Positions 1-64,000 of a stretch of 64,000 nt of DNA are shown piece after piece (the first letter of the stretch is position 1; every line of letters starts with the position of its first letter). Origin of the DNA: Chlamydiota bacterium (GTDB lineage: Bacteria > Auribacterota > Tritonobacteria > UBA1439); the NCBI GenBank assembly GCA_012729785.1, contig JAAYCL010000022.1, positions 22,567 through 86,566 on the forward strand, written 5' to 3'. The notes beneath the pieces are model-generated. The model saw nothing but the letters and a program-made list of their open reading frames with translations. It was not told the origin of the DNA and did no database searches. Made by a program: the position numbers and the translations under genes.

Positions 1-1119
1 CTCGTTGACCTCCTCCTCGGTCCAGAAGTACTCCTGGAGACTCTGCACCCACTCGAAGTAGGAGACGGTGACGCCGCCCGCGTTGGCGAGGATGTCGGGC
101 ACCACCGTGATGCCGCGGCGCAGGAGGACCGCCTCGCCCGCGGAGCTGATCGGGGCGTTGGCCGCCTCGACGATGATTTTGGCGCGCACCCGCGCGGCGT
201 TCTCCTCGGTGATCTGCCCCCCCAGTGCGGCGGGGATGAGGATGTCGCACGGCGTCTCGAGAAGCTGGGCGTTGGTGAGCGCCTTCCCCCCCGCGAACCC
301 CTTCACCGTCCCGGTCCTCTCCGCGTGCAGGAGCAGCGCCGGGACGTCGAGCCCGGCCGGGGCGTGCACGCCGCCGTGCACGTCGCTCACTGCGACGATC
401 TTCCCGCCGTGTTCGTGGATGATCCGGACGGAGTGCGCGCCGACGTTCCCGAACCCCTGAATCGCGAACGAGCAGCGGCTGAGCTCCGTTCCGGCATGGA
501 GGCAGACCTGCTCGGTCACGTAGAAGACCCCGCGCGCCGTCGCCTCGATCCGCCCCTTGGAGCCCCCGAGGCAGATCGGCTTGCCCGTGACCACGCCCGG
601 GACCGAGTGGCCGTGGTTCATGCTGAAGGTGTCCATGATCCAGCTCATCACCTTCGGGTTCGTGTTCATGTCGGGGGCGGGGATATCCCTGTCGGGGCCG
701 ATGATGATCGCGATCTCGCTCGTGTAGCGCCGCGTCAGGTGCTCGAGCTCACGCTCGGACATCTTCGACGGGTCGCAGACCACGCCGCCCTTCGAGCCGC
801 CGTACGGGATGTTGACGAGCGCGCACTTCCAGGTCATCAGCATCGCCAGCGCCGTGATCTCGTCCAGGTCTACCTGCGGGTGGTAGCGGATACCGCCCTT
901 GCAGGGCCCCCGCTCCATGCTGTGCTGGACACGGTAGCCGGTGAAGACCTTGGTGTGGCCGTCGTCCATCCGGATCGGCACGGAGACGATGAGGGTTCGC
1001 TGCGGCTTCTTCAGCTTCTCGTGGATGTCCGGGTCGAGCCCGAGCTTCCCGGCGGCGTTCTCGAGCTGTTTGAGCGCCAACTCGAGCGGCCCCTGTTCGT
1101 CCTGAAGCGGCTTGTTCAT
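1..1119 (-). CDS. gdhA: Glu/Leu/Phe/Val dehydrogenase (glutamate dehydrogenase), C-terminus cut by window edge
   Basis: Oxidative deamination of glutamate to 2-oxoglutarate (or the reverse, assimilating ammonia), cytosolic. The 373 visible residues begin MNKPLQDEQGPLELALKQLE and carry the family's substrate-binding motif PCKGGIRYHP, the catalytic-lysine region YGGSKGGVVCDP, the PAPDMNT motif and a Rossmann segment IQGFGNVGAH, followed by AALGGQITEENA and ILANAGGVTVSYFEW, all typical of the roughly 420-residue hexameric GDH. The start ATG at 1119 has an AGAGAGGG Shine-Dalgarno about 8 nt upstream. The reading frame is still open at base 1, so about 45 residues are missing. It lies 27 bp downstream of the serA-like gene on the same strand and is probably the last gene of a DUF1015-serA-gdhA operon. 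Cofactor preference (NAD or NADP) cannot be read from this. Confidence 0.93.
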   Translation of the reverse strand, partial: MNKPLQDEQGPLELALKQLENAAGKLGLDPDIHEKLKKPQRTLIVSVPIRMDDGHTKVFTGYRVQHSMERGPCKGGIRYHPQVDLDEITALAMLMTWKCALVNIPYGGSKGGVVCDPSKMSERELEHLTRRYTSEIAIIIGPDRDIPAPDMNTNPKVMSWIMDTFSMNHGHSVPGVVTGKPICLGGSKGRIEATARGVFYVTEQVCLHAGTELSRCSFAIQGFGNVGAHSVRIIHEHGGKIVAVSDVHGGVHAPAGLDVPALLLHAERTGTVKGFAGGKALTNAQLLETPCDILIPAALGGQITEENAARVRAKIIVEAANAPISSAGEAVLLRRGITVVPDILANAGGVTVSYFEWVQSLQEYFWTEEEVNE

Positions 1120-1146
1120 CGTGCGCGCCCTCTCTTTGCAGGCGTC

Positions 1147-2067
1147 TTACGCCGTCAGCTTCTCGACCACGAGCGCCGCGATCTCGGTGCCCACGCGGAA
1201 CTGGCCCTCGGCGGTGGAGGCGCCGATGTGCGGGGTGGCGACCACGTTCTCGAGCTTCAGGAGCGGGTTGTCGGGCGCGGGGGGCTCGACCTCGAAGACG
1301 TCGAGGGCGGCGCCGCGCACCTTGCCGCTCTGCAGCGCCTCGTAGAGGGCCGCTTCGTCCACGACCCCTCCGCGCGCGCAGTTGATGATGATGACGCCCT
1401 TCTTCATCATGGCGAACTGCTTCTCCCCGATCAGGTGCGTCGATTCCTTCGTCTTGGGGAGGTGCAGGGAGATGATGTCGGACTCTCTCAAGGTGGTCTC
1501 GAGATCGCAGGTGTCCATCAGGGGCGCCTGGACGAGAGGGGCGCAGCGGCTGGTCCGGGCGCAGGTGGTCACCCGCATCCCGAGGCCGAGGGCCCGGACG
1601 GCCATCTCCTGCCCGATGCGGCCGATGCCGATGATGCCCAGCCGCTTGCCGTAGAGCTCCGTCCCCGCGAATTTCTTCTTCTCCCACTTGCCCGCCTTGA
1701 CCGAGGCGTCGGCGGCGGGGATCTTCCGGGCGACGGCGAAGATCAGCCCGATCGCGAGCTCGGCGACGGAGACGGAGGATGCGCGGGGGGTGTTGACCAC
1801 GGGGATGCCCCGTTCCTTGGCGCAGGCGACGTCGATGTTGTCGAGGCCGACGCCGCCGCGGGCGATGACCTGCAGCTTCCCGCCCGCCTCGATGACCTTG
1901 CGCGTGATCTTGGTCGCGCTCCGGACGATGACCGCGTGGTAGTCGCCGATGCATCCGACGAGATCGTCCTCCTTGAGGCCGGTCTTCTCGGTCACCTCGA
2001 GACCCGCGCCCTTGAGGATCGCCACCGCCTCCTTCGCCACCGGATCACAGATCAGCACCTTCTTCAT
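1147..2067 (-). CDS. serA: D-3-phosphoglycerate dehydrogenase (short form without ACT domain)
   Basis: NAD-dependent 2-hydroxyacid dehydrogenase, most likely the first enzyme of serine synthesis (3-phosphoglycerate to 3-phosphohydroxypyruvate). The protein (306 aa from MKKVLICDP) has the nucleotide-binding motif GIIGIGRIGQEMA and the catalytic Arg-Glu-His set in NCARGGVVDEAAL, DVFEVEPP and ATPHIGASTAEGQ. Start 2067 is chosen because GGGAGG lies about 8 nt upstream; an in-frame ATG at 2085 would add six residues but has no better site. The regulatory ACT/ASB domains of long SerA enzymes are absent, so serine feedback through them is not expected. serC is divergent next door, and pairing of serC, serA and DUF1015 is common, which favours SerA over another hydroxyacid dehydrogenase. 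Confidence 0.9.
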   Translation of the reverse strand: MKKVLICDPVAKEAVAILKGAGLEVTEKTGLKEDDLVGCIGDYHAVIVRSATKITRKVIEAGGKLQVIARGGVGLDNIDVACAKERGIPVVNTPRASSVSVAELAIGLIFAVARKIPAADASVKAGKWEKKKFAGTELYGKRLGIIGIGRIGQEMAVRALGLGMRVTTCARTSRCAPLVQAPLMDTCDLETTLRESDIISLHLPKTKESTHLIGEKQFAMMKKGVIIINCARGGVVDEAALYEALQSGKVRGAALDVFEVEPPAPDNPLLKLENVVATPHIGASTAEGQFRVGTEIAALVVEKLTA

Positions 2068-2095
2068 CCCCGTTCCTCCCCTCATGCAGGCCGCG

Positions 2096-3409
2096 TCATC
2101 GCGGCAGGTTCAACGCGTTCAGCACCAGCCCGGTGTACAGCTTCGGATAGAAATCGGTCGACTTCTGCGGCATCCGCTCGCCGTTCCCGGCGACACGGGC
2201 GACCTCCTCGGCCCGCGTCGGATTGAGAAAGACCGCCGCCTGGAATGCGCCGGTGTCCACCGCCCGCACGGCGGCGTCGGCGTACCGCTCGTAGGAGACG
2301 TGCGCCTCCTCCTCCAGTTTCCGCTTGTCGATGCCGAGGAGCGTTTCGAGGACGGCGTGGATGATGCTCACGTCGAGCCGCTTCCAGTCCGCCGAGGCGT
2401 CCGCCGGCATCGACGCGGCGACGGCCGCCTCGTCGTTGAGGCGGAGAACGGTGAAGGTTTTGCCGAGGTAGAGTCCGAAGCGGTGGTCGCCGGGGCGGTC
2501 GGTTTTCATCCCCGCAAGCAGTTCGTCAAGCCCGCCGCAGCGCTCGAGGGTGAAGAGGCGCGCGAGCCGTGCGGGGAAGGCCGCGAGCTCGTCGGGGGGG
2601 AGGTGGTGCAGCAGGCGGTGCGTGGGGAGGACGGTGAGCCCCGGGTCCTCCATCGCGACGAACGCCATGATGTGGGAGTCGAAATTCTCGTTGCCGGGCA
2701 GGCACCGCACCCCCTTCTCCCGCATCTCGCGCCGGTAGTTCAGCGCCGTCTCGTAGCGGTGGTGGCCGTCGGCGATAAAGAGCGACTTGGCCTCCATCAG
2801 CGACTGCACCTCGCGGTGCACCGCGGGATCGGTCACGACCCAGACCCGGTGGACCACCCCGTCGTCGTCGCGCGCCTCGACGTCGGGCGGGCCGCCGGTC
2901 TTCCGGGCGAGGGCGCCGGCGACCGCCCCCTCCGGGTCGGAGTAGAGCATGAAGATCAGGCCCGACTGCACCGCGGTCGCGCGCATCAGGTTGAGGCGGT
3001 CCGCCTTGGGCCCCGCGAGGGTGCGTTCGTGCGGCATCACGCCGCCCTTCTTGAACTCCTCCAGCCCGCCGAGGGCGATGAAGCCGCGCCGGGTCTTGAC
3101 GGGGCCGCCCGCGAACGAGTACTCCTGGGCGTAGACGTACAACGCTTCCCGCTCGTCGCGGACCAGGACGCGTTCCGCGACGCACCGGTCGAAGAAGGAG
3201 CGCGCACGGGTGTACTGGTTGTCGGCGGGCGTGTCCTGCGGCGTGGTGGCGCCTTTGGAGAAGCGCACGATATGGTGCGGATGCCGCCGGTAGTAGATCT
3301 CCTGCAGTTCCGGCGTGATCTTGTCGTACGGCTCCGCGAAGACGAGGCCGGTATCCGGGACCTTCTCCGGGTTGTAGCGGTATCCCCTGAACGGATAGAC
3401 AAACGCCAT
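2096..3409 (-). CDS. DUF1015 family protein
   Basis: Protein of 437 aa belonging by sequence to DUF1015 (HTH-like family often found beside serA/serC). Visible family hallmarks are the N-terminal PFRGYRYNPEKV, the VFAEPYDKI segment, the NQYTRARSFFDRCV block, the IADGHHRYETAL motif in the middle and the C-terminal ERMPQKSTDFYPKLYTGLVL. The conserved DGHHR and MPQKST motifs look like active-site material, but no biochemical role is established; a link to serine metabolism rests only on gene neighbourhood. Start 3409 is chosen over the longer frame to 3475 because GGGAGGG sits 5 to 6 nt upstream and the family begins near this residue. First gene of the minus-strand operon, 28 bp before serA, behind the promoter at 3447-3475. 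Confidence 0.88.
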   Translation of the reverse strand: MAFVYPFRGYRYNPEKVPDTGLVFAEPYDKITPELQEIYYRRHPHHIVRFSKGATTPQDTPADNQYTRARSFFDRCVAERVLVRDEREALYVYAQEYSFAGGPVKTRRGFIALGGLEEFKKGGVMPHERTLAGPKADRLNLMRATAVQSGLIFMLYSDPEGAVAGALARKTGGPPDVEARDDDGVVHRVWVVTDPAVHREVQSLMEAKSLFIADGHHRYETALNYRREMREKGVRCLPGNENFDSHIMAFVAMEDPGLTVLPTHRLLHHLPPDELAAFPARLARLFTLERCGGLDELLAGMKTDRPGDHRFGLYLGKTFTVLRLNDEAAVAASMPADASADWKRLDVSIIHAVLETLLGIDKRKLEEEAHVSYERYADAAVRAVDTGAFQAAVFLNPTRAEEVARVAGNGERMPQKSTDFYPKLYTGLVLNALNLPR

Positions 3410-3446
3410 CGCGACCCTCCCAGCAGATGGTGGTGACGAGGATTCT

Positions 3447-3475
3447 ATGATAGGCGGGCGGAGCCGGCGCGTCAA
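3447..3475 (-). promoter_or_regulatory. sigma-70-type promoter for DUF1015-serA-gdhA
   Basis: Read on the minus strand: TTGACG (3475-3470), a 17-nt spacer, then TATCAT (3452-3447). Both hexamers are one to two bases from consensus and the spacing is ideal. Transcription would start near 3440, giving a leader of about 30 nt before the ATG at 3409. It lies in the 176-bp gap between the divergent DUF1015 and serC starts. Confidence 0.7.
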
Positions 3476-3585
3476 CCGTATTCCCCGCCCCCCGGCAACT
3501 CCCGCTGGACGGGAGGGGGGCGCTCGTAGTAGTATAACGGCCGCACAGACAGGCGACGCGGTTGCGTCAGACAGGAGGCGGGGAT

Positions 3586-4671
3586 ATGGGAAAGCGGGTG
3601 TTCAACTTCTACGCGGGGCCGGCGACGCTCCCGCTCAAGGCGCTCAAGGCGGCCAGGAGCGAGCTTCTCGACTTCCGCGGGAGCGGGATGTCGGTCTGCG
3701 AGATCAGCCACCGGTCGAAGGATTTTCAGGCGGTTATCGACGAGGCGACGGCCCTCGTGAAGGAGCTGTACGCCGTCCCCGCCGGGTTCCACGTCCTCTG
3801 GCTCCACGGCGGCGCGTCGACGCAGTTCTTCCACATCCCGTGGAACCTCTCGCTCGAGGGGAAGCCGCTCTCCTACATCCACACCGGCGCGTGGGCGAAG
3901 GCGGCGATCAAGGAGGCGGGCTTTTTCGGCGAGGTGCAGATACCCGCCTCGTCCGAGGATGCGAACTTCAACTACATCCCGCGGGATTTCCGCATCGACC
4001 CCAACTCGTCGTACCTCCACATCACCTCCAACGAGACGATCGGCGGGATCGAGTGGTTCAGGTTCCCCGCCACGGGCCAGGTGCCGCTCGTGGTGGACGC
4101 CTCGTCGGACTTCCTGAGCCACCCGGTCGACTGGTCCTCGGTGGCGCTTCTCTACGCCGGCGCGCAGAAGAACCTCGGCCCCGCGGGCGTCGCGGTGGTG
4201 ATCGTCAGGGAGGATATGGTGGCGCGGGCCCGCGCGAAGAAGCTCCCCACGATGGTCTCCTACGGGACCCATGTGGACAAGGGGTCGATGCACAACACGC
4301 CCCCCTGCTTCGCCATCTACCTCTCGCTGCTGGCGCTGCGCGAGCTCAAGGAGAAGGGCGGGCTGCCGTACATCGAGAAGCTCAACAAGAGGAAGGCGAA
4401 CGCGCTCTACTCGATGATCGATCGATCGGGGGGGTTCTACCGCCCGTTCGCGCGCAAGGATTCCCGCTCGCGGATGAACGTGACCTTCCGCCTGCCGACC
4501 GCGGAACTCGAGGAGAAGTGCGCCGCCGAGGCGAAGGCGCGCGGCCTGATCGGGCTGAAGGGGCATCGGAGCGTGGGCGGGATGCGCGCCTCGATCTACA
4601 ACGCGATGCCGATGAAGGGGGTCAAGGCCCTGATCGCGTTCCTCGAGGAGTTCATGAAGGCCAACAGCTGA
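3586..4671 (+). CDS. serC: Phosphoserine aminotransferase
   Basis: Pyridoxal-phosphate enzyme converting 3-phosphohydroxypyruvate and glutamate to phosphoserine and 2-oxoglutarate. 361 aa, the normal length. Visible signatures: N-terminal VFNFYAGPATLPLKAL, GSGMSVCEISHRSKDF, the LHGGASTQF substrate/cofactor loop, the PLP-lysine region YAGAQKNLGPAGVAVV, and C-terminal GHRSVGGMRASIYNAMP. The start ATG at 3586 has AGGAGG (3573-3578) 7 nt upstream; an earlier in-frame start at 3562 would add an unconserved tail. Divergent from the DUF1015-serA operon, so the serine genes sit back to back. A TATAAC at 3533-3538 could be its -10 box but lacks a good -35. A GC stem-loop follows the stop. Confidence 0.96.
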   Translation: MGKRVFNFYAGPATLPLKALKAARSELLDFRGSGMSVCEISHRSKDFQAVIDEATALVKELYAVPAGFHVLWLHGGASTQFFHIPWNLSLEGKPLSYIHTGAWAKAAIKEAGFFGEVQIPASSEDANFNYIPRDFRIDPNSSYLHITSNETIGGIEWFRFPATGQVPLVVDASSDFLSHPVDWSSVALLYAGAQKNLGPAGVAVVIVREDMVARARAKKLPTMVSYGTHVDKGSMHNTPPCFAIYLSLLALRELKEKGGLPYIEKLNKRKANALYSMIDRSGGFYRPFARKDSRSRMNVTFRLPTAELEEKCAAEAKARGLIGLKGHRSVGGMRASIYNAMPMKGVKALIAFLEEFMKANS

Positions 4672-4701
4672 TCGTTCACGCAGAGGCATGACCGCGGCAG
4701 A

Positions 4702-4727
4702 CCGCGGGGCCTTTCGGGGCCCCGCGG
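4702..4727 (+). terminator. Strong GC stem-loop after serC (no U-tract)
   Basis: Perfect 10-bp inverted repeat CCGCGGGGCC / GGCCCCGCGG with a 6-nt loop (TTTCGG), 30 bp after the serC stop. There is no run of T after it, so it is either a weak or Rho-assisted terminator, or an mRNA 3'-end stabiliser. Confidence 0.45.
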
Positions 4728-4749
4728 CGCCGCAAAGGGGCGTGTCGGG

Positions 4750-5463
4750 ATGGCCGCGCTCTGGGCGAGGTTCAAGAGGCGGATCGAGCCGCCGGAGCGG
4801 CTCCTGGGGCTCAACTTCGGCGACGAGCGGGAGAGGTTCCGGGCCCTGCTGGAGCGGACCGGCCGCGATGCGCGCATCCTCGACGTGGGGGCCGGCGGGA
4901 TGCGGATGCTCCCGGGGATCGTCACGATGGAGCTGTGCCCGACCGCCACGACCGACGTGGCCGGAGACGCCCTGGACCTTCCGTTCCGCACCGGCTCCCT
5001 CGACGGGGTGATGATCCTGAACGTGCTGGAGCACGTGCGGGATCCCGCAAGGGTTGCGGCGGAGATCGGGAGGGTGCTGCGGCCCGGGGGCGCCGTCTAC
5101 GCCGTGGCGCCGTTCGTTTTTCCGTACCACGAGGCGCCCGAAGACCATTGGCGCTACTCGGTCTCGGGCATCGCCCTCCTCTTCGAGCGGCTGGGCTTCC
5201 AAAAGGCGTTCAACGGCTTCCAGAAGGGGCCCTGCTCGACGTACCTCCGCCTCTCGGTCCATTTCTGGGCGCTCTTCTTCTCGTGCAACCGGGTCCTGCT
5301 CTACAAGATCTTCCGGGTGCTCTTCTCGTACCTCTTCTCGCCGTTCAGGTTCTTCGATCATATCGTCTACCGGTACACGCTCGCGCACGTGGTCTGTTCG
5401 AGCGTCTATTTCATCGGGGTGAAGGCTCCCGGGACGGCGTGCGGCCCGTCCGCGCGGGCGTGA
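4750..5463 (+). CDS. SAM-dependent methyltransferase (type 11)
   Basis: Class I methyltransferase of 237 aa. The SAM-binding motif I is RILDVGAGG (about residues 43-51), motif II region TDVAGDALDLPF, motif III LDGVMILNVLEHV, then EIGRVLRPGGAVYAVAPF, the arrangement of the Methyltransf_11 fold. PFVFPYHEAPEDHWRYS is typical of methyltransferases found in glycan and lipid loci. The C-terminal third is rich in Phe, Leu and Tyr (around residues 175-200) and may sit at the membrane surface. The methyl acceptor is unknown. The start at 4750 has only a weak ribosome site. It is 17 bp before the adenine deaminase start and upstream of the polysaccharide locus, which may be its pathway. Confidence 0.85.
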   Translation: MAALWARFKRRIEPPERLLGLNFGDERERFRALLERTGRDARILDVGAGGMRMLPGIVTMELCPTATTDVAGDALDLPFRTGSLDGVMILNVLEHVRDPARVAAEIGRVLRPGGAVYAVAPFVFPYHEAPEDHWRYSVSGIALLFERLGFQKAFNGFQKGPCSTYLRLSVHFWALFFSCNRVLLYKIFRVLFSYLFSPFRFFDHIVYRYTLAHVVCSSVYFIGVKAPGTACGPSARA

Positions 5464-5480
5464 TCCGGGGAGGAGGCGGG

Positions 5481-7229
5481 ATGGAACGCCTGGACAGGAT
5501 GATCAGGGTGGCGCGCGGGAAGGCCAAGGCCGACGTGGTGTTGCGGAACGGCCGGGTCGTCAACGTCTACACCGGGGAGTGCGTCGAGACGGACGTGGCG
5601 ATCCTCGGGGACCGGATCGTCGGGCTCGGGAGCTACCGCGGGGCGAAAGAGTACGACGTCGCGGGGCGGTTCGTCGCCCCGGGGTTCATCGACGCGCATA
5701 TCCACCTCGAGAGCGCGATGGTGACGGTGCCCGAGTTCGCCCGGGTCGTCGTGCCGATGGGCACCACGTCGGTGGTGAGCGACCCCCACGAGATCGCCAA
5801 CGTGATGGGCCTCGAGGGGATCAACTACATGCTCAGGTCGAGCAAGTACAACCCCCTCAACGTGTTCGTGATGGTCCCCTCCTGCGTGCCGTCGTCCCCG
5901 CTTGAGACGCCGGGGGCGGTGCTGCGGGCGACCGACATCCTCTTCTTCCTCAACCAGGAGTGGGTCCTGGGCCTTGCCGAGATGATGGACTATCCCGGCC
6001 TCCTCGCCTGCGACCCGGCGATTCTCGACAAGGTGAGGATCGCGGGCCGCAGGATCATCGACGGACACGCCCCCGGCCTTTCGGGAAAGGATCTGTGCGC
6101 CTACATCGCCGCCGGGATCTCCTCGGACCACGAGTGCGTGACGGAAGAGGAGGCGCGCGAGAAGCTCCGCCTGGGGATGACCGTGATGATCCGCGAGGGG
6201 GGGTGCGCGCGTAACATGGAGGCGCTCCTGCCTCTCGTCACCCCCGCGACCGCCCCGCACTGCGCCTTCTGCACCGACGACCGACACCCCCAGGCGCTGA
6301 TCTCCGAGGGGCACATGAACGGCGTCCTCAGGAAGGCGGTGCGGCTGGGGCTCGACCCGGTGACGGCGATCACGCTCTGCACCCTGAACCCGGCCCGCCA
6401 CTACGGCCTCGACGGGCTCGGCGCGGTGGCCCCCGGGAAGATCGCCGACATCGTCGTCCTCGAAGACCTGGACGGATTCTCGGTCGAGATGGTTTTCAAG
6501 AACGGCCGCCTCGCCGCCCAAGACGGCGCGCTCATCCCCGGCGTTCCCGGCGCGCCCCGGCCGCCCGAGCCGCTGCGCGGCTCGATCAACATCCAGTGGC
6601 TCGCGCGCGAGCAGTTTGAGATCCCCGCGTCCCGCGGGCGTCTCCGCGCGATCGCGCTTGTCCCGGGGCAGCTCCTCACGCGCCTGGAGCTCGTGAAGCC
6701 CTCCGTCCTCTCCGGGCGAGTGGTCGCCGATCCGGGGCGCGACCTATTGAAGATCGCCGTCATCGAGCGCCACCACGCCTCCCCGAATATCGGCCTGGGG
6801 ATCGTGCGCGGCTTCGGCCTGACGCGGGGCGCGATCGCCTCCTCCGTCGCCCACGACTCGCACAACATCGTCGCCGTCGGCACGAACGACGCCGACATCC
6901 TGGAGGCGGTGATCAAGATCAGGAAGCTCCAGGGGGGGCTCACCGCGGTGGTGGACGGGAAGCTCATCGCGAGCGTCGCCCTCCCGATCGCAGGACTGAT
7001 GTCGGAGAAGTCCGTCCGCGAGGTCGGGGACGAGCTCGACGCCCTGATCGCGGCCGCCCGTCGGATGGGCTGCAGGCTTGAGGACCCGTTCATGATGCTC
7101 TCGTTTTTGTCGCTCTCGGTGATCCCAGAGCTCAAGCTCACCGACAAGGGGCTCGTGGACGTTTCGGCGCAGAAGATCGTTCCGCTCTTCGCGCAGGAGA
7201 GGGCGGGCGGAAAGGGCGCGCGGCGATGA
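5481..7229 (+). CDS. ade: Adenine deaminase
   Basis: Hydrolyses adenine to hypoxanthine and ammonia (purine salvage). 582 aa, typical of the bacterial Ade family. N-terminal amidohydrolase metal site GFIDAHIHLESAMV, then VVSDPHEIANV, IDGHAPGLSGKDL, SDHECVTEEEA and HCAFCTDDRHP, followed by the composite-domain motif LNPARHYGLDGLGAVAPG. The C-terminal adenine-deaminase domain carries HDSHNIVAVGTND and ALPIAGLMS. The ATG at 5481 is preceded by GGGGAGGAGG (5467-5477), an excellent ribosome-binding site. Its stop overlaps the start of a 33-codon ORF (ATGA at 7226-7229), so it may be co-transcribed with the downstream glycan genes although no functional link is evident. Confidence 0.96.
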   Translation: MERLDRMIRVARGKAKADVVLRNGRVVNVYTGECVETDVAILGDRIVGLGSYRGAKEYDVAGRFVAPGFIDAHIHLESAMVTVPEFARVVVPMGTTSVVSDPHEIANVMGLEGINYMLRSSKYNPLNVFVMVPSCVPSSPLETPGAVLRATDILFFLNQEWVLGLAEMMDYPGLLACDPAILDKVRIAGRRIIDGHAPGLSGKDLCAYIAAGISSDHECVTEEEAREKLRLGMTVMIREGGCARNMEALLPLVTPATAPHCAFCTDDRHPQALISEGHMNGVLRKAVRLGLDPVTAITLCTLNPARHYGLDGLGAVAPGKIADIVVLEDLDGFSVEMVFKNGRLAAQDGALIPGVPGAPRPPEPLRGSINIQWLAREQFEIPASRGRLRAIALVPGQLLTRLELVKPSVLSGRVVADPGRDLLKIAVIERHHASPNIGLGIVRGFGLTRGAIASSVAHDSHNIVAVGTNDADILEAVIKIRKLQGGLTAVVDGKLIASVALPIAGLMSEKSVREVGDELDALIAAARRMGCRLEDPFMMLSFLSLSVIPELKLTDKGLVDVSAQKIVPLFAQERAGGKGARR

Positions 7230-7327
7230 GGATCGACGGGGCGCCCATCCTCGCGGCCGCGCCTGATCACGAGGCGGAGATCCTCCGGGCGCTCTCCGCG
7301 CGCCTCGTCGGGGGGCAGCGGCGATGA
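7226..7327 (+). CDS. Small hypothetical ORF (33 aa) bridging ade and the O-antigen-ligase-like gene
   Basis: ATG at 7226 overlaps the ade stop by ATGA, and its TGA (7325-7327) overlaps the ATG of the next gene at 7324 in the same way. The predicted peptide starts MRIDGAPILAAAPDHEAEIL and ends in LVGGQRR; no domain is recognised. The double 4-nt overlap copies the arrangement of real genes in this locus, so it could be translated and couple ribosomes from ade into the polysaccharide operon. It may equally be chance in a high-GC gap of 94 bp. Confidence 0.35.
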   Translation: MRIDGAPILAAAPDHEAEILRALSARLVGGQRR

Positions 7328-8835
7328 ACGGCCCCCCCCGCCGCCCCGGACCCGGCGCCCCGGCGCCCGCCCCACCCCCGGGCGCGGCCCCGGCCCCGCG
7401 CAGCGTCGGGCTGGCGACGAAGATCGGGCTGCTGTTCGCCCTCCTGATCATGGGCAAGGTCGCCTCGATGGCGAAACGGGGGCCGGTGGGGACGGAGGAG
7501 CTTCGGCTCCTCGGGATCGTCCTCGGCGAGATCCTCCTCCTGATCGTGGCCCTCGTCAACGTCAACTTCGTCTTCTACGTGCTGGTCTTTTACGTGCCGT
7601 TCAGCCAGATGCTCCCCGGCGACTACGGCACGGCGGTGAACATCACCAACGTGCTCCTCGTCATCATCGTCTTCGGGCTCTTCTTCAGGAGCATCCGCGA
7701 GGGGGGGCACTTCCTGGTGTCCACGGAGCTGGACCGGCTGATCGGCCTCCACCTGCTACTGACGTTCGTGGCCTTCTTCCGGGCGGCGCTCGCCGAGACG
7801 ATGGACTGGTTCCTCCTCGTGACGCTGATCAAACGGTTCATCACGCCGATCTTCCTCTACTATCTGGCGAGCTGGATCGTGCGGGACCGGCAACAGATCC
7901 AGGACTGCATCTACATCGTGATGTTGACGACGCTGATGGTGGCGTTCCTGGCCACCAAGGACACGCACACGCCGACCCACTTCTCCTGGGAGCGGCGCGA
8001 GGACGCGGGACTGTCGCAGGCGAACCTGCTGGCGGCGTTCTTCGTCTACTACATGTTCTACTACTTCGCCTTCTTCAGCCTCCACGCAAACCAGTTCAAA
8101 TACTGGCTGCTGCTGATATGCATCTACCCGTGCGCGCGGGGGATCATGCTGGCCTTCTCGCGGGGCGGCTACTTCGCCTTCGTCGCGGGGACGCTGTACA
8201 TATGCTGGCTCTACAAGAAGTGGCTCTTCGTGCTGACGGCCGTGGTGATGCTCATGCTGTGGCAGAAGCCGGGGCTCGTCTTGCCGCAGGCGGTCGTGGA
8301 GCGCATCGAGGGGACGACGGTGGAGTACGAGGCCGACTACGGGAAGTCGAAGGTGCGGTTCGAGTCCTCCTCGGCGGGGCGGATCGCGATCTACACGGCC
8401 GGCCTCAAGATGGTGATGCGCTATCCCCTCCTCGGGGTCGGGTACGGACAGTTCCCGGTGCGGGTCGGCGAGTACGACTCGTACGCGGCGGGCAGGGACG
8501 CGCACAACGCGTATCTGCTGATCGCCGCGGAGATGGGGATCCCGGCGCTGCTGGTGTACCTGATGATCGTCTTCCGGCTGCTGCGGTACTCGCTGGCCAT
8601 CTACCGATACGGCACCGATACGATGTACCGGGCGGTCGGGATGGGGTTCGCGACCGGCGTGATCGGATTTCTGGTGGCGAACTTCTTCGGCTGCCGGTTC
8701 AACACCACCGAGACGGTCGGCGTCTGGTGGATCCTCGCCGCGATGATCGTCTTGATCAGGAAGCAGTCGATGATGACGCCCGGCGCCGTGCCCCCGCCTC
8801 CCGTGGCCGTGCGCCCCGCGGGGGGCACGCCGTGA
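7324..8835 (+). CDS. O-antigen ligase / Wzy-like membrane protein
   Basis: Integral membrane protein of 503 aa. After a cytosolic Pro/Ala/Gly-rich N-terminus (residues 1-26) there are about ten to twelve hydrophobic segments. Around residues 340-400 it has a large hydrophilic loop with the Wzy_C/O-antigen-ligase pattern: RIAIYTAGLKMVMRYPLLGVGYGQF followed by DAHNAYLLIAAEMGIPALLVY, where the GxGxxxF and H-N-x-Y-L elements are diagnostic. Such proteins either polymerise undecaprenyl-linked glycan repeats or ligate glycan to a carrier in the periplasm; the two roles cannot be told apart by sequence. It opens the run of glycan genes, and a methyltransferase overlaps its end by GTGA. Confidence 0.85.
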   Translation: MNGPPRRPGPGAPAPAPPPGAAPAPRSVGLATKIGLLFALLIMGKVASMAKRGPVGTEELRLLGIVLGEILLLIVALVNVNFVFYVLVFYVPFSQMLPGDYGTAVNITNVLLVIIVFGLFFRSIREGGHFLVSTELDRLIGLHLLLTFVAFFRAALAETMDWFLLVTLIKRFITPIFLYYLASWIVRDRQQIQDCIYIVMLTTLMVAFLATKDTHTPTHFSWERREDAGLSQANLLAAFFVYYMFYYFAFFSLHANQFKYWLLLICIYPCARGIMLAFSRGGYFAFVAGTLYICWLYKKWLFVLTAVVMLMLWQKPGLVLPQAVVERIEGTTVEYEADYGKSKVRFESSSAGRIAIYTAGLKMVMRYPLLGVGYGQFPVRVGEYDSYAAGRDAHNAYLLIAAEMGIPALLVYLMIVFRLLRYSLAIYRYGTDTMYRAVGMGFATGVIGFLVANFFGCRFNTTETVGVWWILAAMIVLIRKQSMMTPGAVPPPPVAVRPAGGTP

Positions 8836-9740
8836 CCGCCCCCTGCCCCATCTGCGGCGGCACGCGTCTCCGCCCCCTGGTCGCGGAGGCGGAACGTTCC
8901 CTGCGCCGATGCCGCGCCTGCGGCGCCGTCCATCTGTGGCCCCGGCCCGCGTCCGCCGTGCTGGAAGAAACCGTCGACCGCGCCGCCGCGCGGCGGCTGC
9001 CCCGCGAGCGGGAGACGGCGGTGCTCGAACGGATACGCGCCCGCAACAGGGAGATACTGGAGCGTTTGGAGCGGCGGGGATGCCGCGGGTCTTTGCTCGA
9101 CGTGGGCTGCGGCCGGGGGATACTGATGGAGGACGCGCGGCGGCGCGGCTGGCGCGTCGCCGGCGTGGAGCTGGCCGGGAAAATCGCGGAGGAGGGGATC
9201 GAAGAGCGCGGTCTCGACATCAAAGTCGGCACCCTCGCCGACGCGGCGTTCCCGGCGGCCTCGTTCGACGCGGTGATCTTCTCCCACTCCCTCGAGCATC
9301 TCGCCGCCCCGGCGGAGGCGCTGCGGGAGGCGGCCGGGCTGGTGCGGGCCGGGGGGTGGGTGTACGTGGAGACGCCGCACTGGGGTTCCCTCTCGAGCCG
9401 GCTGCTGGGGCGCGGCTGGTGGAACGTGGATCCGGACAACCACCTGTTCCTCTTCTCCCGCCGCGCCCTCGAGATCCTCGCCCGCCGCGCGGGGCTCGAG
9501 GCGCGGGAGTTTCGGGGCACGCATTTCGACGCCACGGCGGTGCTGATCCGGCGTGCCCGGCTCCGGGATCCCGCCCTGAACGACCTCGTATGCATCAACG
9601 AGCTGAGGGACCGGCTCTTCTCGATCCGGGGGGCGTGGCGGGCGGCGCGCGTCCTTGACTCGTGCGCCGCGCTGCTGCTCGGGCGGAGCCTGTTGAACGA
9701 CTATCTGGAGTGCTGGCTTCAAAGGCCCGCCGTCCCCTGA
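8832..9740 (+). CDS. Methyltransferase with N-terminal zinc-ribbon
   Basis: 302-aa protein. Residues 4-30 form a CPICGG...CRACGAVHLWPRP zinc ribbon, a common N-terminal addition to glycan-locus methyltransferases. The SAM-binding motif LLDVGCGRGILMEDARRRG lies near residues 90-110, with FDAVIFSHSLEHLAAPAEALREAAGLVRAGGWVYVETPHWGS further on and LFLFSRRALEILARRAG at the end of the catalytic domain, as in Methyltransf_23. Likely methylates a sugar or lipid-linked intermediate of the surface glycan; the substrate is unknown. The start is GTG at 8832, within a GTGA overlap with the previous stop. Confidence 0.88.
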   Translation: MTAPCPICGGTRLRPLVAEAERSLRRCRACGAVHLWPRPASAVLEETVDRAAARRLPRERETAVLERIRARNREILERLERRGCRGSLLDVGCGRGILMEDARRRGWRVAGVELAGKIAEEGIEERGLDIKVGTLADAAFPAASFDAVIFSHSLEHLAAPAEALREAAGLVRAGGWVYVETPHWGSLSSRLLGRGWWNVDPDNHLFLFSRRALEILARRAGLEAREFRGTHFDATAVLIRRARLRDPALNDLVCINELRDRLFSIRGAWRAARVLDSCAALLLGRSLLNDYLECWLQRPAVP

Positions 9741-9777
9741 GCGGGAGGCGTTGCGGGGCGCGGGGGAGCGCATCGGA

Positions 9778-10761
9778 ATGGATCCGTACATCTGCATCAT
9801 CGTCCTCAACTGGAACGGACTGAAGGAGACGCTCGACTGCCTCGCCTCGCTCCGGCGGATCTCCTACCCGCGTTTCAAGGTGATCGTCGTGGACAACGCC
9901 TCGACCGACGGCTCGCCGAAGGCGATCGCCGAACAGTTCCCGGAGGCGCTCCTCATCCGCAACCAGGTCAACGCGGGCTTCGACGGGGGCAACAACATCG
10001 GGATGCGCGCCGCCTTGCGGGAGGGCGCCGAGGCGGTGCTCCTGCTCAACAACGACACCATCGTATGTCCGGAACTGCTGCGTCGGCTCGCCGATGCGGC
10101 GGCCTTCCTCCCGCGCGCGGGCGTTCTCGGGCCCAAGATCTACTACCACGAATCCCCGGATGTCTTCTGGTGGGCCGGGAGCCGGAGCAGCTACTCCACG
10201 ACCGGCTGGATGCTGACCTATACGCAGGAAGGGAAGCGCCAACGCGACGAAGGGCAGTACGACGCCATCAGCCGCATCGCCGCGGTCATCGGCTGCGCGA
10301 TCTACATCAAGAGCGAGGTGCTGCGGGAGGTCGGCCTGCTCGACGAGCGCTTCTTCATCTACCACGAGGAGTACGACCTCTGCCGGCGCGCGGAGGATGC
10401 GGGCTGGTACTGCTACTTCGTGCCGGAGGCGAAGGTGTGGCACAAGGTGTCGATGTCGATGGGGGGGGAGTATTCGCCGTCGCTGTACTACCTCTGGACT
10501 CGCAACTGGATGCTGTTGAGCAGGAAACACACCCCCGTGCTGCTCTGGCCGATGCTCTACCTCGCGTATCTCAAGGAGAGCTTCTGGGTCTACCAGGGAC
10601 TCGGCGAGAAGGGAAGGCACGCCGCCGCAGAGGCGGCGCTCGCGGGGGCGTGGCACGCGCTCCTCAACCGGTTCGGGCCGCCGGGAAGGCTTGTCCCCCC
10701 GCGATTCCTCAGCCGCCTCGCGGCGCGGCGTTTCCGCCGTCTGTCCGGGAGCGGGGGGTGA
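9778..10761 (+). CDS. Glycosyltransferase family 2 (rhamnosyltransferase-like)
   Basis: GT-A fold transferase, 327 aa. It shows ICIIVLNWNGLKETLDCLASL at the N-terminus, VVDNASTDGSP, the metal-binding region EAVLLLNNDT (D-x-D equivalent NND), RAGVLGPKIYYHE and the acceptor-side motif DERFFIYHEEYDLCRRAEDAGW with the conserved ED, a layout typical of WbbL/rhamnosyl-type GT2 enzymes. The C-terminal region after residue 230 has hydrophobic stretches seen in membrane-associated members. The ATG at 9778 is preferred to the TTG at 9751 because homologues begin close to the IIVLNWNG strand. Donor sugar not determined. Confidence 0.9.
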   Translation: MDPYICIIVLNWNGLKETLDCLASLRRISYPRFKVIVVDNASTDGSPKAIAEQFPEALLIRNQVNAGFDGGNNIGMRAALREGAEAVLLLNNDTIVCPELLRRLADAAAFLPRAGVLGPKIYYHESPDVFWWAGSRSSYSTTGWMLTYTQEGKRQRDEGQYDAISRIAAVIGCAIYIKSEVLREVGLLDERFFIYHEEYDLCRRAEDAGWYCYFVPEAKVWHKVSMSMGGEYSPSLYYLWTRNWMLLSRKHTPVLLWPMLYLAYLKESFWVYQGLGEKGRHAAAEAALAGAWHALLNRFGPPGRLVPPRFLSRLAARRFRRLSGSGG

Positions 10762-10766
10762 GCGAA

Positions 10767-11885
10767 ATGCGGGTGGCCTACGACGCGGGGATACTCTCCT
10801 CGCCCCATCTCACGGGGATCGGCCGGTACACCCGGCAGCTCGTCGAGGCGATCGCCGCGCTCGGCACGGCGCACCGGTTCGACCTCCTCTTTCCGCGCGG
10901 CGGCGCGATCCCCCCCCCGCCGCCCGGTTTCGCGGCTCGTCGATGCCCCGTGCGGGGCGATATGCGCGAGGACAGGTTCCATCGGCTCTGGTTCGATCTC
11001 TGGCTCCCGTTCGAGATCGCCATGCGCCGGATCGACCTGTTGCACGGTCCCAGCTACCTCCTGCCTCGCACGCGGCGCGCGAGGACCGTGGTGACCGTCC
11101 ATGACCTGGCGCACGAGAAGCGCCCGGAGTGGGCGCCCGGCTGCTCGGCCGGGTTCAGGCGCAGGGCGCGGGAGAGCGCGCGGCGGGCGGACGCGGTGAT
11201 CGCGGTCTCCCGGGCCACGCAGCGGGACGTCGTCGAGATCTACGGGGTGCCGGAGGAACGAATCGAGGTGATCCACGAGGGGGTGGATCCGTCGTGCGTC
11301 CCCGTCGACGATCCCGCGGCGCTCGATCTTTTTCGAGCCCGGCGCGGGCTGACCGCGCCGTACATCCTCTCGGTCCTCTCCCTCTCCCCCCGGAAGAACA
11401 TCCCGGGCCTGCTGCGCGCCTTCGCGCGGGCGCGGCGCACCGCCGGACTGCCGCACCTGCTCGTCGTCGCCGGCAAATCCTACGGCGCCCCCGGCCCGCT
11501 CCGCGACGCGGAGGGGCTCGGCGTGGCGGACCGGTTCCGCTTCATCGACTACGTCCCGGCCGGGGATCTGCCGCTGCTCTACAGCGCGGCGGAGCTGTTC
11601 GTCTTCCCGTCGTTCGACGAGGGGTTCGGCCTCCCGCCGCTCGAGGCGCTCGCCTGCGGCTGCCCGGTCGTCGCCTCGCGCGCGGGGGCGCTCCCCGAGG
11701 TGCTCGGCGACGCGGCGCGCTACTTCGACCCCTCGGACGAGGAGGGGATGGCGGAGGCGCTCGTGTGGGGCGTCCGCGAGGGGAGGAGCCCGGAGGCCCG
11801 TGCGAGGGGGTTCAGGCGGGCGCGGGAATTCACCTGGGAACGGGCCGCCCGGGAGACCGTGAGGCTCTATGAACGGCTTTGCTGA
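10767..11885 (+). CDS. Glycosyltransferase family 4
   Basis: GT-B fold transferase, 372 aa. N-terminal domain begins MRVAYDAGILSSPHLTGIGRYT, with HGPSYLLP and VVTVHDLAHEKRPEW, then RADAVIAVSRATQRDVVEIYGVP. The C-terminal nucleotide-sugar domain has ILSVLSLSPRKNIPGLLRAF, LLYSAAELFVFPSFDEGFGLPPLEALACGCPVVAS (the E-x7-E motif) and ALPEVLGDAARYFDP. It resembles mannosyltransferases of the WbaZ/MtfB type, but the donor is not proven. An alternative GTG start at 10758 forms a GTGA overlap with the upstream gene. It overlaps the sulfatase start by 17 bp. Confidence 0.9.
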   Translation: MRVAYDAGILSSPHLTGIGRYTRQLVEAIAALGTAHRFDLLFPRGGAIPPPPPGFAARRCPVRGDMREDRFHRLWFDLWLPFEIAMRRIDLLHGPSYLLPRTRRARTVVTVHDLAHEKRPEWAPGCSAGFRRRARESARRADAVIAVSRATQRDVVEIYGVPEERIEVIHEGVDPSCVPVDDPAALDLFRARRGLTAPYILSVLSLSPRKNIPGLLRAFARARRTAGLPHLLVVAGKSYGAPGPLRDAEGLGVADRFRFIDYVPAGDLPLLYSAAELFVFPSFDEGFGLPPLEALACGCPVVASRAGALPEVLGDAARYFDPSDEEGMAEALVWGVREGRSPEARARGFRRAREFTWERAARETVRLYERLC

Positions 11886-14118
11886 ACGGCCGCGCGGGGC
11901 CGGCGCGGCCGCGGCGCTCGGATGCCTCGCGGGCCTGGCCTACGGCGCGGCCGCGGCCGCGTTCTTCTTCGACCGCTATAGCGTCGTCAAGAACGTCTGC
12001 CCGCCGCCGGAGGGGGGCCGGTTCCTGGCGTTCTCGGCCTGTCTCATCCTCGCCTACGGGACGATCGGGACGTGCGCGGGGGCGCTCGCGGCGGCGGCGG
12101 GACGGCTTCTCCGGTGTACTCCGGCCGGCCGCCGCGGGTGCCCCCCGTTCCTGACGGCCGCCGCCCTCGGCCTCTTCGCCTGGGTGGAGACCGCCGCGTA
12201 TCTCAACGGATACTCCTTCGCATTCGAGTGGGGCCGTCGGGTCTACCTGCGGGGGTGGCAGCTGCGGGCGGCGCTGGTCGATCCGCGGGTCCTCGCCGCG
12301 AACGCGCTGCTCCTGGGGGCCTGCCTCGCGGCCTTCGCCGTCGTCTGGATCCTGCTCGCGCGGTCCAGGCACCCGAACGGCCGCGCCGCCTGGACCTGGG
12401 CCGCATTCCTCTTCGCGACGCTGGCCGTGCCGGTGAACTACCGTCTGCCGGAGAGCGCATCCCCGGCCTCGTGCGCGGCGAACGCCGCCCTCGGGGCGGG
12501 GTGCGTGGCGACCGGATGGTTCCTCGCCGCGGCGTGGGGGCGGCTCCGGGGCACGAATGTCGGGCGCCTGGCGTGGTGCGTCCCCGCCGCGCTCGTCATG
12601 TTCCTCCTCTGCGGGCGCGATTCGCAGGCCAAGACGATCCTCTTCTTCCGTTCCCCCGTCGCGGCGCGGCTCTGCCTGAGAACCCTCAACGCCGCCTTCG
12701 ATCCGGATCGGGATTTCTTCGGCCCCCTCGCGCCGGTCCGCGACTGCGACAACTGGAACGGAAAGATCAACCCGCTCGCCGTCGACCTCCCCGGAAACGG
12801 TCTGGACGAGGATTGCACGGGGGGGGATTTTACGCGCGAAGAGTTCGACCGGCTGCGGCGGGAAGACGAGAGGCGGCGCGCCTACAACGCGGCGGCGGAC
12901 CGCGATGGAGCGCGGCTGCGGGAGGAGCGCTGGGGCACACAACGGCCGGACATCTTCATCCTGCTCGTCGACGCGCTGCGGAGCGACCACGTAAGCCTCA
13001 ACGGGTATCCGCGGCGCACGACTCCGCAGATGGACGACCTCTTTCGCGAAGGGACCTATTTCCCCAGATGCGTCTGCCCCTCGCCGGGGACGGGGCCCTC
13101 GATCTCCTCCATCCTGACCTCCCTGCACCCGAGCGAGCTGCCGGGGGAGGGGGCCGGGGCGGTCCCGACCCTCCAGGCCTCTCTCAAAGAGGCGGGCTAC
13201 TTCACCGCGTCGTTTCAGAGCATCACGCCGCCGTTCCCGGGTCTTCCGCCGCTTCTGCGGGGCGATTTCGACATCTTCTCCGAGCCCGGCGACCGCGGGC
13301 GGTACCGCATCGGCGCCGGCGAGGTGACCGCGGACGTGGAGCGGCTCCTCGACGAGCGCCCCCCCGGCCGGCCCCTCTTCGTCCTCGTCTGCTACTCCGA
13401 CACGCACGCCGCATATCCCGCGCCGCCCCCGTTCTCCTCGATGTTCGGCGCCGCGACCGGCGTCCAGACGATCTTCATCCCGCGCCCCGGCGAACTGGCA
13501 TGGATGACGCTCTGTTACGACAGGGCGGTCGCCTACGCCGACAGCGAGGTCGGGAAACTCATGCGGCGTCTCGGCGAGCGGGGCATCCTGGAGCGCGCGG
13601 CCGTCGTGCTCACCTCGGATCACGGGGAGGAGTTCTTCGAGCACGGCGGGCTGTACCACGGCGCCGGGCTCCACGCGGAGGCGACGACGGTCCCCCTCGC
13701 ATTCCTCCCCTCGTTCCGCGGCGCCCGCACCGTCCCCGATCCGGTCCAGAGCGTCGATATCATGCCCACGCTCCTCTCCCTCGCGGGGGCGCCGGTCCCC
13801 GCCGATATCAGCGGCTGGAATCTCGTTCCCGCGCTCGCGGGGGTTGAGGCGCCGCGGGGGCGGGACCTCGTCTCCGAGACGCTCGGGAAGCCGCCGTCGC
13901 GGCTGATGGCGCTCACGCGGGGCGGGTTCAAGCTGATCCACGATTTTTACAGCGGCACGAACCTGCTCTATAATGCGGAGGAGGATCCGTGCGAGCGGCG
14001 CGACCTGGCGGCGGCGGAACCCGCCCGCGCCGCGGAGATGCAGCGGGGTCTGTTCGATCTGAAGTCGTATCTCGAACTCGCGCGCCTGAAGCGGCGCGCG
14101 GAAGGAGGGGACCGATGA
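11869..14118 (+). CDS. Membrane-anchored sulfatase / alkaline-phosphatase superfamily enzyme with MopE-like metal motif
   Basis: 749-aa protein. Residues 1-265 contain about six hydrophobic segments (membrane domain). Residues 292-316 hold an Asp/Asn-rich stretch, DCDNWNG...PGNGLDEDC, that matches the putative metal-binding (MopE-type) motif. The catalytic sulfatase-like domain starts near 360 with ILLVDALRSDHVSLNGY and continues to SPGTGPSISSILTSLHPSE and LTSDHGEEFFEHGGLYHGAGLH (584-603). The usual Cys/Ser-x-Pro-x-Arg formylglycine site is missing; a Thr (in GTGPSIS) occupies the likely nucleophile position, as in phosphoethanolamine/phosphoglycerol transferases. A transferase that decorates the glycan or lipid is therefore as likely as a sulfatase. 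Overlaps both neighbours. Confidence 0.82.
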   Translation: MNGFAERPRGAGAAAALGCLAGLAYGAAAAAFFFDRYSVVKNVCPPPEGGRFLAFSACLILAYGTIGTCAGALAAAAGRLLRCTPAGRRGCPPFLTAAALGLFAWVETAAYLNGYSFAFEWGRRVYLRGWQLRAALVDPRVLAANALLLGACLAAFAVVWILLARSRHPNGRAAWTWAAFLFATLAVPVNYRLPESASPASCAANAALGAGCVATGWFLAAAWGRLRGTNVGRLAWCVPAALVMFLLCGRDSQAKTILFFRSPVAARLCLRTLNAAFDPDRDFFGPLAPVRDCDNWNGKINPLAVDLPGNGLDEDCTGGDFTREEFDRLRREDERRRAYNAAADRDGARLREERWGTQRPDIFILLVDALRSDHVSLNGYPRRTTPQMDDLFREGTYFPRCVCPSPGTGPSISSILTSLHPSELPGEGAGAVPTLQASLKEAGYFTASFQSITPPFPGLPPLLRGDFDIFSEPGDRGRYRIGAGEVTADVERLLDERPPGRPLFVLVCYSDTHAAYPAPPPFSSMFGAATGVQTIFIPRPGELAWMTLCYDRAVAYADSEVGKLMRRLGERGILERAAVVLTSDHGEEFFEHGGLYHGAGLHAEATTVPLAFLPSFRGARTVPDPVQSVDIMPTLLSLAGAPVPADISGWNLVPALAGVEAPRGRDLVSETLGKPPSRLMALTRGGFKLIHDFYSGTNLLYNAEEDPCERRDLAAAEPARAAEMQRGLFDLKSYLELARLKRRAEGGDR

Positions 14119-15134
14119 AGGACGCGGTGCTGGTGACCGGAGGCGCGGGGTTCGTCGGATCGAACCTCGCGGCCGATATCGTTTCGCGGGGCGACCGGGT
14201 GACGGTCTTCGACAACCTCTCGAGGCGGGGGACCGAACGGAACCTGGAGTGGCTCCGGAAGACCTGCGGCGAAAAACTTGAGTTTGTGAAGGGGGATGTC
14301 CGCGATTTCGAGGCGGTGCGCCGGACCGTCGCGCGGGCGCGCGTCATCTATCATCTTGCGGGGCAGGTCGCCGTGACGACCTCGGTCGCGGAGCCGCGCG
14401 AAGACTTCGAGGTGAATGCGCTGGGGACGTTCAACGTCCTCGAGGCGGCGCGCCTGAGCGGCCGTCGCCCGGCGCTGGTCTTCACATCCACGAACAAGGT
14501 CTACGGGGGGATGGAGGATCTGGAGGCGGTGGAGGAGGGGGATCGGTGCCGGTTCTCCTCCGGCGTCCTGGGGATCGCCGAGGACCGGCCGCTCGACTTC
14601 CATTCGCCGTACGGCTGCTCCAAAGGCGCGGCGGACCAGTACGTGCGCGACTACGCCCGCATCTACGGCCTCCCGACGGTCGTCTTCCGGATGTCCTGCA
14701 TCTACGGGCCGCGGCAGTTCGGAAACGAGGACCAGGGCTGGGTCGCGCACTTCCTGATCTCGGGGGCGAAGGGCCGCCCGCTCACCGTCTACGGCAACGG
14801 GAAACAGGTGCGCGACATCCTCTACGTGGCGGATCTCGTCAGGGCGTTCAGGAGTGCGGCGGAGCGGATCGAGACCGCCCGCGGCCGCGTCTACAATATC
14901 GGCGGGGGGGCGAACAACACCCTCTCCCTCCTCGAGCTGCTCGCGATGATGCGCGATCGGTTCGGCTACCGCGTCGAGCCGTCGTTCGCCGCATGGCGCC
15001 CGGGGGATCAGCCGATCTACGTGAGCGACATACGCAGGGCGCGCGAGGAGCTCGGCTGGGAGCCGGCGACCGGCAGGGACGAGGGGATACGAAAGCTCCA
15101 CGACTGGATCAAGGCGAACGACGCGATGCTCTGA
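14115..15134 (+). CDS. NAD-dependent sugar epimerase/dehydratase (CDP-paratose 2-epimerase-like)
   Basis: Extended short-chain dehydrogenase of 339 aa acting on a nucleotide sugar. Rossmann motif GGAGFVGSN (8-16), VFDNLSRRGTERN, the HLAGQVAVTTSV segment, SSTNKVYG-like FTSTNKVYGGM, and the catalytic Tyr166-x3-Lys170 in SPYGCSKGAADQYVRDYARIYG. The STNKVYG motif and the later LTVYGNGKQVRDILYVADLV are characteristic of CDP-paratose/CDP-tyvelose 2-epimerases (RfbE/Tyv), though related UDP-glucose 4-epimerases share much of this. It probably supplies a modified sugar for the surface glycan. The ATG at 14115 overlaps the sulfatase stop (ATGA). Confidence 0.85.
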   Translation: MKDAVLVTGGAGFVGSNLAADIVSRGDRVTVFDNLSRRGTERNLEWLRKTCGEKLEFVKGDVRDFEAVRRTVARARVIYHLAGQVAVTTSVAEPREDFEVNALGTFNVLEAARLSGRRPALVFTSTNKVYGGMEDLEAVEEGDRCRFSSGVLGIAEDRPLDFHSPYGCSKGAADQYVRDYARIYGLPTVVFRMSCIYGPRQFGNEDQGWVAHFLISGAKGRPLTVYGNGKQVRDILYVADLVRAFRSAAERIETARGRVYNIGGGANNTLSLLELLAMMRDRFGYRVEPSFAAWRPGDQPIYVSDIRRAREELGWEPATGRDEGIRKLHDWIKANDAML

Positions 15135-15159
15135 ACGGCGCGCCTTTCGGGGATCCCCG

Positions 15160-16329
15160 ATGAAGATACTCTGGCTGACGGACGACTTCCTCCCGCACTA
15201 CGGCGGATCCCGCCTGCTCTACTTTCACACGATGGTGCGCTTCCCCCCCGGCGAGGTGCGCCTCCTCACGAAGCGGCGTCCGGGGTGGAGGGAGTTCGAC
15301 CGGCGGGAGGGGCTGCGGGCCGAGCGCGGCTTCTTCCCCGCCCTGCCGGGCCGCCCGCCGTTTTCCATGCTCGCCGTCTACGCCGAGATGCTGCTGCGGG
15401 GGATGCGGGCCATGGCGCGGGAGCGCCCGGACGCCATCGTTTGCGGCGAGATCTTTCCCACCGCCTGCGTCGGCAGGGCGCTCGGGGCGCTGTGGCGGGT
15501 TCCGTATGTCGTCTACGTCCACGGGGAGGAGCTGAACGTTTTGAAAAAGCTTCGCACCGGGGCGCGCCTGATGCGTTCCATCCTCCTCCGCGCGGGCGCC
15601 GTCGTCGCCTCCGCGACCACGCCGCGGGACGAGGCGCTCCGCCAGGGGGTGCCCCCCGAACGCCTGCACCTGCTCCGTCCCGCCGTGGACGACGCCTTCT
15701 TCTCGCGCACTCCCTCCCCGCGCGCCGCGCGGGGGCGCTACGGGATCGGCGACGGGCCGCTCCTGCTCACGGTGGGGCGCCTGGTCGAACGGAAGGGGCA
15801 CGAGGACGTGCTGCGCCTCTTCCCCTCCCTCGCCGAGGAGTTCCCCGGTCTCGCCTACCTGATCGTGGGGGCGGGGCCCGCCGAGGAGCGTCTCCGCCGC
15901 GCGGCGCGGGAGGCGGGCGCGGAGGGCGCGGTGATCTTCGCGGGCCGGATCGGGAGAGACGAGCTGCTCGACTGCTACGCCGCCTGCGACGTCTTCGTGA
16001 TGCCCAACCGCGAGATGTCCGACGGCGATACGGAAGGGGCGTGTATCGTGCTGCTCGAGGCGGCGGCGTGCGGGAAACCGGTCGTGGCGGGGGTGGCGGG
16101 GGGGACTGCGGATTCGGTCGCCGACGGGGAGACCGGGTTCCTCGTCGATCCGGCCGCTCCCGGGGAACTCGGCCGCGCGCTCCGCGTGCTGCTGGGCGAC
16201 GCCGCACGCCGGCGCCGGATGGGGGAGGAGGGCAGGAAGCGGGTGTCCGGGCGGCGATGGGAGGCGTGCGCGCGGGATCTGAGGTCCATCTGCGCAACGG
16301 TCGGCGGGGGAGGGGGCGCGACACGGTGA
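15160..16329 (+). CDS. Glycosyltransferase family 4
   Basis: 389-aa GT-B transferase. The N-terminus MKILWLTDDFLPHYGGSRLLY is the usual acceptor-domain opening; VVYVHGEELNVLKKL follows, and the donor domain has LLTVGRLVERKGHEDVLRLFP, YLIVGAGPAEERLRRAA, GRIGRDELLDCYAACDVFVMPNRE and a catalytic-loop variant DTEGACIVLLEAAACGKPVVAG. It resembles PimB/phosphatidylinositol-mannosyltransferase-type GT4 proteins, but acceptor and donor are unknown. It lies 25 bp after the epimerase and overlaps the next gene by GTGA. Confidence 0.9.
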   Translation: MKILWLTDDFLPHYGGSRLLYFHTMVRFPPGEVRLLTKRRPGWREFDRREGLRAERGFFPALPGRPPFSMLAVYAEMLLRGMRAMARERPDAIVCGEIFPTACVGRALGALWRVPYVVYVHGEELNVLKKLRTGARLMRSILLRAGAVVASATTPRDEALRQGVPPERLHLLRPAVDDAFFSRTPSPRAARGRYGIGDGPLLLTVGRLVERKGHEDVLRLFPSLAEEFPGLAYLIVGAGPAEERLRRAAREAGAEGAVIFAGRIGRDELLDCYAACDVFVMPNREMSDGDTEGACIVLLEAAACGKPVVAGVAGGTADSVADGETGFLVDPAAPGELGRALRVLLGDAARRRRMGEEGRKRVSGRRWEACARDLRSICATVGGGGGATR

Positions 16330-17465
16330 TCCGGGTGCTCTATGCCGTCGACACGATGGCGTACGCGGGAACGCAGACGCACATCGCCGCGATGATCCGC
16401 GGGCACGACCGAACCCGTTTCCTCCCCCGCCTGCTCTGCCTCCAGGAAAAGGGCGCGCTCGGCGCGCGGCTCGAGGCGGAGGGGGTGCCGGTCGAGGCGT
16501 ACGGGCTGAAGCGGATCTACGATTGTGCCGCGGCGCGGGAGGGGCTGCGCCTGGCCGCCTTCCTGAGACGCGAGCGCATCGACGTCCTCCACGCGTACCT
16601 GTTCGCGGCGCAGGCGTTCTGCGTGCCGCCGGCGCGCCTCGCGGGCGTGCCGCTCGTCGTCGCGGGGCGGCGGGCGGTGGGCGTCTACTGGACCGCACGG
16701 AGGCACCGGCTCGCGCGGAGGGTCTCCAACGCCCTCGCGCATCTGCAGGTCGCCAACTCCGAGGCGGTGAAGGAATACCTCGTCCGGCGGGAGGGGGTGC
16801 CGCCGGGCAGGATCAGGATAGTATATAATGGGGTGGACGCGAAGCGGTTCTCCCCGGCCCCGGCGCCCGAAGACCGCGGACCCGGCGAACTCACCGTCGG
16901 GTACGTGGGCAGCCTGACCCGGGTGAAGGGGGTGGATCTCCTGCTCAGGGCCGCGCGGCGCGCGCTCGACGAATTCCCCGGCCTGAAGGTCCGCATCGTC
17001 GGCGAGGGGCCGCTCGAGGCGCGCCGCGCCTACGAGGGGGACACCGGGGCGTCCCTGAAGGCGCTCGCCCGGGAGCTCGGGCTCGGGCGCTGCGTGGAGT
17101 TCGCGGGCGGGACCGAGCGCCCGGAGGACGAGTTCAAGCGGATGGATCTGTTCGTGATGGCCTCGCTTTCGGAGGGGATGTCCAACGCCGTGCTCGAGGC
17201 GATGGCCTCGGGCCTCCCGGTCATCGCCACGGCGAGCGGCGGGAACCGGGAGGTGGTGGAGGAGGGGAAGACCGGGCTGCTCTTCCCCGTCGGCGACGAC
17301 CGGGCGCTGTCGGAGCGGATCCTCGCCTTCGCCCGCGACGCCGGGCGCCGGCGCCGGATGGGGGAAGCGGGCAGGAGACGGGCGCTCGAGCGGTTCACGC
17401 TGGAGCGGATGGTGGCGGGGATGGAAACGGTCTATCTCGACGGCCTCCGGGAGAGGGGGCGGTGA
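16326..17465 (+). CDS. Glycosyltransferase family 4
   Basis: 379-aa GT-B transferase. It starts at GTG 16326 (VIRVLYAVDTMAYAGTQTH), overlapping the upstream stop. The G-G-x-Q/T-type N-terminal loop is present as AGTQTHIAAMIRGHD; then LHAYLFAAQAF, ANSEAVKEYLVRREGVPPGRIRIVYNGVD and, in the donor domain, VGYVGSLTRVKGVDLLLRAA, VRIVGEGPLEARR and FVMASLSEGMSNAVLEAMASGLPVIAT (E-x7-E). The pattern is that of WcaL/GumH-like transferases of capsule and O-antigen loci. It overlaps the following radical SAM gene by GTGA. Confidence 0.9.
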   Translation: MIRVLYAVDTMAYAGTQTHIAAMIRGHDRTRFLPRLLCLQEKGALGARLEAEGVPVEAYGLKRIYDCAAAREGLRLAAFLRRERIDVLHAYLFAAQAFCVPPARLAGVPLVVAGRRAVGVYWTARRHRLARRVSNALAHLQVANSEAVKEYLVRREGVPPGRIRIVYNGVDAKRFSPAPAPEDRGPGELTVGYVGSLTRVKGVDLLLRAARRALDEFPGLKVRIVGEGPLEARRAYEGDTGASLKALARELGLGRCVEFAGGTERPEDEFKRMDLFVMASLSEGMSNAVLEAMASGLPVIATASGGNREVVEEGKTGLLFPVGDDRALSERILAFARDAGRRRRMGEAGRRRALERFTLERMVAGMETVYLDGLRERGR

Positions 17466-18604
17466 ACGAGGCGAGGCGGTATCTGCGGATACTCAGGGAC
17501 GACCCCCGCTACGCCCTGCGGACGGCCGCGGCGAAGCTCCGCACCCGGTTCCCCGCCGACTACCTGTTCCTGCGGAGCGGGCGCGCCTTCACCCCCGTGC
17601 ACCTGACGCTCGAGCTCACGCACCGCTGCAACCTCAAATGCCACATGTGCGACCTGTACGGGGGGGGGCGGGAGATCGATTCCATCCGCTCGCGAAGGGA
17701 GGCGCCGGGGGGGGAGCTGGGGCCGGAGCTTTTCGAGCGGCTCTGCGCCTCGTTCGGTTTCATGAAGCCGGTCCTCTCCTTCGGCGGGGGCGAGCCGCTG
17801 CTGCACCCGCGGGCCGCCGAGATGATCCGCCGCGCGAAGGCGCGCGGGTTCATCTGCACCCTCACCACGAACGGCGTGCTGCTCGCGCGGCACGCCCGCG
17901 ATCTTGTGGCGGCGGGCCTGGACAGCATCGTGCTCTCCATCGACGGCCCGGAGGAGATCCACGACGCGACGCGGGGGGTGCAAGGGACCTTCTCCCGCGC
18001 CCGCGACGGGGCGCGGGAGATCGCCCGCCTGAAGCGGGAGACCGGCGCCGTGAAGCCGCGCCTGCGGGTGAACTGCACCATCAACAGCCGCAATATCTCC
18101 GTCCTCGGCTCGATGCCGGAAGTCGCCGCGGGGTTCGGGGCGGATAGTCTCCTCTTCTCGCACCTCTGGTTCTGGGACGCGGGGATCGTCGAGCGACACA
18201 ACCGTCTGTGCGGCGATCTCTGCCCGGTCGTCGAGCAGAACACGCACGAACTCGATCTGATAGACCCGGCGATCGTCGCCCGGGAACTCGACCGGGCGCG
18301 GGCGAGGCGGGCGGGCATCGCGGTCAAGTGCCTCCCGGAGCTCGACGCGGAGGGGGTGCGGCGCTACTACACGGAGCGCACGGCGCCGGTGACCCGCCTC
18401 GCGTGCCGGGCGGTGTGGCTGAGCGCGTTCGTCATGCCGTCGGGCGAGCTCCTCCCGTGCCTGGACTACTCGTACGGCAACCTCAACGAACGCCCCTGGG
18501 AGGAGCTGTGGAACGGTCCGCGGGCGCGCCTGTTCAGGAAGCGGCTTCGCCGTACGCGGATCTTCCCCGGATGCGTGCGCTGCTGTTTGCTCTACGCGTT
18601 TTGA
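17462..18604 (+). CDS. Radical SAM protein with SPASM-like C-terminus
   Basis: 380-aa radical S-adenosylmethionine enzyme. The 4Fe-4S motif C-x3-C-x2-C is Cys56, Cys60, Cys63 (HRCNLKCHMC), followed by SFGGGEPLLHP (GGE motif) and LTTNGVLLARHA, then LDSIVLSIDGPEEIHDATRG. The C-terminal part has further cysteines, including CLDYSYGNLNERPWEELW and CVRCC, resembling a SPASM/twitch auxiliary-cluster region. Such proteins occur in lipid and glycan loci, but the substrate is unknown. GTG start at 17462 within a GTGA overlap. The frame ends 69 bp before the next gene. Confidence 0.88.
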   Translation: MNEARRYLRILRDDPRYALRTAAAKLRTRFPADYLFLRSGRAFTPVHLTLELTHRCNLKCHMCDLYGGGREIDSIRSRREAPGGELGPELFERLCASFGFMKPVLSFGGGEPLLHPRAAEMIRRAKARGFICTLTTNGVLLARHARDLVAAGLDSIVLSIDGPEEIHDATRGVQGTFSRARDGAREIARLKRETGAVKPRLRVNCTINSRNISVLGSMPEVAAGFGADSLLFSHLWFWDAGIVERHNRLCGDLCPVVEQNTHELDLIDPAIVARELDRARARRAGIAVKCLPELDAEGVRRYYTERTAPVTRLACRAVWLSAFVMPSGELLPCLDYSYGNLNERPWEELWNGPRARLFRKRLRRTRIFPGCVRCCLLYAF

Positions 18605-18673
18605 GTTCGCGCCAGTCGTGTGCGTCGGCGTGCGGGCAGGTCCGCCACGTCGGACGCGGGAACGGGAGGTTCG

Positions 18674-19321
18674 ATGGCCGACAGGGTGAGGGAGTTCTGG
18701 GAGGCGGAGGCGACCACCTTCGACGCGATCTACTCGGGGTCGAAGGGACCGGTCAGGCGCTGGCTCGACCGGACGCTGCGCCGGGACATAGGCGCCCGTT
18801 TCGACGAGACGATGCGGGAGTGCGCCGACGCGTCGGGGGCGGAGGTTTTGGACGTCGGCTGCGGCAGCGGCCGCTACGCGATCGCGCTTGCCCTCCGCGG
18901 CGCGAGGGTGACGGGCGTGGACACCGCGGCGCCGATGCTCGAACTCGCCCGCCGGCTCGCCGCGGAGCGCGGCTGCGCCGCGCGCTGTCGATTCGTCCTC
19001 TCCGAGTTCCTCTCGGCGCCGCTCGCCCGTGGGTACGACCTGACGCTCGCGATAGGGTTCTTCGACTACATCGCAGACCCGCGCCCCCACCTGGAGAGGA
19101 TGGCGGCGTCGGCGGGGCGGGGGGGGAAACTGATCGCCACCTTCCCGCGCCTCTGGACCTGGCGCGCGCCGTTGCGGAAGGCGCGCCTCGCCGCGCGGGG
19201 CTGCCCCGTGTATTTCTACACCCGCGCCCGCGTGTGGCGTCTCCTGGAGGAGACCGGCTGGTCGCCGGCGCGCGTGGGAAGGGTGGGGAAGCTTCATTTC
19301 GCCGTCGCCATGAAGCGCTGA
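18674..19321 (+). CDS. SAM-dependent methyltransferase
   Basis: 215-aa class I methyltransferase. MADRVREFWEAEATTFDAIY at the start, SAM motif VLDVGCGSGRYAIALALRG near residues 56-74, then VDTAAPMLELARRL and the LAIGFFDYIADPRPHLERMA segment. The ATG at 18674 has GGGAGGT 3 to 9 nt upstream and is preferred over an earlier in-frame start at 18620. The family (Methyltransf_25/11) gives no substrate; position suggests a glycan or lipid intermediate. The stop is followed by a 161-bp non-coding stretch with a repeat-like sequence. Confidence 0.85.
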   Translation: MADRVREFWEAEATTFDAIYSGSKGPVRRWLDRTLRRDIGARFDETMRECADASGAEVLDVGCGSGRYAIALALRGARVTGVDTAAPMLELARRLAAERGCAARCRFVLSEFLSAPLARGYDLTLAIGFFDYIADPRPHLERMAASAGRGGKLIATFPRLWTWRAPLRKARLAARGCPVYFYTRARVWRLLEETGWSPARVGRVGKLHFAVAMKR

Positions 19322-19482
19322 ACGTTGCCGCAGAGGAGGCGGGGGGCGCACGGAGACACGGGTCCCTCCCGCCGCGGATCTTCATGGGGGATCGGCGGCG
19401 GGATTCGCATCCGTGTTCGTCCGTGGCCGCCGATGGCGACAGCAGGTTCCGTGCCCCCGTGCATTCTGCGGGACGGTAGACT
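19322..19482. repeat. Intergenic stretch resembling a dispersed environmental repeat
   Basis: A 161-bp gap in an otherwise gapless operon. It carries the phrases CACGGAGACACGG (19349-19361) and TTCGCATCCGTGTTCGTCC (19403-19421). These resemble short non-coding sequences that recur between genes in many environmental genomes. No coding frame is supported. The identification is from memory of such sequences, not a search. Confidence 0.35.
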
Positions 19483-20409
19483 ATGCATCTGTTTTCCGAC
19501 ACCGTCAACGCGCTCAGCTTCGACGTCGAGGAGTGGTTCCAGGCGGAGGCGTTCGCCGGGCTTTTCCCGCCCGCGCGATGGGAGCGTCTGGAGAGCCGCT
19601 GCGAGACGCAGGTCGGGCGCATCCTCGACATCCTCGCCGCCCGCGGCGTCAGGGCCACCTTCTTCGTCCTGGGGTGGGTGGCGCAACGGCACGGGCGGCT
19701 CGTGAAACGGATCGCCGCCGCGGGGCACGAGATCGCCTGCCACGGCTTCGGGCACGCGATGATCACGAGGCAGACCCGCGAGGAGTTCGCCCGGGATGTC
19801 AGGCGCGCGCGCGAGCTTCTCGAAGATGCCGCGGGGACGCGCGTGGCGGGGTACCGCGCCCCCACCTTCTCCGTCACGGAGCGGACGCGGTGGGCGCTGG
19901 AGGTGCTCCTCGACCAGGGGTTCGGCTACGACGCCTCGATCTACCCGATCCGGCACGACCGCTACGGCATCCCGGGGTCGCCGCGTTTCCCGTACGTCGT
20001 GCTCGAGGGGGGGGGGCGCCGGCTCTGGGAGTATCCGGGATTCACGCGGCGCATCGCCGGGATGACGCTCCCGGCCGCAGGGGGCGGATACCTGCGGCTC
20101 CTGCCCTACGCCTGGACGCGCGGGGCGATCAGGGCGGCGCACCGAGAGGGGAGACCCGCGGCGGTCTTCGCGCATCCGTGGGAGTTCGATGCACGCCTCC
20201 CCGTCGCCCCGCTCCCGCGCCTGGCGCGCCTCAGGCACTACGGCGGCATCAGCCGCAACGCCGCGAAGCTGGAGCGGCTCCTCGAGGAGTTCCGCTTCGC
20301 CCCCGTGGGCGAGCTGCTCGCCTCCCTCGATGCGTCGAGGGGAGGCGGGCCCCGAAACGCGGGGGCCGAAACCGGGGACGCAGCCGTCTCGCGCGGCGGA
20401 TTGAATTGA
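19483..20409 (+). CDS. Polysaccharide deacetylase (XrtA/exopolysaccharide type)
   Basis: NodB-fold (CE4) enzyme of 308 aa that would remove N-acetyl groups from a glycan. The catalytic motif 1 is ALSFDVEEWFQ (D-x-E variant), the metal motif is HEIACHGFGHAMI (H-x3-H), with ATFFVLGWVAQRHGRLVKRIA between and RAPTFSV (motif 3) and YDASIYPIRHDRYGIP after. The DVEEWFQ start and the YDSSIyPi block match the deacetylase subgroup (with DUF3473-like C-terminus) found in PEP-CTERM/exosortase exopolysaccharide loci. The last about 25 residues are Gly/Ala rich and unconserved. Next gene starts 13 bp later. Confidence 0.88.
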   Translation: MHLFSDTVNALSFDVEEWFQAEAFAGLFPPARWERLESRCETQVGRILDILAARGVRATFFVLGWVAQRHGRLVKRIAAAGHEIACHGFGHAMITRQTREEFARDVRRARELLEDAAGTRVAGYRAPTFSVTERTRWALEVLLDQGFGYDASIYPIRHDRYGIPGSPRFPYVVLEGGGRRLWEYPGFTRRIAGMTLPAAGGGYLRLLPYAWTRGAIRAAHREGRPAAVFAHPWEFDARLPVAPLPRLARLRHYGGISRNAAKLERLLEEFRFAPVGELLASLDASRGGGPRNAGAETGDAAVSRGGLN

Positions 20410-20422
20410 CTGGACGCCATCC

Positions 20423-21523
20423 ATGACCGTTGCCGCCTGGACAGTGCTGGTCTCGGCCTCGCTCCTGGCCTACGCCTACCTCGTCTACCCGCTCCTCGTC
20501 CTCCTCCTGGCCCGCCTCTTCCCCCGGCCGGTGCGCGCCGGCGATGCGGCCCCTTCGGCGACCGTCATCGTCCCTGCGCTGAACGAGGAGCGGGTTATCG
20601 AGGAGAAGATCGAGAACACCCTCGCCCTCGACTACCCGCCCGGGAAGGTTCAGCTGCTGGTCGTCTCCGACGGGTCGACCGACCGCACGGCGGAGCTCGC
20701 GCGCCGGTACGCGGGGCGCGGGGTGGAGGTCGTCGAGTTCCCGGAGCGGCGGGGCAAGCTGGCCGCCCTCCTTGACGCCCTGCCGCGCGCCCGCGGCGAG
20801 ATCCTCGTCTTCTCGGACGCGAGCGGGATGCTCCGCCCCGGGGCGCTGCGCGCGATGGCCGCCAACTTCGCCGACCCGGAGGTCGGCGGCGTCTGCGGCT
20901 GGTACCGCTCCCCGGGCCTCGAGCGTTCGGGCGGGGCGGGGGAGCTCCTCTACTGGGATTACGAGTTCGCCATCAAGCGCGCCCAGAGCCGGTGGGCGAC
21001 GCTCCTGGGGGCGACGGGGGCGATGTACGCCCTCCGGCGCTCCCTCTTCGTCGCCCCCCCGCCCGACACGATCAACGACGACTTCGTGATCCCGGCGCTG
21101 ATGGTGGCGCGCGGGCACAGGATGGTGCTCGAGGAGGACGCGGTCGTGGACGATCTCGACCCGCGGATGGGGGATTTCCGCAGCCGCGTCCGCGTGACCG
21201 CCGGGAACTGGCAACAGCTCTTCTACTGCCGGAAACTCCTGTCGCTGCGCCGGCCGCGGGTCTGCTGGCAGTTCCTCTCGCACAAAATCCTCCGCCTCGC
21301 GTCGCCGTTCCTGCTTCTCGCCCTCTGCCTGTCGGCGCTCGTGCGCGCCCCCGCCGCGGCGGCCGCCGTTTTCCTCGCCGCGGCCGCCCTGGCGCTGATC
21401 CGGGGGACGGGGCCGGGCGGGAAGCTCTCCTCCGCGGCGAGGAAGTTCCTCGCCGGCAACGCCGCCGCCCTCTGCGGGACGGCGGTCTACTTCACCCGTG
21501 GGGGCAGGCTCTCATGGAAATAG
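20423..21523 (+). CDS. Membrane glycosyltransferase family 2
   Basis: 366-aa inverting GT2 enzyme with one N-terminal membrane segment (about residues 5-30) and one or two C-terminal segments (about 290-330). Catalytic motifs: ATVIVPALNEERVIEEKIENTLALDYP, VVSDGSTDRT (first Asp), LVFSDASGML (D-x-S/D metal site), the TINDDFVIP catalytic-base loop and WQQLFYCRKLLSLRRP in place of the usual QxxRW. The layout is like HAS/NodC/cellulose-synthase relatives that make and extrude beta-linked glycan, which fits a deacetylase immediately upstream. Ends 10 bp inside the next gene. Confidence 0.88.
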   Translation: MTVAAWTVLVSASLLAYAYLVYPLLVLLLARLFPRPVRAGDAAPSATVIVPALNEERVIEEKIENTLALDYPPGKVQLLVVSDGSTDRTAELARRYAGRGVEVVEFPERRGKLAALLDALPRARGEILVFSDASGMLRPGALRAMAANFADPEVGGVCGWYRSPGLERSGGAGELLYWDYEFAIKRAQSRWATLLGATGAMYALRRSLFVAPPPDTINDDFVIPALMVARGHRMVLEEDAVVDDLDPRMGDFRSRVRVTAGNWQQLFYCRKLLSLRRPRVCWQFLSHKILRLASPFLLLALCLSALVRAPAAAAAVFLAAAALALIRGTGPGGKLSSAARKFLAGNAAALCGTAVYFTRGGRLSWK

Positions 21524-22902
21524 AAGATCGGCGACGCGCATTCAGGGTGATGCTGGTGAACCCGGCGCCCGAGGAGATCGTGCAGGGCGACTGGTACCGG
21601 ATGCCGCTCCTCGGGCTGGGCTACCTCGCCGCCTACCTGCGCCTCCACGGGTACCCGGTCGCCATCGCGGACGCGAAGTTCGACCGGCTGGGGCTCGAAG
21701 CCGTCCTGGAGAGGATACGCGGCTTCTCGCCGTCCCTCCTCGGCCTCACCGCGATGACGCACGAGGTGCGCCGCGCCGCCGAGATCGCCGCGGCCTCCCG
21801 CGCCGTCCTCCCGGGGCTCCGGACCGTCATCGGCGGCCCGCATGCGACGGCGCTCCCCCTCGAGACGCTCGCCGAGTTCCCCGACTTCGACTTCGCCGCC
21901 TTCGGCGAGGGGGAGGAGACGCTCCTCGCCCTCGCGGACGCGCTCCGATCCGGACGGGGGGCGGCGGGCATCGACGGGCTCTCCCACCGTTCCTCCGGCG
22001 GCGCCGCCGCCGCGAATCCGCCGCGCCCGTGGCGGCGCGACATCGACGCGCTCCCGTTTCCCGCCTGGGACCTGTACGGCCCCTCGCGGGAGTACCAGAT
22101 CTTCTCCTCGCGCGGCTGCCCGTACCGGTGCAGCTTCTGCATGCGGGTCCTCGGCGACCGGGTGCGTTTCCGGAGCGTCGAGGGGGTGGTCAGGGAGTTC
22201 GAGTGGCTGGTCGCGACGAGGAAACCCGCCGAGATCTCCTTCTCCGACGAGGTGTTCACGCTCGACGAACGTCGGGCGACGGCGATCTGCGACCTCCTCA
22301 TCGCCAAGCGGCTCCATACGACCCCCTGGTTCGCCAACGCCCGCGTGGACTGCCGTTCCGCGGCCCTGTACCGGAAGATGCGCGCGGCGGGGTGCGTGCG
22401 CGTCGGGGTGGGGATCGAGTCGGGAAACCAGGAGATCCTTGACCGGGTCCACAAGGGGATCACGAAGGAGAAGGCGCGCGAGATGATCCGCCTCGCCCGC
22501 GAGGCGGGCCTTCGCACGGCCGCCTTCTTCATCATCGGCCACCCCGGCGAGACCCGGGAGACCATCCGGCAGACGATCGCCTTCGCCCGCGAGCTCAACC
22601 CGACCACCGTCGCCTTCGGCGTGATGGTCCCGTATCCCGGCACCGAGATCGCCGCGATGGCGGCCCGCGGGGAGGGGGGGTACCGCCTTATCAGCCGCGA
22701 CTGGAAGGAGTACGACAAGTATTTCGGCGGGGCGCTCGAGATGGTGGGGATCGGCCGCCGCGAGCTCGAACGGTGGCAGGCGCGCGCCTACCTGTCGTTC
22801 TACATCCGCAACCGCCGCCTCTTCTCGCTCGCCCGGTTCCTCTCCTCGCGCCGCCGGAGCGTGGTCCACTACCTGCGGAGGCTCTTGTGGAGACGCCGAT
22901 GA
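21514..22902 (+). CDS. B12-binding-domain radical SAM protein
   Basis: 462 aa. Residues 10-150 form a cobalamin-binding-like Rossmann domain (MLVNPAPEEIVQGDWYRMP, LGLGYLAAYLRLHG, VIGGPHATALPLETL, FGEGEETLLALADAL). Radical SAM cluster motif SSRGCPYRCSFCMR with Cys202, Cys206, Cys209; then ISFSDEVFTLDERR, VGVGIESGNQEILDRVHKGIT and FFIIGHPGETRETI. This is the architecture of P-methylase/BchE-type enzymes, which methylate or rearrange unactivated carbons. In a glycan locus it could C-methylate a sugar or lipid, but this is inference. ATG at 21514 lies within the previous gene. Confidence 0.9.
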   Translation: MEIEDRRRAFRVMLVNPAPEEIVQGDWYRMPLLGLGYLAAYLRLHGYPVAIADAKFDRLGLEAVLERIRGFSPSLLGLTAMTHEVRRAAEIAAASRAVLPGLRTVIGGPHATALPLETLAEFPDFDFAAFGEGEETLLALADALRSGRGAAGIDGLSHRSSGGAAAANPPRPWRRDIDALPFPAWDLYGPSREYQIFSSRGCPYRCSFCMRVLGDRVRFRSVEGVVREFEWLVATRKPAEISFSDEVFTLDERRATAICDLLIAKRLHTTPWFANARVDCRSAALYRKMRAAGCVRVGVGIESGNQEILDRVHKGITKEKAREMIRLAREAGLRTAAFFIIGHPGETRETIRQTIAFARELNPTTVAFGVMVPYPGTEIAAMAARGEGGYRLISRDWKEYDKYFGGALEMVGIGRRELERWQARAYLSFYIRNRRLFSLARFLSSRRRSVVHYLRRLLWRRR

Positions 22903-24194
22903 GGAACAAACGCGGCGCGGCGGCCCCGCATCCCGGACCCCCCGTCCGCGTCGCCTACGTCGTGGTGATGTTCCCCTGCTACTCGGAGACGTTCGTGCTT
23001 CGGGAGATGCGCGAGCTCCTCAGGCGGGGCGCGGAGCTGACCGTCCTCTCCCTGCGCGACTTCTCGGAGAAGATCGTCGACGAGGAGGCGCGTCCGCTGC
23101 TCCCCCGCACGCGCTATGCGCCGTACCTGTTCTCGCGGGCGGTGCTGGCGGCGAACCTCCGCCTCCTCCTCGCCCGGCCGCGCCGCTACCTCGGTTCGAT
23201 CGCCTTCCTCGCCGCCCGCCTCTGGCGAAGCCCGGTGGAGTTGGCCAAGACCGCGGCCCTGTTCCCCAAGACGGTCCTCTTCGCCCGCATCCTCGAGGCG
23301 GAGGGGGTGCGGCACGTCCACGCGCATTTCGCCAACTACCCGGCCACCGCGGCGTTCGTCATCTCGCGCCTGACGGGGATCCCGTTCACGGCGACCGCCC
23401 ACGCCCACGACATCTTCCAGAGCCAGCTTTTGCTCGGCGTCAAGGTCCGTCTCGCCCGCCGCGTCTTCGCCATCTCGGAGTACAACCGCCGGTTCATCCT
23501 CGATGCGGTCGGGCCGGACGCGGCGTCGAAGGTCGAGGTCCTGCACTGCGGTCTCGACCTCGGCCGGCTCCCCTCTGCGTCGCCCGAGACGGGGAGCCGG
23601 ATGGTGCTCGCCGTCGGCCGTTTGATGGCGATCAAGGGGTTCGAGACGCTCCTCGGGGCGGCGGCGCTCCTGCGCGACCGCGGCGCCGTCTTCTCGTGCC
23701 GCATCGTCGGCGACGGGCCGGACCGGGCGGAGCTCGAGAGGCTCATCGACCGCCTCCGGCTCCGCGGGCTGGTCTCGATGGAGGGGGAGCGCACGCCGCA
23801 GGAGGTGCTCGCGATGATGGCGAGGGCGTCGGTCTTCGCCCTTCCGTCGCGCCCCGCGCCGAAACGCAGCGGCGTGATGGACGGCATCCCGGTCTCCCTG
23901 ATGGAGGCGATGGCGATCGGCGTCCCCGTCGTCTCCTGTCCCGTGTCGGGGATACCCGAGCTGGTCGAGCACGGGCACACCGGTCTCCTCGTCCCCCCGA
24001 ACGATCCCGCCGCCCTCGCCGCGGCGATCGAGCGCCTGCTCGAAGACAGGTCCCTCGCGTCGCGCCTCGCCGCGGCGGCGCGGAGGAAGGTCGAGCGGGA
24101 GTTCAACGTCGTCCGCAACGCCGCGCGCCTCCTCCGGGCGTTCCGCGGGGAGGGGGGCGGGGGAGGGGCGGAAGAGGGGATCGGCCCCGGGTGA
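22899..24194 (+). CDS. Glycosyltransferase family 4 (colanic-acid type)
   Basis: 431-aa GT-B transferase. It has the WcaL/AmsK-like opening VAYVVVMFPCYSETFVLREMREL, VHAHFANYPATAAFVISRLTGIPFTATAHAHDIF, FAISEYNRRFIL and VEVLHCGLDL in the acceptor half, and MVLAVGRLMAIKGFETLLGAAALL, CRIVGDGPDRAELERLID and GIPVSLMEAMAIGVPVVSC (E-x7-E) in the donor half. The ending is a Gly-rich tail. The ATG at 22899 overlaps the upstream stop (ATGA); a GTG at 22887 is also possible. Confidence 0.9.
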   Translation: MRNKRGAAAPHPGPPVRVAYVVVMFPCYSETFVLREMRELLRRGAELTVLSLRDFSEKIVDEEARPLLPRTRYAPYLFSRAVLAANLRLLLARPRRYLGSIAFLAARLWRSPVELAKTAALFPKTVLFARILEAEGVRHVHAHFANYPATAAFVISRLTGIPFTATAHAHDIFQSQLLLGVKVRLARRVFAISEYNRRFILDAVGPDAASKVEVLHCGLDLGRLPSASPETGSRMVLAVGRLMAIKGFETLLGAAALLRDRGAVFSCRIVGDGPDRAELERLIDRLRLRGLVSMEGERTPQEVLAMMARASVFALPSRPAPKRSGVMDGIPVSLMEAMAIGVPVVSCPVSGIPELVEHGHTGLLVPPNDPAALAAAIERLLEDRSLASRLAAAARRKVEREFNVVRNAARLLRAFRGEGGGGGAEEGIGPG

Positions 24195-24214
24195 ATGCGT
24201 ATGGGAGGGGTCGG

Positions 24215-26281
24215 ATGAAGAGAGGGAAGGGGACCATCGCCCTCGTCGCGCTTTCGCTTTTCGCGGCGGGGTGGCTCTACGGGGCCCTCCGCTTCCGGTT
24301 CCCCCGCATCGAACTGCTGAAAGTCGAGATCCCCGAACGGGTCCTGCTCGGGGAGGAGTTCCCGCTGGCGTTCTCGGTGCTCCCGCACGCGCCGTTCCCT
24401 CCCGGCGCCTCCCTCTTCATCCACTTCGCGGGCGGCGAAACGAAGATCAACGCCGACGTGGCGATACCGCTCCCGATGCGCCGCTGGTCGCCGGGCGAAA
24501 CCGCGCGCCTGGGGCCGTTTTACTGCGTTGTCCCGGCCGGAGCGCCGCCGGGCCGCTACGCCGTCGAGGCGGGCCTCTTCTACCAGGGGCGCGACTGGCT
24601 CGGGAGGCGGGGCTACGTCAGGATCCCCTGGGCGAACCGGACCGTGCGGAACTGGAACGCCGGGTCGATCGAGGCCGCGCGCCGGCCGCCGCGGGAATGG
24701 ACCGCCGCCGATTTCGGGCCCGGTGGGTACGCCGTGGGGATCGCCGGCCCGCTCGACAAGGTGTTTCCGGACAGGGAAGAGTGGCGCGGTCCCCCCGCAC
24801 ATCGCGTGGAGATCTCCGCGGCACGGAACGAGTACGAGTCGTTCCAGGTCGTCGTCGCCGCCGGGGAGGCGCCGCTGAAAGGGGTGCGGGTCGCCGCGGG
24901 GGAACTCCGCGGGCCCGGCCTGATCGGGACGGACCAGATCGAGGTCCGTTGTGCCGGATGGGTGGAGACGCGCCGCCCGTACTACAATGTGCCGCGGACG
25001 GGGCCGTGGCCCGACCCCCTCCTCCCGGTCGGCGGCGGAGGCGTCGACGTCGAACCCGGCCGCGTCCGGTCGTTCTGGGTCACCGTATTCGTCCCCCCCG
25101 GCACCCCGCCGGGGGAGTACCGGGGAACGGTCACCGTCGCGCCGGAGGGGGTCGCGCCGGCCGCCGTCGACCTCACCCTGCGGGTATGGGGATTCGAGCT
25201 GCCCGCGACCCCCACGCTCAAGACCGGCTTCGACTTCTACGAGTACCTCGTGCGTCGGTACTACCCGCGAAACGAGGGGGAGGGGGAGGCGGACTGGCGG
25301 AAGCGGATCGACGCCCTCTGCCGCGACTACTACCTCGACATGCTCAGGCACCGCATCTCGCCGATACACAACGTCGGCAACCCGTCGCTTGTGGGCGTCG
25401 AGGACGGGGGGTATCTCCTCGACTTCGCGGAGTTCGACCGGCGGGTGGAGGGGTACCTCGCGGCGGGACAGACCGACTTCGGCATCGCGATCGAGGCCCG
25501 CGTCGTCCCCGACGAGGGGATCTGGAGCGACGGCTGGTACGGTTTCACCGGGCCCGACGCGGTACGCGGCGTCTTCAGGAGCTTCGGGAAACACCTCGAG
25601 CGGCGCGGCTGGATGGGGCGCGCGTACACCTACGTCATCGACGAGACGTACCGCGGGGTCGAAAGTCTGACGCGCCTCATCCACGAGGGGCACCCGGGCA
25701 TCCGCACCATGCTCACCTGCACGCCCGAGGAGGGGTACCCGAACGTCGACATCTGGTGCATCCGGCTGAACAATTTCGACGGCGAAACGGCGCGGCGCTT
25801 CCGCGACCGGGGCAAGGAGATCTGGCTCTACGTGGCGAGCCCCACGCGCCCGTTCCCCACCATCATCCTCGACAGCCCCTCGATCGAGACCCGGATCATC
25901 CCGTGGATCTGCCGGCGGGCGGGCGCGACCGGCCTGGTCTACTGGTGCGTGAACTACTGGCACCTCGCGGATCCGATGGAGAACCCGATGACCTGGCCCG
26001 ACCAGAACGGCAACGGGTCGCTCTACTACCCGCACCCGTCCGGGCCCGTCGGATCGATCCGGCTGGAGGTCCTCAGGGACGGGATGGAGGATTACGAGTA
26101 TCTTCGGATGGCCGCGGAGAAGAAGGCGGGACGGGAGCTGGAGGAGCGGGTCGCGGCGGTGGCGGCGTCCGGCTGGGACTACTCGCGGGACCCCGAGAGG
26201 CTGCTGCGCACGCGCGAGGCGCTGGGGCGTTTTTTGGACGCGGCCGCGCGCCTCCCCGTGGGGCGGGAGGAGGCGCGATGA
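24215..26281 (+). CDS. DUF4091 protein (GH123-like), membrane-anchored
   Basis: 688 aa. Residues 5-25 are a signal/anchor segment (IALVALSLFAAGWLYGAL). Residues 28-130 form a beta-rich domain also present in the next protein. From about 200 the protein follows DUF4091/GH123-like proteins: AARNEYESFQVVV, an Ig-like region with GTPPGEYRGTVTV, a TIM-barrel-like part (GFDFYEYLVRRYYP, YVIDETYRGVESL, VDIWCIRLNNF, GLVYWCVNYWHLADPM) and C-terminal SIRLEVLRDGMEDYEYLRM. GH123 enzymes use a neighbouring Asp-Glu pair; VIDE (about residues 472-475) is a candidate. Probably a periplasmic or surface glycoside hydrolase trimming the locus glycan. ATG 24215 follows GGGAGGGG. Confidence 0.82.
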   Translation: MKRGKGTIALVALSLFAAGWLYGALRFRFPRIELLKVEIPERVLLGEEFPLAFSVLPHAPFPPGASLFIHFAGGETKINADVAIPLPMRRWSPGETARLGPFYCVVPAGAPPGRYAVEAGLFYQGRDWLGRRGYVRIPWANRTVRNWNAGSIEAARRPPREWTAADFGPGGYAVGIAGPLDKVFPDREEWRGPPAHRVEISAARNEYESFQVVVAAGEAPLKGVRVAAGELRGPGLIGTDQIEVRCAGWVETRRPYYNVPRTGPWPDPLLPVGGGGVDVEPGRVRSFWVTVFVPPGTPPGEYRGTVTVAPEGVAPAAVDLTLRVWGFELPATPTLKTGFDFYEYLVRRYYPRNEGEGEADWRKRIDALCRDYYLDMLRHRISPIHNVGNPSLVGVEDGGYLLDFAEFDRRVEGYLAAGQTDFGIAIEARVVPDEGIWSDGWYGFTGPDAVRGVFRSFGKHLERRGWMGRAYTYVIDETYRGVESLTRLIHEGHPGIRTMLTCTPEEGYPNVDIWCIRLNNFDGETARRFRDRGKEIWLYVASPTRPFPTIILDSPSIETRIIPWICRRAGATGLVYWCVNYWHLADPMENPMTWPDQNGNGSLYYPHPSGPVGSIRLEVLRDGMEDYEYLRMAAEKKAGRELEERVAAVAASGWDYSRDPERLLRTREALGRFLDAAARLPVGREEAR

Positions 26282-27372
26282 GACCGCTCCGTCTCGCGGC
26301 CGTTCTCCTGGCGTGGTTTCTCCCCCTCGCCGCCCTCTCGCTCATCGGCGCGTGGACGCACCGCTACCACCCGGGCACCCTGCGCACCGTCGCGGCGCTC
26401 CTCCACGAAACGCGCCCCCTCCCTCGGAACGTCTTGACGCTGGGGGGGTTCGGCAGCGAGGCCGAGGCGGGGCGCTGGCGCAGGGACGGCGCCGAACTCG
26501 TTTCCCGGGAGGGGTGGGGGAGGGTGACGTTCAGGCGCGGGCCGGGTTTCCCTGGCATCCGCCTCTCCGACCGGCTGTCGGGGCCGGGGCAGGCGCGCGA
26601 CTGGTCGCCGTATCGGCGCCTTGCGTGGCGGATGCGCGTCCCGCGGTGGACGGATCGGAAGCTGATGCTGATCGTCAAGGACGCGGGGGAGCGGCGTTTC
26701 GAGCGCGGCTTCCCCCTCCCCCCCGGGGGGGAGGAGACGCGGGCGGTGGTGGACCTTGCGGAGATGGCCCCGTGGCTCGACCTCGCCCGCGTCAAGGAGG
26801 TCCACTTCTTCATGGCCAAGCCCGACGAGGAGGCCGTCGTGGAGCTGGCGGATCTGCAACTCGAGAAGGACGGCCCCCCGGGCGCGGTGCTGGGGACCCC
26901 GTTCGTCGTCTTCGAGAGACTGGATGCACCGCCGTCCGCGCGGCTCGGCCACACAATCCAGCTATCGGCCTGGCTCTCCCTCGCCCGCCCGCAGACCATC
27001 CCGTACTCCGTCTTCGTGCACCTCTATCCGGAGGCGGAAAAGGGGGTGAAGGTCCCGGCCCAGCGGGCGGGGTACATCCACCTCGAGCACGTCCCGTACC
27101 CGCCGGTCACGACCTGGCCGGTCGGCGTCCCCCGGGAGGTCGGGCCGTTCACCATCTACCTCCCGCGATACGCCCCGGCGGGGCGCTACCTCATCCGCGT
27201 CGGGCTCTTCCACACCGCCGCGGGGGGGAACGGCCCGCGCGACGTGCCGTACGGGGGCGCCTACGACTACTCCGGCAGCTTCCCGAAATGCCGCTACACC
27301 GACCCGGGGCTGGAGGATTTCGTGGTCGGGAAGATCGAGGTGGGTGAGGAGCCCGCCGGGCCTCCGTCCTGA
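26278..27372 (+). CDS. Hypothetical secreted/anchored beta-sandwich protein
   Basis: 364 aa; no family recognised with certainty. Residues 4-24 (LRLAAVLLAWFLPLAALSLI) are a signal or anchor. Residues 55-185 look like a carbohydrate-binding (galactose-binding-like) sandwich, with a D-W-S-P-Y-R-R-L-A-W-R-M-R segment near 110. Residues 205-325 repeat the fold seen at the N-terminus of the DUF4091 protein: RLGHTIQLSAWLSL, YSVFVHLYPEAE, GPFTIYLPRYAPAGRYLIRVGLFH. The ATG overlaps the DUF4091 stop by 4 nt, so the two are probably made together and may act as partners outside the cytosol. Confidence 0.7.
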   Translation: MRPLRLAAVLLAWFLPLAALSLIGAWTHRYHPGTLRTVAALLHETRPLPRNVLTLGGFGSEAEAGRWRRDGAELVSREGWGRVTFRRGPGFPGIRLSDRLSGPGQARDWSPYRRLAWRMRVPRWTDRKLMLIVKDAGERRFERGFPLPPGGEETRAVVDLAEMAPWLDLARVKEVHFFMAKPDEEAVVELADLQLEKDGPPGAVLGTPFVVFERLDAPPSARLGHTIQLSAWLSLARPQTIPYSVFVHLYPEAEKGVKVPAQRAGYIHLEHVPYPPVTTWPVGVPREVGPFTIYLPRYAPAGRYLIRVGLFHTAAGGNGPRDVPYGGAYDYSGSFPKCRYTDPGLEDFVVGKIEVGEEPAGPPS

Positions 27373-27385
27373 GCGGGCATTTGCC

Positions 27386-27415
27386 TTTTCCGCCGCGCCG
27401 GGCATATGGTATAGT
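27386..27415 (+). promoter_or_regulatory. Possible promoter before the zinc-ribbon/Wzz-like genes
   Basis: TATAGT at 27410-27415 is a good -10 box; the best -35 at the right distance (18 nt) is a poor TTTTCC at 27386-27391. It lies in the 84-bp gap after the preceding gene, one of the few real gaps in this locus. Confidence 0.35.
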
Positions 27416-27456
27416 GCATATCCGGCCGCGCAGGGAAGCGGCCCGGGAGAGTGACC

Positions 27457-27816
27457 GTGAAGAAAGACAGCGCGATAGAGTTTCACTGCGTGAACGGGGA
27501 GTGCCGCCAGCTCCTCGCCTTCCCGTTCCTGTCGGCGGGGGACGAGACGAAGGTGTCCTGCCCCGCCTGCGGGCGGGAGTACGTATTCGACGCCGCGCTC
27601 TGCGGCAAGTTCCGGAAGTTCGCCCGTCTGGTCGAGGCGGTGCGCGACGCGGAGGAGATCCTCGGGGATACGCGTGTGGGCCTGGATATCCAGGGGCACT
27701 CGGTGCAGGTTCCGTACCGGATCCTCCTCACGCGGATGAACACCTTTCTCACGCTCGATATCGGGGGGGCGCGGTTCAATTTCCGGCTCCGGGTGGAACC
27801 GCTGGACGACCGCTGA
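27457..27816 (+). CDS. Small zinc-ribbon protein, function unknown
   Basis: 119 aa. Two Cys pairs, Cys11-x4-Cys16 (HCVNGEC) and Cys35-x2-Cys38 (CPACGREY), form a probable zinc ribbon; the remainder is alpha/beta without a recognised family (VGLDIQGHSVQVPYRILLTRMN and LTLDIGGARFNFRLRV). The GTG at 27457 is chosen because GGGAG lies 7 nt upstream; the GTG at 27451 is too close to that site. It stands between the DUF4091 pair and the Wzz-like gene and may be a regulator or assembly factor; no function is inferred. Confidence 0.7.
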   Translation: MKKDSAIEFHCVNGECRQLLAFPFLSAGDETKVSCPACGREYVFDAALCGKFRKFARLVEAVRDAEEILGDTRVGLDIQGHSVQVPYRILLTRMNTFLTLDIGGARFNFRLRVEPLDDR

Positions 27817-27885
27817 GCGCGGGCAGCGCGTGCGGCCGTTCGTGTGGCTTCGGGACGCTCGAACGTTCCGCCCGAAAGGGTCGTT

Positions 27886-29184
27886 GTGAAACGGTTGCTG
27901 CTCATTCTGCCGCTGTGCACGTTCGCCGGCGCCGTCCTCGGCTGGTGCCACGCCTTCATGCGCGAACCGCTCTTCCTCTGCGAGGCGACCGTGGCGGTGC
28001 GCGGCACCCCGCTCCGCCAGGGAGGGATCGCGGAGCTTCGGCGCCAGATGCTCGAGACGCCGGTGCTGATCGAGGCCGCCCGCCAGTCGGGGGGCGCGCA
28101 GAGGCGGTTGTCGGTCGAGGAGCTCACCGAGCGCGTCTGGGCCTCCGTCATCGACGAGGGCCGGATCCGGCTCGGCTACCGGGCCGGGGAACCCGGTGTC
28201 GCCGACGCGTTCGTTCGCGCATGGGTGGACAGCTTCCAGGCGGGGCGCACGCAGCTCCGCGGCGAGCACGGCCGGAAGGAGACCGCCCGTCTGAAGGAGC
28301 GCCTCGTCAAGGAGGAGGCGCTCCGCGAGAAGGCCGGTGACGCCCTCAAGGAGTTCCTCGTGGAGCAGGTGGGGGTCCCCCCCGCCGTCGCCGCCCAGAC
28401 CCTCTCGAGGCTCGCCCGCGGCGAGCGCCTGTCGCGCATCGTGGGGGGGGAGGTCGCCCGGATCGACCGGGAGCTCTCCGAGGCGGAGGAGCGTCTGCGC
28501 GCCCTCAACGCCCGGGAGGCGGCGCTCGCCGAGAGCCTCGCGCGCGAGGAGAAGTACGTGGTCACCTTCCAGCTCAGGGAGGAGAACCCCGTGGTGCGCG
28601 AGATGCAGCAGCGGCTCGCCGAGAAGCAGATGGAGCTCCAGCGCCTGAGCGTCGATTCGACCGACCGGCACCCGCTCCGCGCCCGCTACGAGCAGGAGGT
28701 CCAGAAGATCAAGGAGCTCCTGAAGGACAAGCCCGCCGACACGGTGAAGGAGCAGCGCCGCGAACTGAACCCGGTGTACAGCGACCTCGCCCTCGACCAG
28801 AGCAGGACGAAACGGGCCGCCTCGGTGCTCATGGCGCAAGTGGAGCGGCTCCGCGAGGCGCGTCTGGCCGCCGGCCGGATCGCCTCCCTCGCCGCCGCCG
28901 ACGAAAATCAAATCGGCGCGCTCGTCGGCGAGTTCCAGGCGCGGCAGAAGGCAGTCGAGAACGCGCGCGCCGTGCACGAGGACGCGCAGACGAAGTTCTC
29001 CCCGGGCGCATGGTCGGTCGGGATGGAGATCGTGGATATCGCGGCCCCCTCCATCCCGCTCAGCCAGGGGCCCCGGATGCGGATGTTGATCGCCGCCGGC
29101 GGCCTCGGCGGCGCTGTCGTGGGGCTGCTCGTCGTCGGCGCCGTCCTGCTCGTGCGCAGGCCCCCTCCGCCCGGAACCCTATGA
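27886..29184 (+). CDS. Wzz/chain-length-determinant-like polysaccharide protein
   Basis: 432 aa. A membrane segment at residues 3-24 and another near 395-420 flank a long periplasmic part that is mostly coiled coil (about 110-380, rich in Glu, Arg, Leu, Ala). LFLCEATVAVRGTPL after the first segment matches the Wzz domain's periplasmic start, and MEIVDIAAPSIPLSQGPRMRMLIAAGGLGGAVVG is the typical proline-rich entry to the second membrane helix (usual pattern P-x2-P). Such proteins set glycan chain length. There is no C-terminal tyrosine kinase domain. GTG at 27886 is preferred over GTG at 27844 because GAAAGGG is 6 nt upstream. Confidence 0.85.
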   Translation: MKRLLLILPLCTFAGAVLGWCHAFMREPLFLCEATVAVRGTPLRQGGIAELRRQMLETPVLIEAARQSGGAQRRLSVEELTERVWASVIDEGRIRLGYRAGEPGVADAFVRAWVDSFQAGRTQLRGEHGRKETARLKERLVKEEALREKAGDALKEFLVEQVGVPPAVAAQTLSRLARGERLSRIVGGEVARIDRELSEAEERLRALNAREAALAESLAREEKYVVTFQLREENPVVREMQQRLAEKQMELQRLSVDSTDRHPLRARYEQEVQKIKELLKDKPADTVKEQRRELNPVYSDLALDQSRTKRAASVLMAQVERLREARLAAGRIASLAAADENQIGALVGEFQARQKAVENARAVHEDAQTKFSPGAWSVGMEIVDIAAPSIPLSQGPRMRMLIAAGGLGGAVVGLLVVGAVLLVRRPPPPGTL

Positions 29185-31016
29185 CCCCGCTTCGCATCCT
29201 CCTCGCCGCCGCCGCGGCGCTGGCCGTCTCCACCGATTCCGCGGACGCCCGGACCCCGCACGGTCCCCTCGGCGTCTCCCTCGACCCGCTCGCCGCGGGG
29301 ACCTCGGAGCGCGTGATCGCGGCTCCCGGGGACCCGCTCTCCGCCGATGCGCATTTCCGCCTCGGCGTCCGGTACCGCGCGCAGGCCGAGCTCGTGAAGG
29401 CGGCGGAGCAGTTCCGCCTCGCGGCCGAGCTCGCGCCGTCGGACCCCGCCGTGCACCTCAACCTCGGGATCGTTCTCGGAGAGATGGGGAGGACCGGCGA
29501 GGCGCTGGCTTCGTTCGATCGGGTGCTGGAGATCGATCCCGGGAGCCTGCCGGCCCTCTTCAACCGCGGCGTGCTCCTGATGCGGCAGGGCGCCTACGCG
29601 GAGGCGATATCCACGTTCGAGAAGGCCCTCCTCCTGGGGGGCGACAGCGTCCCGGTGCACTACAACCTCGCCGTCTGCTACGAGTACGCCGACGGCGAAC
29701 GGTACGGCCGCGGGTTCGATGCGGGCAGGAGCGCCCTCCACTACCGAAAGGTGCTCGCGGAGCAGCCCGACAACGCCATCGCGCGTTTCAATCTCGGCAT
29801 GGTCTGCCTCCACGGCGGCGACCCCGCGGGGGCGGAGCAGGAACTCTCCAAGGCCGCGGAACTCGACCCCGGAATGGCGGACGCGGCCTTCCAGCTCGGC
29901 CTCCTGATGCTCAAGAAGAAGAGCTACCGCAGCGCCTCGAGGCATCTGGGCGAGGCGCGGCGTCTCGATCCGGCACTTCCGGCCGCGGCCCCGCTCGCCG
30001 ACGCGCACGGGGGGCTGGGGCAGTTCTATCTCGACAACGCCGATTTCGGGAACGCGAAGACGCATTTCGAGGAGGCGCTCGCGCTCGACCCCGGCCGGGT
30101 GCAGGCGCTGGTCGGCCTCGGGCGCGCCGCGCGCGGCCTCGGGGACTACGCGGGTGCGGTCCGCAGCTACACGACAGCGCTCGCCTCGGACGAGGCGCTT
30201 CCGCTCAGGGGGGAGCTGGCGGACACCTATGCCGCCTGGGCCGACGACCTCGCGCGCCGGGGCGAGCACGCCGACGCCGCGGCGAAGTACGAGTACGCCC
30301 TCCGCCTGCGGCCGGACGATGCGGGCTGCCTCAAGAGGCTGGCCGCGCTCTACCGCGGCCCTCTGGAGGACGCGGGCAAGGCGATCTACCTCTATCGCAA
30401 GGCGCTCTCCTCAGGCGATCTGTCCGTCACCGCCGCGGAGGAACTCAGAAAGGAGCTCGCGGGGGCGGTGCGGGAGGGGAGGGACATCGTCGACGAGTAC
30501 CGCCTGCTTGTGGATCGGAACCCGGAGAACGCCACCCTCCGCTACAACCTCGGCGTCTTCCACCACGAGCGGAACGAGTTCGACGCCGCCGCGGAGGAGT
30601 ACAAGCGCGTGATCCGTCTCGACCCCGCCCACGGCTACGCGCACTACAACCTCGGGCTCATCTATCAGCGGAAGGGGCTGCGGAGCGCCGCGCTGCGCGA
30701 GTTCAAGCTCGCCCTGCACTTCAAGCCCGGCTACCACCGCGCGCACTACGCGCTCGGGAGGTTCTACGAGGATCTGGGGGCCCACGCCCAGGCGCGGGAG
30801 GAGTACGCGCGGGCGATCGAGAGCGCGCCGGGGTATGCGGAGGCGCACCTCGCCCTGGGGCTGCTGCTGCGCGACAGGTTGCGCGACGAAAAGGCTGCGC
30901 GGGAGCATCTCGACCGGTACCGCGAACTCAAGACCGTCACGGAGTCGGGGGGGGAGCGCGAAAACGCCGCCTCCCCCGCGAAAGCCGCATCGCCTCCGCC
31001 CGCGGAGCCGTCCTGA
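29181..31016 (+). CDS. Secreted TPR-repeat protein
   Basis: 611 aa. Residues 1-24 look like a signal peptide (MTPLRILLAAAAALAVSTDSADA). From residue 50 to 590 the protein is a run of about 13 tetratricopeptide repeats, e.g. AVHLNLGIVLGEMGRTGEALASF, AIARFNLGMVCLHGGDPAGAEQEL, AHYNLGLIYQRKGLRSAALREF. The tail is Ala/Pro/Glu rich. It overlaps the Wzz-like gene by ATGA, so it likely belongs to the polysaccharide assembly machinery (TPR proteins often scaffold exopolysaccharide export, like PelB/PgaA/BcsC), but no outer-membrane beta-barrel follows. Confidence 0.87.
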   Translation: MTPLRILLAAAAALAVSTDSADARTPHGPLGVSLDPLAAGTSERVIAAPGDPLSADAHFRLGVRYRAQAELVKAAEQFRLAAELAPSDPAVHLNLGIVLGEMGRTGEALASFDRVLEIDPGSLPALFNRGVLLMRQGAYAEAISTFEKALLLGGDSVPVHYNLAVCYEYADGERYGRGFDAGRSALHYRKVLAEQPDNAIARFNLGMVCLHGGDPAGAEQELSKAAELDPGMADAAFQLGLLMLKKKSYRSASRHLGEARRLDPALPAAAPLADAHGGLGQFYLDNADFGNAKTHFEEALALDPGRVQALVGLGRAARGLGDYAGAVRSYTTALASDEALPLRGELADTYAAWADDLARRGEHADAAAKYEYALRLRPDDAGCLKRLAALYRGPLEDAGKAIYLYRKALSSGDLSVTAAEELRKELAGAVREGRDIVDEYRLLVDRNPENATLRYNLGVFHHERNEFDAAAEEYKRVIRLDPAHGYAHYNLGLIYQRKGLRSAALREFKLALHFKPGYHRAHYALGRFYEDLGAHAQAREEYARAIESAPGYAEAHLALGLLLRDRLRDEKAAREHLDRYRELKTVTESGGERENAASPAKAASPPPAEPS

Positions 31017-31499
31017 GGGGACGCCTCCGCGCCCACGGTTCGAGATCCTCCAGGCGCCTGTCGCGCGGGATTGGCGTGCACCGGACGGACGGACAGGGCG
31101 AATGAACCGTCGGGGGAAAGATGTGCGGCCTCCGCCGCGATGCCGTAAGGGCGAGGCTGTTAGTACAGCCCTTCGGATACCACGTGGGCATCCTTTGCGG
31201 CGTTCCACGTCCGGCCCGGAGACCGGTCACTTCCGGCCGCGTCGGGATTCCCGTCTGTGCGTATTGGGCTGTTAACCGTGCCCTGTACGAACATGACAGA
31301 GACCGCACACCTGATGGTAGGGATTTCACTCCCGCCTGTCAAATCTTTTCGCGATTTTTTGCGGGCCTCTTGTGCGAGAGAGAAGGTGCGCATTGTACGC
31401 CTGCGCGCCGTGCGACGTGTGCCCGCGACCATTTCGCCAACCCTCGCGAATCTCCCCTCCAAGCTTCCCGCGCCGCCGGCCCGCAGCCCCGCCTTTTCG
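31017..31499. other. Gene-poor stretch, nothing recognised
   Basis: No frame here has a convincing start, ribosome site or protein-like composition. The part around 31257-31400 is less GC-rich than its surroundings and may be old decayed coding sequence or an untranslated region. Confidence 0.5.
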
Positions 31500-31670
31500 C
31501 GCGCATCCGCGACGCGGCCCGGCGGCTCGCGCGCATCCACGCCGTCTCGCACGCATCCACGCCGTCTTGCGCGCATCCGCGCAGGTTCGCACGCATATCC
31601 GCCGCGGATAGGCGGCTCGCACGCACCCACGCCGTCTCGCACGCATCCGCGCCGCTGGCCGGCGGCTCGC
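31500..31670. repeat. Array of seven short repeats in 10-bp steps
   Basis: The motif CRCGCATCCRCGCCGTCTCG recurs, with its first base at about 31500, 31530, 31550, 31570, 31590, 31620 and 31640, ending near 31670. The steps are 30, 20, 20, 20, 30, 20 and 30 bp, all multiples of ten; the 30-bp units add an extra segment such as GGCCGGCGGC. It is non-coding by appearance. Confidence 0.65.
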
Positions 31671-31807
31671 GCGCGCCGGGCGGGGATGTAGCAGGGATGC
31701 TCGCATGAAGGGGATTTTTTGAAAATAGTTTGAAACTTTTCCCCTTTTCCCGCGACTAGTATGGTGAGCGGGGGCGCAGGGCTCCCGCCTAACGGGGAGG
31801 GGCGGTG

Positions 31808-32026
31808 ATGAAGGCGTGGGACGAGGATGCGGCCAGGAAGGCGGTGGACGAGTTCGCGTCGGTCTGGAAGGGGTTGGCCGCCGCGCAGCCGATGTTCACT
31901 GGGAGGCTCGGAACGGCGTGGAGGGACTGCTACGGGCGGTGCGGGCACAAGAGGCTCGGGCGCGTCGTGCTCGGCCAGTCCGTCGAGGAGGCGTGCAAGG
32001 CCCGCTCGGCCAAGGAAGGCGAATGA
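31808..32026 (+). CDS. Small hypothetical protein (72 aa)
   Basis: MKAWDEDAARKAVDEFASVW... a 72-aa protein with an amphipathic N-terminal helix, CYGRCGHKRLGRVVLG in the middle and a charged end (CKARSAKEGE). No family recognised. A strong ribosome site GGGGAGGGG (31794-31802) stands 5 nt before the ATG at 31808, and an AT-rich patch with TTGAAA (31730-31735) and TAGTAT (31757-31762) lies upstream, though the 21-nt spacing is too long for a standard promoter. The balanced amino-acid composition and the ribosome site make it a likely real small gene, isolated between two repeat arrays. Confidence 0.55.
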   Translation: MKAWDEDAARKAVDEFASVWKGLAAAQPMFTGRLGTAWRDCYGRCGHKRLGRVVLGQSVEEACKARSAKEGE

Positions 32027-32194
32027 ACCGCCCGGATCGTCCGCGGCCGACAGGCGGAATGCGCGCGGGGTGCGGGACGGATCCTCGGCGAGCCGACCGT
32101 CGAGCCTGCACGGATGCAGGAGGTTCGGGGTGCGGGGATGCGCGCCGTGCCGTTCCCGAAAGGGGCGGCTGTCAGGGGAGGGGCGGGCGGGGCT

Positions 32195-32526
32195 GAGTGC
32201 GGTCGCTCCCTGCATCCGCCCGACATCCCGCGTCGTGTCGGGGAAGGGAGGACGCCGCCCCGCGCAAGGGTGGGGCTGAGTGCGACCGCTCCCTGCATCC
32301 GCCAGACATCCCGCGTCGTGTCGGGGAGGGGAGGACGCCGCCCCGCGCAAGGGCGGTGCTGAGTGCGGTCGCTCCCTGCATCCGCCAGATATCCTGCGTC
32401 GTGTCGGGGAGGGGAGGGCGCCGCCCCGGGCAAGGGCGGGGCTGAGTGCGGTCGCTCCCTGCATCCGCCCGACATCCCGCGTCGTATCGGGGAGGGGAGG
32501 ACGCCGCCCCGCGGCGGGGGCGGGGC
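32195..32526. repeat. Four tandem copies of an 83-bp repeat
   Basis: Units begin (GAGTGCG...) at 32195, 32278, 32361 and 32444, exactly 83 bp apart, with only a few substitutions between copies; the last copy diverges at its 3' end. 83 is not a multiple of three, so each copy would be read in a different frame, arguing against coding. Each unit includes GCTCCCTGCATCCGCC and GGACGCCGCCCCGCGCAAGG. The array ends about 60 bp before the tRNA-Phe fragment. Confidence 0.85.
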
Positions 32527-32584
32527 GGCGAAATCCTATGGCATCGTCTCCCTTCCTGTAGTATAGCGTGCGCGTTCCGGGAGT

Positions 32585-32625
32585 GCCGGGGTAGCTCAGT
32601 TGGCAGAGCGCTGCACTGAAAATGC
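32585..32625 (+). pseudogene. tRNA-Phe 5' fragment (41 nt, broken in the anticodon stem)
   Basis: Bases 32585-32625 match positions 1-41 of the complete tRNA-Phe at 36993, with only two differences (D-loop C/T and position 26 G/A). The acceptor 5' strand, D arm and anticodon loop with GAA are intact, then homology stops after the TGC of the 3' anticodon strand and AT-richer unrelated sequence follows. It cannot fold as a tRNA. It keeps an upstream TAGTAT/TATAGC element (32559-32567). Confidence 0.9.
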
Positions 32626-32804
32626 CATCCGACCATTTCCCATAACACCCGCCAAACAAAGCAATTACGTTCCAGCCCAACAAGTTATATCCCAAAGTTA
32701 GATAGCCATAGATGTCACTAACAACCACGTTGGGGATATGGAATGGTCAAAATTTGGTCACAAATCCCGGATGCGGTTTTCCTCAAAATCCCCCCCCGGG
32801 GGGA

Positions 32805-32832
32805 TTGACAGCCAGCGGGAGAGGAGTACATT
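32805..32832 (+). promoter_or_regulatory. sigma-70-type promoter for the first propeller gene
   Basis: TTGACA (32805-32810), a 16-nt spacer and TACATT (32827-32832). The -35 is perfect and the -10 has four of six consensus bases. The leader to the GTG at 32973 would be about 135 nt. Confidence 0.6.
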
Positions 32833-32972
32833 GATTCGCGGAGGGGAGGTATCCCCTGTGAAGATGGGTTGTCAAAGCGAACCTGGCGCAGACTTCAGGC
32901 GCGTCATTGAAAAGGTGCGCCGTTGTCTTTTCCTGGCGGCATCTCTCGCGAATATGCCGAAAGGAGGCAGTC

Positions 32973-34535
32973 GTGAATAAACTCTCCTTCTGTCTGACGC
33001 TTGCCCTCGTTGCATCCCTTGTCGCTGGCTCCCCCACACACGCCGAACTCGCCGACACCCCGTGGCCGATGTTCCGGCACGATTTGCAGCACACGGGGCG
33101 GAGCGAGTACACGGGGCCGTCAAATCCAGAACTCGCGTGGAGTTATGAAACCGGCTTTTATATGCACAGCTCCTCGCCTGCGCTCGGGAGTGAGGGGCGG
33201 GTGCATTTCGGCTCTCGGGATAACAGGCTCTATACCATCGCCTCGGACGGAGCGCTATCGTGGAGTTATGAAACCGGCTATCGGGTGACCTCCTCGCCCG
33301 CGCTCGGGACTGACGGGCGGGTGTATGTCGGCTCTAATGATAACATGCTCTATGCCATCGCCTCCGACGGAGCGCTGTCGTGGACTTATGTAACCGGCTG
33401 GTATGTGGGCTCCTCGCCCGCGCTCGGGAGTGACGGGCGGGTGTATGTCGGCTCAGAAGATCAAAGGCTCTATGCCATCGCCTCCGACGGAGCGCTGTCG
33501 TGGAGTTATAAAACCGGCGCTTGGGTGCTCTCCTCGCCTGCGCTCGGGAGTGACGGGCTGGTGTATGTCGGCTCTTATGATAACAAGCTCTATGCCATCG
33601 CCCCCGACGGAGCGTTGGAGTGGAGTTATGAAACCAACGGGTATGTGTACTCCTCTCCCGCGCTCGGGAGTGACGGGCGGGTGTATTTCGGCTCTCATGA
33701 TTACAGGATTTATGCCATCGCCTCCGACAGAGCGCTGGAGTGGAGTTATGCAACCGGCTATAATGTGGCACACTCTTCGCCTGCGCTCGGGAGTGACGGG
33801 CAGGTGTATGTCGGCTCTTATGATAACAGGCTCTATGCCGTCGCCTCCGACGGAGCGCTGTCGTGGAGTTATGAAACCGTCGGTAATGTGTACTCCTCGC
33901 CTGCGCTCGGGAGTGACGGGCGGGTGTATGTCGGCTCTTTGGATAACAGTCTCTATGCCATCGCCTCGGACGGATCGCTGTCGTGGAGTTATGTTACTGG
34001 CGGCTCGTTCTACCCCTCTTCGCCCGCGCTCGGGAGTGACGGGCGGGTGTATGTCGGCTCTGCTGATAACCGCCTCTATTGCATCAAACAGGTGCCCACC
34101 GAGACGCCGACGATCACCCCGACCTCCGCGCCCACGAAGACGCCGACCACCACGCCCACGCCCCCGATCGACCTGACGGCGGACAAGACGGAGTACGGGA
34201 CGACGGGCGCCATCTCCGTCACGGCGGACGTGTGGCCCCTGACGGTACCGTGCTACCCGTTCGTGCGCATCCTGATGGCCGACGGCTCGACGCTGTACTA
34301 CCAGTCCGGCGTTGGGTTCACGGCCTCGCCGGTGCCGTACCTCGGCTTCGAGGCGGGGACCATCGTGACAACCGAGCCCATCCGGGACTACCTGGTTCTC
34401 TCGGCGAGCTTCTCGGGGATAGCCACAGGAACCTACTACCTCGAAGGCGGAGCGGTGGACATGACCAAGACCGTCTCCGCCGACAACCTCATCTACTTCG
34501 GCGCGGTTGACCGTGAGACGCTGAAGGTGAAGTAG
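32973..34535 (+). CDS. Secreted PQQ-like beta-propeller repeat protein (paralogue A)
   Basis: 520 aa. Signal peptide at residues 1-24 (MNKLSFCLTLALVASLVAG..THA). The N-terminal motif TPWPMFRHDLQHTGRSEYTGP is the usual opening of PQQ-type propeller proteins. Eight units of about 40 aa follow (residues 53-370), each like SSPALGSDGRVYVGSYDNRLYAIASDGALSWSYETG, predicting one eight-bladed propeller. A Thr/Pro linker (about 373-397) leads to a C-terminal beta domain (PIDLTADKTEYGTT...DRETLKVK, ends at the stop with no sorting signal visible). Start GTG 32973 has AAGGAGG 5 nt upstream. The repeats are 120 nt and nearly identical in DNA. Probably extracellular; ligand unknown; catalysis not shown. 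Confidence 0.88.
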   Translation: MNKLSFCLTLALVASLVAGSPTHAELADTPWPMFRHDLQHTGRSEYTGPSNPELAWSYETGFYMHSSSPALGSEGRVHFGSRDNRLYTIASDGALSWSYETGYRVTSSPALGTDGRVYVGSNDNMLYAIASDGALSWTYVTGWYVGSSPALGSDGRVYVGSEDQRLYAIASDGALSWSYKTGAWVLSSPALGSDGLVYVGSYDNKLYAIAPDGALEWSYETNGYVYSSPALGSDGRVYFGSHDYRIYAIASDRALEWSYATGYNVAHSSPALGSDGQVYVGSYDNRLYAVASDGALSWSYETVGNVYSSPALGSDGRVYVGSLDNSLYAIASDGSLSWSYVTGGSFYPSSPALGSDGRVYVGSADNRLYCIKQVPTETPTITPTSAPTKTPTTTPTPPIDLTADKTEYGTTGAISVTADVWPLTVPCYPFVRILMADGSTLYYQSGVGFTASPVPYLGFEAGTIVTTEPIRDYLVLSASFSGIATGTYYLEGGAVDMTKTVSADNLIYFGAVDRETLKVK

Positions 34536-34558
34536 GTTGCCGCATACATACCACACAC

Positions 34559-34603
34559 GCCCCGCTTCCGGCGCCCGTCGGGAGCGGGGCTTCTCCTTGC
34601 TTT
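34559..34603 (+). terminator. Intrinsic terminator after propeller gene A
   Basis: Hairpin GCCCCGCTTCCGGCG / CGTCGGGAGCGGGGC (34559-34590) followed by a pyrimidine-rich T tract (TTCTCCTTGCTTT). The same hairpin follows propeller gene B. Confidence 0.75.
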
Positions 34604-34606
34604 CAG

Positions 34607-35087
34607 TTTTCCCTAGAAGGCTTCCTGCAGTGCTGACGCTGACCCCGCATTCTCCTTACTCCCACCATGCAGGCAAGCAGCGACAGCCCCAATGGATCGC
34701 GCCCGATCTCGTTGCATCGCCCCGTCTATGCTCGGCGGCGTTTGCAGCCGGTGGACAGACACTATGTGGACACCGCGCCTCCTTTCCGAACCCACAAGCG
34801 TTTGCTGATAACAGACCTTCAGACATCTGGTCGAAACCTGGAGGAACAGGTCACTCAGGAGCGGATTAATCTTGTTGAATGATCCTGGCACGATCTCTCT
34901 ACAATCTTTTTACATTTCCGTGACACTCCGCGCGCGGCCCGGTGGTCTACTATCAGTGGGACGATGGAGGGGTGAGGACGGACGGGAGATCCTTTAGGGA
35001 TACGGCGCGGCGCGAAGCGGGGGGACGCCGGATACGGCTGCGACGCCCCGGGCCTCCGCAGAGGAGGGCGCGCGAAAGGAGGGCGTC
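34607..35087. other. Spacer between the two propeller genes
   Basis: About 480 bp. The plus frame ending at 34882 (DLQTSGRNLEEQVTQERINLVE region) and an overlapping minus frame of 92 codons have mildly protein-like composition but no recognisable family or ribosome site; either could be a remnant of a displaced gene. A TACTAT at 34948-34953 resembles a -10 box but lacks a properly spaced -35. Confidence 0.4.
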
Positions 35088-35297
35088 ATGAGCGCCGCCG
35101 AGAGGTTTTTCCGGTACGCCGTTCTTTTCGTCGCCGGGGGGCGCGGCGGGCCGAGGCGGTCTTCAGGGAGCGCGCGGCATGGAGGAGGGCTGGGGAGGCC
35201 CCGCCCGGGCCCGCGGAGGCGCACCTTTTTGTGTTTACCCCCCAAGTCTTGCATTTACATAGGCAATACGCCGTACCATCCAAAAAGGAGGTTCTGA
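35088..35297 (+). CDS. Small ORF (69 aa) directly upstream of propeller gene B
   Basis: ATG at 35088 has a very strong ribosome site (AAAGGAGGG, 4 nt spacing). Its stop, TGATG at 35295-35299, overlaps the start of propeller gene B, which would couple their translation. The first 17 residues (MSAAERFFRYAVLFVAG) look like a real protein start; the remainder is Arg/Gly/Pro rich. In another frame the same DNA reads more like protein (AEAVFRERAAWRRAGEAPP), suggesting a frameshifted remnant of an older gene cut by the arrival of the propeller cassette. Either a leader ORF or a broken gene. Confidence 0.4.
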   Translation: MSAAERFFRYAVLFVAGGRGGPRRSSGSARHGGGLGRPRPGPRRRTFLCLPPKSCIYIGNTPYHPKRRF

Positions 35298-36850
35298 TGA
35301 AATACCTCTCTATGTGCCTGATGCTCGCCCTCGTTGCATCCCTTGTCGCCGGTTCCCCCGCACACGCCGAACTCGCCGACACCCCGTGGCCGATGTTCAT
35401 GCACGACGCGCGGCACACGGGGCAGAGCGAATACGCGGGACCGTCAAATCCCGAATTCGCGTGGAGTTATGCAACCGGCTATTATGTGTTCTCCTCGCCT
35501 GCGCTCGGGAGTGACGGGCGGGCGTATGTCGGTTCAGCAGATAACAGGCTCTATGCCATCGCCCCCGGCGGAGCGCTGTCGTGGAGTTATGAAACCGGCT
35601 CTTGGGTGGACTCCTCGCCTGCGCTCGGGAGTGACGGACGGGTGCATGTCGGCTCTTATGATAACAGGCTCTATGCCATCGCCTCGAACGGAGCGCTGTC
35701 GTGGAGTTATGAAACCGGCAGGTGGGTGCAACCCTCGCCTGCGCTCGGGAGTGACGGGCGGGTGCATGTCGGCTCTTATGATAACAGGCTCTATGCCATC
35801 GCCCCCGACGGAGCGCTGTCGTGGAGTTATGAAACCGTCGGTAATGTGCGCTCCTTTCCCGCGCTCGGGAGTGACGGGCGGGTGTATGTCGGCTCTGAGG
35901 ATAACAGGCTCTATGCCATCGCCCCCGACGGTGCGCTGGAGTGGAGTTATGAAACCAGCGGTAATGTACGCTCCTCGCCTGCGCTCGGGAGTGACGGGCG
36001 GGTGCATGTCGGCTCTTATGATTACAGGCTCTATGCCATCGCCTCCAACGGAGCGCTGTCGTGGAGTTATGAAACCGGCGACGTTGTGCGCCCCTCGCCC
36101 GCGCTCAGGAGTGACGGGCGGGTGCATGTCGGCTCTTTTGATAACAGGCTCTATGCCATCGCCTCCGACGGTGCGCTGGAGTGGAGTTATGAAACCAGCG
36201 GTAATGTGCACTCCTCGCCTGCGCTCGGGAGTGACGGGCGGGTGCATGTCGGATCTCAGGATAACAGGCTCTATGCCATCGCCTCCGACGGAGCGCTGTC
36301 GTGGAGTTATGTAACCGGTTGGTATGTGGACTCCTCGCCTGCGCTCGGGAGTGACGGGCGGGTGTATGTCGGCTCTTATGATAACCGCCTCTATTGCATC
36401 AGACAGGCGCCCACCGAGACACCGACGATCACCCCGACCTCCACGCCCACGGAGACGCCGACCACCACGCCCACGCCCCCGATCGACCTGACTGCGGACA
36501 AGACGGAGTACGGGACGACTGACTCGATCTCCGTCACGGCGGACGTATGGCCCCTGACGGTGCCGTGCTACCCGTTCGTACGCATCCTGATGGCCGACGG
36601 CTCGACGCTCTACTACCAGTCCGGCGTCGGGTTCACGGCCTCGCCGGTGCCGTACCTCGGCTTCGAGGTGGGGACCATCGTGACGTCCGAGCCCATCCGG
36701 GACTACCTGGTTCTCTCGGCGAGCTTCTCGGGGATAGCCACAGGAACCTACTACCTCGAAGGCGGAGCGGTGGACATGACCAAAACCGTCTCCGCCGACA
36801 ACCTCATCTACTTCGGCACGGTTGATCGTGAGACGCTGACGGTGAAGTAG
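35297..36850 (+). CDS. Secreted PQQ-like beta-propeller repeat protein (paralogue B)
   Basis: 517 aa, a close paralogue of the protein at 32973 along its whole length. Signal peptide residues 1-24 (MKYLSMCLMLALVASLVAG..AHA), TPWPMFMHDARHTGQSEYAGP, then eight 40-aa units (120 nt each, first marker near 35501, last near 36341), a linker of PTETPTITPTSTPTETPTTT type and the same C-terminal beta domain ending DRETLTVK. Most differences between A and B sit at two or three variable residues per blade (the positions between YETG and SSPALG), which lie on the loop side of a propeller. Start ATG 35297 has AAAGGAGG 5 nt upstream. Likely a surface or secreted binding protein; ligand unknown. Confidence 0.88.
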   Translation: MKYLSMCLMLALVASLVAGSPAHAELADTPWPMFMHDARHTGQSEYAGPSNPEFAWSYATGYYVFSSPALGSDGRAYVGSADNRLYAIAPGGALSWSYETGSWVDSSPALGSDGRVHVGSYDNRLYAIASNGALSWSYETGRWVQPSPALGSDGRVHVGSYDNRLYAIAPDGALSWSYETVGNVRSFPALGSDGRVYVGSEDNRLYAIAPDGALEWSYETSGNVRSSPALGSDGRVHVGSYDYRLYAIASNGALSWSYETGDVVRPSPALRSDGRVHVGSFDNRLYAIASDGALEWSYETSGNVHSSPALGSDGRVHVGSQDNRLYAIASDGALSWSYVTGWYVDSSPALGSDGRVYVGSYDNRLYCIRQAPTETPTITPTSTPTETPTTTPTPPIDLTADKTEYGTTDSISVTADVWPLTVPCYPFVRILMADGSTLYYQSGVGFTASPVPYLGFEVGTIVTSEPIRDYLVLSASFSGIATGTYYLEGGAVDMTKTVSADNLIYFGTVDRETLTVK

Positions 36851-36873
36851 GGTGCCGCATACATACCACACAC

Positions 36874-36912
36874 GCCCCGCTTCCGGCGCCCGTCGGGAGC
36901 GGGGCTTCTTCT
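36874..36912 (+). terminator. Intrinsic terminator after propeller gene B
   Basis: Same hairpin as at 34559 (36874-36905), followed by TTCTTCTT. The bases from each stop codon through the hairpin are almost identical in the two copies, showing that gene and terminator were duplicated as one unit. Confidence 0.75.
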
Positions 36913-36939
36913 TGCCCGCATAATCACCCCCACGGGTGG

Positions 36940-36968
36940 TTGACCAATCCCCTCTGGGGTGATAACAT
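36940..36968 (+). promoter_or_regulatory. Promoter of tRNA-Phe with overlapping inverted repeat
   Basis: TTGACC (36940-36945), 17-nt spacer, TAACAT (36963-36968), 24 bp before the tRNA. A perfect 8-bp inverted repeat ATCACCCC (36923-36930) / GGGGTGAT (36956-36963) spans the -35 to the -10, a layout that could bind a regulator or form a hairpin. The promoter lies on the island side of the tRNA. Confidence 0.65.
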
Positions 36969-36992
36969 TAATAACTTCAGAATCAATATGAT

Positions 36993-37068
36993 GCCGGGGT
37001 AGCTCAGTTGGTAGAGCACTGCACTGAAAATGCAGGTGTCGTCAGTTCAATTCTGACCCCCGGCACCA
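36993..37068 (+). tRNA. tRNA-Phe (GAA), complete with encoded CCA
   Basis: 76 nt that fold by eye into the full cloverleaf: acceptor GCCGGGG / CCCCGGC, D arm GCTC-AGTTGGTA-GAGC, anticodon arm CTGCA-CTGAAAA-TGCAG with anticodon GAA, variable GTGTC, T arm GTCAG-TTCAATT-CTGAC, discriminator A and CCA. Its first 41 nt are repeated at 32585. It is the functional copy at the right edge of the island. Confidence 0.97.
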
Positions 37069-37442
37069 GCTTCCCTCCCGCGCACCCCCGGTCGCCTGGG
37101 CTTGTCGCGCAGAGGATGCCCGGCCGACCGATCTCCTGCCGCGCCGTCCCGGGTGCATATCTTCCAGTTCGGCGGCGGGTTTGGGCGAGATCTGCCATCC
37201 CCGCGCGCCCCCGGCCGCCCGTCCGCATTCCGCAGACCCGCCGATGCGATGCGCCGTTTGCCGCCCCGCCGGCCTGTTTTCGCGAAGCACAGATCGGGGA
37301 CCTCCTGCCGCCGCGTCACCGGCCCGTCCCCGCGGGGCGCCGATTGGGACATTCCGCCCCTGCATCTCCGGCCCCTCCCCGCGCGCTCTCCGGCTGCCCG
37401 GCCCCGTACGCGTGGTAGCCGGCGCACCGGCCCCGCGCGCTC
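37069..37442. other. Non-coding gap before secA, nothing recognised
   Basis: Several frames stay open because of high GC, but none has a ribosome site or recognisable product. It begins directly after the tRNA 3' end. Confidence 0.5.
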
Positions 37443-37471
37443 TTGTCCGGCCGGAGGGATGATGGTATACT
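37443..37471 (+). promoter_or_regulatory. sigma-70-type promoter for secA
   Basis: TTGTCC (37443-37448), 17-nt spacer, TATACT (37466-37471), 26 nt before the start codon at 37497. Confidence 0.65.
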
Positions 37472-37496
37472 CCGCTTTTCGGCGAAAGGATCCGGA

Positions 37497-40400
37497 ATGT
37501 TCATGTGGCTGCTGAAGCACACGATAGGCACGAAAAACGACAGGGATATCCGCCGGCTCCGTCCCCTCGTGGCGCGCATCAACGAGATCGAAAAAGAATA
37601 CCAGTCGCTCTCCGACGACGAGCTCCGGGGCAAGACCGAGGAGTTCAGGAAGCGCCTCGCCGCGGGCGAGACGACGGACGATCTGCTGCCCGAGGCGTTC
37701 GCCGCGGTGAAGAACGTCTGCCGGCGTCTCCTCGGGAAGCGATGGGAGGTCTCGGGGCAGGAGATCGAGTGGGACATGGTCCCGTTCGACGTCCAGCTGA
37801 TAGGCGGCATCGTCCTCCACCAGGGCAAGATCGCCGAGATGGCGACCGGCGAGGGGAAGACGCTCGTGGCCACGATGCCCCTCTATCTCAACGCGCTCGC
37901 CGGGAAGAACGTCCACCTCGTGACCGTCAACGACTACCTCGCCCGCCGGGACTCGGAGTGGATGGGGCAGGTCTACGGCGCCCTCGGCCTCACCGTCGGC
38001 TGCATCCAGCACGACATGCCGCACGATGCCCGTCGCGAGGCGTACCGCAGGGATATCACCTACGGGACGAACAGCGAGTTCGGCTTCGACTACCTCCGCG
38101 ACAACGGGATGGCGATGAGTTTGGAGGAGCAGGTCCAGCGCGGGCACCATTTCGCCATCGTGGACGAGGTGGACTCGATCTTGATCGACGAGGCGCGCAC
38201 CCCCCTCATCATCTCGGGGCCCGCCGTGGTGTCGTCGCAGCAGTACGACGCGCTCAAGCCCCGCGCCGAGGCGCTGGTCCGGAAGCAGGGGGTTCTCTGC
38301 AACCGCCTCGTCAACGAGGCCAGGGAGGAGATCGGCGTTTCGGAGAAGGAGTACGAGGCGGCACGCAAGGTCTGGCTCGTGAGCAAGGGCGCTCCCAAGA
38401 ACCGCCAGCTGCTCAAGCTGATGGAGGAGCCCAAGGTCAGGAAGCTCGTGGACCGGGTCGACCTCGACTTCAGGGTCGACCTGAAGAAGGAGGAGCGATT
38501 CAAGTTCCTCGAGGAGCTCTACTACGAGATCGACGAGAAGGGCCACGACATCGACATCAAGGAGAAGGGCCACCAGGTCCTCGACCCGAGCGGGCAGCAG
38601 GCGTTCGTGATGCCCGACGTCATCACTGCCACGCAGATGATCGAGGAGGATGCGTCCCTCTCCCCCGAGGAGAAGGCCCGCAGGGTGGGCCGGCTGCAGC
38701 AGCGGCAGATCGAGATCGGCGAGAAGCTCCACAGCCTCACCCAGCTGATCCGCGCCTACGCCCTCTACGAGAAGGACGTCGAGTACGTGGTCCAGGACAA
38801 CCGCGTGATCATCGTGGACGAGTTCACGGGGCGCCTGATGCCGGGGCGGCGCTGGAGCGACGGTCTGCACCAGGCGGTCGAGGCGAAGGAGGGGGTGAAG
38901 GTCGAGCAGGAGACCCAGACCTTCGCCACGATCACCATCCAGAACTACTTCCGCCTCTACGCCAAGCTCGCCGGGATGACCGGCACCGCGGAGACCGAGG
39001 CGCCGGAGTTCCACCAGATCTACAAGCTCGACGTGGTCGTCGTCCCGACGAACGAGGCGGTGCGCCGCAAGGATTTTCACGACGTCATCTACAAGACGCG
39101 CCGCGAGAAGTACAACGCGGTCGTGGACGAGATCGAGAAGTTCAACAAGGCAGGACGGCCGGTGCTCGTGGGCACGGTGAGCGTCGACCAGTCCGAGGTG
39201 CTGAGCCGCCTCCTCCAGCGCCGCGGGATTCCGCACGCGGTTTTGAACGCCCGCTACCACGCGCAGGAGGCCGCGATCGTCTCGAAGGCGGGGCAGAGAG
39301 GCGCCGTGACGATCGCCACCAACATGGCCGGCCGCGGCACGGACATCAAGCTCGGGGAGGGGGTCGTGAACGCCGACTGCCAGCGTGCCGACGGGCGCTG
39401 GTGCTGCGTCCGATGCCCGAAAGAGCGGCAGTGCCGCCGCCTGCCGAAGCCGCTCTGCGGGAAGCCCGGCCGGATGAGCGCGTGCTGGGACGACCCGCCC
39501 TGCGGCCTCCACATCATCGGCACCGAGCGGCACGAGGCGCGCCGCATCGACCGCCAGCTCCGCGGCCGGAGCGCCCGGCAGGGGGACCCGGGCTCCTCGC
39601 GCTTCTACCTCTCGCTCGAGGACGACCTGATGCGGCTCTTCGGCTCCGAGCGGATCGCGCGGGTCATGGAGCGGATCGGGATGAAGGAGGGGGAGGAGCT
39701 CGTGCACCCGCTCCTCACCCGCTCGATCGAGACGGCCCAGAAGAGGGTCGAGCAGCGGAACTTCTCGATCAGGAAGCACACCCTCGAGTACGACGACGTG
39801 ATGAACAAGCAGCGGGAGGTCATCTACGACTTCCGCAATCAGGTGCTCGCCACCGAGGACCCCCGGACGATGGTGCGCGACCTGATCCGGGAGCTCGTCG
39901 AGCAGAAGGTCGCGTTCCATCTCCCCGCCGAGGCCGACCGGGACGCGTGGGGGATCGACGGGCTCGTGCACTGGCTGAACTTCACCTTCCCCGTCTTCCT
40001 GCAAGGCTCGGACCTCGACACGGACGGGGCGACCCCCGAGACGGTCGCGGCGGCGGTCCTGGCCCGCATCGACGAGGCCTTCTCGCGCAAGGCCGGCTTC
40101 GAGGACGAGGCGGCGCGCCGGATGGACCGCGAGGCGGGCGGGGAGGGAGGGGAGCCGGGGATGCAGCGGCTCTGCCGCCTCCTGATGCTCAGCGTCGTGG
40201 ACCGCCTCTGGAAGGAGCATCTGTACAACATGGACGCCCTGCGCGAGGGGATCTTCCTCAGGGCGTACGGCCAGAAGGATCCGCTCATCGAGTACAAGAA
40301 GGAGGGGTTCGAGATGTTCTCCGAGATGATGGGCGCGATCAACGAGGGGATCGTGGGCGGCATATTCCGCACCACCTTCTCCCCGCAGACGATCCGGCAG

Positions 40401-40664
40401 ATACTGGCGGAGCCCGCCCAGCAGACGTACGTCCATCGGGAGGTGAGCGCCTTCCAAATGGCGGCGGGGGAGGTCCCGGAGCCCGCGCTCGCCGGCGCCG
40501 CGGCGCACCACGAGCAGTCGTACGGGGCGCTCGGCGGCGATGACGCGCCGCGGCCGGCGCGGAAACCGTTCGTCAGGAAGGATCGGAAGGTGAGCCCCAA
40601 CGAGCCGTGTCCGTGCGGCAGCGGCAAGAAGCACAAGAAATGCTGCGGCGCGGGGAAGGCGTGA
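37497..40664 (+). CDS. secA: Preprotein translocase ATPase SecA with Cys-rich insertion
   Basis: Motor of the general secretion pathway, driving proteins through SecYEG. 1055 aa. It opens MFMWLLKHTIGTKNDRDIRRL and has Walker A MATGEGKT (about 116), LVTVNDYLARRDSEW, the DEVD box (223-226), VDEFTGRLMPGRRWSDGLHQA, GMTGTAETEA, TNMAGRGTDIKLG and GRSARQGDPGSSRFYLSLEDDLMRLF. Between TDIKLG and HIIGTERHEARRIDRQLRG lies an insertion (about residues 630-672) with eight Cys (636, 637, 640 and onward). The C-terminus ends in a SEC-C zinc motif, CPCGSGKKHKKCC (Cys1038, 1040, 1049, 1050). Start 37497 has AAAGGA 6 nt upstream; the frame from 37443 overlaps the promoter and is rejected. Confidence 0.97.
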   Translation: MFMWLLKHTIGTKNDRDIRRLRPLVARINEIEKEYQSLSDDELRGKTEEFRKRLAAGETTDDLLPEAFAAVKNVCRRLLGKRWEVSGQEIEWDMVPFDVQLIGGIVLHQGKIAEMATGEGKTLVATMPLYLNALAGKNVHLVTVNDYLARRDSEWMGQVYGALGLTVGCIQHDMPHDARREAYRRDITYGTNSEFGFDYLRDNGMAMSLEEQVQRGHHFAIVDEVDSILIDEARTPLIISGPAVVSSQQYDALKPRAEALVRKQGVLCNRLVNEAREEIGVSEKEYEAARKVWLVSKGAPKNRQLLKLMEEPKVRKLVDRVDLDFRVDLKKEERFKFLEELYYEIDEKGHDIDIKEKGHQVLDPSGQQAFVMPDVITATQMIEEDASLSPEEKARRVGRLQQRQIEIGEKLHSLTQLIRAYALYEKDVEYVVQDNRVIIVDEFTGRLMPGRRWSDGLHQAVEAKEGVKVEQETQTFATITIQNYFRLYAKLAGMTGTAETEAPEFHQIYKLDVVVVPTNEAVRRKDFHDVIYKTRREKYNAVVDEIEKFNKAGRPVLVGTVSVDQSEVLSRLLQRRGIPHAVLNARYHAQEAAIVSKAGQRGAVTIATNMAGRGTDIKLGEGVVNADCQRADGRWCCVRCPKERQCRRLPKPLCGKPGRMSACWDDPPCGLHIIGTERHEARRIDRQLRGRSARQGDPGSSRFYLSLEDDLMRLFGSERIARVMERIGMKEGEELVHPLLTRSIETAQKRVEQRNFSIRKHTLEYDDVMNKQREVIYDFRNQVLATEDPRTMVRDLIRELVEQKVAFHLPAEADRDAWGIDGLVHWLNFTFPVFLQGSDLDTDGATPETVAAAVLARIDEAFSRKAGFEDEAARRMDREAGGEGGEPGMQRLCRLLMLSVVDRLWKEHLYNMDALREGIFLRAYGQKDPLIEYKKEGFEMFSEMMGAINEGIVGGIFRTTFSPQTIRQILAEPAQQTYVHREVSAFQMAAGEVPEPALAGAAAHHEQSYGALGGDDAPRPARKPFVRKDRKVSPNEPCPCGSGKKHKKCCGAGKA

Positions 40665-40757
40665 GGATGGACCCCTCCCTGCGGCGGGCACCGCGCCCCT
40701 ACGGAGCGGCCGCCGCCCCCCCGCGCCTTCTTTGATGGAACGTTGACGCGCCGCCCC

Positions 40758-42287
40758 ATGACCATGCTCCCGTATCTCCTCTCGATCTTCTCCGGCCTCC
40801 TGCTGGCCGCATCGTTCCCGGATGCGGACTGGAACCTCCTCGCCTGGGCGGGGCTCGTCCCGTTCTTCATCGCGATCGAGGGGCGGGGATGGCGCGAGAC
40901 GTTCCGGATCGGCTACCTCGGCGGCGTCGCCTTCTACTGGGCCCTCTTCTACTGGCTGAACAACGTCACGGTCGCCGGGTTCCTCGTCCTCACCTGCTAC
41001 CTTGCCCTCTACTTCCCGCTCTTCGGGATCCTGATGAACTACGCCCGCCGCCGGGTCCCCGCCCCCTGGTGGCTGGTCGCGCCGCTCGTCTGGACCGCGC
41101 TCGAATACATGCGCACCTACGCGTTCACCGGGCTCCCGTGGGGCGTGCTGGGGGTGACGCAGCACCGGGCGGTGCGCCTGATCCAGTTCGCCTCCGTCAC
41201 CGGCGTCTACGGGGTGTCGTTCCTGGTCGTGCTCGTCAACGCCGCCCTCTACGACTGCGCCGTCAGGCGCGGGGCGCGGCGTTTCGCGGGACCCGTTGCC
41301 GCCCTCCTCGCCGCCTCGCTCGCCCTCGTCCACGGCGGCTGGTGGATGGGAGGCGGCGCGGTGCTCGGCGAAACGGTGCGGGTGGCGATCGTGCAGGGGA
41401 ACGTGCCGCAGGAGGAGAAGTTCGGGGAGGGGTTCGCGCGCGAGATCATCGAGAGGTTCCACCGCCTCACCCGCGGCGTGAAGGGGGCCGAGCCCGACCT
41501 GGTGGTCTGGCCGGAGACCTCGGTGCCCGGCTACTACTGGTACGATCCGCTCCTCCGGCGCACGACCGCGGCGCTCCAGAGCGAGATGCGCACGCCGCTG
41601 CTCCTGGGGAGCGTCCACGTCTCCGATCTCGACGACCCGCGCTACACCAACTGCGCCTTCCTCGTGGGCGCGGACGGGGAACCGCTCGGGCGCTACGACA
41701 AGATCCATCTCGTCCTCTTCGGTGAGATCATCCCCTGCAAGCGGATCTTCCCGTTCCTGAAACGCCTCGTCCCCTACGAAGAGGATTTCACCCCGGGGGA
41801 GGAGTTCACCGTCTTCCCGCTCGCCGAAGGCGACTTCTCGGCCCTGATCTGCTTCGAGGACATCCTGCCGGACCTCGCCCGGAACTTCGTGAAGCGGGGC
41901 GCCCGGTTCCTCGTGAATATCACCAACGACGCCTGGTTCGGCAGGACGAGCCAGCCGTACCAGCAGGCCGCGCACGCGGTCTTCCGTTGCGTGGAGAACT
42001 GCGTGGGGATGGTCCGGGCCACGAACACCGGCCTCTCCTGCTTCATCGACCCGTTCGGGCGGGTCTACCGGGTGCTCAGGGACCCCTCGGGCGAGGAGCT
42101 GTTCGTCGAGGGGACGGCGGTGGAGGAGGTGCCGCTCACGGAGACGAGCACCTTCTACACCCGGCGCGGGAACGTCTTCGCGGCCGTCTGCGCCGCCCTC
42201 TCGGCGGCGCTCCTGCTCCTCGGGCCGGCGCGGAGGGGAAGAGGGGGGAACGGTTTCCCGCGGGACGACACGGCGCGCGTGCTATAA
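40758..42287 (+). CDS. lnt: Apolipoprotein N-acyltransferase
   Basis: Inner-membrane enzyme adding the third acyl chain to lipoproteins, with the catalytic domain in the periplasm. 509 aa: about seven hydrophobic segments in residues 1-205, then a nitrilase domain (215-470) with the catalytic triad Glu253 (WPETSVP), Lys315 (RYDKIHLVLFGE) and Cys365 (ALICFEDI), and a final membrane helix near 475-495. FTGLPWGVLG and NITNDAWFGRTSQPYQQ are also family motifs. The ATG at 40758 is chosen; a TTG at 40743 is possible and neither has a strong ribosome site. Its presence implies an outer membrane with triacylated lipoproteins, matching the Lol genes downstream. It lies 93 bp after secA. Confidence 0.95.
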   Translation: MTMLPYLLSIFSGLLLAASFPDADWNLLAWAGLVPFFIAIEGRGWRETFRIGYLGGVAFYWALFYWLNNVTVAGFLVLTCYLALYFPLFGILMNYARRRVPAPWWLVAPLVWTALEYMRTYAFTGLPWGVLGVTQHRAVRLIQFASVTGVYGVSFLVVLVNAALYDCAVRRGARRFAGPVAALLAASLALVHGGWWMGGGAVLGETVRVAIVQGNVPQEEKFGEGFAREIIERFHRLTRGVKGAEPDLVVWPETSVPGYYWYDPLLRRTTAALQSEMRTPLLLGSVHVSDLDDPRYTNCAFLVGADGEPLGRYDKIHLVLFGEIIPCKRIFPFLKRLVPYEEDFTPGEEFTVFPLAEGDFSALICFEDILPDLARNFVKRGARFLVNITNDAWFGRTSQPYQQAAHAVFRCVENCVGMVRATNTGLSCFIDPFGRVYRVLRDPSGEELFVEGTAVEEVPLTETSTFYTRRGNVFAAVCAALSAALLLLGPARRGRGGNGFPRDDTARVL

Positions 42288-42309
42288 TGGGCGCGCCACG
42301 GAGGGGCGC

Positions 42310-43414
42310 ATGCTGGACGAACTGACCGAGCGGCACCGGAGGCTCATCGAGGGGCTTCGGCAACTCGGAGACTATCTTTGACCTCGCCGGCAAAAGGGAG
42401 GAGATCGCGGCGCTCGAGGAGAGGATGGGGAGGCCCGGCTTCTGGAACGACCAGGCGGGCGCCCGGACCGTCACCGAGTCGCTGTCCCGGATCCGCGAGA
42501 CCGTCGAGGCCTGGGAGCGGCTCAAGGCCGAGCTCGAGGATCTCGGCGTCCTCTTCGAACTCGTCCGGGAGGAGGGGGACGACGCCTCCGCCTCCGGCCT
42601 CCTGAACGACCTCGACCGGGTCGAGGGGGAGTACCGGAAGCTCGAGCTCGAGTCGATCCTCGGCGACCCCCGCGACCGCGCGGGGGCGATCATGATGATC
42701 CACGCCGGGGCAGGCGGCACCGAGGCGTGCGACTGGGTGGCGATGCTGCTGCGGATGTATCGGCGCTGGGCGGAGAAGCGCGGCTACGCCTCCGAGGTCC
42801 TCGACATGGCCCCGGGGGACGAGGCGGGGTTCCGCAGCGTCACCCTGTCGGTCAAGGGGGAGCACGCCTACGGCTACCTCAAGGCGGAGCGGGGGGTGCA
42901 CCGCCTCGTCAGGATCTCGCCGTTCGACTCCGCCAAGCGCCGTCACACCTCGTTCGCCTCCGTGGATCTGGTGCCGGAGGTGGAGGGGGAACAGGAGGTG
43001 GAGATCAAAGACGAGGATCTCCGGATCGACACCTTCCGCGCGCACGGGGCCGGGGGGCAGCACGTCAACAAGACAGACTCCGCGGTCCGGATGACGCACC
43101 TGCCCACCGGGATCGTCGTCCAGTGCCAGAATGAACGCTCGCAGTACAAGAACCGGGTGACCGCGATGCGCGTCCTCACCGCCCGGGTCGCCGAGCATTA
43201 CCGCCGCATCAGGGAGGAGGAGCTCGCGAAGGAGCGGGGCGTGAAACAGGAGATCGCCTGGGGGAGCCAGATACGCTCGTACGTCTTCCAGCCGTACCAG
43301 ATGGTCAAGGATCACCGCACGAAGCACGAGGCGGGAAACGTCGAGGCGGTGATGGACGGGGAGATCCAGCCGTTCATCGAGGGTTTTCTGCGGAGCGGAG
43401 CGGTGCGGGGGTAG
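42310..43414 (+). CDS. prfB: Peptide chain release factor 2 (programmed +1 frameshift)
   Basis: Recognises UGA/UAA and releases the finished peptide. Encoded in two frames: 42310-42378 (23 codons ending TAT CTT), then TGA at 42379, with a +1 shift to GAC at 42380 and reading to 43414 (367 aa in total). After the shift come DLAGKREEIAALEERMGRPGFWND, the codon-recognition tripeptide SPF (RISPFDSAKRRHTSFAS) and the catalytic GGQ (HGAGGQHVNKTDSAVRMTH). A TATAAT (42283-42288) 21 bp before the ATG is a perfect -10 box, without a clear -35. Expression is self-regulated: low RF2 favours the shift at the in-frame UGA. Followed by the TIGR04073-like gene. Confidence 0.95.
42367..42382 (+). promoter_or_regulatory. 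RF2 programmed frameshift site
   Basis: GGAG (42367-42370), an internal Shine-Dalgarno-like element, is followed by TATCTTTGAC (42373-42382), the same 10 nt as in the classical E. coli site. CTT at 42376-42378 is the slippery codon and TGA at 42379-42381 the in-frame stop. Confidence 0.92.
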
Positions 43415-43458
43415 TCGCGACGCGCGCCCGGCGGCGTGGGGGACGAAGGAGGTGACGG

Positions 43459-43845
43459 ATGAGCAGGACGGCGTGGGGCGCCTCTGTCGCGCTGTGCGGG
43501 CTTCTCTGCGGGACGGCCTCGGCGGCGTACCTGGACGACATCGGCCGCAAAACGGACCGCGGTTTCTCCAACGCGCTCGGCTGCTGGCTCGAGGTGCCGT
43601 ACCGGATCCACAGGACGGCGGGGGAGAAGGGGATCGCGAGGGGAGGGGCGCAGGGGCTCGGCGAGGGGCTCCTCCTGCTCCCGTGCCGCCTTCTCTCGGG
43701 GCTCGTCGACATCGTCACCTTCCCCGTTCCGCTGCCGCGGGCGGGATGGAACGGCCTGATGCAGCCGGAGTACAACCCGTGGGTCGAGGCGCCGGATATC
43801 TCGCCCGCCGAGCTTCCCGGGGGCGACGCGGAACCGGCGCCGTGA
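43459..43845 (+). CDS. TIGR04073-like exosortase-system-associated protein
   Basis: 128 aa with a signal peptide (residues 1-22, WGASVALCGLLCGTASA). The mature part, LDDIGRKTDRGFSNALGCWLEVPYRIHR, then a Gly-rich GGAQGLGEGLLLLPCRLLSGLVDIVTFPVPLP and ending PEYNPWV, fits the small family TIGR04073 found in genomes with exosortase/PEP-CTERM sorting. The family's function is unknown; it is probably exported to the periplasm. Start ATG 43459 has GGAGGTGA 3 to 10 nt upstream. The assignment is from motif memory and moderately certain. Confidence 0.7.
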   Translation: MSRTAWGASVALCGLLCGTASAAYLDDIGRKTDRGFSNALGCWLEVPYRIHRTAGEKGIARGGAQGLGEGLLLLPCRLLSGLVDIVTFPVPLPRAGWNGLMQPEYNPWVEAPDISPAELPGGDAEPAP

Positions 43846-43936
43846 GGCGCCGAAGCGGGGGGTGAACAGGGCGCGCGGAGGCGGGATGCCCGCGCGCCCC
43901 CGCTTCACGGCGGCGGCGCGGGATGGGGGGACAGGG

Positions 43937-45541
43937 ATGGAAACCGGGGATCTGTACCGTCAGCGGGTCGAGAAGCTCCGGCTCCTCGTCGAGAAGGGGG
44001 CCGGCGTCTACCGGGAGGGGTTCCCCGGGCGCCTGCCGGTGGGCGAGGCGCTCGGCGGCTTTTCCGAGGGGCGGGAGGTCCGCCTCGCGGGCAGGATCGT
44101 CTCGATCCGGGGACACGGGAAGGCGATCTTCGCGGATCTGCGGGACGCCAGCGGCCGCATCCAGATCTACCTCAAGAAGGACGCCCTCCCGGGGGACGTC
44201 TTCGCCCTCGCGGGGCTACTGGACCTCGGCGACATCGTCGGCGTCTCCGGGGCCCTCTTCACCACCCGCACCGGCGAGAAGACGCTCGCAGTACGGGGGC
44301 TCTCCGTCCTCTCCAAGGCGCTCCGGGAGCCGCCGCTCGGCAAGGCCAAGGATGGGAAGCAGTGGCACGCGCTCGCCGACGTGGAGACGCGCTACCGGCA
44401 GCGGTATCTCGATCTGATGGCCAACGATGAGTCGCTGCGCGTCTTCCTGGCGCGAAGCCGGATCGTCCGCGGCATCCGCGCGTTCCTGGACCGGCGCGGC
44501 TTCCTCGAGGTGGAGACGCCGATGATGCAGCCGCTCCCGGGGGGCGCCGTCGCGAGGCCGTTCGTGACGCGGCATCGTGCCCTCGGCGCGGAGCTGTACC
44601 TCCGCGTGGCCCCCGAGCTGTACCTGAAGCGGCTGCTCGTGGGAGGGTTCGAGCGGATCTACGAGCTCAACCGCAACTTCCGCAACGAGGGGATCTCGAC
44701 CCGGCACAACCCCGAGTTCACGATGCTCGAACTCTACCAGGCGTACGCGGACTACCGGGAGATCATGGCGCTCGTGGAGGAGATGGTCGCCGCCCTCGCC
44801 GACGACCTGCTCGGCTCCCGCATCCTGCGCTACCGCGGCAGCGAGATCCGGCTCGACCCCCCGTGGCCGCGCCTCCCCCTCCTCGAGGCGGTGCGGGAGC
44901 GGACCGGCGAGGACCTCTCCCCCGAGAAGGGCGAGGACGCGGCGGTCGCCGCGGCGCAGCGGATGCGGCTCGTCATCGAGGGGCCGAAGACCTACGCCAA
45001 GATCGTGGACGAGGCGGTGAAGACCTTCGTGGTCCCGACGCTCTCCGCGCCGACGTTCCTGATCGACCACCCGGTCGCTCTCTCCCCGCTCGCCCGGAGA
45101 AAGGCGGACGCCCCCCTCCTCGTCGAACGGTTCCAGCCGTACATCGGCGGGCTCGAGCTGGGCAACGCCTTCTCCGAGCTGAACGACCCGCTGGACCAGC
45201 GGGAGCGTTTCGAGGCGCAGATCGCCGCGCGGGGGCGCGGGGACGAGGAGGCGCACCGGATGGACGAGGATTTCATCCGGGCGCTCGAGTACGGGATGCC
45301 CCCCGCGGGAGGGCTCGGCATCGGCGTGGACCGCCTGGTGATGCTCTTCACCGGGTGCGAGTCGATCCGGGACGTGATCCTGTTCCCCCAGCTCAAGCCG
45401 GAGGAGGGGAGACGCGAGGCGACGTCGGACGAGGGACGGGATGGCGATCTTTCGTCCGACGTCCCGCGTCCCGCCGCTCGCCCGCCGGCGCGCGAGGAGA
45501 ACCCCGGAAGGGGGGGGGCGGAAGCCGGGGGCGCGATGTGA
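43937..45541 (+). CDS. lysS: Lysyl-tRNA synthetase (class II)
   Basis: Charges tRNA-Lys. 534 aa. N-terminal OB-fold (EVRLAGRIVSIRGHGKAIFADLRDASGRIQIYLKKD, about 45-80), then class II motif 1 (FLEVETPMMQPLPGGAVARPF), motif 2 (YELNRNFRNEGISTRHNPEFTMLELYQAYADY) and motif 3 (GLGIGVDRLVMLFTG), with GLELGNAFSELNDP before it. The normal end is near FPQLKPE (about residue 490); here about 45 more residues follow, rich in Arg, Pro, Glu and Gly, over a perfect inverted repeat in the DNA, so the tail is probably not functional. Start 43937 is chosen since homologues begin near LYRQRVEKL; GGGGGACAGGG stands before it. Confidence 0.95.
   Translation: METGDLYRQRVEKLRLLVEKGAGVYREGFPGRLPVGEALGGFSEGREVRLAGRIVSIRGHGKAIFADLRDASGRIQIYLKKDALPGDVFALAGLLDLGDIVGVSGALFTTRTGEKTLAVRGLSVLSKALREPPLGKAKDGKQWHALADVETRYRQRYLDLMANDESLRVFLARSRIVRGIRAFLDRRGFLEVETPMMQPLPGGAVARPFVTRHRALGAELYLRVAPELYLKRLLVGGFERIYELNRNFRNEGISTRHNPEFTMLELYQAYADYREIMALVEEMVAALADDLLGSRILRYRGSEIRLDPPWPRLPLLEAVRERTGEDLSPEKGEDAAVAAAQRMRLVIEGPKTYAKIVDEAVKTFVVPTLSAPTFLIDHPVALSPLARRKADAPLLVERFQPYIGGLELGNAFSELNDPLDQRERFEAQIAARGRGDEEAHRMDEDFIRALEYGMPPAGGLGIGVDRLVMLFTGCESIRDVILFPQLKPEEGRREATSDEGRDGDLSSDVPRPAARPPAREENPGRGGAEAGGAM
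45421..45463. repeat. 12-bp perfect inverted repeat inside the lysS tail
   Basis: GACGTCGGACGA (45421-45432) and its reverse complement TCGTCCGACGTC (45452-45463) are separated by 19 bp. The bases after each arm (GGGACGGGA, CCCGCGTCCC) extend the symmetry with mismatches. It looks like a palindromic dispersed repeat that has entered the 3' end of lysS. Confidence 0.6.
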
Positions 45542-45543
45542 GG

Positions 45544-46776
45544 ATGCCGCTGGAGATGTTCATCAGCCTCCGCTACCTGAAGGCCAAGCGCAGGCACCGT
45601 TTCATCTCGTTCATCTCGTTCATCTCGATCGCGGGGGTCGCCCTCGGGGTGATGGCGCTCATCGTGGTTTTGGCGGTGATGAGCGGCTTCGAGCGGGAGA
45701 TGAAGGAGAAGGTGATCGGGGTCTACGCCGAACTGCACATCCACACCCGCGCCCTGATGTACGACTGGCCCGGCGTGGTCGCGAAGGCCGAGGCCGTGCC
45801 GGGCGTCGTGGCGGCGAGCCCCTTCATCCTCAATCCGCTGATGCTCCGGACGCCGCAGCGCCAGGCGCGCGGCGTGATGGTGCGGGGGATCGACCCGGAG
45901 GGGGAGCGGCGGGCCACCTCCCTCGCGAAGTTCCTGAAACAGGGCGACCTCCTCGCCTCCGGTCCCGGCATCCTCGTCGGGAAGGCGCTGGCGAGGGAGC
46001 TGGGCCTCGTGGTCGGGGACGAGGTGAAGCTCATCTCCCCGGTCGAGGTCGACACGCCCGCGGGGCCGGTACCGATCGTGCTCGACCGGGTGATCGCCGG
46101 CATCTTCAACGCCGGGATGAGCGACTACGACAGCAACCTCATCTACGCGGATCTCGCGACCGCCCAGAAGCTCTACCGGTTCGGCGACGGCGTCCACGGC
46201 GTGAGCGTCAAGATCCGCGACCTGTACGACACGGACCGGATCCAGGGCGAGCTGCGGAAGGCGTTCCCCTTCCCGTGCATCGTCAAGAGCTGGATGGAGC
46301 AGAACCCGACGCTCTTCGCCGCGGTCAATATGGAGAAGAAGGTGATGTTCATCATCGTGACCCTGATCGTCCTGGTCGCGGCGCTGAATATCGCCAGCAC
46401 CCTGATCATGGTGGTGATGGAGAAGACGAAGGATATCGGCATCCTCAAGGCGATCGGCGTCAGGCCGCTGAGCATCATGGCCGTCTTCACCGTGGAGGGG
46501 GCGATCATCGGGGCGATCGGCGCCCTCATCGGCACGGCCGCGGGCCTCCTCTTCCTCGAGCATATCAACTCGATCGCGACGGCGATCGACTGGCTCACCG
46601 GCTTCAACCCGTTCCCGAGCGACATCTACTACTTCGACCAGATCCCGGTGGAGTTCTCGTGGGCGCGCATCTGCTGGACCGGCTTCATCGCCCTGGCGTT
46701 GAGCACGATCGGGGCGCTGTACCCGGCCTGGAAGGCGTCGCGGCTCGACCCGGTGGAGGCGCTTCGCTATGAGTGA
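45544..46776 (+). CDS. Lipoprotein-releasing ABC transporter permease (LolC/LolE family)
   Basis: 410-aa inner-membrane protein. It opens with the LolC/E motif MPLEMFISLRYLKAKRRHRFISFISFISIAGVALGVMALIVVLAVMSGFE (cytoplasmic elbow and first helix, residues 18-45), has a large periplasmic MacB-type domain (about 46-270) and three C-terminal helices (270-300, 318-345, 375-400), ending YPAWKASRLDPVEALRYE. It pulls mature lipoproteins out of the inner membrane for transfer to LolA. Only one permease gene is present, so it probably works as a homodimer (LolF-like). A GTG at 45538 would overlap the lysS stop. Overlaps lolD by 8 bp. Confidence 0.93.
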   Translation: MPLEMFISLRYLKAKRRHRFISFISFISIAGVALGVMALIVVLAVMSGFEREMKEKVIGVYAELHIHTRALMYDWPGVVAKAEAVPGVVAASPFILNPLMLRTPQRQARGVMVRGIDPEGERRATSLAKFLKQGDLLASGPGILVGKALARELGLVVGDEVKLISPVEVDTPAGPVPIVLDRVIAGIFNAGMSDYDSNLIYADLATAQKLYRFGDGVHGVSVKIRDLYDTDRIQGELRKAFPFPCIVKSWMEQNPTLFAAVNMEKKVMFIIVTLIVLVAALNIASTLIMVVMEKTKDIGILKAIGVRPLSIMAVFTVEGAIIGAIGALIGTAAGLLFLEHINSIATAIDWLTGFNPFPSDIYYFDQIPVEFSWARICWTGFIALALSTIGALYPAWKASRLDPVEALRYE

Positions 46777-47476
46777 GGCGAACGCTCCGTTCTTCGAGGC
46801 GCGCGGCCTCCGCAAGACCTACCTGAACGGGGCCGACCGGATCGAGATCCTCCGCGGCGTCGGCCTCTCGGTTTTCCCGGGGGAGATGCTGTCGATCGTG
46901 GGGCCCTCCGGTTCGGGGAAGAGCACGCTCCTGCACCTGCTGGGGGCGCTCGACCGCCCGGACTCCGGGGAGGTGCGCCTCGACGGGCGCGACCTGTTCA
47001 AACTCTCCGAGAACGCCCGCGCGAGGGTCCGCAACGAAAGCATCGGGTTCGTCTTCCAGTTCTACCACCTCCTGCCGGAGTTCACGGCGCTGGAGAACGT
47101 GCTGATGCCGGCGCTCGTCTACCGCGCCCGGGGGGCGGGGGGCGGCGGGGCGGCGCGCGCGCGCGCCGCCGCCCTGCTGGAATCGGTCGGCCTCGGGGAC
47201 CGCCTCGTCCACAAGCCGTCCCAGCTCTCCGGGGGGGAGCAGCAGCGGGTGGCGATCGCCCGGGCGTTGATGAACCGGCCGCGCCTCGTGCTCGCCGACG
47301 AACCCAGCGGCAACCTCGACAGCCGCACCAGCGCGGAGCTGCACGCCCTGCTCGCCGACCTGAACCGCCGCGAGGGGCAGGCGTTCGTCATCGTGACGCA
47401 CGACGACGAGCTCTCCCGCCGCGCGCATCGACGCCTGCGGATGCGCGACGGCGTGGTGGTTTCGGCGGATCGGTAG
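46769..47476 (+). CDS. lolD: Lipoprotein-releasing ABC transporter ATPase LolD
   Basis: 235-aa ABC ATPase powering the permease upstream. Walker A GPSGSGKST (45-53), Q-loop FVFQFYHLLPEFTALENV, signature LSGGEQQRVAIARAL (about 153), Walker B RLVLADEPSGNLDS and the H-switch FVIVTHDDELS. The FQFYHLLPEFTALENVLMP stretch is typical of LolD/MacB. Overlap of the ATG with the permease end suggests coupled translation. The poly-Gly/Arg part (RGAGGGGAARARAA) before the signature is slightly longer than usual. Confidence 0.94.
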   Translation: MSEANAPFFEARGLRKTYLNGADRIEILRGVGLSVFPGEMLSIVGPSGSGKSTLLHLLGALDRPDSGEVRLDGRDLFKLSENARARVRNESIGFVFQFYHLLPEFTALENVLMPALVYRARGAGGGGAARARAAALLESVGLGDRLVHKPSQLSGGEQQRVAIARALMNRPRLVLADEPSGNLDSRTSAELHALLADLNRREGQAFVIVTHDDELSRRAHRRLRMRDGVVVSADR

Positions 47477-47500
47477 CGGAATCCGCCGCGGACAACCCGA

Positions 47501-47530
47501 TTGACACCGGCGGGGGTTTTCGGCTATCGT
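47501..47530 (+). promoter_or_regulatory. sigma-70-type promoter for ilvE
   Basis: TTGACA (47501-47506), 18-nt spacer, TATCGT (47525-47530), 44 nt before the ATG at 47575. The -35 box is perfect. Confidence 0.65.
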
Positions 47531-47574
47531 ATCACCGCGTCACGCGCACCGATCCGTTCCACCGGAGACAACCG

Positions 47575-48441
47575 ATGAAGATCTACATCAACGGCTCGTT
47601 CCACTCCAAGGCCGACGCGAAGATCTCCGTCTACGATCACGGGTTCCTCTACGGCGACGGCGTCTTCGAGGGGATCCGCGCCTACGGGGGGAGGGTATTC
47701 CGCCTGAAGGAGCACGTGGACCGGCTCTTCAAGAGTGCGCACACGATCATGCTCTCGATCCCGATGAGCCGCGAGGCGATGGCCGAGGCGGTCGTCGCCA
47801 CGGTCAGGGAGAACGGCCTCAAGGACGCGTACATCCGCCTCATCATCACGCGCGGGATCGGCCGGCTGGGGCTGAACCCGTTCACCTGCGGCACCCCGCA
47901 GGTCATCATTATCGCCGACAAGATCGTCCTGTACCCGAAGGCGTTCTACCAGAAGGGGCTGGGCGTCGTCACGGTCCCCACCCAGCGCAACCTCGGCGAG
48001 GCGGTCAACCCCAGGATCAAGTCGCTGAACTACCTGAACAACATCATGGCCAAGATCGAGGCGATCAACGCGGGCGTCTACGAGGCGATCATGCTGAACA
48101 GCCACGGCTTCATCTCGGAGTGCACCGGCGACAACATCTTCATCGTCAGCGACGGGCGCCTCCTCACCCCCGCGCTCTACATGGGGGTCCTCGAGGGGAT
48201 CACCCGCGACGAGGTCATGGCCCTCGCCGCGCGGGACGGGATCGAGGTCAGGGAGACGACCCTCACCCGGCACGACGTCTTCAACGCCGACGAGTGCTTC
48301 CTGACCGGCACCGCCGCGGAGATCATCCCGGTCGTCAAGGTCGACGGCCGCCTGATCGGCGACGGGAAACCCGGTCCCGTGACGCGCCGCCTGATGGAGG
48401 ATTTCCGCGAGCTGGTCCGCAGGGAAGGCGTCCCGGTCTGA
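47575..48441 (+). CDS. ilvE: Branched-chain amino-acid aminotransferase
   Basis: Class IV PLP aminotransferase, 288 aa, interconverting branched-chain amino acids and their 2-oxoacids with glutamate. It starts MKIYINGSFHSKADAKISVYDHGFLYGDGVFEGIRAYGGRVF, the family N-terminus; the PLP lysine lies in RIKSLNYLNNIMAKIEA, and GFISECTGDNIFIV, YMGVLEGITRDEVM and FLTGTAAEIIPVVKVDGR complete the signature. D-amino-acid aminotransferase and aminodeoxychorismate lyase share the fold, but the length and GIRAY/NNIMAK pattern match IlvE. Ribosome site weak (CGGAGACAACCG). It stands alone behind its own promoter. Confidence 0.92.
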   Translation: MKIYINGSFHSKADAKISVYDHGFLYGDGVFEGIRAYGGRVFRLKEHVDRLFKSAHTIMLSIPMSREAMAEAVVATVRENGLKDAYIRLIITRGIGRLGLNPFTCGTPQVIIIADKIVLYPKAFYQKGLGVVTVPTQRNLGEAVNPRIKSLNYLNNIMAKIEAINAGVYEAIMLNSHGFISECTGDNIFIVSDGRLLTPALYMGVLEGITRDEVMALAARDGIEVRETTLTRHDVFNADECFLTGTAAEIIPVVKVDGRLIGDGKPGPVTRRLMEDFRELVRREGVPV

Positions 48442-48662
48442 GGCCGGGCGCCCCGCGCCGGCGCGGGCGGGCGGACGCAAGCCGGGGACGATCCTCCGCC
48501 TCCCGTCCGGGGCGCTCCGCGGCCCATCTTCCGTCCGGCGTGCCGCTCCTCCCTCCCTCGGCGTCCCTATCCCCGGCGGATGATGCCAACCGAACGGCGG
48601 TGTGGTATCATCTTCGGTGTCTCTCCGCGCGGGTCTGCGCGGGCGTCGGCCGGAAACCCCCT

Positions 48663-49592
48663 ATGCGCATCGCGGAACTGCTCACGAGAAGCGCCCCGTT
48701 CGTCTCGCTCGAATTCTTCCCCCCGCGCGACCGGGAGCGCTGGCCGGCGTTCTTCGCCGCGGTGGAACGCCTCCGCGCGGTGGACCCGCTCTTTGTCTCC
48801 GTCACGTACGGCGCGCTGGGGAGCACGCGCGGCAACACGATGGAGATCGTCTCGCGCCTGCGGAACGACTGCGGGCTCGAAACGATGGCCCATCTCACCT
48901 GCATCGGCGCCTCCGCCGCGTCCGTGGAGGGGTTCCTCGACGCCCTTGTCGACGCGGGCGTGGACAACGTGCTCGCCCTGCGCGGCGACCCGCCCGCGGA
49001 CCCGTCCGCCGCCCGGGACCTCCCCGAGGGCGGCCCGGCGTGCCTCCCCGGCGGAAACGGCGCGTTCCGCTGCGCGGCCGACCTCGTCTCCCTCATCCGG
49101 TCCCGGCACCCCTCGCTCGGCATCGGCGTCGCCGCCTACCCGGAGGGGCACCCCGAGGCGCCGAGCGCGGAGGAGGATCTGCGTTTCCTGAAGCGCAAGC
49201 TCGACCTCGGCGCGGACTTCGCCATCACGCAGCTCTTCTTCGACAACGCCGTCTATTTCGACTTCGTGCGCAGGGCCCGGGAGGCGGGAATCGCCAAGCC
49301 CCTGATACCCGGGATCCTCCCGGTCCTCTCCATGTCGACCATCGACCGGCTCGTCTCCAAGTGCGGGGCGCGCCTCCCGGACGACTACCTCGCCCGCCTC
49401 CGCGATGCGGACCGGCGCGGCGGTCCGCCCGCGGTCGCCGTGGAGGGGATCGCCCATGCGAAGGCCCAGGCGCGCGGGCTCATCGAGAACGGCGCGCCGG
49501 GGATCCACCTCTACACGCTGAACAGGGCCGAGGCATGCCTGGAGATCGTGCGGGGCCTGCCGCCGGCGCATACCAGGGGAGGAAGACGATGA
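48663..49592 (+). CDS. metF: 5,10-methylenetetrahydrofolate reductase
   Basis: FAD-dependent TIM-barrel enzyme making 5-methyl-THF for methionine synthesis. 309 aa. Motifs: VSLEFFPPRDRERWPAFF, FVSVTYGALGSTRGNTMEIVSRL, AHLTCIGASAASVEGFLD, NVLALRGDPPADPS, GVAAYPEGHPEAPS, GADFAITQLFFDNAVYFDFV, PLIPGILPVLSMSTI and the C-terminal IHLYTLNRAEACLEI. TATCAT at 48606-48611 may be its -10 box. The stop overlaps the next gene by ATGA, so the flavoprotein that follows is co-translated. Confidence 0.94.
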   Translation: MRIAELLTRSAPFVSLEFFPPRDRERWPAFFAAVERLRAVDPLFVSVTYGALGSTRGNTMEIVSRLRNDCGLETMAHLTCIGASAASVEGFLDALVDAGVDNVLALRGDPPADPSAARDLPEGGPACLPGGNGAFRCAADLVSLIRSRHPSLGIGVAAYPEGHPEAPSAEEDLRFLKRKLDLGADFAITQLFFDNAVYFDFVRRAREAGIAKPLIPGILPVLSMSTIDRLVSKCGARLPDDYLARLRDADRRGGPPAVAVEGIAHAKAQARGLIENGAPGIHLYTLNRAEACLEIVRGLPPAHTRGGRR

Positions 49593-50179
49593 GCCGGAAG
49601 AAGATCGTGATCCTGTGCGGGAGCCCGCGCCGGGCGGGAAACACGCGCACGCTTGCGGAGTGGGCGGCCGAGGGCGCGCGGAAGGCGGGCGTCGACGTCG
49701 AACTGATCGACCTCACGGGGCTGCGCTACGCCGCCTGCGGCTGCACCTCCTGCTACGGCTGCCAGAGGATTGCGGAGTACCGGTGCGTCCTGAACGACGA
49801 GGCCTCGGAACTCCTCGCCCGCCTGCCGGCCGCCGATGCCCTCGTCATCGCCACGCCGATCTACTTCTTCGGCCCCTCGGCGCAGACGAAGGTCTTTCTG
49901 GACCGCTGCTTCTCGCTCGCCAAGTTCGACGAGGAGGGGAATGCGACCTCCGCGCTCAAGGGGAAAACGATCGCCCTGATCGCCTCGGCGGGCGGCGAGA
50001 TACACGAGGGCCTCAAGATCGTCGAGGACACCTTCCGGATCTTCGCCGAGTTCGTCGGGGGACCGTACGCCTCGTTCCTGGCCCCCCGGGCGCCGATGGA
50101 GGAAGGCGCGCTCGCGCGCGACGCCATACTCAAGGAAAAGGCGACCGCCTTCGGCGCAACGCTCGCCTCGTCCCTCTGA
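49589..50179 (+). CDS. Flavodoxin-like NAD(P)H-dependent oxidoreductase
   Basis: 196-aa member of the NADPH-dependent FMN reductase/iron-sulfur flavoprotein family. FMN-phosphate loop ILCGSPRRAGNTRTLAEW (residues 8-25), a cysteine-rich loop CGCTSCYGCQ (about 51-60) that is typical of the subgroup carrying redox cysteines or a cluster, ADALVIATPIYFFGPSAQTKVFLDRCF, and ALIASAGGEIHEG. It could pass electrons to metF or to the radical SAM enzyme 6 bp downstream, but this is inference from position. Confidence 0.88.
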   Translation: MSRKKIVILCGSPRRAGNTRTLAEWAAEGARKAGVDVELIDLTGLRYAACGCTSCYGCQRIAEYRCVLNDEASELLARLPAADALVIATPIYFFGPSAQTKVFLDRCFSLAKFDEEGNATSALKGKTIALIASAGGEIHEGLKIVEDTFRIFAEFVGGPYASFLAPRAPMEEGALARDAILKEKATAFGATLASSL

Positions 50180-50185
50180 GGCGCG

Positions 50186-51088
50186 ATGCGCACCGCCTTT
50201 CTTGTCGCCACGCGCCGCTGCACGCGGGACTGCCCGTTCTGCTTCTACGCCACCGGCTACCTCCGCCACCCCTCGGTCGAGCTGGAGACGCCCCGGATCA
50301 TCGAGGCCGTCGGCAGGGCCGCCGAGCTCGGCGCGACGAAGCTCATCGTCAGCGGCGGCGAGCCGCTCCTCCGCCCGGACCTGGGGCAGATCCTCGAGAA
50401 GGCGGGCGCCTGCGGCATGACGCGGCTCCTCCTGACGAACGGCGACCCGCTCGACGAGCGGACCGTCCGGCGCGTCGCGCAGGCGGGCCTCGAGGCCGTC
50501 TCCCTCTCGGTGAACGACACCGCCACGCTCCCGCGGCGCGCGGCGGCGGTCGCTCTCCTCGCGCGGGAGGCGGCGGTCCCGGTCACCGCGATCATCGCGT
50601 TCCACCGGCGAAACGCGAACGAGATCCCGGCGATCCTCGACTGGGCCGCGCGCAGCGGCGTCGCCGCGCTGCTCCAGCCGGCGTTTATCCCCCCCGGATC
50701 GGCGGGGGAGCGGTCCCTCTCCCCGCGCCGCCTCTCCCCGGACGAGTGGGCCGTCGTGGAACCCGCCGTGAGGCGCTGGGCTTCGGCCTCGGGCGCGGAG
50801 CCGTACGCCCGCCTCGTGCTCGGCCTCTACGGCCGCGGGGAACCGCTGAAACCCCGCCGCTGCGCCATGGGATCCGGCGCGTTCGTCATCGACTGCGACG
50901 GCTCCGTCTACCCGTGTTTCCACCGGCGGGATCTCGCGGCGGGGGGGATCCTTTCGAGCGACGCGGCGGAGCTCGAAACGCGGCTGGCCGCGGCGGCGGA
51001 GGCGGTGGCAGAGGCCCCCTGTTTCGGGGAGCGGTGCGTGTCGCTCTTCGCCGGCGTCGAGGGAATTGACCTCGCCCCCGCAAGGTAG
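50186..51088 (+). CDS. Radical SAM protein
   Basis: 300 aa. The cluster motif is Cys12-x3-Cys16-x2-Cys19 (RRCTRDCPFCFY), then IVSGGEPLLRPDL, LLLTNGDPLDE and VSLSVNDTATLPRRAAAV, which place it in the MoaA/PqqE-like class. The C-terminal part has cysteines at CAMGSGAFVIDCDGSVYPCFHRRDL and CFGERC, a SPASM-like arrangement that could bind an auxiliary Fe-S cluster. Substrate unknown; no precursor peptide is visible nearby. The flavoprotein upstream may be its electron donor. Confidence 0.88.
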   Translation: MRTAFLVATRRCTRDCPFCFYATGYLRHPSVELETPRIIEAVGRAAELGATKLIVSGGEPLLRPDLGQILEKAGACGMTRLLLTNGDPLDERTVRRVAQAGLEAVSLSVNDTATLPRRAAAVALLAREAAVPVTAIIAFHRRNANEIPAILDWAARSGVAALLQPAFIPPGSAGERSLSPRRLSPDEWAVVEPAVRRWASASGAEPYARLVLGLYGRGEPLKPRRCAMGSGAFVIDCDGSVYPCFHRRDLAAGGILSSDAAELETRLAAAAEAVAEAPCFGERCVSLFAGVEGIDLAPAR

Positions 51089-51094
51089 TACAGT
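51066..51094 (+). promoter_or_regulatory. sigma-70-type promoter for the alcohol dehydrogenase gene
   Basis: TTGACC (51066-51071), 17-nt spacer, TACAGT (51089-51094). It overlaps the last codons of the radical SAM gene and gives a leader of about 55 nt to the ATG at 51155. Confidence 0.65.
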
Positions 51095-51154
51095 GTCCCC
51101 GCACAGGGCGGACGAATCGGACGGGTCCGACCGTGCGCTGCCGGAGGCACACCG

Positions 51155-52105
51155 ATGCGCGCGCTCGTATACGACGGGAAGCTCCGCCTGCGCACCGACC
51201 ACCCGGCGCCGGCGCGCCGGCCCGGTGAGTCGCTCGTCTCCGTTTCGCTCGCGGGGATCTGCGCCACCGACCTCGAGATCGTCAAGGGGTACATGGGGTT
51301 TCACGGCGTCCTCGGGCACGAGTTCGTCGGGCGCGTACAGGAGAGCGATCGCGGCGACCTCGTCGGGAAACGGGTGGTGGGGGAGATCAACTGCCCCTGC
51401 GGTTCCTGCCCGCTGTGTCTCCGCGGCCTCGGGAAGCACTGCCCGACGCGAAGCGTCCTCGGGATACAGGGGCACGACGGGGCGTTCGCCGATCTCCTCG
51501 TTTTGCCGGACGCGAACCTCCACCCGGTGCCCGAGGGCGTCTCGGACCGGGAGGCGGTCTTCGTCGAGCCGCTCGCGGCCGCCTGGCAGGCGCTGATCCA
51601 GGCGGCCCCCGCGAAGGGGGAGGAGACGGTGGTGCTCGGGGACGGGCGGCTCGGCATCCTCGTCGCGATGGTCTTCGTGTCGGAAGGTTTCCCGGTGACG
51701 CTGCTCGGGAAGCACCCGGAGAAGCTCGCCCTCGCAGGCGCGGCGGGCGCCGAGACCGGCCTGGTAGGGGAGGCGCGCCGGCTGCCGCGGGCGGACCTGG
51801 TGGTGGAGGCGACCGGCAGCCCCTCGGGACTCGAGACGGCCCTGCGGATCGTGCGCCCCGCGGGGAGGATCGTTCTCAAGACCACGATCGCCGGCCCGCA
51901 TACGGTGGGGCTCGCGTCGCTCGTCGTGGACGAGGTTGCGCTTATCGGCTCCCGCTGCGGCCCGTTCAACCGGGCGCTGGAGTCGCTCGCCGCGGGCGCG
52001 GTGGATGTCTCCGCGCTGGCGGCCGCCGAGTTTTCGCTGGAGCGGGGCGTGGAGGCGATGCGCGCCGCCGCGGGCGCGCTCAAGGTGCTGCTGGCCGTCT
52101 CGTGA
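51155..52105 (+). CDS. Zinc-dependent medium-chain alcohol dehydrogenase
   Basis: 316 aa. Catalytic-zinc ligands Cys36 (GICATDLE) and His55-Glu56 (GHEFVGRV); structural-zinc cysteines 82, 85, 88 and 96 (CGSCPLCLRGLGKHC); NAD-binding VVLGDGRLGILVA. The sequence LGIQGHDGAFADLLVLP and VVEATGSPSGLETAL is like the alcohol dehydrogenase/threonine dehydrogenase group. Somewhat shorter than the usual 340-350 aa. Substrate unknown. It has its own promoter and precedes the LptA-like gene by 31 bp. Confidence 0.9.
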   Translation: MRALVYDGKLRLRTDHPAPARRPGESLVSVSLAGICATDLEIVKGYMGFHGVLGHEFVGRVQESDRGDLVGKRVVGEINCPCGSCPLCLRGLGKHCPTRSVLGIQGHDGAFADLLVLPDANLHPVPEGVSDREAVFVEPLAAAWQALIQAAPAKGEETVVLGDGRLGILVAMVFVSEGFPVTLLGKHPEKLALAGAAGAETGLVGEARRLPRADLVVEATGSPSGLETALRIVRPAGRIVLKTTIAGPHTVGLASLVVDEVALIGSRCGPFNRALESLAAGAVDVSALAAAEFSLERGVEAMRAAAGALKVLLAVS

Positions 52106-52136
52106 CCGCGGGAAGGCCCGAAGAAAGGATCGGAGG

Positions 52137-52652
52137 ATGCGCACGATACTGACGGCCGCCATGCTCGCGGCGGCCTTTTCGTCCGCGGCCGCCGCCGCGG
52201 AGCTGCGCCTGCCCGCCGAGGGCAGGGGCGAGGTCGTCGTGACCGCGACCTCGCTCTCGCGCGACGCCGGGGGCGGCGTCATCGCGACGGGGAGATCGAC
52301 CGTCGTCCACGGGGACCTGTCGATCTCCTGCGCGGGGACGATCCGAATCGCGCTCTCGGGGGACTTCTTCAGCGCGCTCGAGGCCTCGGGGACGGTGGAG
52401 GCGAAGGCGGGGAACCGGGCGCTCCGGGCCGGGCGGCTCGACTACGAGTCGACGCGGCACCTCGTGACGCTGCGCGGAAACCCCGAGGTCGTCGAGAACG
52501 GCACCACCTACCGGGCGGGGGAGCGGATACTCCTCTACCTCGAGACCGGCGTGATGCGGTGCGAGCCGAAGGCGATGATCTCCGTCGACCGGCGCTTCCA
52601 GAAGCCGGCCCCGCCGAAGCCGAAGAGGAGGAGGTTGTTTGGGCTCTTCTGA
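52137..52652 (+). CDS. LptA/OstA-like periplasmic protein
   Basis: 171 aa with a signal peptide (residues 1-21, ILTAAMLAAAFSSAAAAA). The mature part is beta-strand rich and fits the OstA/LptA jelly-roll: VVVTATSLSRDAGGGVIATGRSTVVHGDLSISC, ALRAGRLDYESTRHLVTLRGNPEVVENGTTYRAGERILLYLETG. LptA forms the periplasmic bridge for LPS; here the gene lies outside any lpt cluster, with a Pro/Lys/Arg tail. It may be an orphan LptA or a paralogue. ATG 52137 has GGAGG 3 nt before. Its 3' end overlaps trpC by 14 bp. Confidence 0.78.
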   Translation: MRTILTAAMLAAAFSSAAAAAELRLPAEGRGEVVVTATSLSRDAGGGVIATGRSTVVHGDLSISCAGTIRIALSGDFFSALEASGTVEAKAGNRALRAGRLDYESTRHLVTLRGNPEVVENGTTYRAGERILLYLETGVMRCEPKAMISVDRRFQKPAPPKPKRRRLFGLF

Positions 52653-53466
52653 TCCAATCGAACGCCTCCTCGAGAGGATCGTCGCGGCGAAGCGGCGCCG
52701 GGTCGCGCAGAGCCGGCGCGAGACGCCCGTCTCCGCCCTGGACGCGCGGGCGAGGCGGCGGACGCCGCGCGACCTCGGCGCCGCCCTCGCGGCGCGGCCG
52801 TTCGCGGTGATCGCCGAGACGAAGAAGGCCTCCCCCTCCGCCGGGCTCATCCGTCCCGACTACGATCCGGCGGCCATCGCCCGCGGCTACGAGGCGGCGG
52901 GGGCGGCGGCGATCTCCGTGCTCACCGAGGAGAGCCGTTTCTCGGGCGAAATGGCCCACCTCCTCCTGGTGCGGGAGGCGGTCTCCCTCCCGGTGCTGCG
53001 GAAGGATTTCATCGTGGACGAGTACCAGGTGCACGAATCGGCGGCGGCGGGCGCCGACGCCGTCCTGCTCATCGCGCGGCTGCTTCCCGGGCGGGAACTC
53101 GCCCGCCTGGCCGCCCGCTGCCTCGACCTCGGCCTCACGCCCCTCGTCGAGGTCCACGCCGAGGAGGAGGTCGAGGCGGCCGTGGGATCGGGGGCGCGCG
53201 TCATCGGCATCAACAACCGGGATCTGCAGACCCTCTCGGTCGGGCTCGAGACGACGTTCGCCCTGAAGCCGCTGATCCCGCCCGATAGGATCGTGGTGAG
53301 CGAGAGCGGCATCCGGAACCCCGCGGACCTGGACGCCCTCTCCTCCTGCGGCGTCCGGGCGGCGCTCGTCGGCGAGCGGCTGCTCGCCGAGGCCGATCCC
53401 GGCCGCGCCCTCGCGGCGCTCATCGGGGGGATGGCCGGCGCCGCGGCGCCCGGGGGACGCCGATGA
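52639..53466 (+). CDS. trpC: Indole-3-glycerol phosphate synthase
   Basis: TIM-barrel enzyme closing the indole ring in tryptophan synthesis. 275 aa. Motifs: [21 protein letters not shown] (catalytic Lys), [82 protein letters not shown] and [12 protein letters not shown]. Start is probably TTG at 52639, with GGAGGAGG 4 nt upstream, overlapping the LptA-like gene. First of four trp genes in the order C-F-B-A. Confidence 0.95.
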
Positions 53467-54109
53467 CGGTCCGCGTGAAGATCTGCGGCATCACGAACGC
53501 CGCCGACGCCCTCCTCGCCGTCGAAGCGGGCGCGGACGCCCTCGGCTTCGTCTTCGCCCCGAGCCCGCGCCGCGTCTCCGTCGAGGAGGCCGCGGCGATC
53601 GTCGGGGCCCTGCCGCCGTTCGTCGCGGCGGTGGGGGTGTTCGTGAACGAGCGCCCGGCGCGCATCCGGGAGATCGTCGCGCGCTGCGGCCTCGGTTTCG
53701 TCCAGTTCCACGGGGACGAGGGGCCGGAGGAGTGCGGCCTGTTCGGCGCTCGCGCGATCAAGGCGTTCCGCGTGAAGGACGCGGAGGCCCTGGGCGGGAT
53801 CGAACGGTACCCGGTCGGCGCGTTTTTGCTGGACGGCCATCTCCCCGGCGTCCGCGGGGGGACGGGGACGGCGTTCCGGTGGGAGCTCGCCGCCGTCGCG
53901 GCCGCCGCGGGGAAACCGATCATCCTCTCCGGGGGGCTCACCGCCGAGAACGTGGCGCGGGCCGTCGCCGCGGCGGCGCCGTACGCAGTGGACGTCAGCA
54001 GCGGCGTCGAATCGGCGCCGGGGAAAAAGGACCGGGCGCGCATGGAGGAGTTCGTCAGGCGCGCGAAGGCGGCCGGCGCGGATCCGCGGCCGGGGACGGG
54101 AGGGGGGCG

Positions 54110-54113
<4 letters not shown>
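53463..54113 (+). CDS. trpF: Phosphoribosylanthranilate isomerase
   Basis: 216 aa. [34 protein letters not shown] carries the catalytic Cys; [33 protein letters not shown] (catalytic Asp), [17 protein letters not shown] and [15 protein letters not shown] complete the family signature. The ATG overlaps the trpC stop by 4 nt. Confidence 0.95.
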
Positions 54114-55299
<1,186 letters not shown>

Positions 55300-55303
<4 letters not shown>

Positions 55304-56130
55304 ACCGGATCGACGCGGCGTTCAGACGGCTCCGGAAGGAGCGGCGCGCGGGGTTCATCGCCTACCTGACGGCCGGCGACCCGTCCCCGGCCATGACGGT
55401 CCCGCTCGTCCGGGCGCTCGAGGCCAACGGCGCCGACATCGTCGAGCTGGGCGTCCCGTTCTCCGACCCGCTCGCGGACGGGGTGGTGAACCAGCGCGCC
55501 GCGGAACGCGCGCTGCGCCGCGGCACGACCCTCGGCGGCGTCCTCGGGATGGTGCGCCGCATCCGGGAACGGTCCGAGATCCCGATCGTCCTCTTCACCT
55601 ACCTGAACCCCGTGCACGCCTACGGCTTCGACCGGTTCGCCGCGGACGCGGCGCGGGCGGGGGTCGACGGGGCGCTCTTCCTCGACCTCCCCCCCGAGGA
55701 GGCCCGGGGCTGCGCGGCGGTCCTCGCCGCCCGCGGCGTGCGGCGGATCGTCCTGATCGCCCCGACGACCCCGCCGGAGCGGGCGCGCCGCATCGCCCGG
55801 CAGGCGCGGGGGTTCATCTACTGCGTCTCGAGGACCGGGGTCACTGGGGAGGGCGGCGCGCTCGACCCGGGGCTCGCGGCCCGCGTCCGCGCCTTGAAAC
55901 GCGCCGCCTGCGCGCCTGTCGCGGTCGGCTTCGGGATCTCGACGCCCGCGCAGGTCGCCGCGACCGCCCGGGCGGCGGACGCGGTCGTGGTCGGGAGCGC
56001 GCTCGTGCGCGAGATCGAGCGCGGCGGCGCGCCGGCCGACCTGATCGGGCGGGTGGGCGCGAAGGCGAGGCGTCTGTCGGCGCCGCTGCGCCGGGGCGGC
56101 GGACGGGCGGACGGGAGACAAGGCGGCTGA
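55300..56130 (+). CDS. trpA: Tryptophan synthase alpha subunit
   Basis: 276 aa TIM-barrel enzyme releasing indole from indole-3-glycerol phosphate. Catalytic Glu49 ([12 protein letters not shown]) and Asp60 (LADG); [66 protein letters not shown] and [11 protein letters not shown] are all present. GTG start at 55300 within the trpB stop overlap. The tail after residue 255 is Arg/Gly rich. trpD, E and G are not in the window. Confidence 0.96.
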
Positions 56131-56150
56131 ACAGGCCGGCGGGGGGGATC

Positions 56151-57251
56151 ATGCGCGCACAACCGACGCAGGGGCGCATCTTCGCGGTGATCATGGCGGG
56201 GGGGGGAGGGGAACGGTTCTGGCCCGCGAGCCGGCAGGCGCTCCCCAAGCAGCTCCTCCGCATCTTCGGGAAACGCACGATGATCCAGGAGACGGCGCGG
56301 CGCATCTCCGGGCTCGTGCCGCCGGAACGTCTCGTCGTCGTGACCACCGCGCTCCAGGCGCCCCTCATCGCCCGCCAGCTCCCCCGCATCCCCCGCGGCT
56401 CCATCGTCGCCGAGCCGTTCGGGAGGGACACCGCGGCCTGCGTCGCCCTGGGGGCGGCGATCGTCTTGTCGCGGGATCCGGAGGGGGTCATGGTGGTGCT
56501 CCCCGCCGACCACGTGATCCGCGACCGGCGGCGGCTGCTGGCCGCCCTCCGCGACGCCTGCCGGTTCGCGCGCGAGCGGGAGTGTCTCGTCACCCTCGGC
56601 ATCGTCCCCACGGAGCCGGCGACCGGCTACGGCTACATCCGCGGGGGCGCCGCGGTGTCCCGCGGGATGCGGACCGTCTTCTCGAAGGTGCGGGCGTTCA
56701 CCGAGAAACCCGCCCCCGCCGTCGCGCGGCGCTACCTGAGGAGCGGCGACTACTACTGGAACAGCGGGATCTTCGTCTGGAAGGCGTCCGTCATCGCCGA
56801 GGAGTTCAAGCGGCACATGCCCGCGCTGCACCGGGGGCTGGTCGAGATCAGGGACGCGCTGGGCACGCGGAGGGCCGCCGCCGTCATCCGGCGGGTCTAC
56901 AAGCGGATCGAACGGATCTCCATCGACTATGGGGTGATGGAGAAGTCCGACCGGACGGTCGTCGCCCGCGCCGATTTCGACTGGGACGACGCCGGCTCCT
57001 GGTGCGCCCTCGAACGGCATTTCCCCGAGGACCGCGCGGGGAACGTGATCCTCGGCAACAGCGTCGCCCTCGACACCGAGCGCTGTATCATCGTCTCGGA
57101 TGATGGTATAGTGGGCTGCCTCGGCGTCAAGGATCTCGTCGTGGTGAAGACCGCCGATGCGGTGCTCGTCTGCCGGCGCGGCGCGGCGCAGGAGCTGAAG
57201 CGGATCGTGCGGGAACTGAAGGCGGGCGCGGGGATGCGTCGGTTCGCCTGA
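56151..57251 (+). CDS. manC: Mannose-1-phosphate guanylyltransferase
   Basis: 366 aa nucleotidyltransferase making GDP-mannose from GTP and mannose-1-phosphate. Motif GGGGERFWPASRQALPKQLLRIFG near residue 17 (GTP-binding, PKQ), GRDTAACVALGAA, VVLPADHVI, TLGIVPTEPATGYGYIRGG, KVRAFTEKP and YYWNSGIFVWKASVI. No C-terminal isomerase domain, so it is the single-function type. GDP-mannose is the likely donor for some of the GT4 transferases of the polysaccharide locus. Start ATG 56151 follows GGGGGGGATC. Confidence 0.92.
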   Translation: MRAQPTQGRIFAVIMAGGGGERFWPASRQALPKQLLRIFGKRTMIQETARRISGLVPPERLVVVTTALQAPLIARQLPRIPRGSIVAEPFGRDTAACVALGAAIVLSRDPEGVMVVLPADHVIRDRRRLLAALRDACRFARERECLVTLGIVPTEPATGYGYIRGGAAVSRGMRTVFSKVRAFTEKPAPAVARRYLRSGDYYWNSGIFVWKASVIAEEFKRHMPALHRGLVEIRDALGTRRAAAVIRRVYKRIERISIDYGVMEKSDRTVVARADFDWDDAGSWCALERHFPEDRAGNVILGNSVALDTERCIIVSDDGIVGCLGVKDLVVVKTADAVLVCRRGAAQELKRIVRELKAGAGMRRFA

Positions 57252-57283
57252 GCGGGGGCGCGGGGAAAGGGCGGGGAGGGGAG

Positions 57284-58222
57284 ATGAAGGTATTCTGCGG
57301 CCGGTCGAACCCGGAGTTGAGCCGCGAGATATGCGGGTATCTCGGCATCGAGCTCGGCAAGTGCATCATCCACAAGTTCAAGAACGACAACACCTTCGTG
57401 CGCATCGAGGAGAACGTCCGGGGGAAGGACGTCTTCGTCATCCAGACGAGCGCCCCGCCCGTCAACGACTACTTCATGGAACTCCTCATCATGATCGACG
57501 CGCTCAAGCACGCCTCCGCGCGCCGGGTGACCGCCGTGCTCCCGTACTACCCGTACGCCAGGTCCGACAAGAAGGACCAGCCCCGCATCTGCATCACCGC
57601 GCGTCTGGTCGCCGACCTGCTCGAGAGCGCGGGCGCGGACCGCGTGCTCACGATGAACCTCCACGCCGAGCAGATCCAGGGCTTCTTCGGGATCCCGGTG
57701 GACCAGCTCCTCGCCTCGCCGATCCTCTGCGACTACTTCAGCCGCAACGGGGTCGAAAACTGCATCGTGGTCGCCCCCGACGCCGGCAGCGCCAAGCGCG
57801 CCGAGCGGTATGCCCGCCAACTCGGCCTGCCGCTCGCCATCCTCGATAAGCGCCGCGATCCGCTGAACGACACCGTGGAGATCTATCATATCATCGGCGA
57901 CGTCTCCGGGAAGAACGCCATCGTCTTCGACGACGAGATCGCCACGGGCGGGTCGATGATCGAGACCGCCCACGCCCTCCTCTCGCACGGGGCGCGCGAC
58001 ATCCACGCCGGGGCTGTCCACGCGGTCCTCTGCGGCAACGCCACGCAGAAGCTCCAGGAGTCGCCGTACAAACAGATCGTCGTCACCAACACCCTCCCGA
58101 TCGAGGGCGGGAAGAAGATCCCCAAGATCAAGGTGCTCTCGGTGGCGCAGCTGTTCGGGGAGGCGATCCGCCGCATCCACGAGGCCAAGACGCTGAGCGA
58201 GCTCTTCGGCAAGCACCTCTGA
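57284..58222 (+). CDS. prs: Ribose-phosphate pyrophosphokinase
   Basis: 312 aa. It makes PRPP from ribose-5-phosphate and ATP; PRPP feeds purine, pyrimidine, His and Trp synthesis. N-terminal MKVFCGRSNPELSREICGYLGIELGK, ENVRGKDVFVIQT, the flexible-loop region YPYARSDKKDQPR, MNLHAEQIQGFFGIPVDQL, CIVVAPDAGSAKRAERYA, and the PRPP loop IVFDDEIATGGSMIETA. Ribosome site GGGGAGGGGAG before the ATG. Followed 15 bp later by ruvX. Confidence 0.96.
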   Translation: MKVFCGRSNPELSREICGYLGIELGKCIIHKFKNDNTFVRIEENVRGKDVFVIQTSAPPVNDYFMELLIMIDALKHASARRVTAVLPYYPYARSDKKDQPRICITARLVADLLESAGADRVLTMNLHAEQIQGFFGIPVDQLLASPILCDYFSRNGVENCIVVAPDAGSAKRAERYARQLGLPLAILDKRRDPLNDTVEIYHIIGDVSGKNAIVFDDEIATGGSMIETAHALLSHGARDIHAGAVHAVLCGNATQKLQESPYKQIVVTNTLPIEGGKKIPKIKVLSVAQLFGEAIRRIHEAKTLSELFGKHL

Positions 58223-58237
58223 GGCGGCGGAAACGCG

Positions 58238-58663
58238 ATGCGTCTGCTCGGCATAGACCCGGGGGAACGGCGGATCGGGATCGCGGTGAGCGACCCGGGG
58301 CGCAGCATCGCCTCCCCCGCCGGGGCGATCGAGCGGGGAGACCCGGCCGAGACGCTCCGGCGCATCGGCGACGCGGCGCGGCGGCACGAGGCGGCCGGGA
58401 TCGTCGTGGGGCTCCCGCTGAACATGGACGGGAGCGAGGGGCCGGCGGCGCGGAGCGCCCGCGGATTCGCGGACTCCCTCCGGGCGGCGCTCAACCTCCC
58501 CGTCGTCCTCTGGGACGAGCGTCTGACCACCGCCGAGGCGGACCGGTTCCTGAAATCGGCCGGGCTCTCGCGAAGGAAACGGAGCCTGCGCGTCGACGGG
58601 ATCGCCGCCCAGCGCATCCTCCAGTCGTACCTCGACAGCCCGGGCGCGAAGGGGACGCCGTGA
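58238..58663 (+). CDS. ruvX: Putative pre-16S rRNA nuclease / Holliday-junction resolvase-like (YqgF)
   Basis: 141 aa RNase-H-fold protein. RLLGIDPGERRIGIAVSDPGRSIASPAGAI (first catalytic Asp), IVVGLPLNMDGSEGPAARSARGFADSL, LPVVLWDERLTTAEADRFL (second acidic pair) and the final VDGIAAQRILQSYLDS are the YqgF/RuvX signatures. In E. coli it processes the 5' end of 16S rRNA; recombination activity has also been suggested. It overlaps the peptidase gene by GTGA. Confidence 0.93.
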   Translation: MRLLGIDPGERRIGIAVSDPGRSIASPAGAIERGDPAETLRRIGDAARRHEAAGIVVGLPLNMDGSEGPAARSARGFADSLRAALNLPVVLWDERLTTAEADRFLKSAGLSRRKRSLRVDGIAAQRILQSYLDSPGAKGTP

Positions 58664-59976
58664 GCCGCCCGCCCGCCGCCCGCCTCCGGGGGGAGGGGAG
58701 GACGCAGCCGCCGCCCCATCGCGTCACCGCCCTCCCGAGCGGCCTCAGGGTCGTGACCCTCGAGATGCCCGCGATGGAGTCGGTCTCCCTCGGGATCTGG
58801 ATCGGGACGGGGGGCCGGTACGAATCCCCCCGCCTGAACGGCGTCTCGCACTTCCTCGAGCACCTCCTCTTCAAGGGCACCGACCGGCGCTCGGCGCGCC
58901 GCCTGTCGCAGGAGATAGAGAGCGTCGGCGGCTCGCTGAACGGTTTCACCGGCGAGGAGTACACCTGCTACATGGCGAAGGTGCTGCACCGGCACCTCCG
59001 GCGCGCCGCGAACGTCCTCTTCGACATGTACCTCCACGCCTCCCTCAAGGCCGAGGACGTCGAGAAGGAGCGGACGGTCATCCGGGAAGAGATCAACATG
59101 TACCTGGATATGCCCGCGCAGCACGTGACGGACCTGTTCAACGCGGTGCTCTGGCCCGGGCAGCCGCTGGGAAGGCCCCTGGTGGGCACCGCGGAGACCG
59201 TCGGGGCGTTCACCCCGGACGATCTGCGGGCGTACCGGGCGCGGCACTACCTCCCGAAGAACACGGTCGTCGCCGCCGCGGGGAAGGTCGCGCACGAGGA
59301 GCTGGTGCGGATCGTCGAGCGCCTCGCGCCCGGGGGACCGGGGCGCCCGGCGCCGCGGTCCGCCCCCGCGGCGGACAGGCAGCGCCGCCCCGCGCTCCTG
59401 CTCTGCGACAAGAAGACCGAGCAGACCCACCTGTGCGTCGGGGTGCGGGGATACCGGCGGGAGCACCCGGACCGGTACGCCCTCCATCTCCTCAGCATCG
59501 CCCTCGGCGAGAATATGAGCTCCCGGCTCTTCCAGAGCGTCCGCGAGCGGCACGGGCTCGCCTACGCCATCGGCTCCTCCGTCGTCCGGTACCGGGATAC
59601 CGGCGCCTTCTCGGTCCACGCCGGCGTCGAGAACAACAAGTTCCTGCGGGCGCTCCGGCTGATTTTGCGGGAACTCGCGTCGGTCCGCGACGAGGGTCTC
59701 CGCCCGGCCGAGCTCGCCCGCGCGAAGGAGTACTGGACCGGCCAGTTCGCGATGGAGTTCGAGAAGACCACGCGAAACATGCTCGGGATCGGCGAGGGCC
59801 TCCTCCTCACGGGGCGGGTCTTGACAAAAGAGGAGATTCTGTCTAACATCGCGCGGGTCGGCTTGGACGACGTGCGGCGGGTGGCCGCGGATATCTTCCG
59901 CGAACGGAGGCTCAACCTGGCCGCCATAGGGCCCGCCGTCGGCGGAACGGCGGCCCATGATGCGCTGCATCTGTGA
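58660..59976 (+). CDS. M16 family zinc peptidase (processing-peptidase-like)
   Basis: 438 aa. Inverted zinc motif His64-Phe-Leu-Glu67-His68 in GVSHFLEHLLFKGTDRRSARRL, with the downstream Glu in EKERTVIREEINMYLDMP. NGFTGEEYTCYMAKVLHRHL, the PLGRPLVGTAETV segment and the C-terminal half (THLCVGVRGYRREHPDRYALHLLSIALGENMSSRLFQSVRERHGLAYAI) are typical of PqqL/YmxG-type bacterial peptidases related to mitochondrial processing peptidase beta. Probably degrades or processes peptides in the cytosol. GTG start at 58660 overlapping ruvX. Confidence 0.94.
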   Translation: MSRPPAARLRGEGRTQPPPHRVTALPSGLRVVTLEMPAMESVSLGIWIGTGGRYESPRLNGVSHFLEHLLFKGTDRRSARRLSQEIESVGGSLNGFTGEEYTCYMAKVLHRHLRRAANVLFDMYLHASLKAEDVEKERTVIREEINMYLDMPAQHVTDLFNAVLWPGQPLGRPLVGTAETVGAFTPDDLRAYRARHYLPKNTVVAAAGKVAHEELVRIVERLAPGGPGRPAPRSAPAADRQRRPALLLCDKKTEQTHLCVGVRGYRREHPDRYALHLLSIALGENMSSRLFQSVRERHGLAYAIGSSVVRYRDTGAFSVHAGVENNKFLRALRLILRELASVRDEGLRPAELARAKEYWTGQFAMEFEKTTRNMLGIGEGLLLTGRVLTKEEILSNIARVGLDDVRRVAADIFRERRLNLAAIGPAVGGTAAHDALHL

Positions 59977-60017
59977 ACAGCGCGTACGCGCGCGAAACGC
60001 CGCATGAACGGACGCCC

Positions 60018-60671
60018 ATGAATATCCAGATCGCGCCGTCGCTGCTCGCGGCTGATTTCGGGAAGCTCGGCGAGGAGGCGCTCGCGGCGGAGGCCGCGGG
60101 GGCGGACCTGCTCCATCTCGACGTGATGGACGGCCACTTCGTGCCCAACCTCACCGTGGGGCCGGCGGTGGTGGCGGCGGTGCGCGCGCGCGTCAAGATC
60201 CCGCTCGACGTGCACCTGATGCTCTCCGATCCCGACCGGTTCATCGAACCGTTCGCGGACGCGGGGGCCAGCATCCTCACGGTGCACGCGGAGGCGCTGC
60301 CGCACCTGCACCGGACGCTCCAGGTCATCCGGGGGAGGGGGCTGCGCTCGGGGGTGTCGCTCAACCCGGCCACCCCGCTGAAGGACATCGAGGCGGTGCT
60401 CGAGGAGGCGGACCTCGCCCTCCTGATGACCGTGAACCCGGGCTTCGGCGGCCAGCGGTTCATCCGGGCGGTGCTTCCCAAGATCGAGGAGCTGCGCCGC
60501 CTCGTCGACCGCCGCGGCCTCCGCCTCGACATAGAGGTGGACGGCGGCATCACCACCGAGACCGCCCGGGAGGCGATCCGGGCGGGCGCCAACGTCATCG
60601 TCGCCGGCACGGCGGTCTTCGGCGCCGCGGACCTCGCCGCGGCCATCCGTTCGCTGCGCGGCTCCCCGTGA
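60018..60671 (+). CDS. rpe: Ribulose-phosphate 3-epimerase
   Basis: 217 aa TIM-barrel enzyme of the pentose-phosphate pathway (ribulose-5-P to xylulose-5-P). IQIAPSLLAADFGKLGEE, LHLDVMDGHFVPNLTVGP (metal and catalytic Asp), LDVHLMLSDPDRFIEPFADAGA, LLMTVNPGFGGQRFI and LDIEVDGGITTETAREAIRAGANVIVAGTAVF are all diagnostic. ATG 60018 is chosen over ATG 59973 since the family begins at the first strand. Ribosome site weak. Confidence 0.95.
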   Translation: MNIQIAPSLLAADFGKLGEEALAAEAAGADLLHLDVMDGHFVPNLTVGPAVVAAVRARVKIPLDVHLMLSDPDRFIEPFADAGASILTVHAEALPHLHRTLQVIRGRGLRSGVSLNPATPLKDIEAVLEEADLALLMTVNPGFGGQRFIRAVLPKIEELRRLVDRRGLRLDIEVDGGITTETAREAIRAGANVIVAGTAVFGAADLAAAIRSLRGSP

Positions 60672-60738
60672 CCTGAAAGGCGCCCCCGCGCGGCGCATCC
60701 CCGCGAACCGGGGCGGACCAGCCGCGGACCTGACGACC

Positions 60739-62541
60739 ATGGACTCGTACCTCGAGCGCATACGCAACTTCTCGATCGTCGCCCATATCGACCACGGCAA
60801 GTCCACGCTCGCGGACCGGCTCCTCCAGCTCACGCACACGATCGACGCGCGCCGATTCAGGGACCAGTTCCTCGACGCCATGGACCTCGAGCGCGAGCGG
60901 GGGATCACGATCAAGGCCCACGCGGTCAGGATGGAGTACACGGCGCGAGACGGCGTCACCTACACCCTCAACCTGATCGACACCCCCGGGCACGTGGATT
61001 TCAACTACGAGGTGTCGCGCAGTCTCTCCGCCTGCGAGGGGGCGCTCCTCGTCGTGGACGCCGCGCAGGGGGTCGAGGCGCAGACGGTCGCCAACTGCCA
61101 CCTCTGCGCGCAGAACAACCTGGCGATCATCCCCGTGATCAACAAGGTGGACCTCCCCAGCGCGGACGTCCGGGAGACGAAGCGGCAGATCGAGGACGTG
61201 CTGGCCCTCCCCGCCGACGACGCCGCCTGCGTGAGCGCCAAGACCGGGGCCGGGGTGGCGGAGCTTCTGGAGACGATCGTCGCCCGGATCCCGCCCCCGA
61301 GGAAACCCGAAAGCGAGGATCTGAAGGCGCTCATCTTCGACTCCCTCTTCGATACCTTCCGCGGGGTGATCATCCACGTGCGGCTGATGAGCGGCCGCGT
61401 CTCGCCCGGGATGAAGGTCCGCCTGATGTACACCGGGAAGGCGTTCGAGGTCCAGGAGGTGGGCTGCTTCGTGCCCGACGCGCGGCCGCGCGACCGGCTC
61501 CTGCCCGGAGAGGTCGGCTACATCATCGCCAACATCAAGGACTCCGGCGACGTCAGGATCGGGGACACGCTCACCGACGACCGGCGGCCCGCGCGCGCGC
61601 CGCTCCCCGGCTTCAAGCGCCTCCGGCCGATGGTCTTCAGCGGTTTCTATCCGGTCGCGACGACGGAGTACGAGAACCTGAAATCCGCCCTGAACCGCCT
61701 CCGTCTCAACGATCCCGCCTTCAGCTACGAACCGGAGAATTCGGTCGCGCTGGGGTTCGGCTTCCGCTGCGGTTTCCTCGGTCTTCTCCATATGGAGATC
61801 ATCCAGGAACGGCTCGAGCGGGAGTACGAGGTGGGGATCGTCGCGACGGTGCCGAGCGTCATCTACCAGATCAAAAAGACCGACGGGAGCCTGGTCGAGA
61901 TCGACAACCCGGTGCGGATGCCGCCGCCCGCGGAGATCGACGAGATCCGCGAGCCGATGATACGCGCCTATATCATCGTGCCGAACGAGATGATCGGCGC
62001 GATGATGAAGCTGGGCCAGGAGCGCCGCGGGGAGTGCGTCAGGACCGAGTCGATCGACGCGCACCGGGTCATCCTCACCTTCGAACTCCCGTTCAACGAG
62101 GTCGTCATCGATTTCTACGACCGCCTCAAGTCGGTGACCAGCGGCTACGGCTCGATGGACTACGAGCATGTCGGCTTCAGGGTCTCCGACATCGTGAAGC
62201 TCGATATCCTCATCAACTGCGAACCGGTGGACGCCTTCTCGTTCCTGGTCCACAAGGAGAAGGCGGAGCACCGGGGGCGCGCGCTCGCGGAGCGGCTCAA
62301 GGCGGTCATCCCGCAGCAGCTCTTCCGGGTCGCGATCCAGGCGGCGATCGGCGGCCGCATCATCGCCAGCGAGGTGGTCCGCCCCCTGAAGAAGGACGTC
62401 ACCGCCAAGTGCTACGGCGGCGACATCACCCGCAAGCGGAAGCTCTGGGAGAAGCAGAAGGAGGGGAAGAAGAAGATGAAGCAGATCGGGAAGATCAACA
62501 TCCCCCAGAAGGCGTTCATCGAGGTGCTGAAGGTCGACTGA
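60739..62541 (+). CDS. lepA: Elongation factor 4 (LepA)
   Basis: 600 aa ribosome-associated GTPase. G1 AHIDHGKSTLADRLL, G2/ERGITIKAHAVRM, G3 DTPGHVDFNYEVSRSLSACEGALLVVDAAQG, G4 NKVDLPSA and the LepA C-terminal domain (GYGSMDYEHVGFRVSDIVKLDILIN, KCYGGDITRKRKLWEKQKEGKKKMKQIGKINIPQKAFIEVLK). Normal length. It is next to lepB, the classic lepA-lepB pair, with a 190-bp gap between. Confidence 0.97.
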   Translation: MDSYLERIRNFSIVAHIDHGKSTLADRLLQLTHTIDARRFRDQFLDAMDLERERGITIKAHAVRMEYTARDGVTYTLNLIDTPGHVDFNYEVSRSLSACEGALLVVDAAQGVEAQTVANCHLCAQNNLAIIPVINKVDLPSADVRETKRQIEDVLALPADDAACVSAKTGAGVAELLETIVARIPPPRKPESEDLKALIFDSLFDTFRGVIIHVRLMSGRVSPGMKVRLMYTGKAFEVQEVGCFVPDARPRDRLLPGEVGYIIANIKDSGDVRIGDTLTDDRRPARAPLPGFKRLRPMVFSGFYPVATTEYENLKSALNRLRLNDPAFSYEPENSVALGFGFRCGFLGLLHMEIIQERLEREYEVGIVATVPSVIYQIKKTDGSLVEIDNPVRMPPPAEIDEIREPMIRAYIIVPNEMIGAMMKLGQERRGECVRTESIDAHRVILTFELPFNEVVIDFYDRLKSVTSGYGSMDYEHVGFRVSDIVKLDILINCEPVDAFSFLVHKEKAEHRGRALAERLKAVIPQQLFRVAIQAAIGGRIIASEVVRPLKKDVTAKCYGGDITRKRKLWEKQKEGKKKMKQIGKINIPQKAFIEVLKVD

Positions 62542-62731
62542 CCCCCGCCGTCCGGGAGACGGGAAATCGGGGGTATCTCCGAGGATCGAAAATACGATTC
62601 CGCCGCGGATACGCGCGCATCGGGCGGCATACGTGCATCGGCGGAGCACCCGCCAGGTTCCGGTTCGCGAAAACAGGCTGCATCGGCGCGGGGTGGCGCG
62701 TCGGGTGAGGCGAGGGGAGGGGAGGGGAGCG

Positions 62732-63712
62732 ATGGGGTTGATCGGCTTCTTCAGGGATCGCCGGACGGTGAAGGAGGCGCGCCTCGCGCGCAAGACGGTG
62801 CGCGCGCTCCTGAGAAAGCACCGCGGCAGGATCGGCGACCAGGCGGTCCTGCGGATCGAGCAGGACCTTCGCGCGCTCGACGGCGCCCTCGCGTGGCGGA
62901 ACGCCGCGGAGGTCGCGGCGGCGGCCGCGCGTCTCCACGAAAGCTTCGATCGCCATCTCGCCTTCGCGAAGAAGTCGATCGTCCGCGAGTACGCCGAGGC
63001 GTTCCTGTTCGCCCTCATCCTCGCCCTGTTCATCCGCACCTTCATCATCCAGCTCTTCAAGATCCCGACCGGCTCGATGGAACCGACCCTGCACGGGGCG
63101 CAGAACCACGGGGGATTCGGCGACCATATCGTGGTGAACAAGTTCATCTACGGCCCCCAGACGCTCGACTGGATCGGCGTCCCCTGGACGAATTTCGGCG
63201 TGGAGCTCCCCACCGCGCGTTTCAGCCGGCTGGCGCTGCGGTCCCCGCGGCGCGGGGACATCATCGTCTTCAGGTTCCCGTTCAACCGGCTCTGCCTGAA
63301 CGCACGGTGCCAGAAGGATTTCAATCTCGAGCGCGGGATGCCGCGCGTCTGCCCCCGGTGCGGCTCCCGCGCCGTGGAGTACCAGAACAAGGACTTCGTG
63401 AAGCGCCTCGTCGGCCTCCCGGGCGAGACGGTCGAGATACGAAACGGCCGCATCCTCATCGACGGCGAGGCGGTGACCTCCCCGAAGGAGATCGCCGGCA
63501 TCCGCTACGTCAACCCCCCGCCGGGCGCGGGCGCGGTCTACGGGCTGGCGGGACAGCGATTCAAGGTGCCGGAGGGGTCCTACTTCGTCCTCGGCGACAA
63601 CAGCGCCAACAGCAAGGACAGCCGCTTCTGGGGATTCGTGCCGTTCGAGACGGTGCGGGGGCTGGCGTTCTTCATCTACCTCCCCCCGTCCCGGATCGGG
63701 GTCGTGCGGTAG
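62732..63712 (+). CDS. lepB: Signal peptidase I with zinc-ribbon insertion
   Basis: 326 aa. Cleaves signal peptides at the outer face of the inner membrane. Residues 1-85 are a helical cytosolic extension; one membrane helix at 90-110; catalytic Ser115 (PTGSMEPTL) and Lys224 (DFVKRLVGLPGETVE); FVLGDNSANSKDSRFWGFVP is box E. Between box C (RGDIIVFRFP) and the catalytic Lys an insertion carries Cys188, Cys193, Cys207 and Cys210 (C-x4-C-x13-C-x2-C), a probable zinc ribbon not seen in ordinary SPase I. ATG 62732 follows GGAGGGGAGGGGAG; the upstream frame from 62633 is rejected. Confidence 0.93.
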   Translation: MGLIGFFRDRRTVKEARLARKTVRALLRKHRGRIGDQAVLRIEQDLRALDGALAWRNAAEVAAAAARLHESFDRHLAFAKKSIVREYAEAFLFALILALFIRTFIIQLFKIPTGSMEPTLHGAQNHGGFGDHIVVNKFIYGPQTLDWIGVPWTNFGVELPTARFSRLALRSPRRGDIIVFRFPFNRLCLNARCQKDFNLERGMPRVCPRCGSRAVEYQNKDFVKRLVGLPGETVEIRNGRILIDGEAVTSPKEIAGIRYVNPPPGAGAVYGLAGQRFKVPEGSYFVLGDNSANSKDSRFWGFVPFETVRGLAFFIYLPPSRIGVVR

Positions 63713-63795
63713 GGGAGGGCGGTGCAGTCCTGCGCGTCCCGCCCGATGCCGCGCCCGATCCGCATCCTCCTTAGGCACAAACGGACAGTCGCCTC

Positions 63796-64000
63796 ATGAG
63801 AAAACGCCGCCAACCCATCGTCGACGATCTGCGCGCCGATCCTGAGCTCTTTCAGGAGCTGGTGAATCGGGCGAATGACAACCTTTCGATTATCGATCTC
63901 GCCACCGGTCGTTTCCTCTATGTGAATGAGATGTTGTGCCGCTCCACCGGGTATACGCCGGAGGAATTTGGAAAAATGACCGTGGCGGATATCGATCCCA
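63796..64000 (+). CDS. PAS-domain protein, N-terminal part (cut by window edge)
   Basis: 68 visible residues starting MRKRRQPIVDDLRADPELFQEL and continuing with a PAS-fold beginning: ANDNLSIIDLATGRFLYVNEMLCRSTGYTPEEFGKMTVADIDP. PAS domains bind ligands or sense redox/light and usually precede a histidine kinase, diguanylate cyclase or regulator; which one is outside the window. The codon choice is less GC-rich than its neighbours. The frame is still open at base 64000. Confidence 0.8.
   Translation, partial: MRKRRQPIVDDLRADPELFQELVNRANDNLSIIDLATGRFLYVNEMLCRSTGYTPEEFGKMTVADIDP

Follow-up and report, generated by a model that had tools for sequence, protein, structure and literature searches.

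Tyrosine integrases such as those of lambda and Tn916 use a core site with paired arm-type direct repeats on both sides. The integrase clade that we describe here has the same layout of a core site with direct-repeat arms on both sides, but its arms, as predicted from the sequence, are made of two units spaced 11 bp and are located about 115-130 bp from the anticodon of a tRNA gene.

Islands that rebuild the 5' half of a tRNA gene are already known, as a minority. Islander contains 159 tDNA islands that leave a 5' fragment out of 3919, with the other 3760 leaving a 3' fragment (PMC4383910). The integrases of the archaeal pTN3-like elements use the 5' half of a tRNA as attB, and the rebuilt tRNA is thereby cut off from its original promoter and placed behind the integrase promoter, an outcome described in a review as seldom seen in bacteria (PMC8371274, PMC5495485). 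The locus described here shares with them the 5' half as attB and a rebuilt tRNA without its original promoter. However, the pTN3-like integrases are archaeal and their gene is split by the integration, whereas in the relatives the gene of our clade remains undivided, with its end beside the tRNA.

We analysed a DNA stretch of 64,000 nucleotides (the window) from a bacterial draft genome of 2.59 Mb (45 contigs, 96.6% complete). Similar to the 5'-fragment islands of Islander, the window holds a complete tRNA and an upstream cognate 5' fragment in the same orientation, with the island between them and the breakpoint in the anticodon region. The length is 4408 bp, in comparison to the 2-200 kb used by Islander. 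However, the integrase filter of Islander would reject this island, as only a relic of about 21 codons is found in place of an integrase gene, and we therefore refer to it as a decayed island and not as a full member. In our assessment the 4.4 kb are very probably a decayed, immobile integrative island of the tRNA 5'-half type. The features are collected in Table 1.

Table 1. Features of the tRNA-Phe island in the window, of the tRNA-Ser island in the same genome and of sister islands elsewhere.
Feature	Position	Strand	Basis or details
Native promoter-proximal flank of the original tRNA-Phe, TGTAGTATAG..CGTTCCGG	32554..32584	+	G003 flank alignment
attL, displaced tRNA-Phe 5' fragment (nt 1-41), core CTGCACTGAAAATGC at 32611-32625	32585..32625	+	E 2.3e-12
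Left arm-type site TGGTCAAAATT-TGGTCACAA, 11-bp-spaced direct repeats, ~124 bp from anticodon	32744..32763	+	pattern search; match to six islands
Propeller unit 1, ORF 32973-34535 (520 aa, signal peptide, 7.8 x 40-aa repeats), terminator 34559-34590	32960..34600	+	Pfam PF13570 E 3e-69
Relic of integrase 3' end / right-arm motif, GACAGACACTATGTGGACAC, encodes DRHYVDTAPPFRTHKRLLITD	34754..34816	+	motif search, in-frame tail similarity
Mosaic spacer; 34920-35230 = 72% GC, host-like; no tRNA remnant seen	34820..35283	.	composition, self-comparison
Propeller unit 2, ORF 35297-36850 (517 aa), terminator 36874-36905	35284..36915	+	self-BLAST, Pfam E 2e-72
Putative element-supplied tRNA-Phe promoter, TTGACC-17-TAACAT, TG before -10	36940..36968	+	promoter scan, consensus match only
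Complete tRNA-Phe(GAA), attR, 5' half probably element-derived, 3' half original	36993..37068	+	ARAGORN; Rfam tRNA 74.2 bits; genome search
secA, conserved right neighbour of tRNA-Phe	37497..40664	+	tRNA-Phe upstream of secA in G002, G003, G004
tRNA-Ser(TGA) 5'-half island, same genome	C11 (L278) ~7888-8070; C12 (L129) 539-4272	reverse	
Sister island, tRNA-Met fragment 1-40			23.5 kb
Sister island, tRNA-Gln fragment 1-38			4.3 kb; carbamoyltransferase, SxtJ-like protein, integrase
Sister island, tRNA-Ala fragment 1-38			7.6 kb
Sister island, tRNA-Arg fragment 1-44			11.0 kb

The split tRNA-Phe gene and its flanks

The initial annotation had placed a 4.4-kb island between a 5' fragment of tRNA-Phe and a complete tRNA-Phe, and this was confirmed with ARAGORN and a DNA search of the whole genome. 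The complete tRNA-Phe was the sole tRNA detected in the window, and the genome contained two tRNA-Phe matches only, the complete gene and the 41-nt fragment. The fragment was 95% identical to the complete gene, with the two reported mismatches at tRNA positions 20 and 26, and its last nucleotide, position 41, falls in the 3' strand of the anticodon stem, as had been described. The 15-bp core was likewise found exactly repeated at 32611 and 37019, where 0.02 matches with up to two mismatches were expected by chance.

In G003, where tRNA-Phe is uninterrupted, the flank of this gene aligned with the 31 bp before the left fragment (shuffle p 0.001) but did not match the 31 bp before the complete tRNA-Phe (p 0.70). 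The test was anchored on 31 bp, as the 80-bp flanks contain GC-rich runs that made a longer test uninformative. As the left flank is ancestral and the right flank is not, the left fragment is the 5' half that the gene had originally, still preceded by the old promoter flank. The complete tRNA-Phe is the original 3' half joined to a new 5' half. The flank comparison and the islands of the same plan found elsewhere support the earlier proposal that the incoming DNA brought a new 5' half together with a promoter. A sigma-70-like promoter with an extended -10 was predicted before the complete gene, inside an AT-rich stretch (46% GC).

The site itself is conserved. As in the window, tRNA-Phe is located upstream of secA in three genomes from other genera of the same family (G002, G003 and G004), where it is uninterrupted. 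No close relative with a true empty site was found when one was sought in the same genus, in the fragmented assembly G001, by means of secA and the TPR gene of the left flank: the secA contig of G001 ends 152 bp upstream, the contig with the TPR gene carries no tRNA, and G001 gave no tRNA-Phe match.

Four copies of a GC-rich 83-bp tandem repeat (32185-32526, 4.1 copies, 91% match) adjoin the ancestral tRNA-Phe promoter on its left side, in agreement with the repeats reported just left of the fragment. Additionally, a 6S/SsrS RNA gene was detected at 31127-31305 on the minus strand (Rfam RF00013, 37.5 bits, below the gathering score of 46.4). The homologous locus in G002 scored 42 bits, the gene is conserved beside the TPR gene in G001-G003, and 12 of its 56 predicted pairs showed compensatory changes. 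The ORF at 31121-31708, which overlaps the 6S gene, is probably spurious.

An integrase clade at tRNA genes

A tyrosine recombinase with an attachment site in tRNA-Phe had been suggested as something to look for, and in G002 and G004 we found the 3' end of such a gene upstream of tRNA-Phe, with its stop codon 7 bp before the tRNA. The 590-bp block that contains this 3' end and, at its own end, tRNA-Phe is 95% identical between these two different genera, whereas the neighbouring DNA is not. Based on a pattern search with the conserved 20-bp motif of the integrase 3' end, and on protein search, members of the same clade were found in the same orientation before tRNA-Met (G002:C79), tRNA-Thr (G004:C30) and tRNA-Ser (G004:C118), with a more distant member before tRNA-Ser in G010:C8. 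Viral contigs searched for relatives of the integrase gave only eight, all of them remote.

Among 80 loci from public genomes and those of this phylum, 29 clade integrases faced the 5' end of a tRNA and 33 faced the 3' end, a ratio that does not represent prevalence since the query came mostly from 5'-facing members. In most integrases of either orientation the distance from the catalytic tyrosine codon to the tRNA was the same, about 110-170 bp. When the 5' and 3' labels were placed on a quick maximum-likelihood tree, at least ten changes were needed, yet the labels were clustered, with 14 changes for the 5' group in comparison to 24 in shuffles. The 11-bp-spaced repeats were present on the integrase side in 23 of the 29 5'-facing cases (1.5 expected) and in 24 of the 33 3'-facing ones (2.1 expected from shuffles). 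We presume these repeats to be arm-type sites to which the integrase would bind.

Two further observations were made in these relatives. In G004:C92 (L146 677-864) the integrase-tail motif stands 98 bp before tRNA-Ser(TGA) with no integrase core upstream, a parallel decay relic. A shared tail like ACTACAGTGATTAGTGATTAGTGAAAAG directly follows the CCA of several tRNA genes with different identities in G002 and G004 (L126 2047-2107, L127 8060-8110, L128 1876-1935 and 7922-7980); it resembles a repeat associated with the 3' ends of tRNAs.

Six islands of the clade elsewhere share one plan, namely a 5' tRNA fragment, cargo, integrase and complete tRNA, and all six have arms on both sides, about 115-130 bp from the anticodon; one of the six is the tRNA-Ser island of the genome analysed here. 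Among eight 5'-facing cases examined on longer contigs, a displaced 5' fragment in the same orientation was found upstream in four (G060, G062, G064 and G066), spanning nucleotides 1-38 to 1-44. In these four sister islands the left 11-bp-spaced direct repeats were located 116-132 bp after the anticodon and the right ones 113-130 bp before it, with the same type of arm sequence on both sides within each island. The tRNA-Gln island, which includes an integrase, indicates that very small islands of this type exist. In G010 a single match to the arm, 12 kb away from the integrase, predicted a 5' fragment of tRNA-Ser just before it, and a fragment of 43 nt (nt 1-43) was then found, ending 118 bp before the arm. 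PADLOC gave no informative defence matches for the cargo proteins of the sister islands.

Arms, integrase relic and cargo of the island

The tRNA-Phe fragment of 41 nt in the window falls in the range of the clade (38-44 nt). The arm pattern TGGWCANNNNNTGGWCAC had its sole exact match in the genome at the left end of the window island, where the left arm TGGTCAAAATTTGGTCACAA at +124 showed a repeat identity of 8/9 (shuffle p 0.007). Position and type of this arm are those of the arms in six complete or near-complete islands. A right arm, located about 110-133 bp before the anticodon in the clade, was absent from the last 140 bp before the complete tRNA-Phe, where the best repeat was 6/9 and out of place. 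A motif matching the right arm stands 2.2 kb away, at 34754.

At this same position the 20-bp integrase-tail motif occurs, once in the genome when up to three mismatches are allowed, and the reversed-pattern control gave zero matches in this genome. The relic reads in frame with the C-terminal tail of the clade for about 21 codons. The E value of a DNA profile run over the window was no better than 0.042, and outside the 20-bp motif the flanks could not be aligned. As a relic of this length cannot score strongly against a profile, its evidence consists of its uniqueness and its place. The initial annotation was right that the 4.4-kb island encodes no intact integrase, but it overlooked this remnant of the 3' end. 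Beside the 5' end of the tRNA, where the integrase gene ends in the clade, propeller unit 2 is found instead.

Two tandem elements were also considered, one with the TGGTCAC-like left arm and the other with the TGGACAC-like middle motif. This was dropped as unproven: mixed types occur within one G010 site, and no tRNA remnant, and with it no second tRNA fragment, was seen after 34816. To the right of the relic, at 34829-34855, there is a decayed-looking run TGGTCGAAACC-TGGAGGAACA-GGTCACTC, possibly a further arm-like repeat, which may be due to chance.

The two cargo units were 88.8% identical in self-BLAST, terminator included. Both encode proteins of the beta-propeller type with repeats of about 40 residues and signal-peptide-like N termini, and they are predicted to be secreted, which together with the Pfam matches bears out the description of two near-twin secreted propeller genes. 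Propeller-related matches numbered 32 in this genome alone, and the genomes of this family carry many such genes. The cargo belongs to a local gene family that is common throughout the genome and is neither exotic nor foreign. The other propeller loci fetched from the genome contained no complete tRNA-Phe, and the arm pattern (up to one mismatch) was limited to three genomic places (C22, C11 and C6), so that propellers are not a standard cargo.

The history that we propose builds on what was directly observed, namely the layout of the att sites, the conservation of the tRNA-Phe site, the left arm, the habit of the clade and the genome-unique relic. An element with a tyrosine recombinase would have integrated by a crossover in the region of the anticodon loop of tRNA-Phe, and the gene on the right would have been rebuilt from the 5' half and promoter of the element and the 3' half of the chromosome. 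The integrase, of the clade that ends beside the rebuilt tRNA 5' end, probably bound the paired 11-bp-spaced repeats. Later all of it except the codons at 34754 would have been lost; the tRNA no longer has a right arm beside it. In the simplest course of events about 2 kb, comprising the host-like DNA of high GC content and the second propeller copy, may then have entered between the integrase tail and the tRNA promoter. Excision of the island should no longer be possible, and the sole tRNA-Phe of the cell would depend on the island promoter.

Alternative explanations and significance

The initial annotation had left the choice between a decayed island and a small passenger moved in trans. In the latter case the island never had an integrase of its own and was integrated by one encoded elsewhere, and the small size of the island and its lack of an intact integrase fit with this. 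A candidate is present in the same genome. Contig C12 carries an intact 353-aa clade integrase, a 725-aa cargo gene, the matching right arm TAGTCACAAAACGGTCAC and a complete tRNA-Ser(TGA), of which the first 39 nt are identical (39/39) to a fragment, nt 1-39 of tRNA-Ser(TGA), that precedes the arm pattern on contig C11. We infer that C11 and C12 are one tRNA-Ser island split over two contigs. Its left arm TAGTCACAATTTGGTCACAA agrees with that of the window in 17 of 20 bases, and it shares with the window island the 5' fragment, the anticodon breakpoint and the clade integrase. It differs in having the integrase and the right arm intact, and its cargo, between integrase and right arm, is the 725-aa protein, for which no Pfam or PADLOC match was obtained. 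However, the island of the C12 integrase is at tRNA-Ser, whereas the integrases of G002 and G004 are found at tRNA-Phe itself. The scrap of integrase tail inside the island and the missing right arm also speak against transfer in trans, and we consider it improbable; decay of a once complete island is better supported.

A chance or homologous duplication would derive the fragment from a segmental duplication or from recombination between propeller copies, with no site-specific event, and could draw on the similarity of the two units and on the many related genes in the genome. However, the duplication does not include the tRNA fragment, according to self-comparison. The fragment also stops at the anticodon stem as in the six islands, with arm repeats at the expected distance, which makes this origin very unlikely. 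Least credible of all is a false contig join at the left fragment: propeller genes are often at contig ends in this 45-contig draft, but a misjoin is not expected to place the ancestral flank of the tRNA to one side of the junction and, to the other, an arm at the correct distance.

In comparison to the known minority of 5'-half islands, three things seem to be additional here: a clade of bacterial integrases that often shows the 5' arrangement and flips between it and the 3' arrangement, the paired 11-bp repeat rule, and a decayed island that appears to have turned permanently into the promoter of the sole tRNA-Phe gene. The rule can be tested: the fragment measures 38-44 nt, the paired repeats with 11-bp spacing stand about 120 bp from the anticodon, and the integrase ends beside the tRNA. 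It detects islands despite a broken integrase or contig, as the predicted G010 fragment and the tRNA-Ser island located in the same genome indicate.

More broadly, a widespread bacterial clade may be indifferent to tRNA polarity, with the near-symmetric anticodon stem-loop permitting repeated flips between the 3' and 5' halves and with decay fixing an essential tRNA under a mobile promoter for good, as in the window; we regard the chances of this proposal as evenly balanced. If it is true, rebuilding of the 3' half would keep the host promoter and rebuilding of the 5' half would impose that of the element. Integration into the 5' half swaps the promoter of an essential tRNA. In this genome the apparently sole tRNA-Phe seems to be run by the remnant of an immobile element, a selfish element that would have become indispensable.

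Follow-up and report, generated by a model that had tools for sequence, protein, structure and literature searches.

A putative RPB12-type zinc ribbon beside the catalytic lysine of signal peptidase I in one Auribacterota family

Signal peptidase I, a drug target, is essential and conserved, and the surroundings of its active site are thought to be simple. In a model of substrate binding to the Escherichia coli enzyme, Asp142 lines subsites S3, S4 and S5, and Tyr143, Ile144 and Lys145 line S1 (PMC2259416). A literature search for signal peptidases with a zinc ribbon, a zinc finger or rubredoxin found nothing relevant. Here we analyse lepB in a 64,000-nucleotide stretch of DNA (the window; contig JAAYCL010000022.1 of assembly GCA_012729785.1, phylum Auribacterota). 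Our reading, which we hold to be probable, is that a structural zinc ribbon of the RPB12/Rpo12 type replaces the turn between boxes C and D of an otherwise ordinary signal peptidase I and flanks the entrance for the signal-peptide c-region.

Translation of lepB (62732-63709) yields a protein of 326 residues whose only cysteines are those at 188, 193, 207 and 210. It scores well over the curated cut-offs of both enzyme families (147.7 bits against 22.9 for PF10502; 134.8 bits against 47 for TIGR02227), and Ser115, Lys224, Gly288-Asn290, Ser294 and Asp296-Arg298 are invariant in an alignment of 20 sequences. Apart from the turn between boxes C and D, the protein reads as a conventional Ser-Lys signal peptidase I and is predicted to be active in cleavage. 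A profile search of the 2.6 Mb genome (GC content ~68.5% as sampled), which has Candidatus Auribacterota MAGs among its nearest named relatives, found lepB to be the sole PF10502 match; as the only signal peptidase I detected, it presumably carries out housekeeping cleavage. Upstream of lepB lie rpe and lepA, and the lepA-lepB order is conserved in the family members examined. The N-terminal domain, which would be cytoplasmic by analogy with the family topology, has no Pfam match and can be aligned with a Myxococcales enzyme (L006). Its fold match to the DnaK lid (Z 13.5) is of a kind common for helical bundles and possibly due to chance, and we claim no homology from it.

Table 1. Coordinates of lepB, its parts and its upstream neighbour within the window
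Feature	Position	Strand	Evidence
lepA (EF4), directly 5' of lepB	60739..62541	+	LepA_C E 7e-47
lepB, type I signal peptidase	62732..63712	+	PF10502 E 4e-43; TIGR02227 E 2.5e-39
N-terminal three-helix domain, residues 1-88	62732..62995	+	AlphaFold helices 2-33, 36-55, 58-75
Single membrane helix (predicted), ~residues 89-108	62996..63055	+	Hydrophobic sequence; model helix 83-104
Catalytic Ser115 nucleophile, box B IPTGSMEPT	63074..63076	+	Invariant in alignment
Box C strand RGDIIVF, residues 174-180	63251..63271	+	Alignment
Inserted zinc-ribbon module (putative), residues 185-220, Cys188/193/207/210	63284..63391	+	Alignment, profile, model
First knuckle C188-LNAR-C193 (C-x4-C; C-x2-C in all relatives)	63293..63310	+	Alignment
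Second knuckle C207-PR-C210 (CPRCG)	63350..63361	+	CPxCGS invariant in family
Catalytic Lys224, box D KDFVKRLVGLPGE	63401..63403	+	Invariant; aligned with E. coli box D
Box E GDNSANSKDSR, residues 288-298	63593..63625	+	Alignment

An earlier note on this DNA had described four cysteines, spaced C-x4-C-x13-C-x2-C, in the stretch that links the box C strand to the catalytic lysine, at a site where typical enzymes have few residues. Translation confirms the cysteines and their spacing, and places them in a 36-residue insert that lies between RGDIIVFRFP of the box C strand and D221-F222-V223-K224 and ends four residues before Lys224. Typical enzymes are indeed short here: the spacer between boxes C and D, counted under a single rule that starts where box C stops, is 41 residues in the window enzyme and 39-44 in the six enzymes of its family, compared to 9-20 in 35 other homologues, and it reaches 73 in a rubredoxin-bearing family of another phylum. 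Seven more homologue rows lie outside this rule, and their C-D loops are short by eye.

The earlier note would have given way had the cysteines not been conserved in close relatives, but all four have invariant counterparts throughout the family (6/6 genomes), together with CPxCGS, D-F and E-x-Q in the insert. Mean identity within the family is 56% in the insert and 82% and 70% in the flanking core, and the persistence of the cysteines in six of six despite the lower conservation of the insert as a whole suggests more than chance. The insert has a pN/pS of 0.46, which exceeds that of the core (0.21-0.30) and is below that of the N-terminal domain (0.56): apart from its cysteines and a few other residues it is only moderately constrained, which counts against the ribbon reading yet also fits a structural module in which the metal ligands matter most. 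Five of the six members have two C-x2-C knuckles joined by a loop, with the spacing C-x2-C-x13-C-x2-C or a middle loop longer by 5 residues, whereas in the window enzyme the first knuckle is C-x4-C and only the second C-x2-C. The C-x4-C form holds for the window enzyme but does not typify the module, and from the sequences it appears to be derived and unusual. A fifth cysteine stands directly after Lys-Arg (KRC) in five of the six family enzymes, where the window enzyme has leucine (63404-63409); this cysteine is also found in the ribbon-free families f13-f16.

That the insert is a zinc ribbon, as first proposed from its cysteines, is in keeping with profile and model comparisons. A profile of the family insert matches the Rpo12/RpoP zinc ribbon of RNA polymerase with the knuckles aligned (E 0.0016), and the relatives' inserts match HypA, Zn_ribbon_8 and RPAB4 in Pfam (E 8e-5 to 0.001). 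All of these Pfam matches fall below the curated cut-offs (at best 23.1 bits for HypA with 28.9 needed, and 21.8 for Zn_ribbon_8 with 34.4 needed), and hence we claim similarity to zinc ribbons and not formal membership. In the full AlphaFold model, which is metal-free, residues 181-220 are predicted at pLDDT 84-90. When the insert was modelled in isolation, the best Foldseek matches in the PDB were RPB12 chains (probability 0.97 but E 0.17), and comparison with RPB12 gave a VIA Z of 5.3 with 2.4 Å over about 40 of 43-45 residues, a modest score of the size to be expected from a domain as small as this (47 residues). Each line is modest, but together with the four invariant cysteines they support a predicted zinc ribbon, which would most likely hold one metal, Zn2+ being the best candidate, in a role that is most likely structural.

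The ribbon domain would be extracytoplasmic, by the topology of signal peptidases, and this favours a different use of the cysteines, as two structural disulfides of the kind common for cysteine pairs in exported proteins. The E. coli enzyme also has a periplasmic disulfide, which counts for this alternative. Against it, the DsbA and VKOR families were undetected in all 44 genomes of the phylum, and DsbB in all 10 genomes searched, with control genomes positive in each case. Among 40 predicted exported proteins, taken from 425 kb of the window's genome with a crude gene and signal-peptide caller, 15 have an even number of cysteines, 23 an odd number and 2 none, and hence show no even bias. These two observations indicate that cysteine side chains can remain in the reduced form and serve as metal ligands. 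The CPxCG knuckles and the similarity to RPB12 also fit metal better, and we consider disulfides quite unlikely and a bound metal in the insert the more likely. Auribacterota and related MAGs have been inferred to be strictly anaerobic (PMC12057145).

A survey of the taxonomic spread of the C-D ribbon, as the earlier note had proposed, traced its confirmed occurrences to a single family. The insert is present in all six genomes (G000 and G020-G024) of the window's Auribacterota family (f1), which span four genera. The named loci L002-L005 have it too, some of them probably coming from these same genomes. The sister family in that class (G019) does not have it, nor do the remaining Auribacterota signal peptidases that were read. 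Across 384 genomes, a profile of the insert and its flanks gave insert-spanning matches with confirmed cysteines only in f1, one match, in G144 (3-71), being unread; partial matches to the insert profile occurred in family f130, and two end-to-end matches (G175 and G312) were rejected, as their C-D loops have no cysteines. A DNA pattern for C-D ribbons matched 3 of the 384 genomes and missed five of the six family members, in which the residue after Lys-Arg is the cysteine that the pattern excluded; its negative is therefore weak and the profile search is the better survey. In our reading, the replacement of a short C-D turn by the ribbon would date to the last ancestor shared by the members of this Auribacterota family.

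Cysteine-bearing modules recur at other loops of signal peptidase and in another phylum. In Auribacterota families f5 and f6 it is the B-C loop that holds a ribbon, of the form CPxCG...C(P)xD (L058, L066, L067 and L068), and a check for the B-C pattern found only these four among the 384 genomes. In f2 and one f4 member, four cysteines lie between boxes D and E (L047, L071); two other f4 enzymes (L069, L048) keep the D-E insertion with few or none of its cysteines left. Outside Auribacterota, f130 (G293, G156 and G384; L122-L124), from a small phylum with seven genomes in the sample, bears a rubredoxin-like module at the same C-D site; the two inserts tested score 32.2 and 29.7 bits against a PF00301 cut-off of 23, over the second half of the model only, and the sister family f262 is without the module. 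In the tree, the C-D ribbon enzymes form one clade (support 98/97), separate from the supported groups with the C-D rubredoxin-like insert and with the B-C ribbon (99/100), and the D-E type groups less certainly. The differences in site and in domain type make separate gains the most economical interpretation, though a gain followed by losses is compatible with the tree. Two homologues sit at odds with the titles of their MAGs, which are probably wrong: the signal peptidase of L009 (titled Klebsiella pneumoniae) is Myxococcota-like, and that of L017 (titled Nitrosovibrio) Bdellovibrionales-like.

The loss of cysteines from a retained D-E insertion in two of three f4 members, and the faster evolution of the C-D insert relative to the core, would suit a surface-loop insertion that is tolerated with little functional effect, its cysteines being kept only for the folding of the loop. 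We judge this unlikely, since at the C-D site the four cysteines persist across six genomes and four genera, and ribbons occur in several separate clades.

The position of the putative ribbon suggests what it might do. D221-F222-V223-K224 aligns on E. coli D142-Y143-I144-K145, and by this homology the strand would form subsites S1 and S3-S5. A bound metal would fold the ~31 extra residues compactly and so spare this strand from disturbance. Since the ribbon stops immediately ahead of the strand, it most likely borders the way in for the signal-peptide c-region (P4-P5 and upstream), and there it would offer substrate, lipid or a partner a further surface of contact. The change in substrate access raised in the earlier note is thus plausible from position.

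The same note had also raised sensing of metal or redox state, for which we found nothing in support. As a sensor, the module would respond to zinc loss or cysteine oxidation by moving the box D strand and switching the peptidase off, and maturation of exported proteins would follow. Its end four residues before Lys224 would suit such a switch, as would the presence in another phylum of a rubredoxin-like module at this site, rubredoxins being redox proteins elsewhere, and the plant thylakoid signal peptidase Plsp1 is disulfide-dependent. But with a sole signal peptidase I detected, a switch would bring every cleavage of this kind to a halt; most zinc ribbons are static; and no oxidising Dsb/VKOR system was found. 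We therefore regard a sensor as very unlikely and retain the structural ribbon as the preferred reading. It is just as improbable a proposal, though a wider one, that metal modules (zinc ribbons and a rubredoxin-like domain) were grafted again and again onto the loops around the signal-peptidase active site in two or more phyla, and that the metal state at the C-D site gates cleavage; if true, such gating would couple the export of proteins to metal or redox supply.

The probable modules at the C-D site in two phyla, and at two other loops in one phylum, point to where the signal-peptidase fold tolerates or rewards additions. They suggest that substrate recognition or stability has a layer not recognised so far, in bacteria where the known disulfide-forming enzymes went undetected, and the recurrent ribbon pattern merits a proper survey.

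Among described systems, the window enzyme has in common with LepB (PF10502, TIGR02227, MEROPS S26) boxes B to E, the Ser115-Lys224 dyad and the lepA neighbour, and its fold matches that of E. coli signal peptidase (1b12/1t7d), in contrast to which it aligns with a 36-residue four-cysteine C-D module in place of a gap of a few residues. That module resembles RPB12/Rpo12 (RNA polymerase subunit P, PF03604) in the knuckle spacing of several relatives, in CPxCGS and, at modest scores, in predicted fold, but it sits in a protease loop, has a C-x4-C first knuckle and scores below the Pfam cut-off. The rubredoxin (PF00301)-like module of f130 shares the C-D site, but with a longer loop and in a separate clade, and is not the window's module. 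In the same enzyme but at other loops, the B-C ribbon of f5 and f6 has three cysteines and an aspartate, unlike the four cysteines of the window, and the D-E inserts of f2 and f4 are of the knuckle type with cysteines lost in some.
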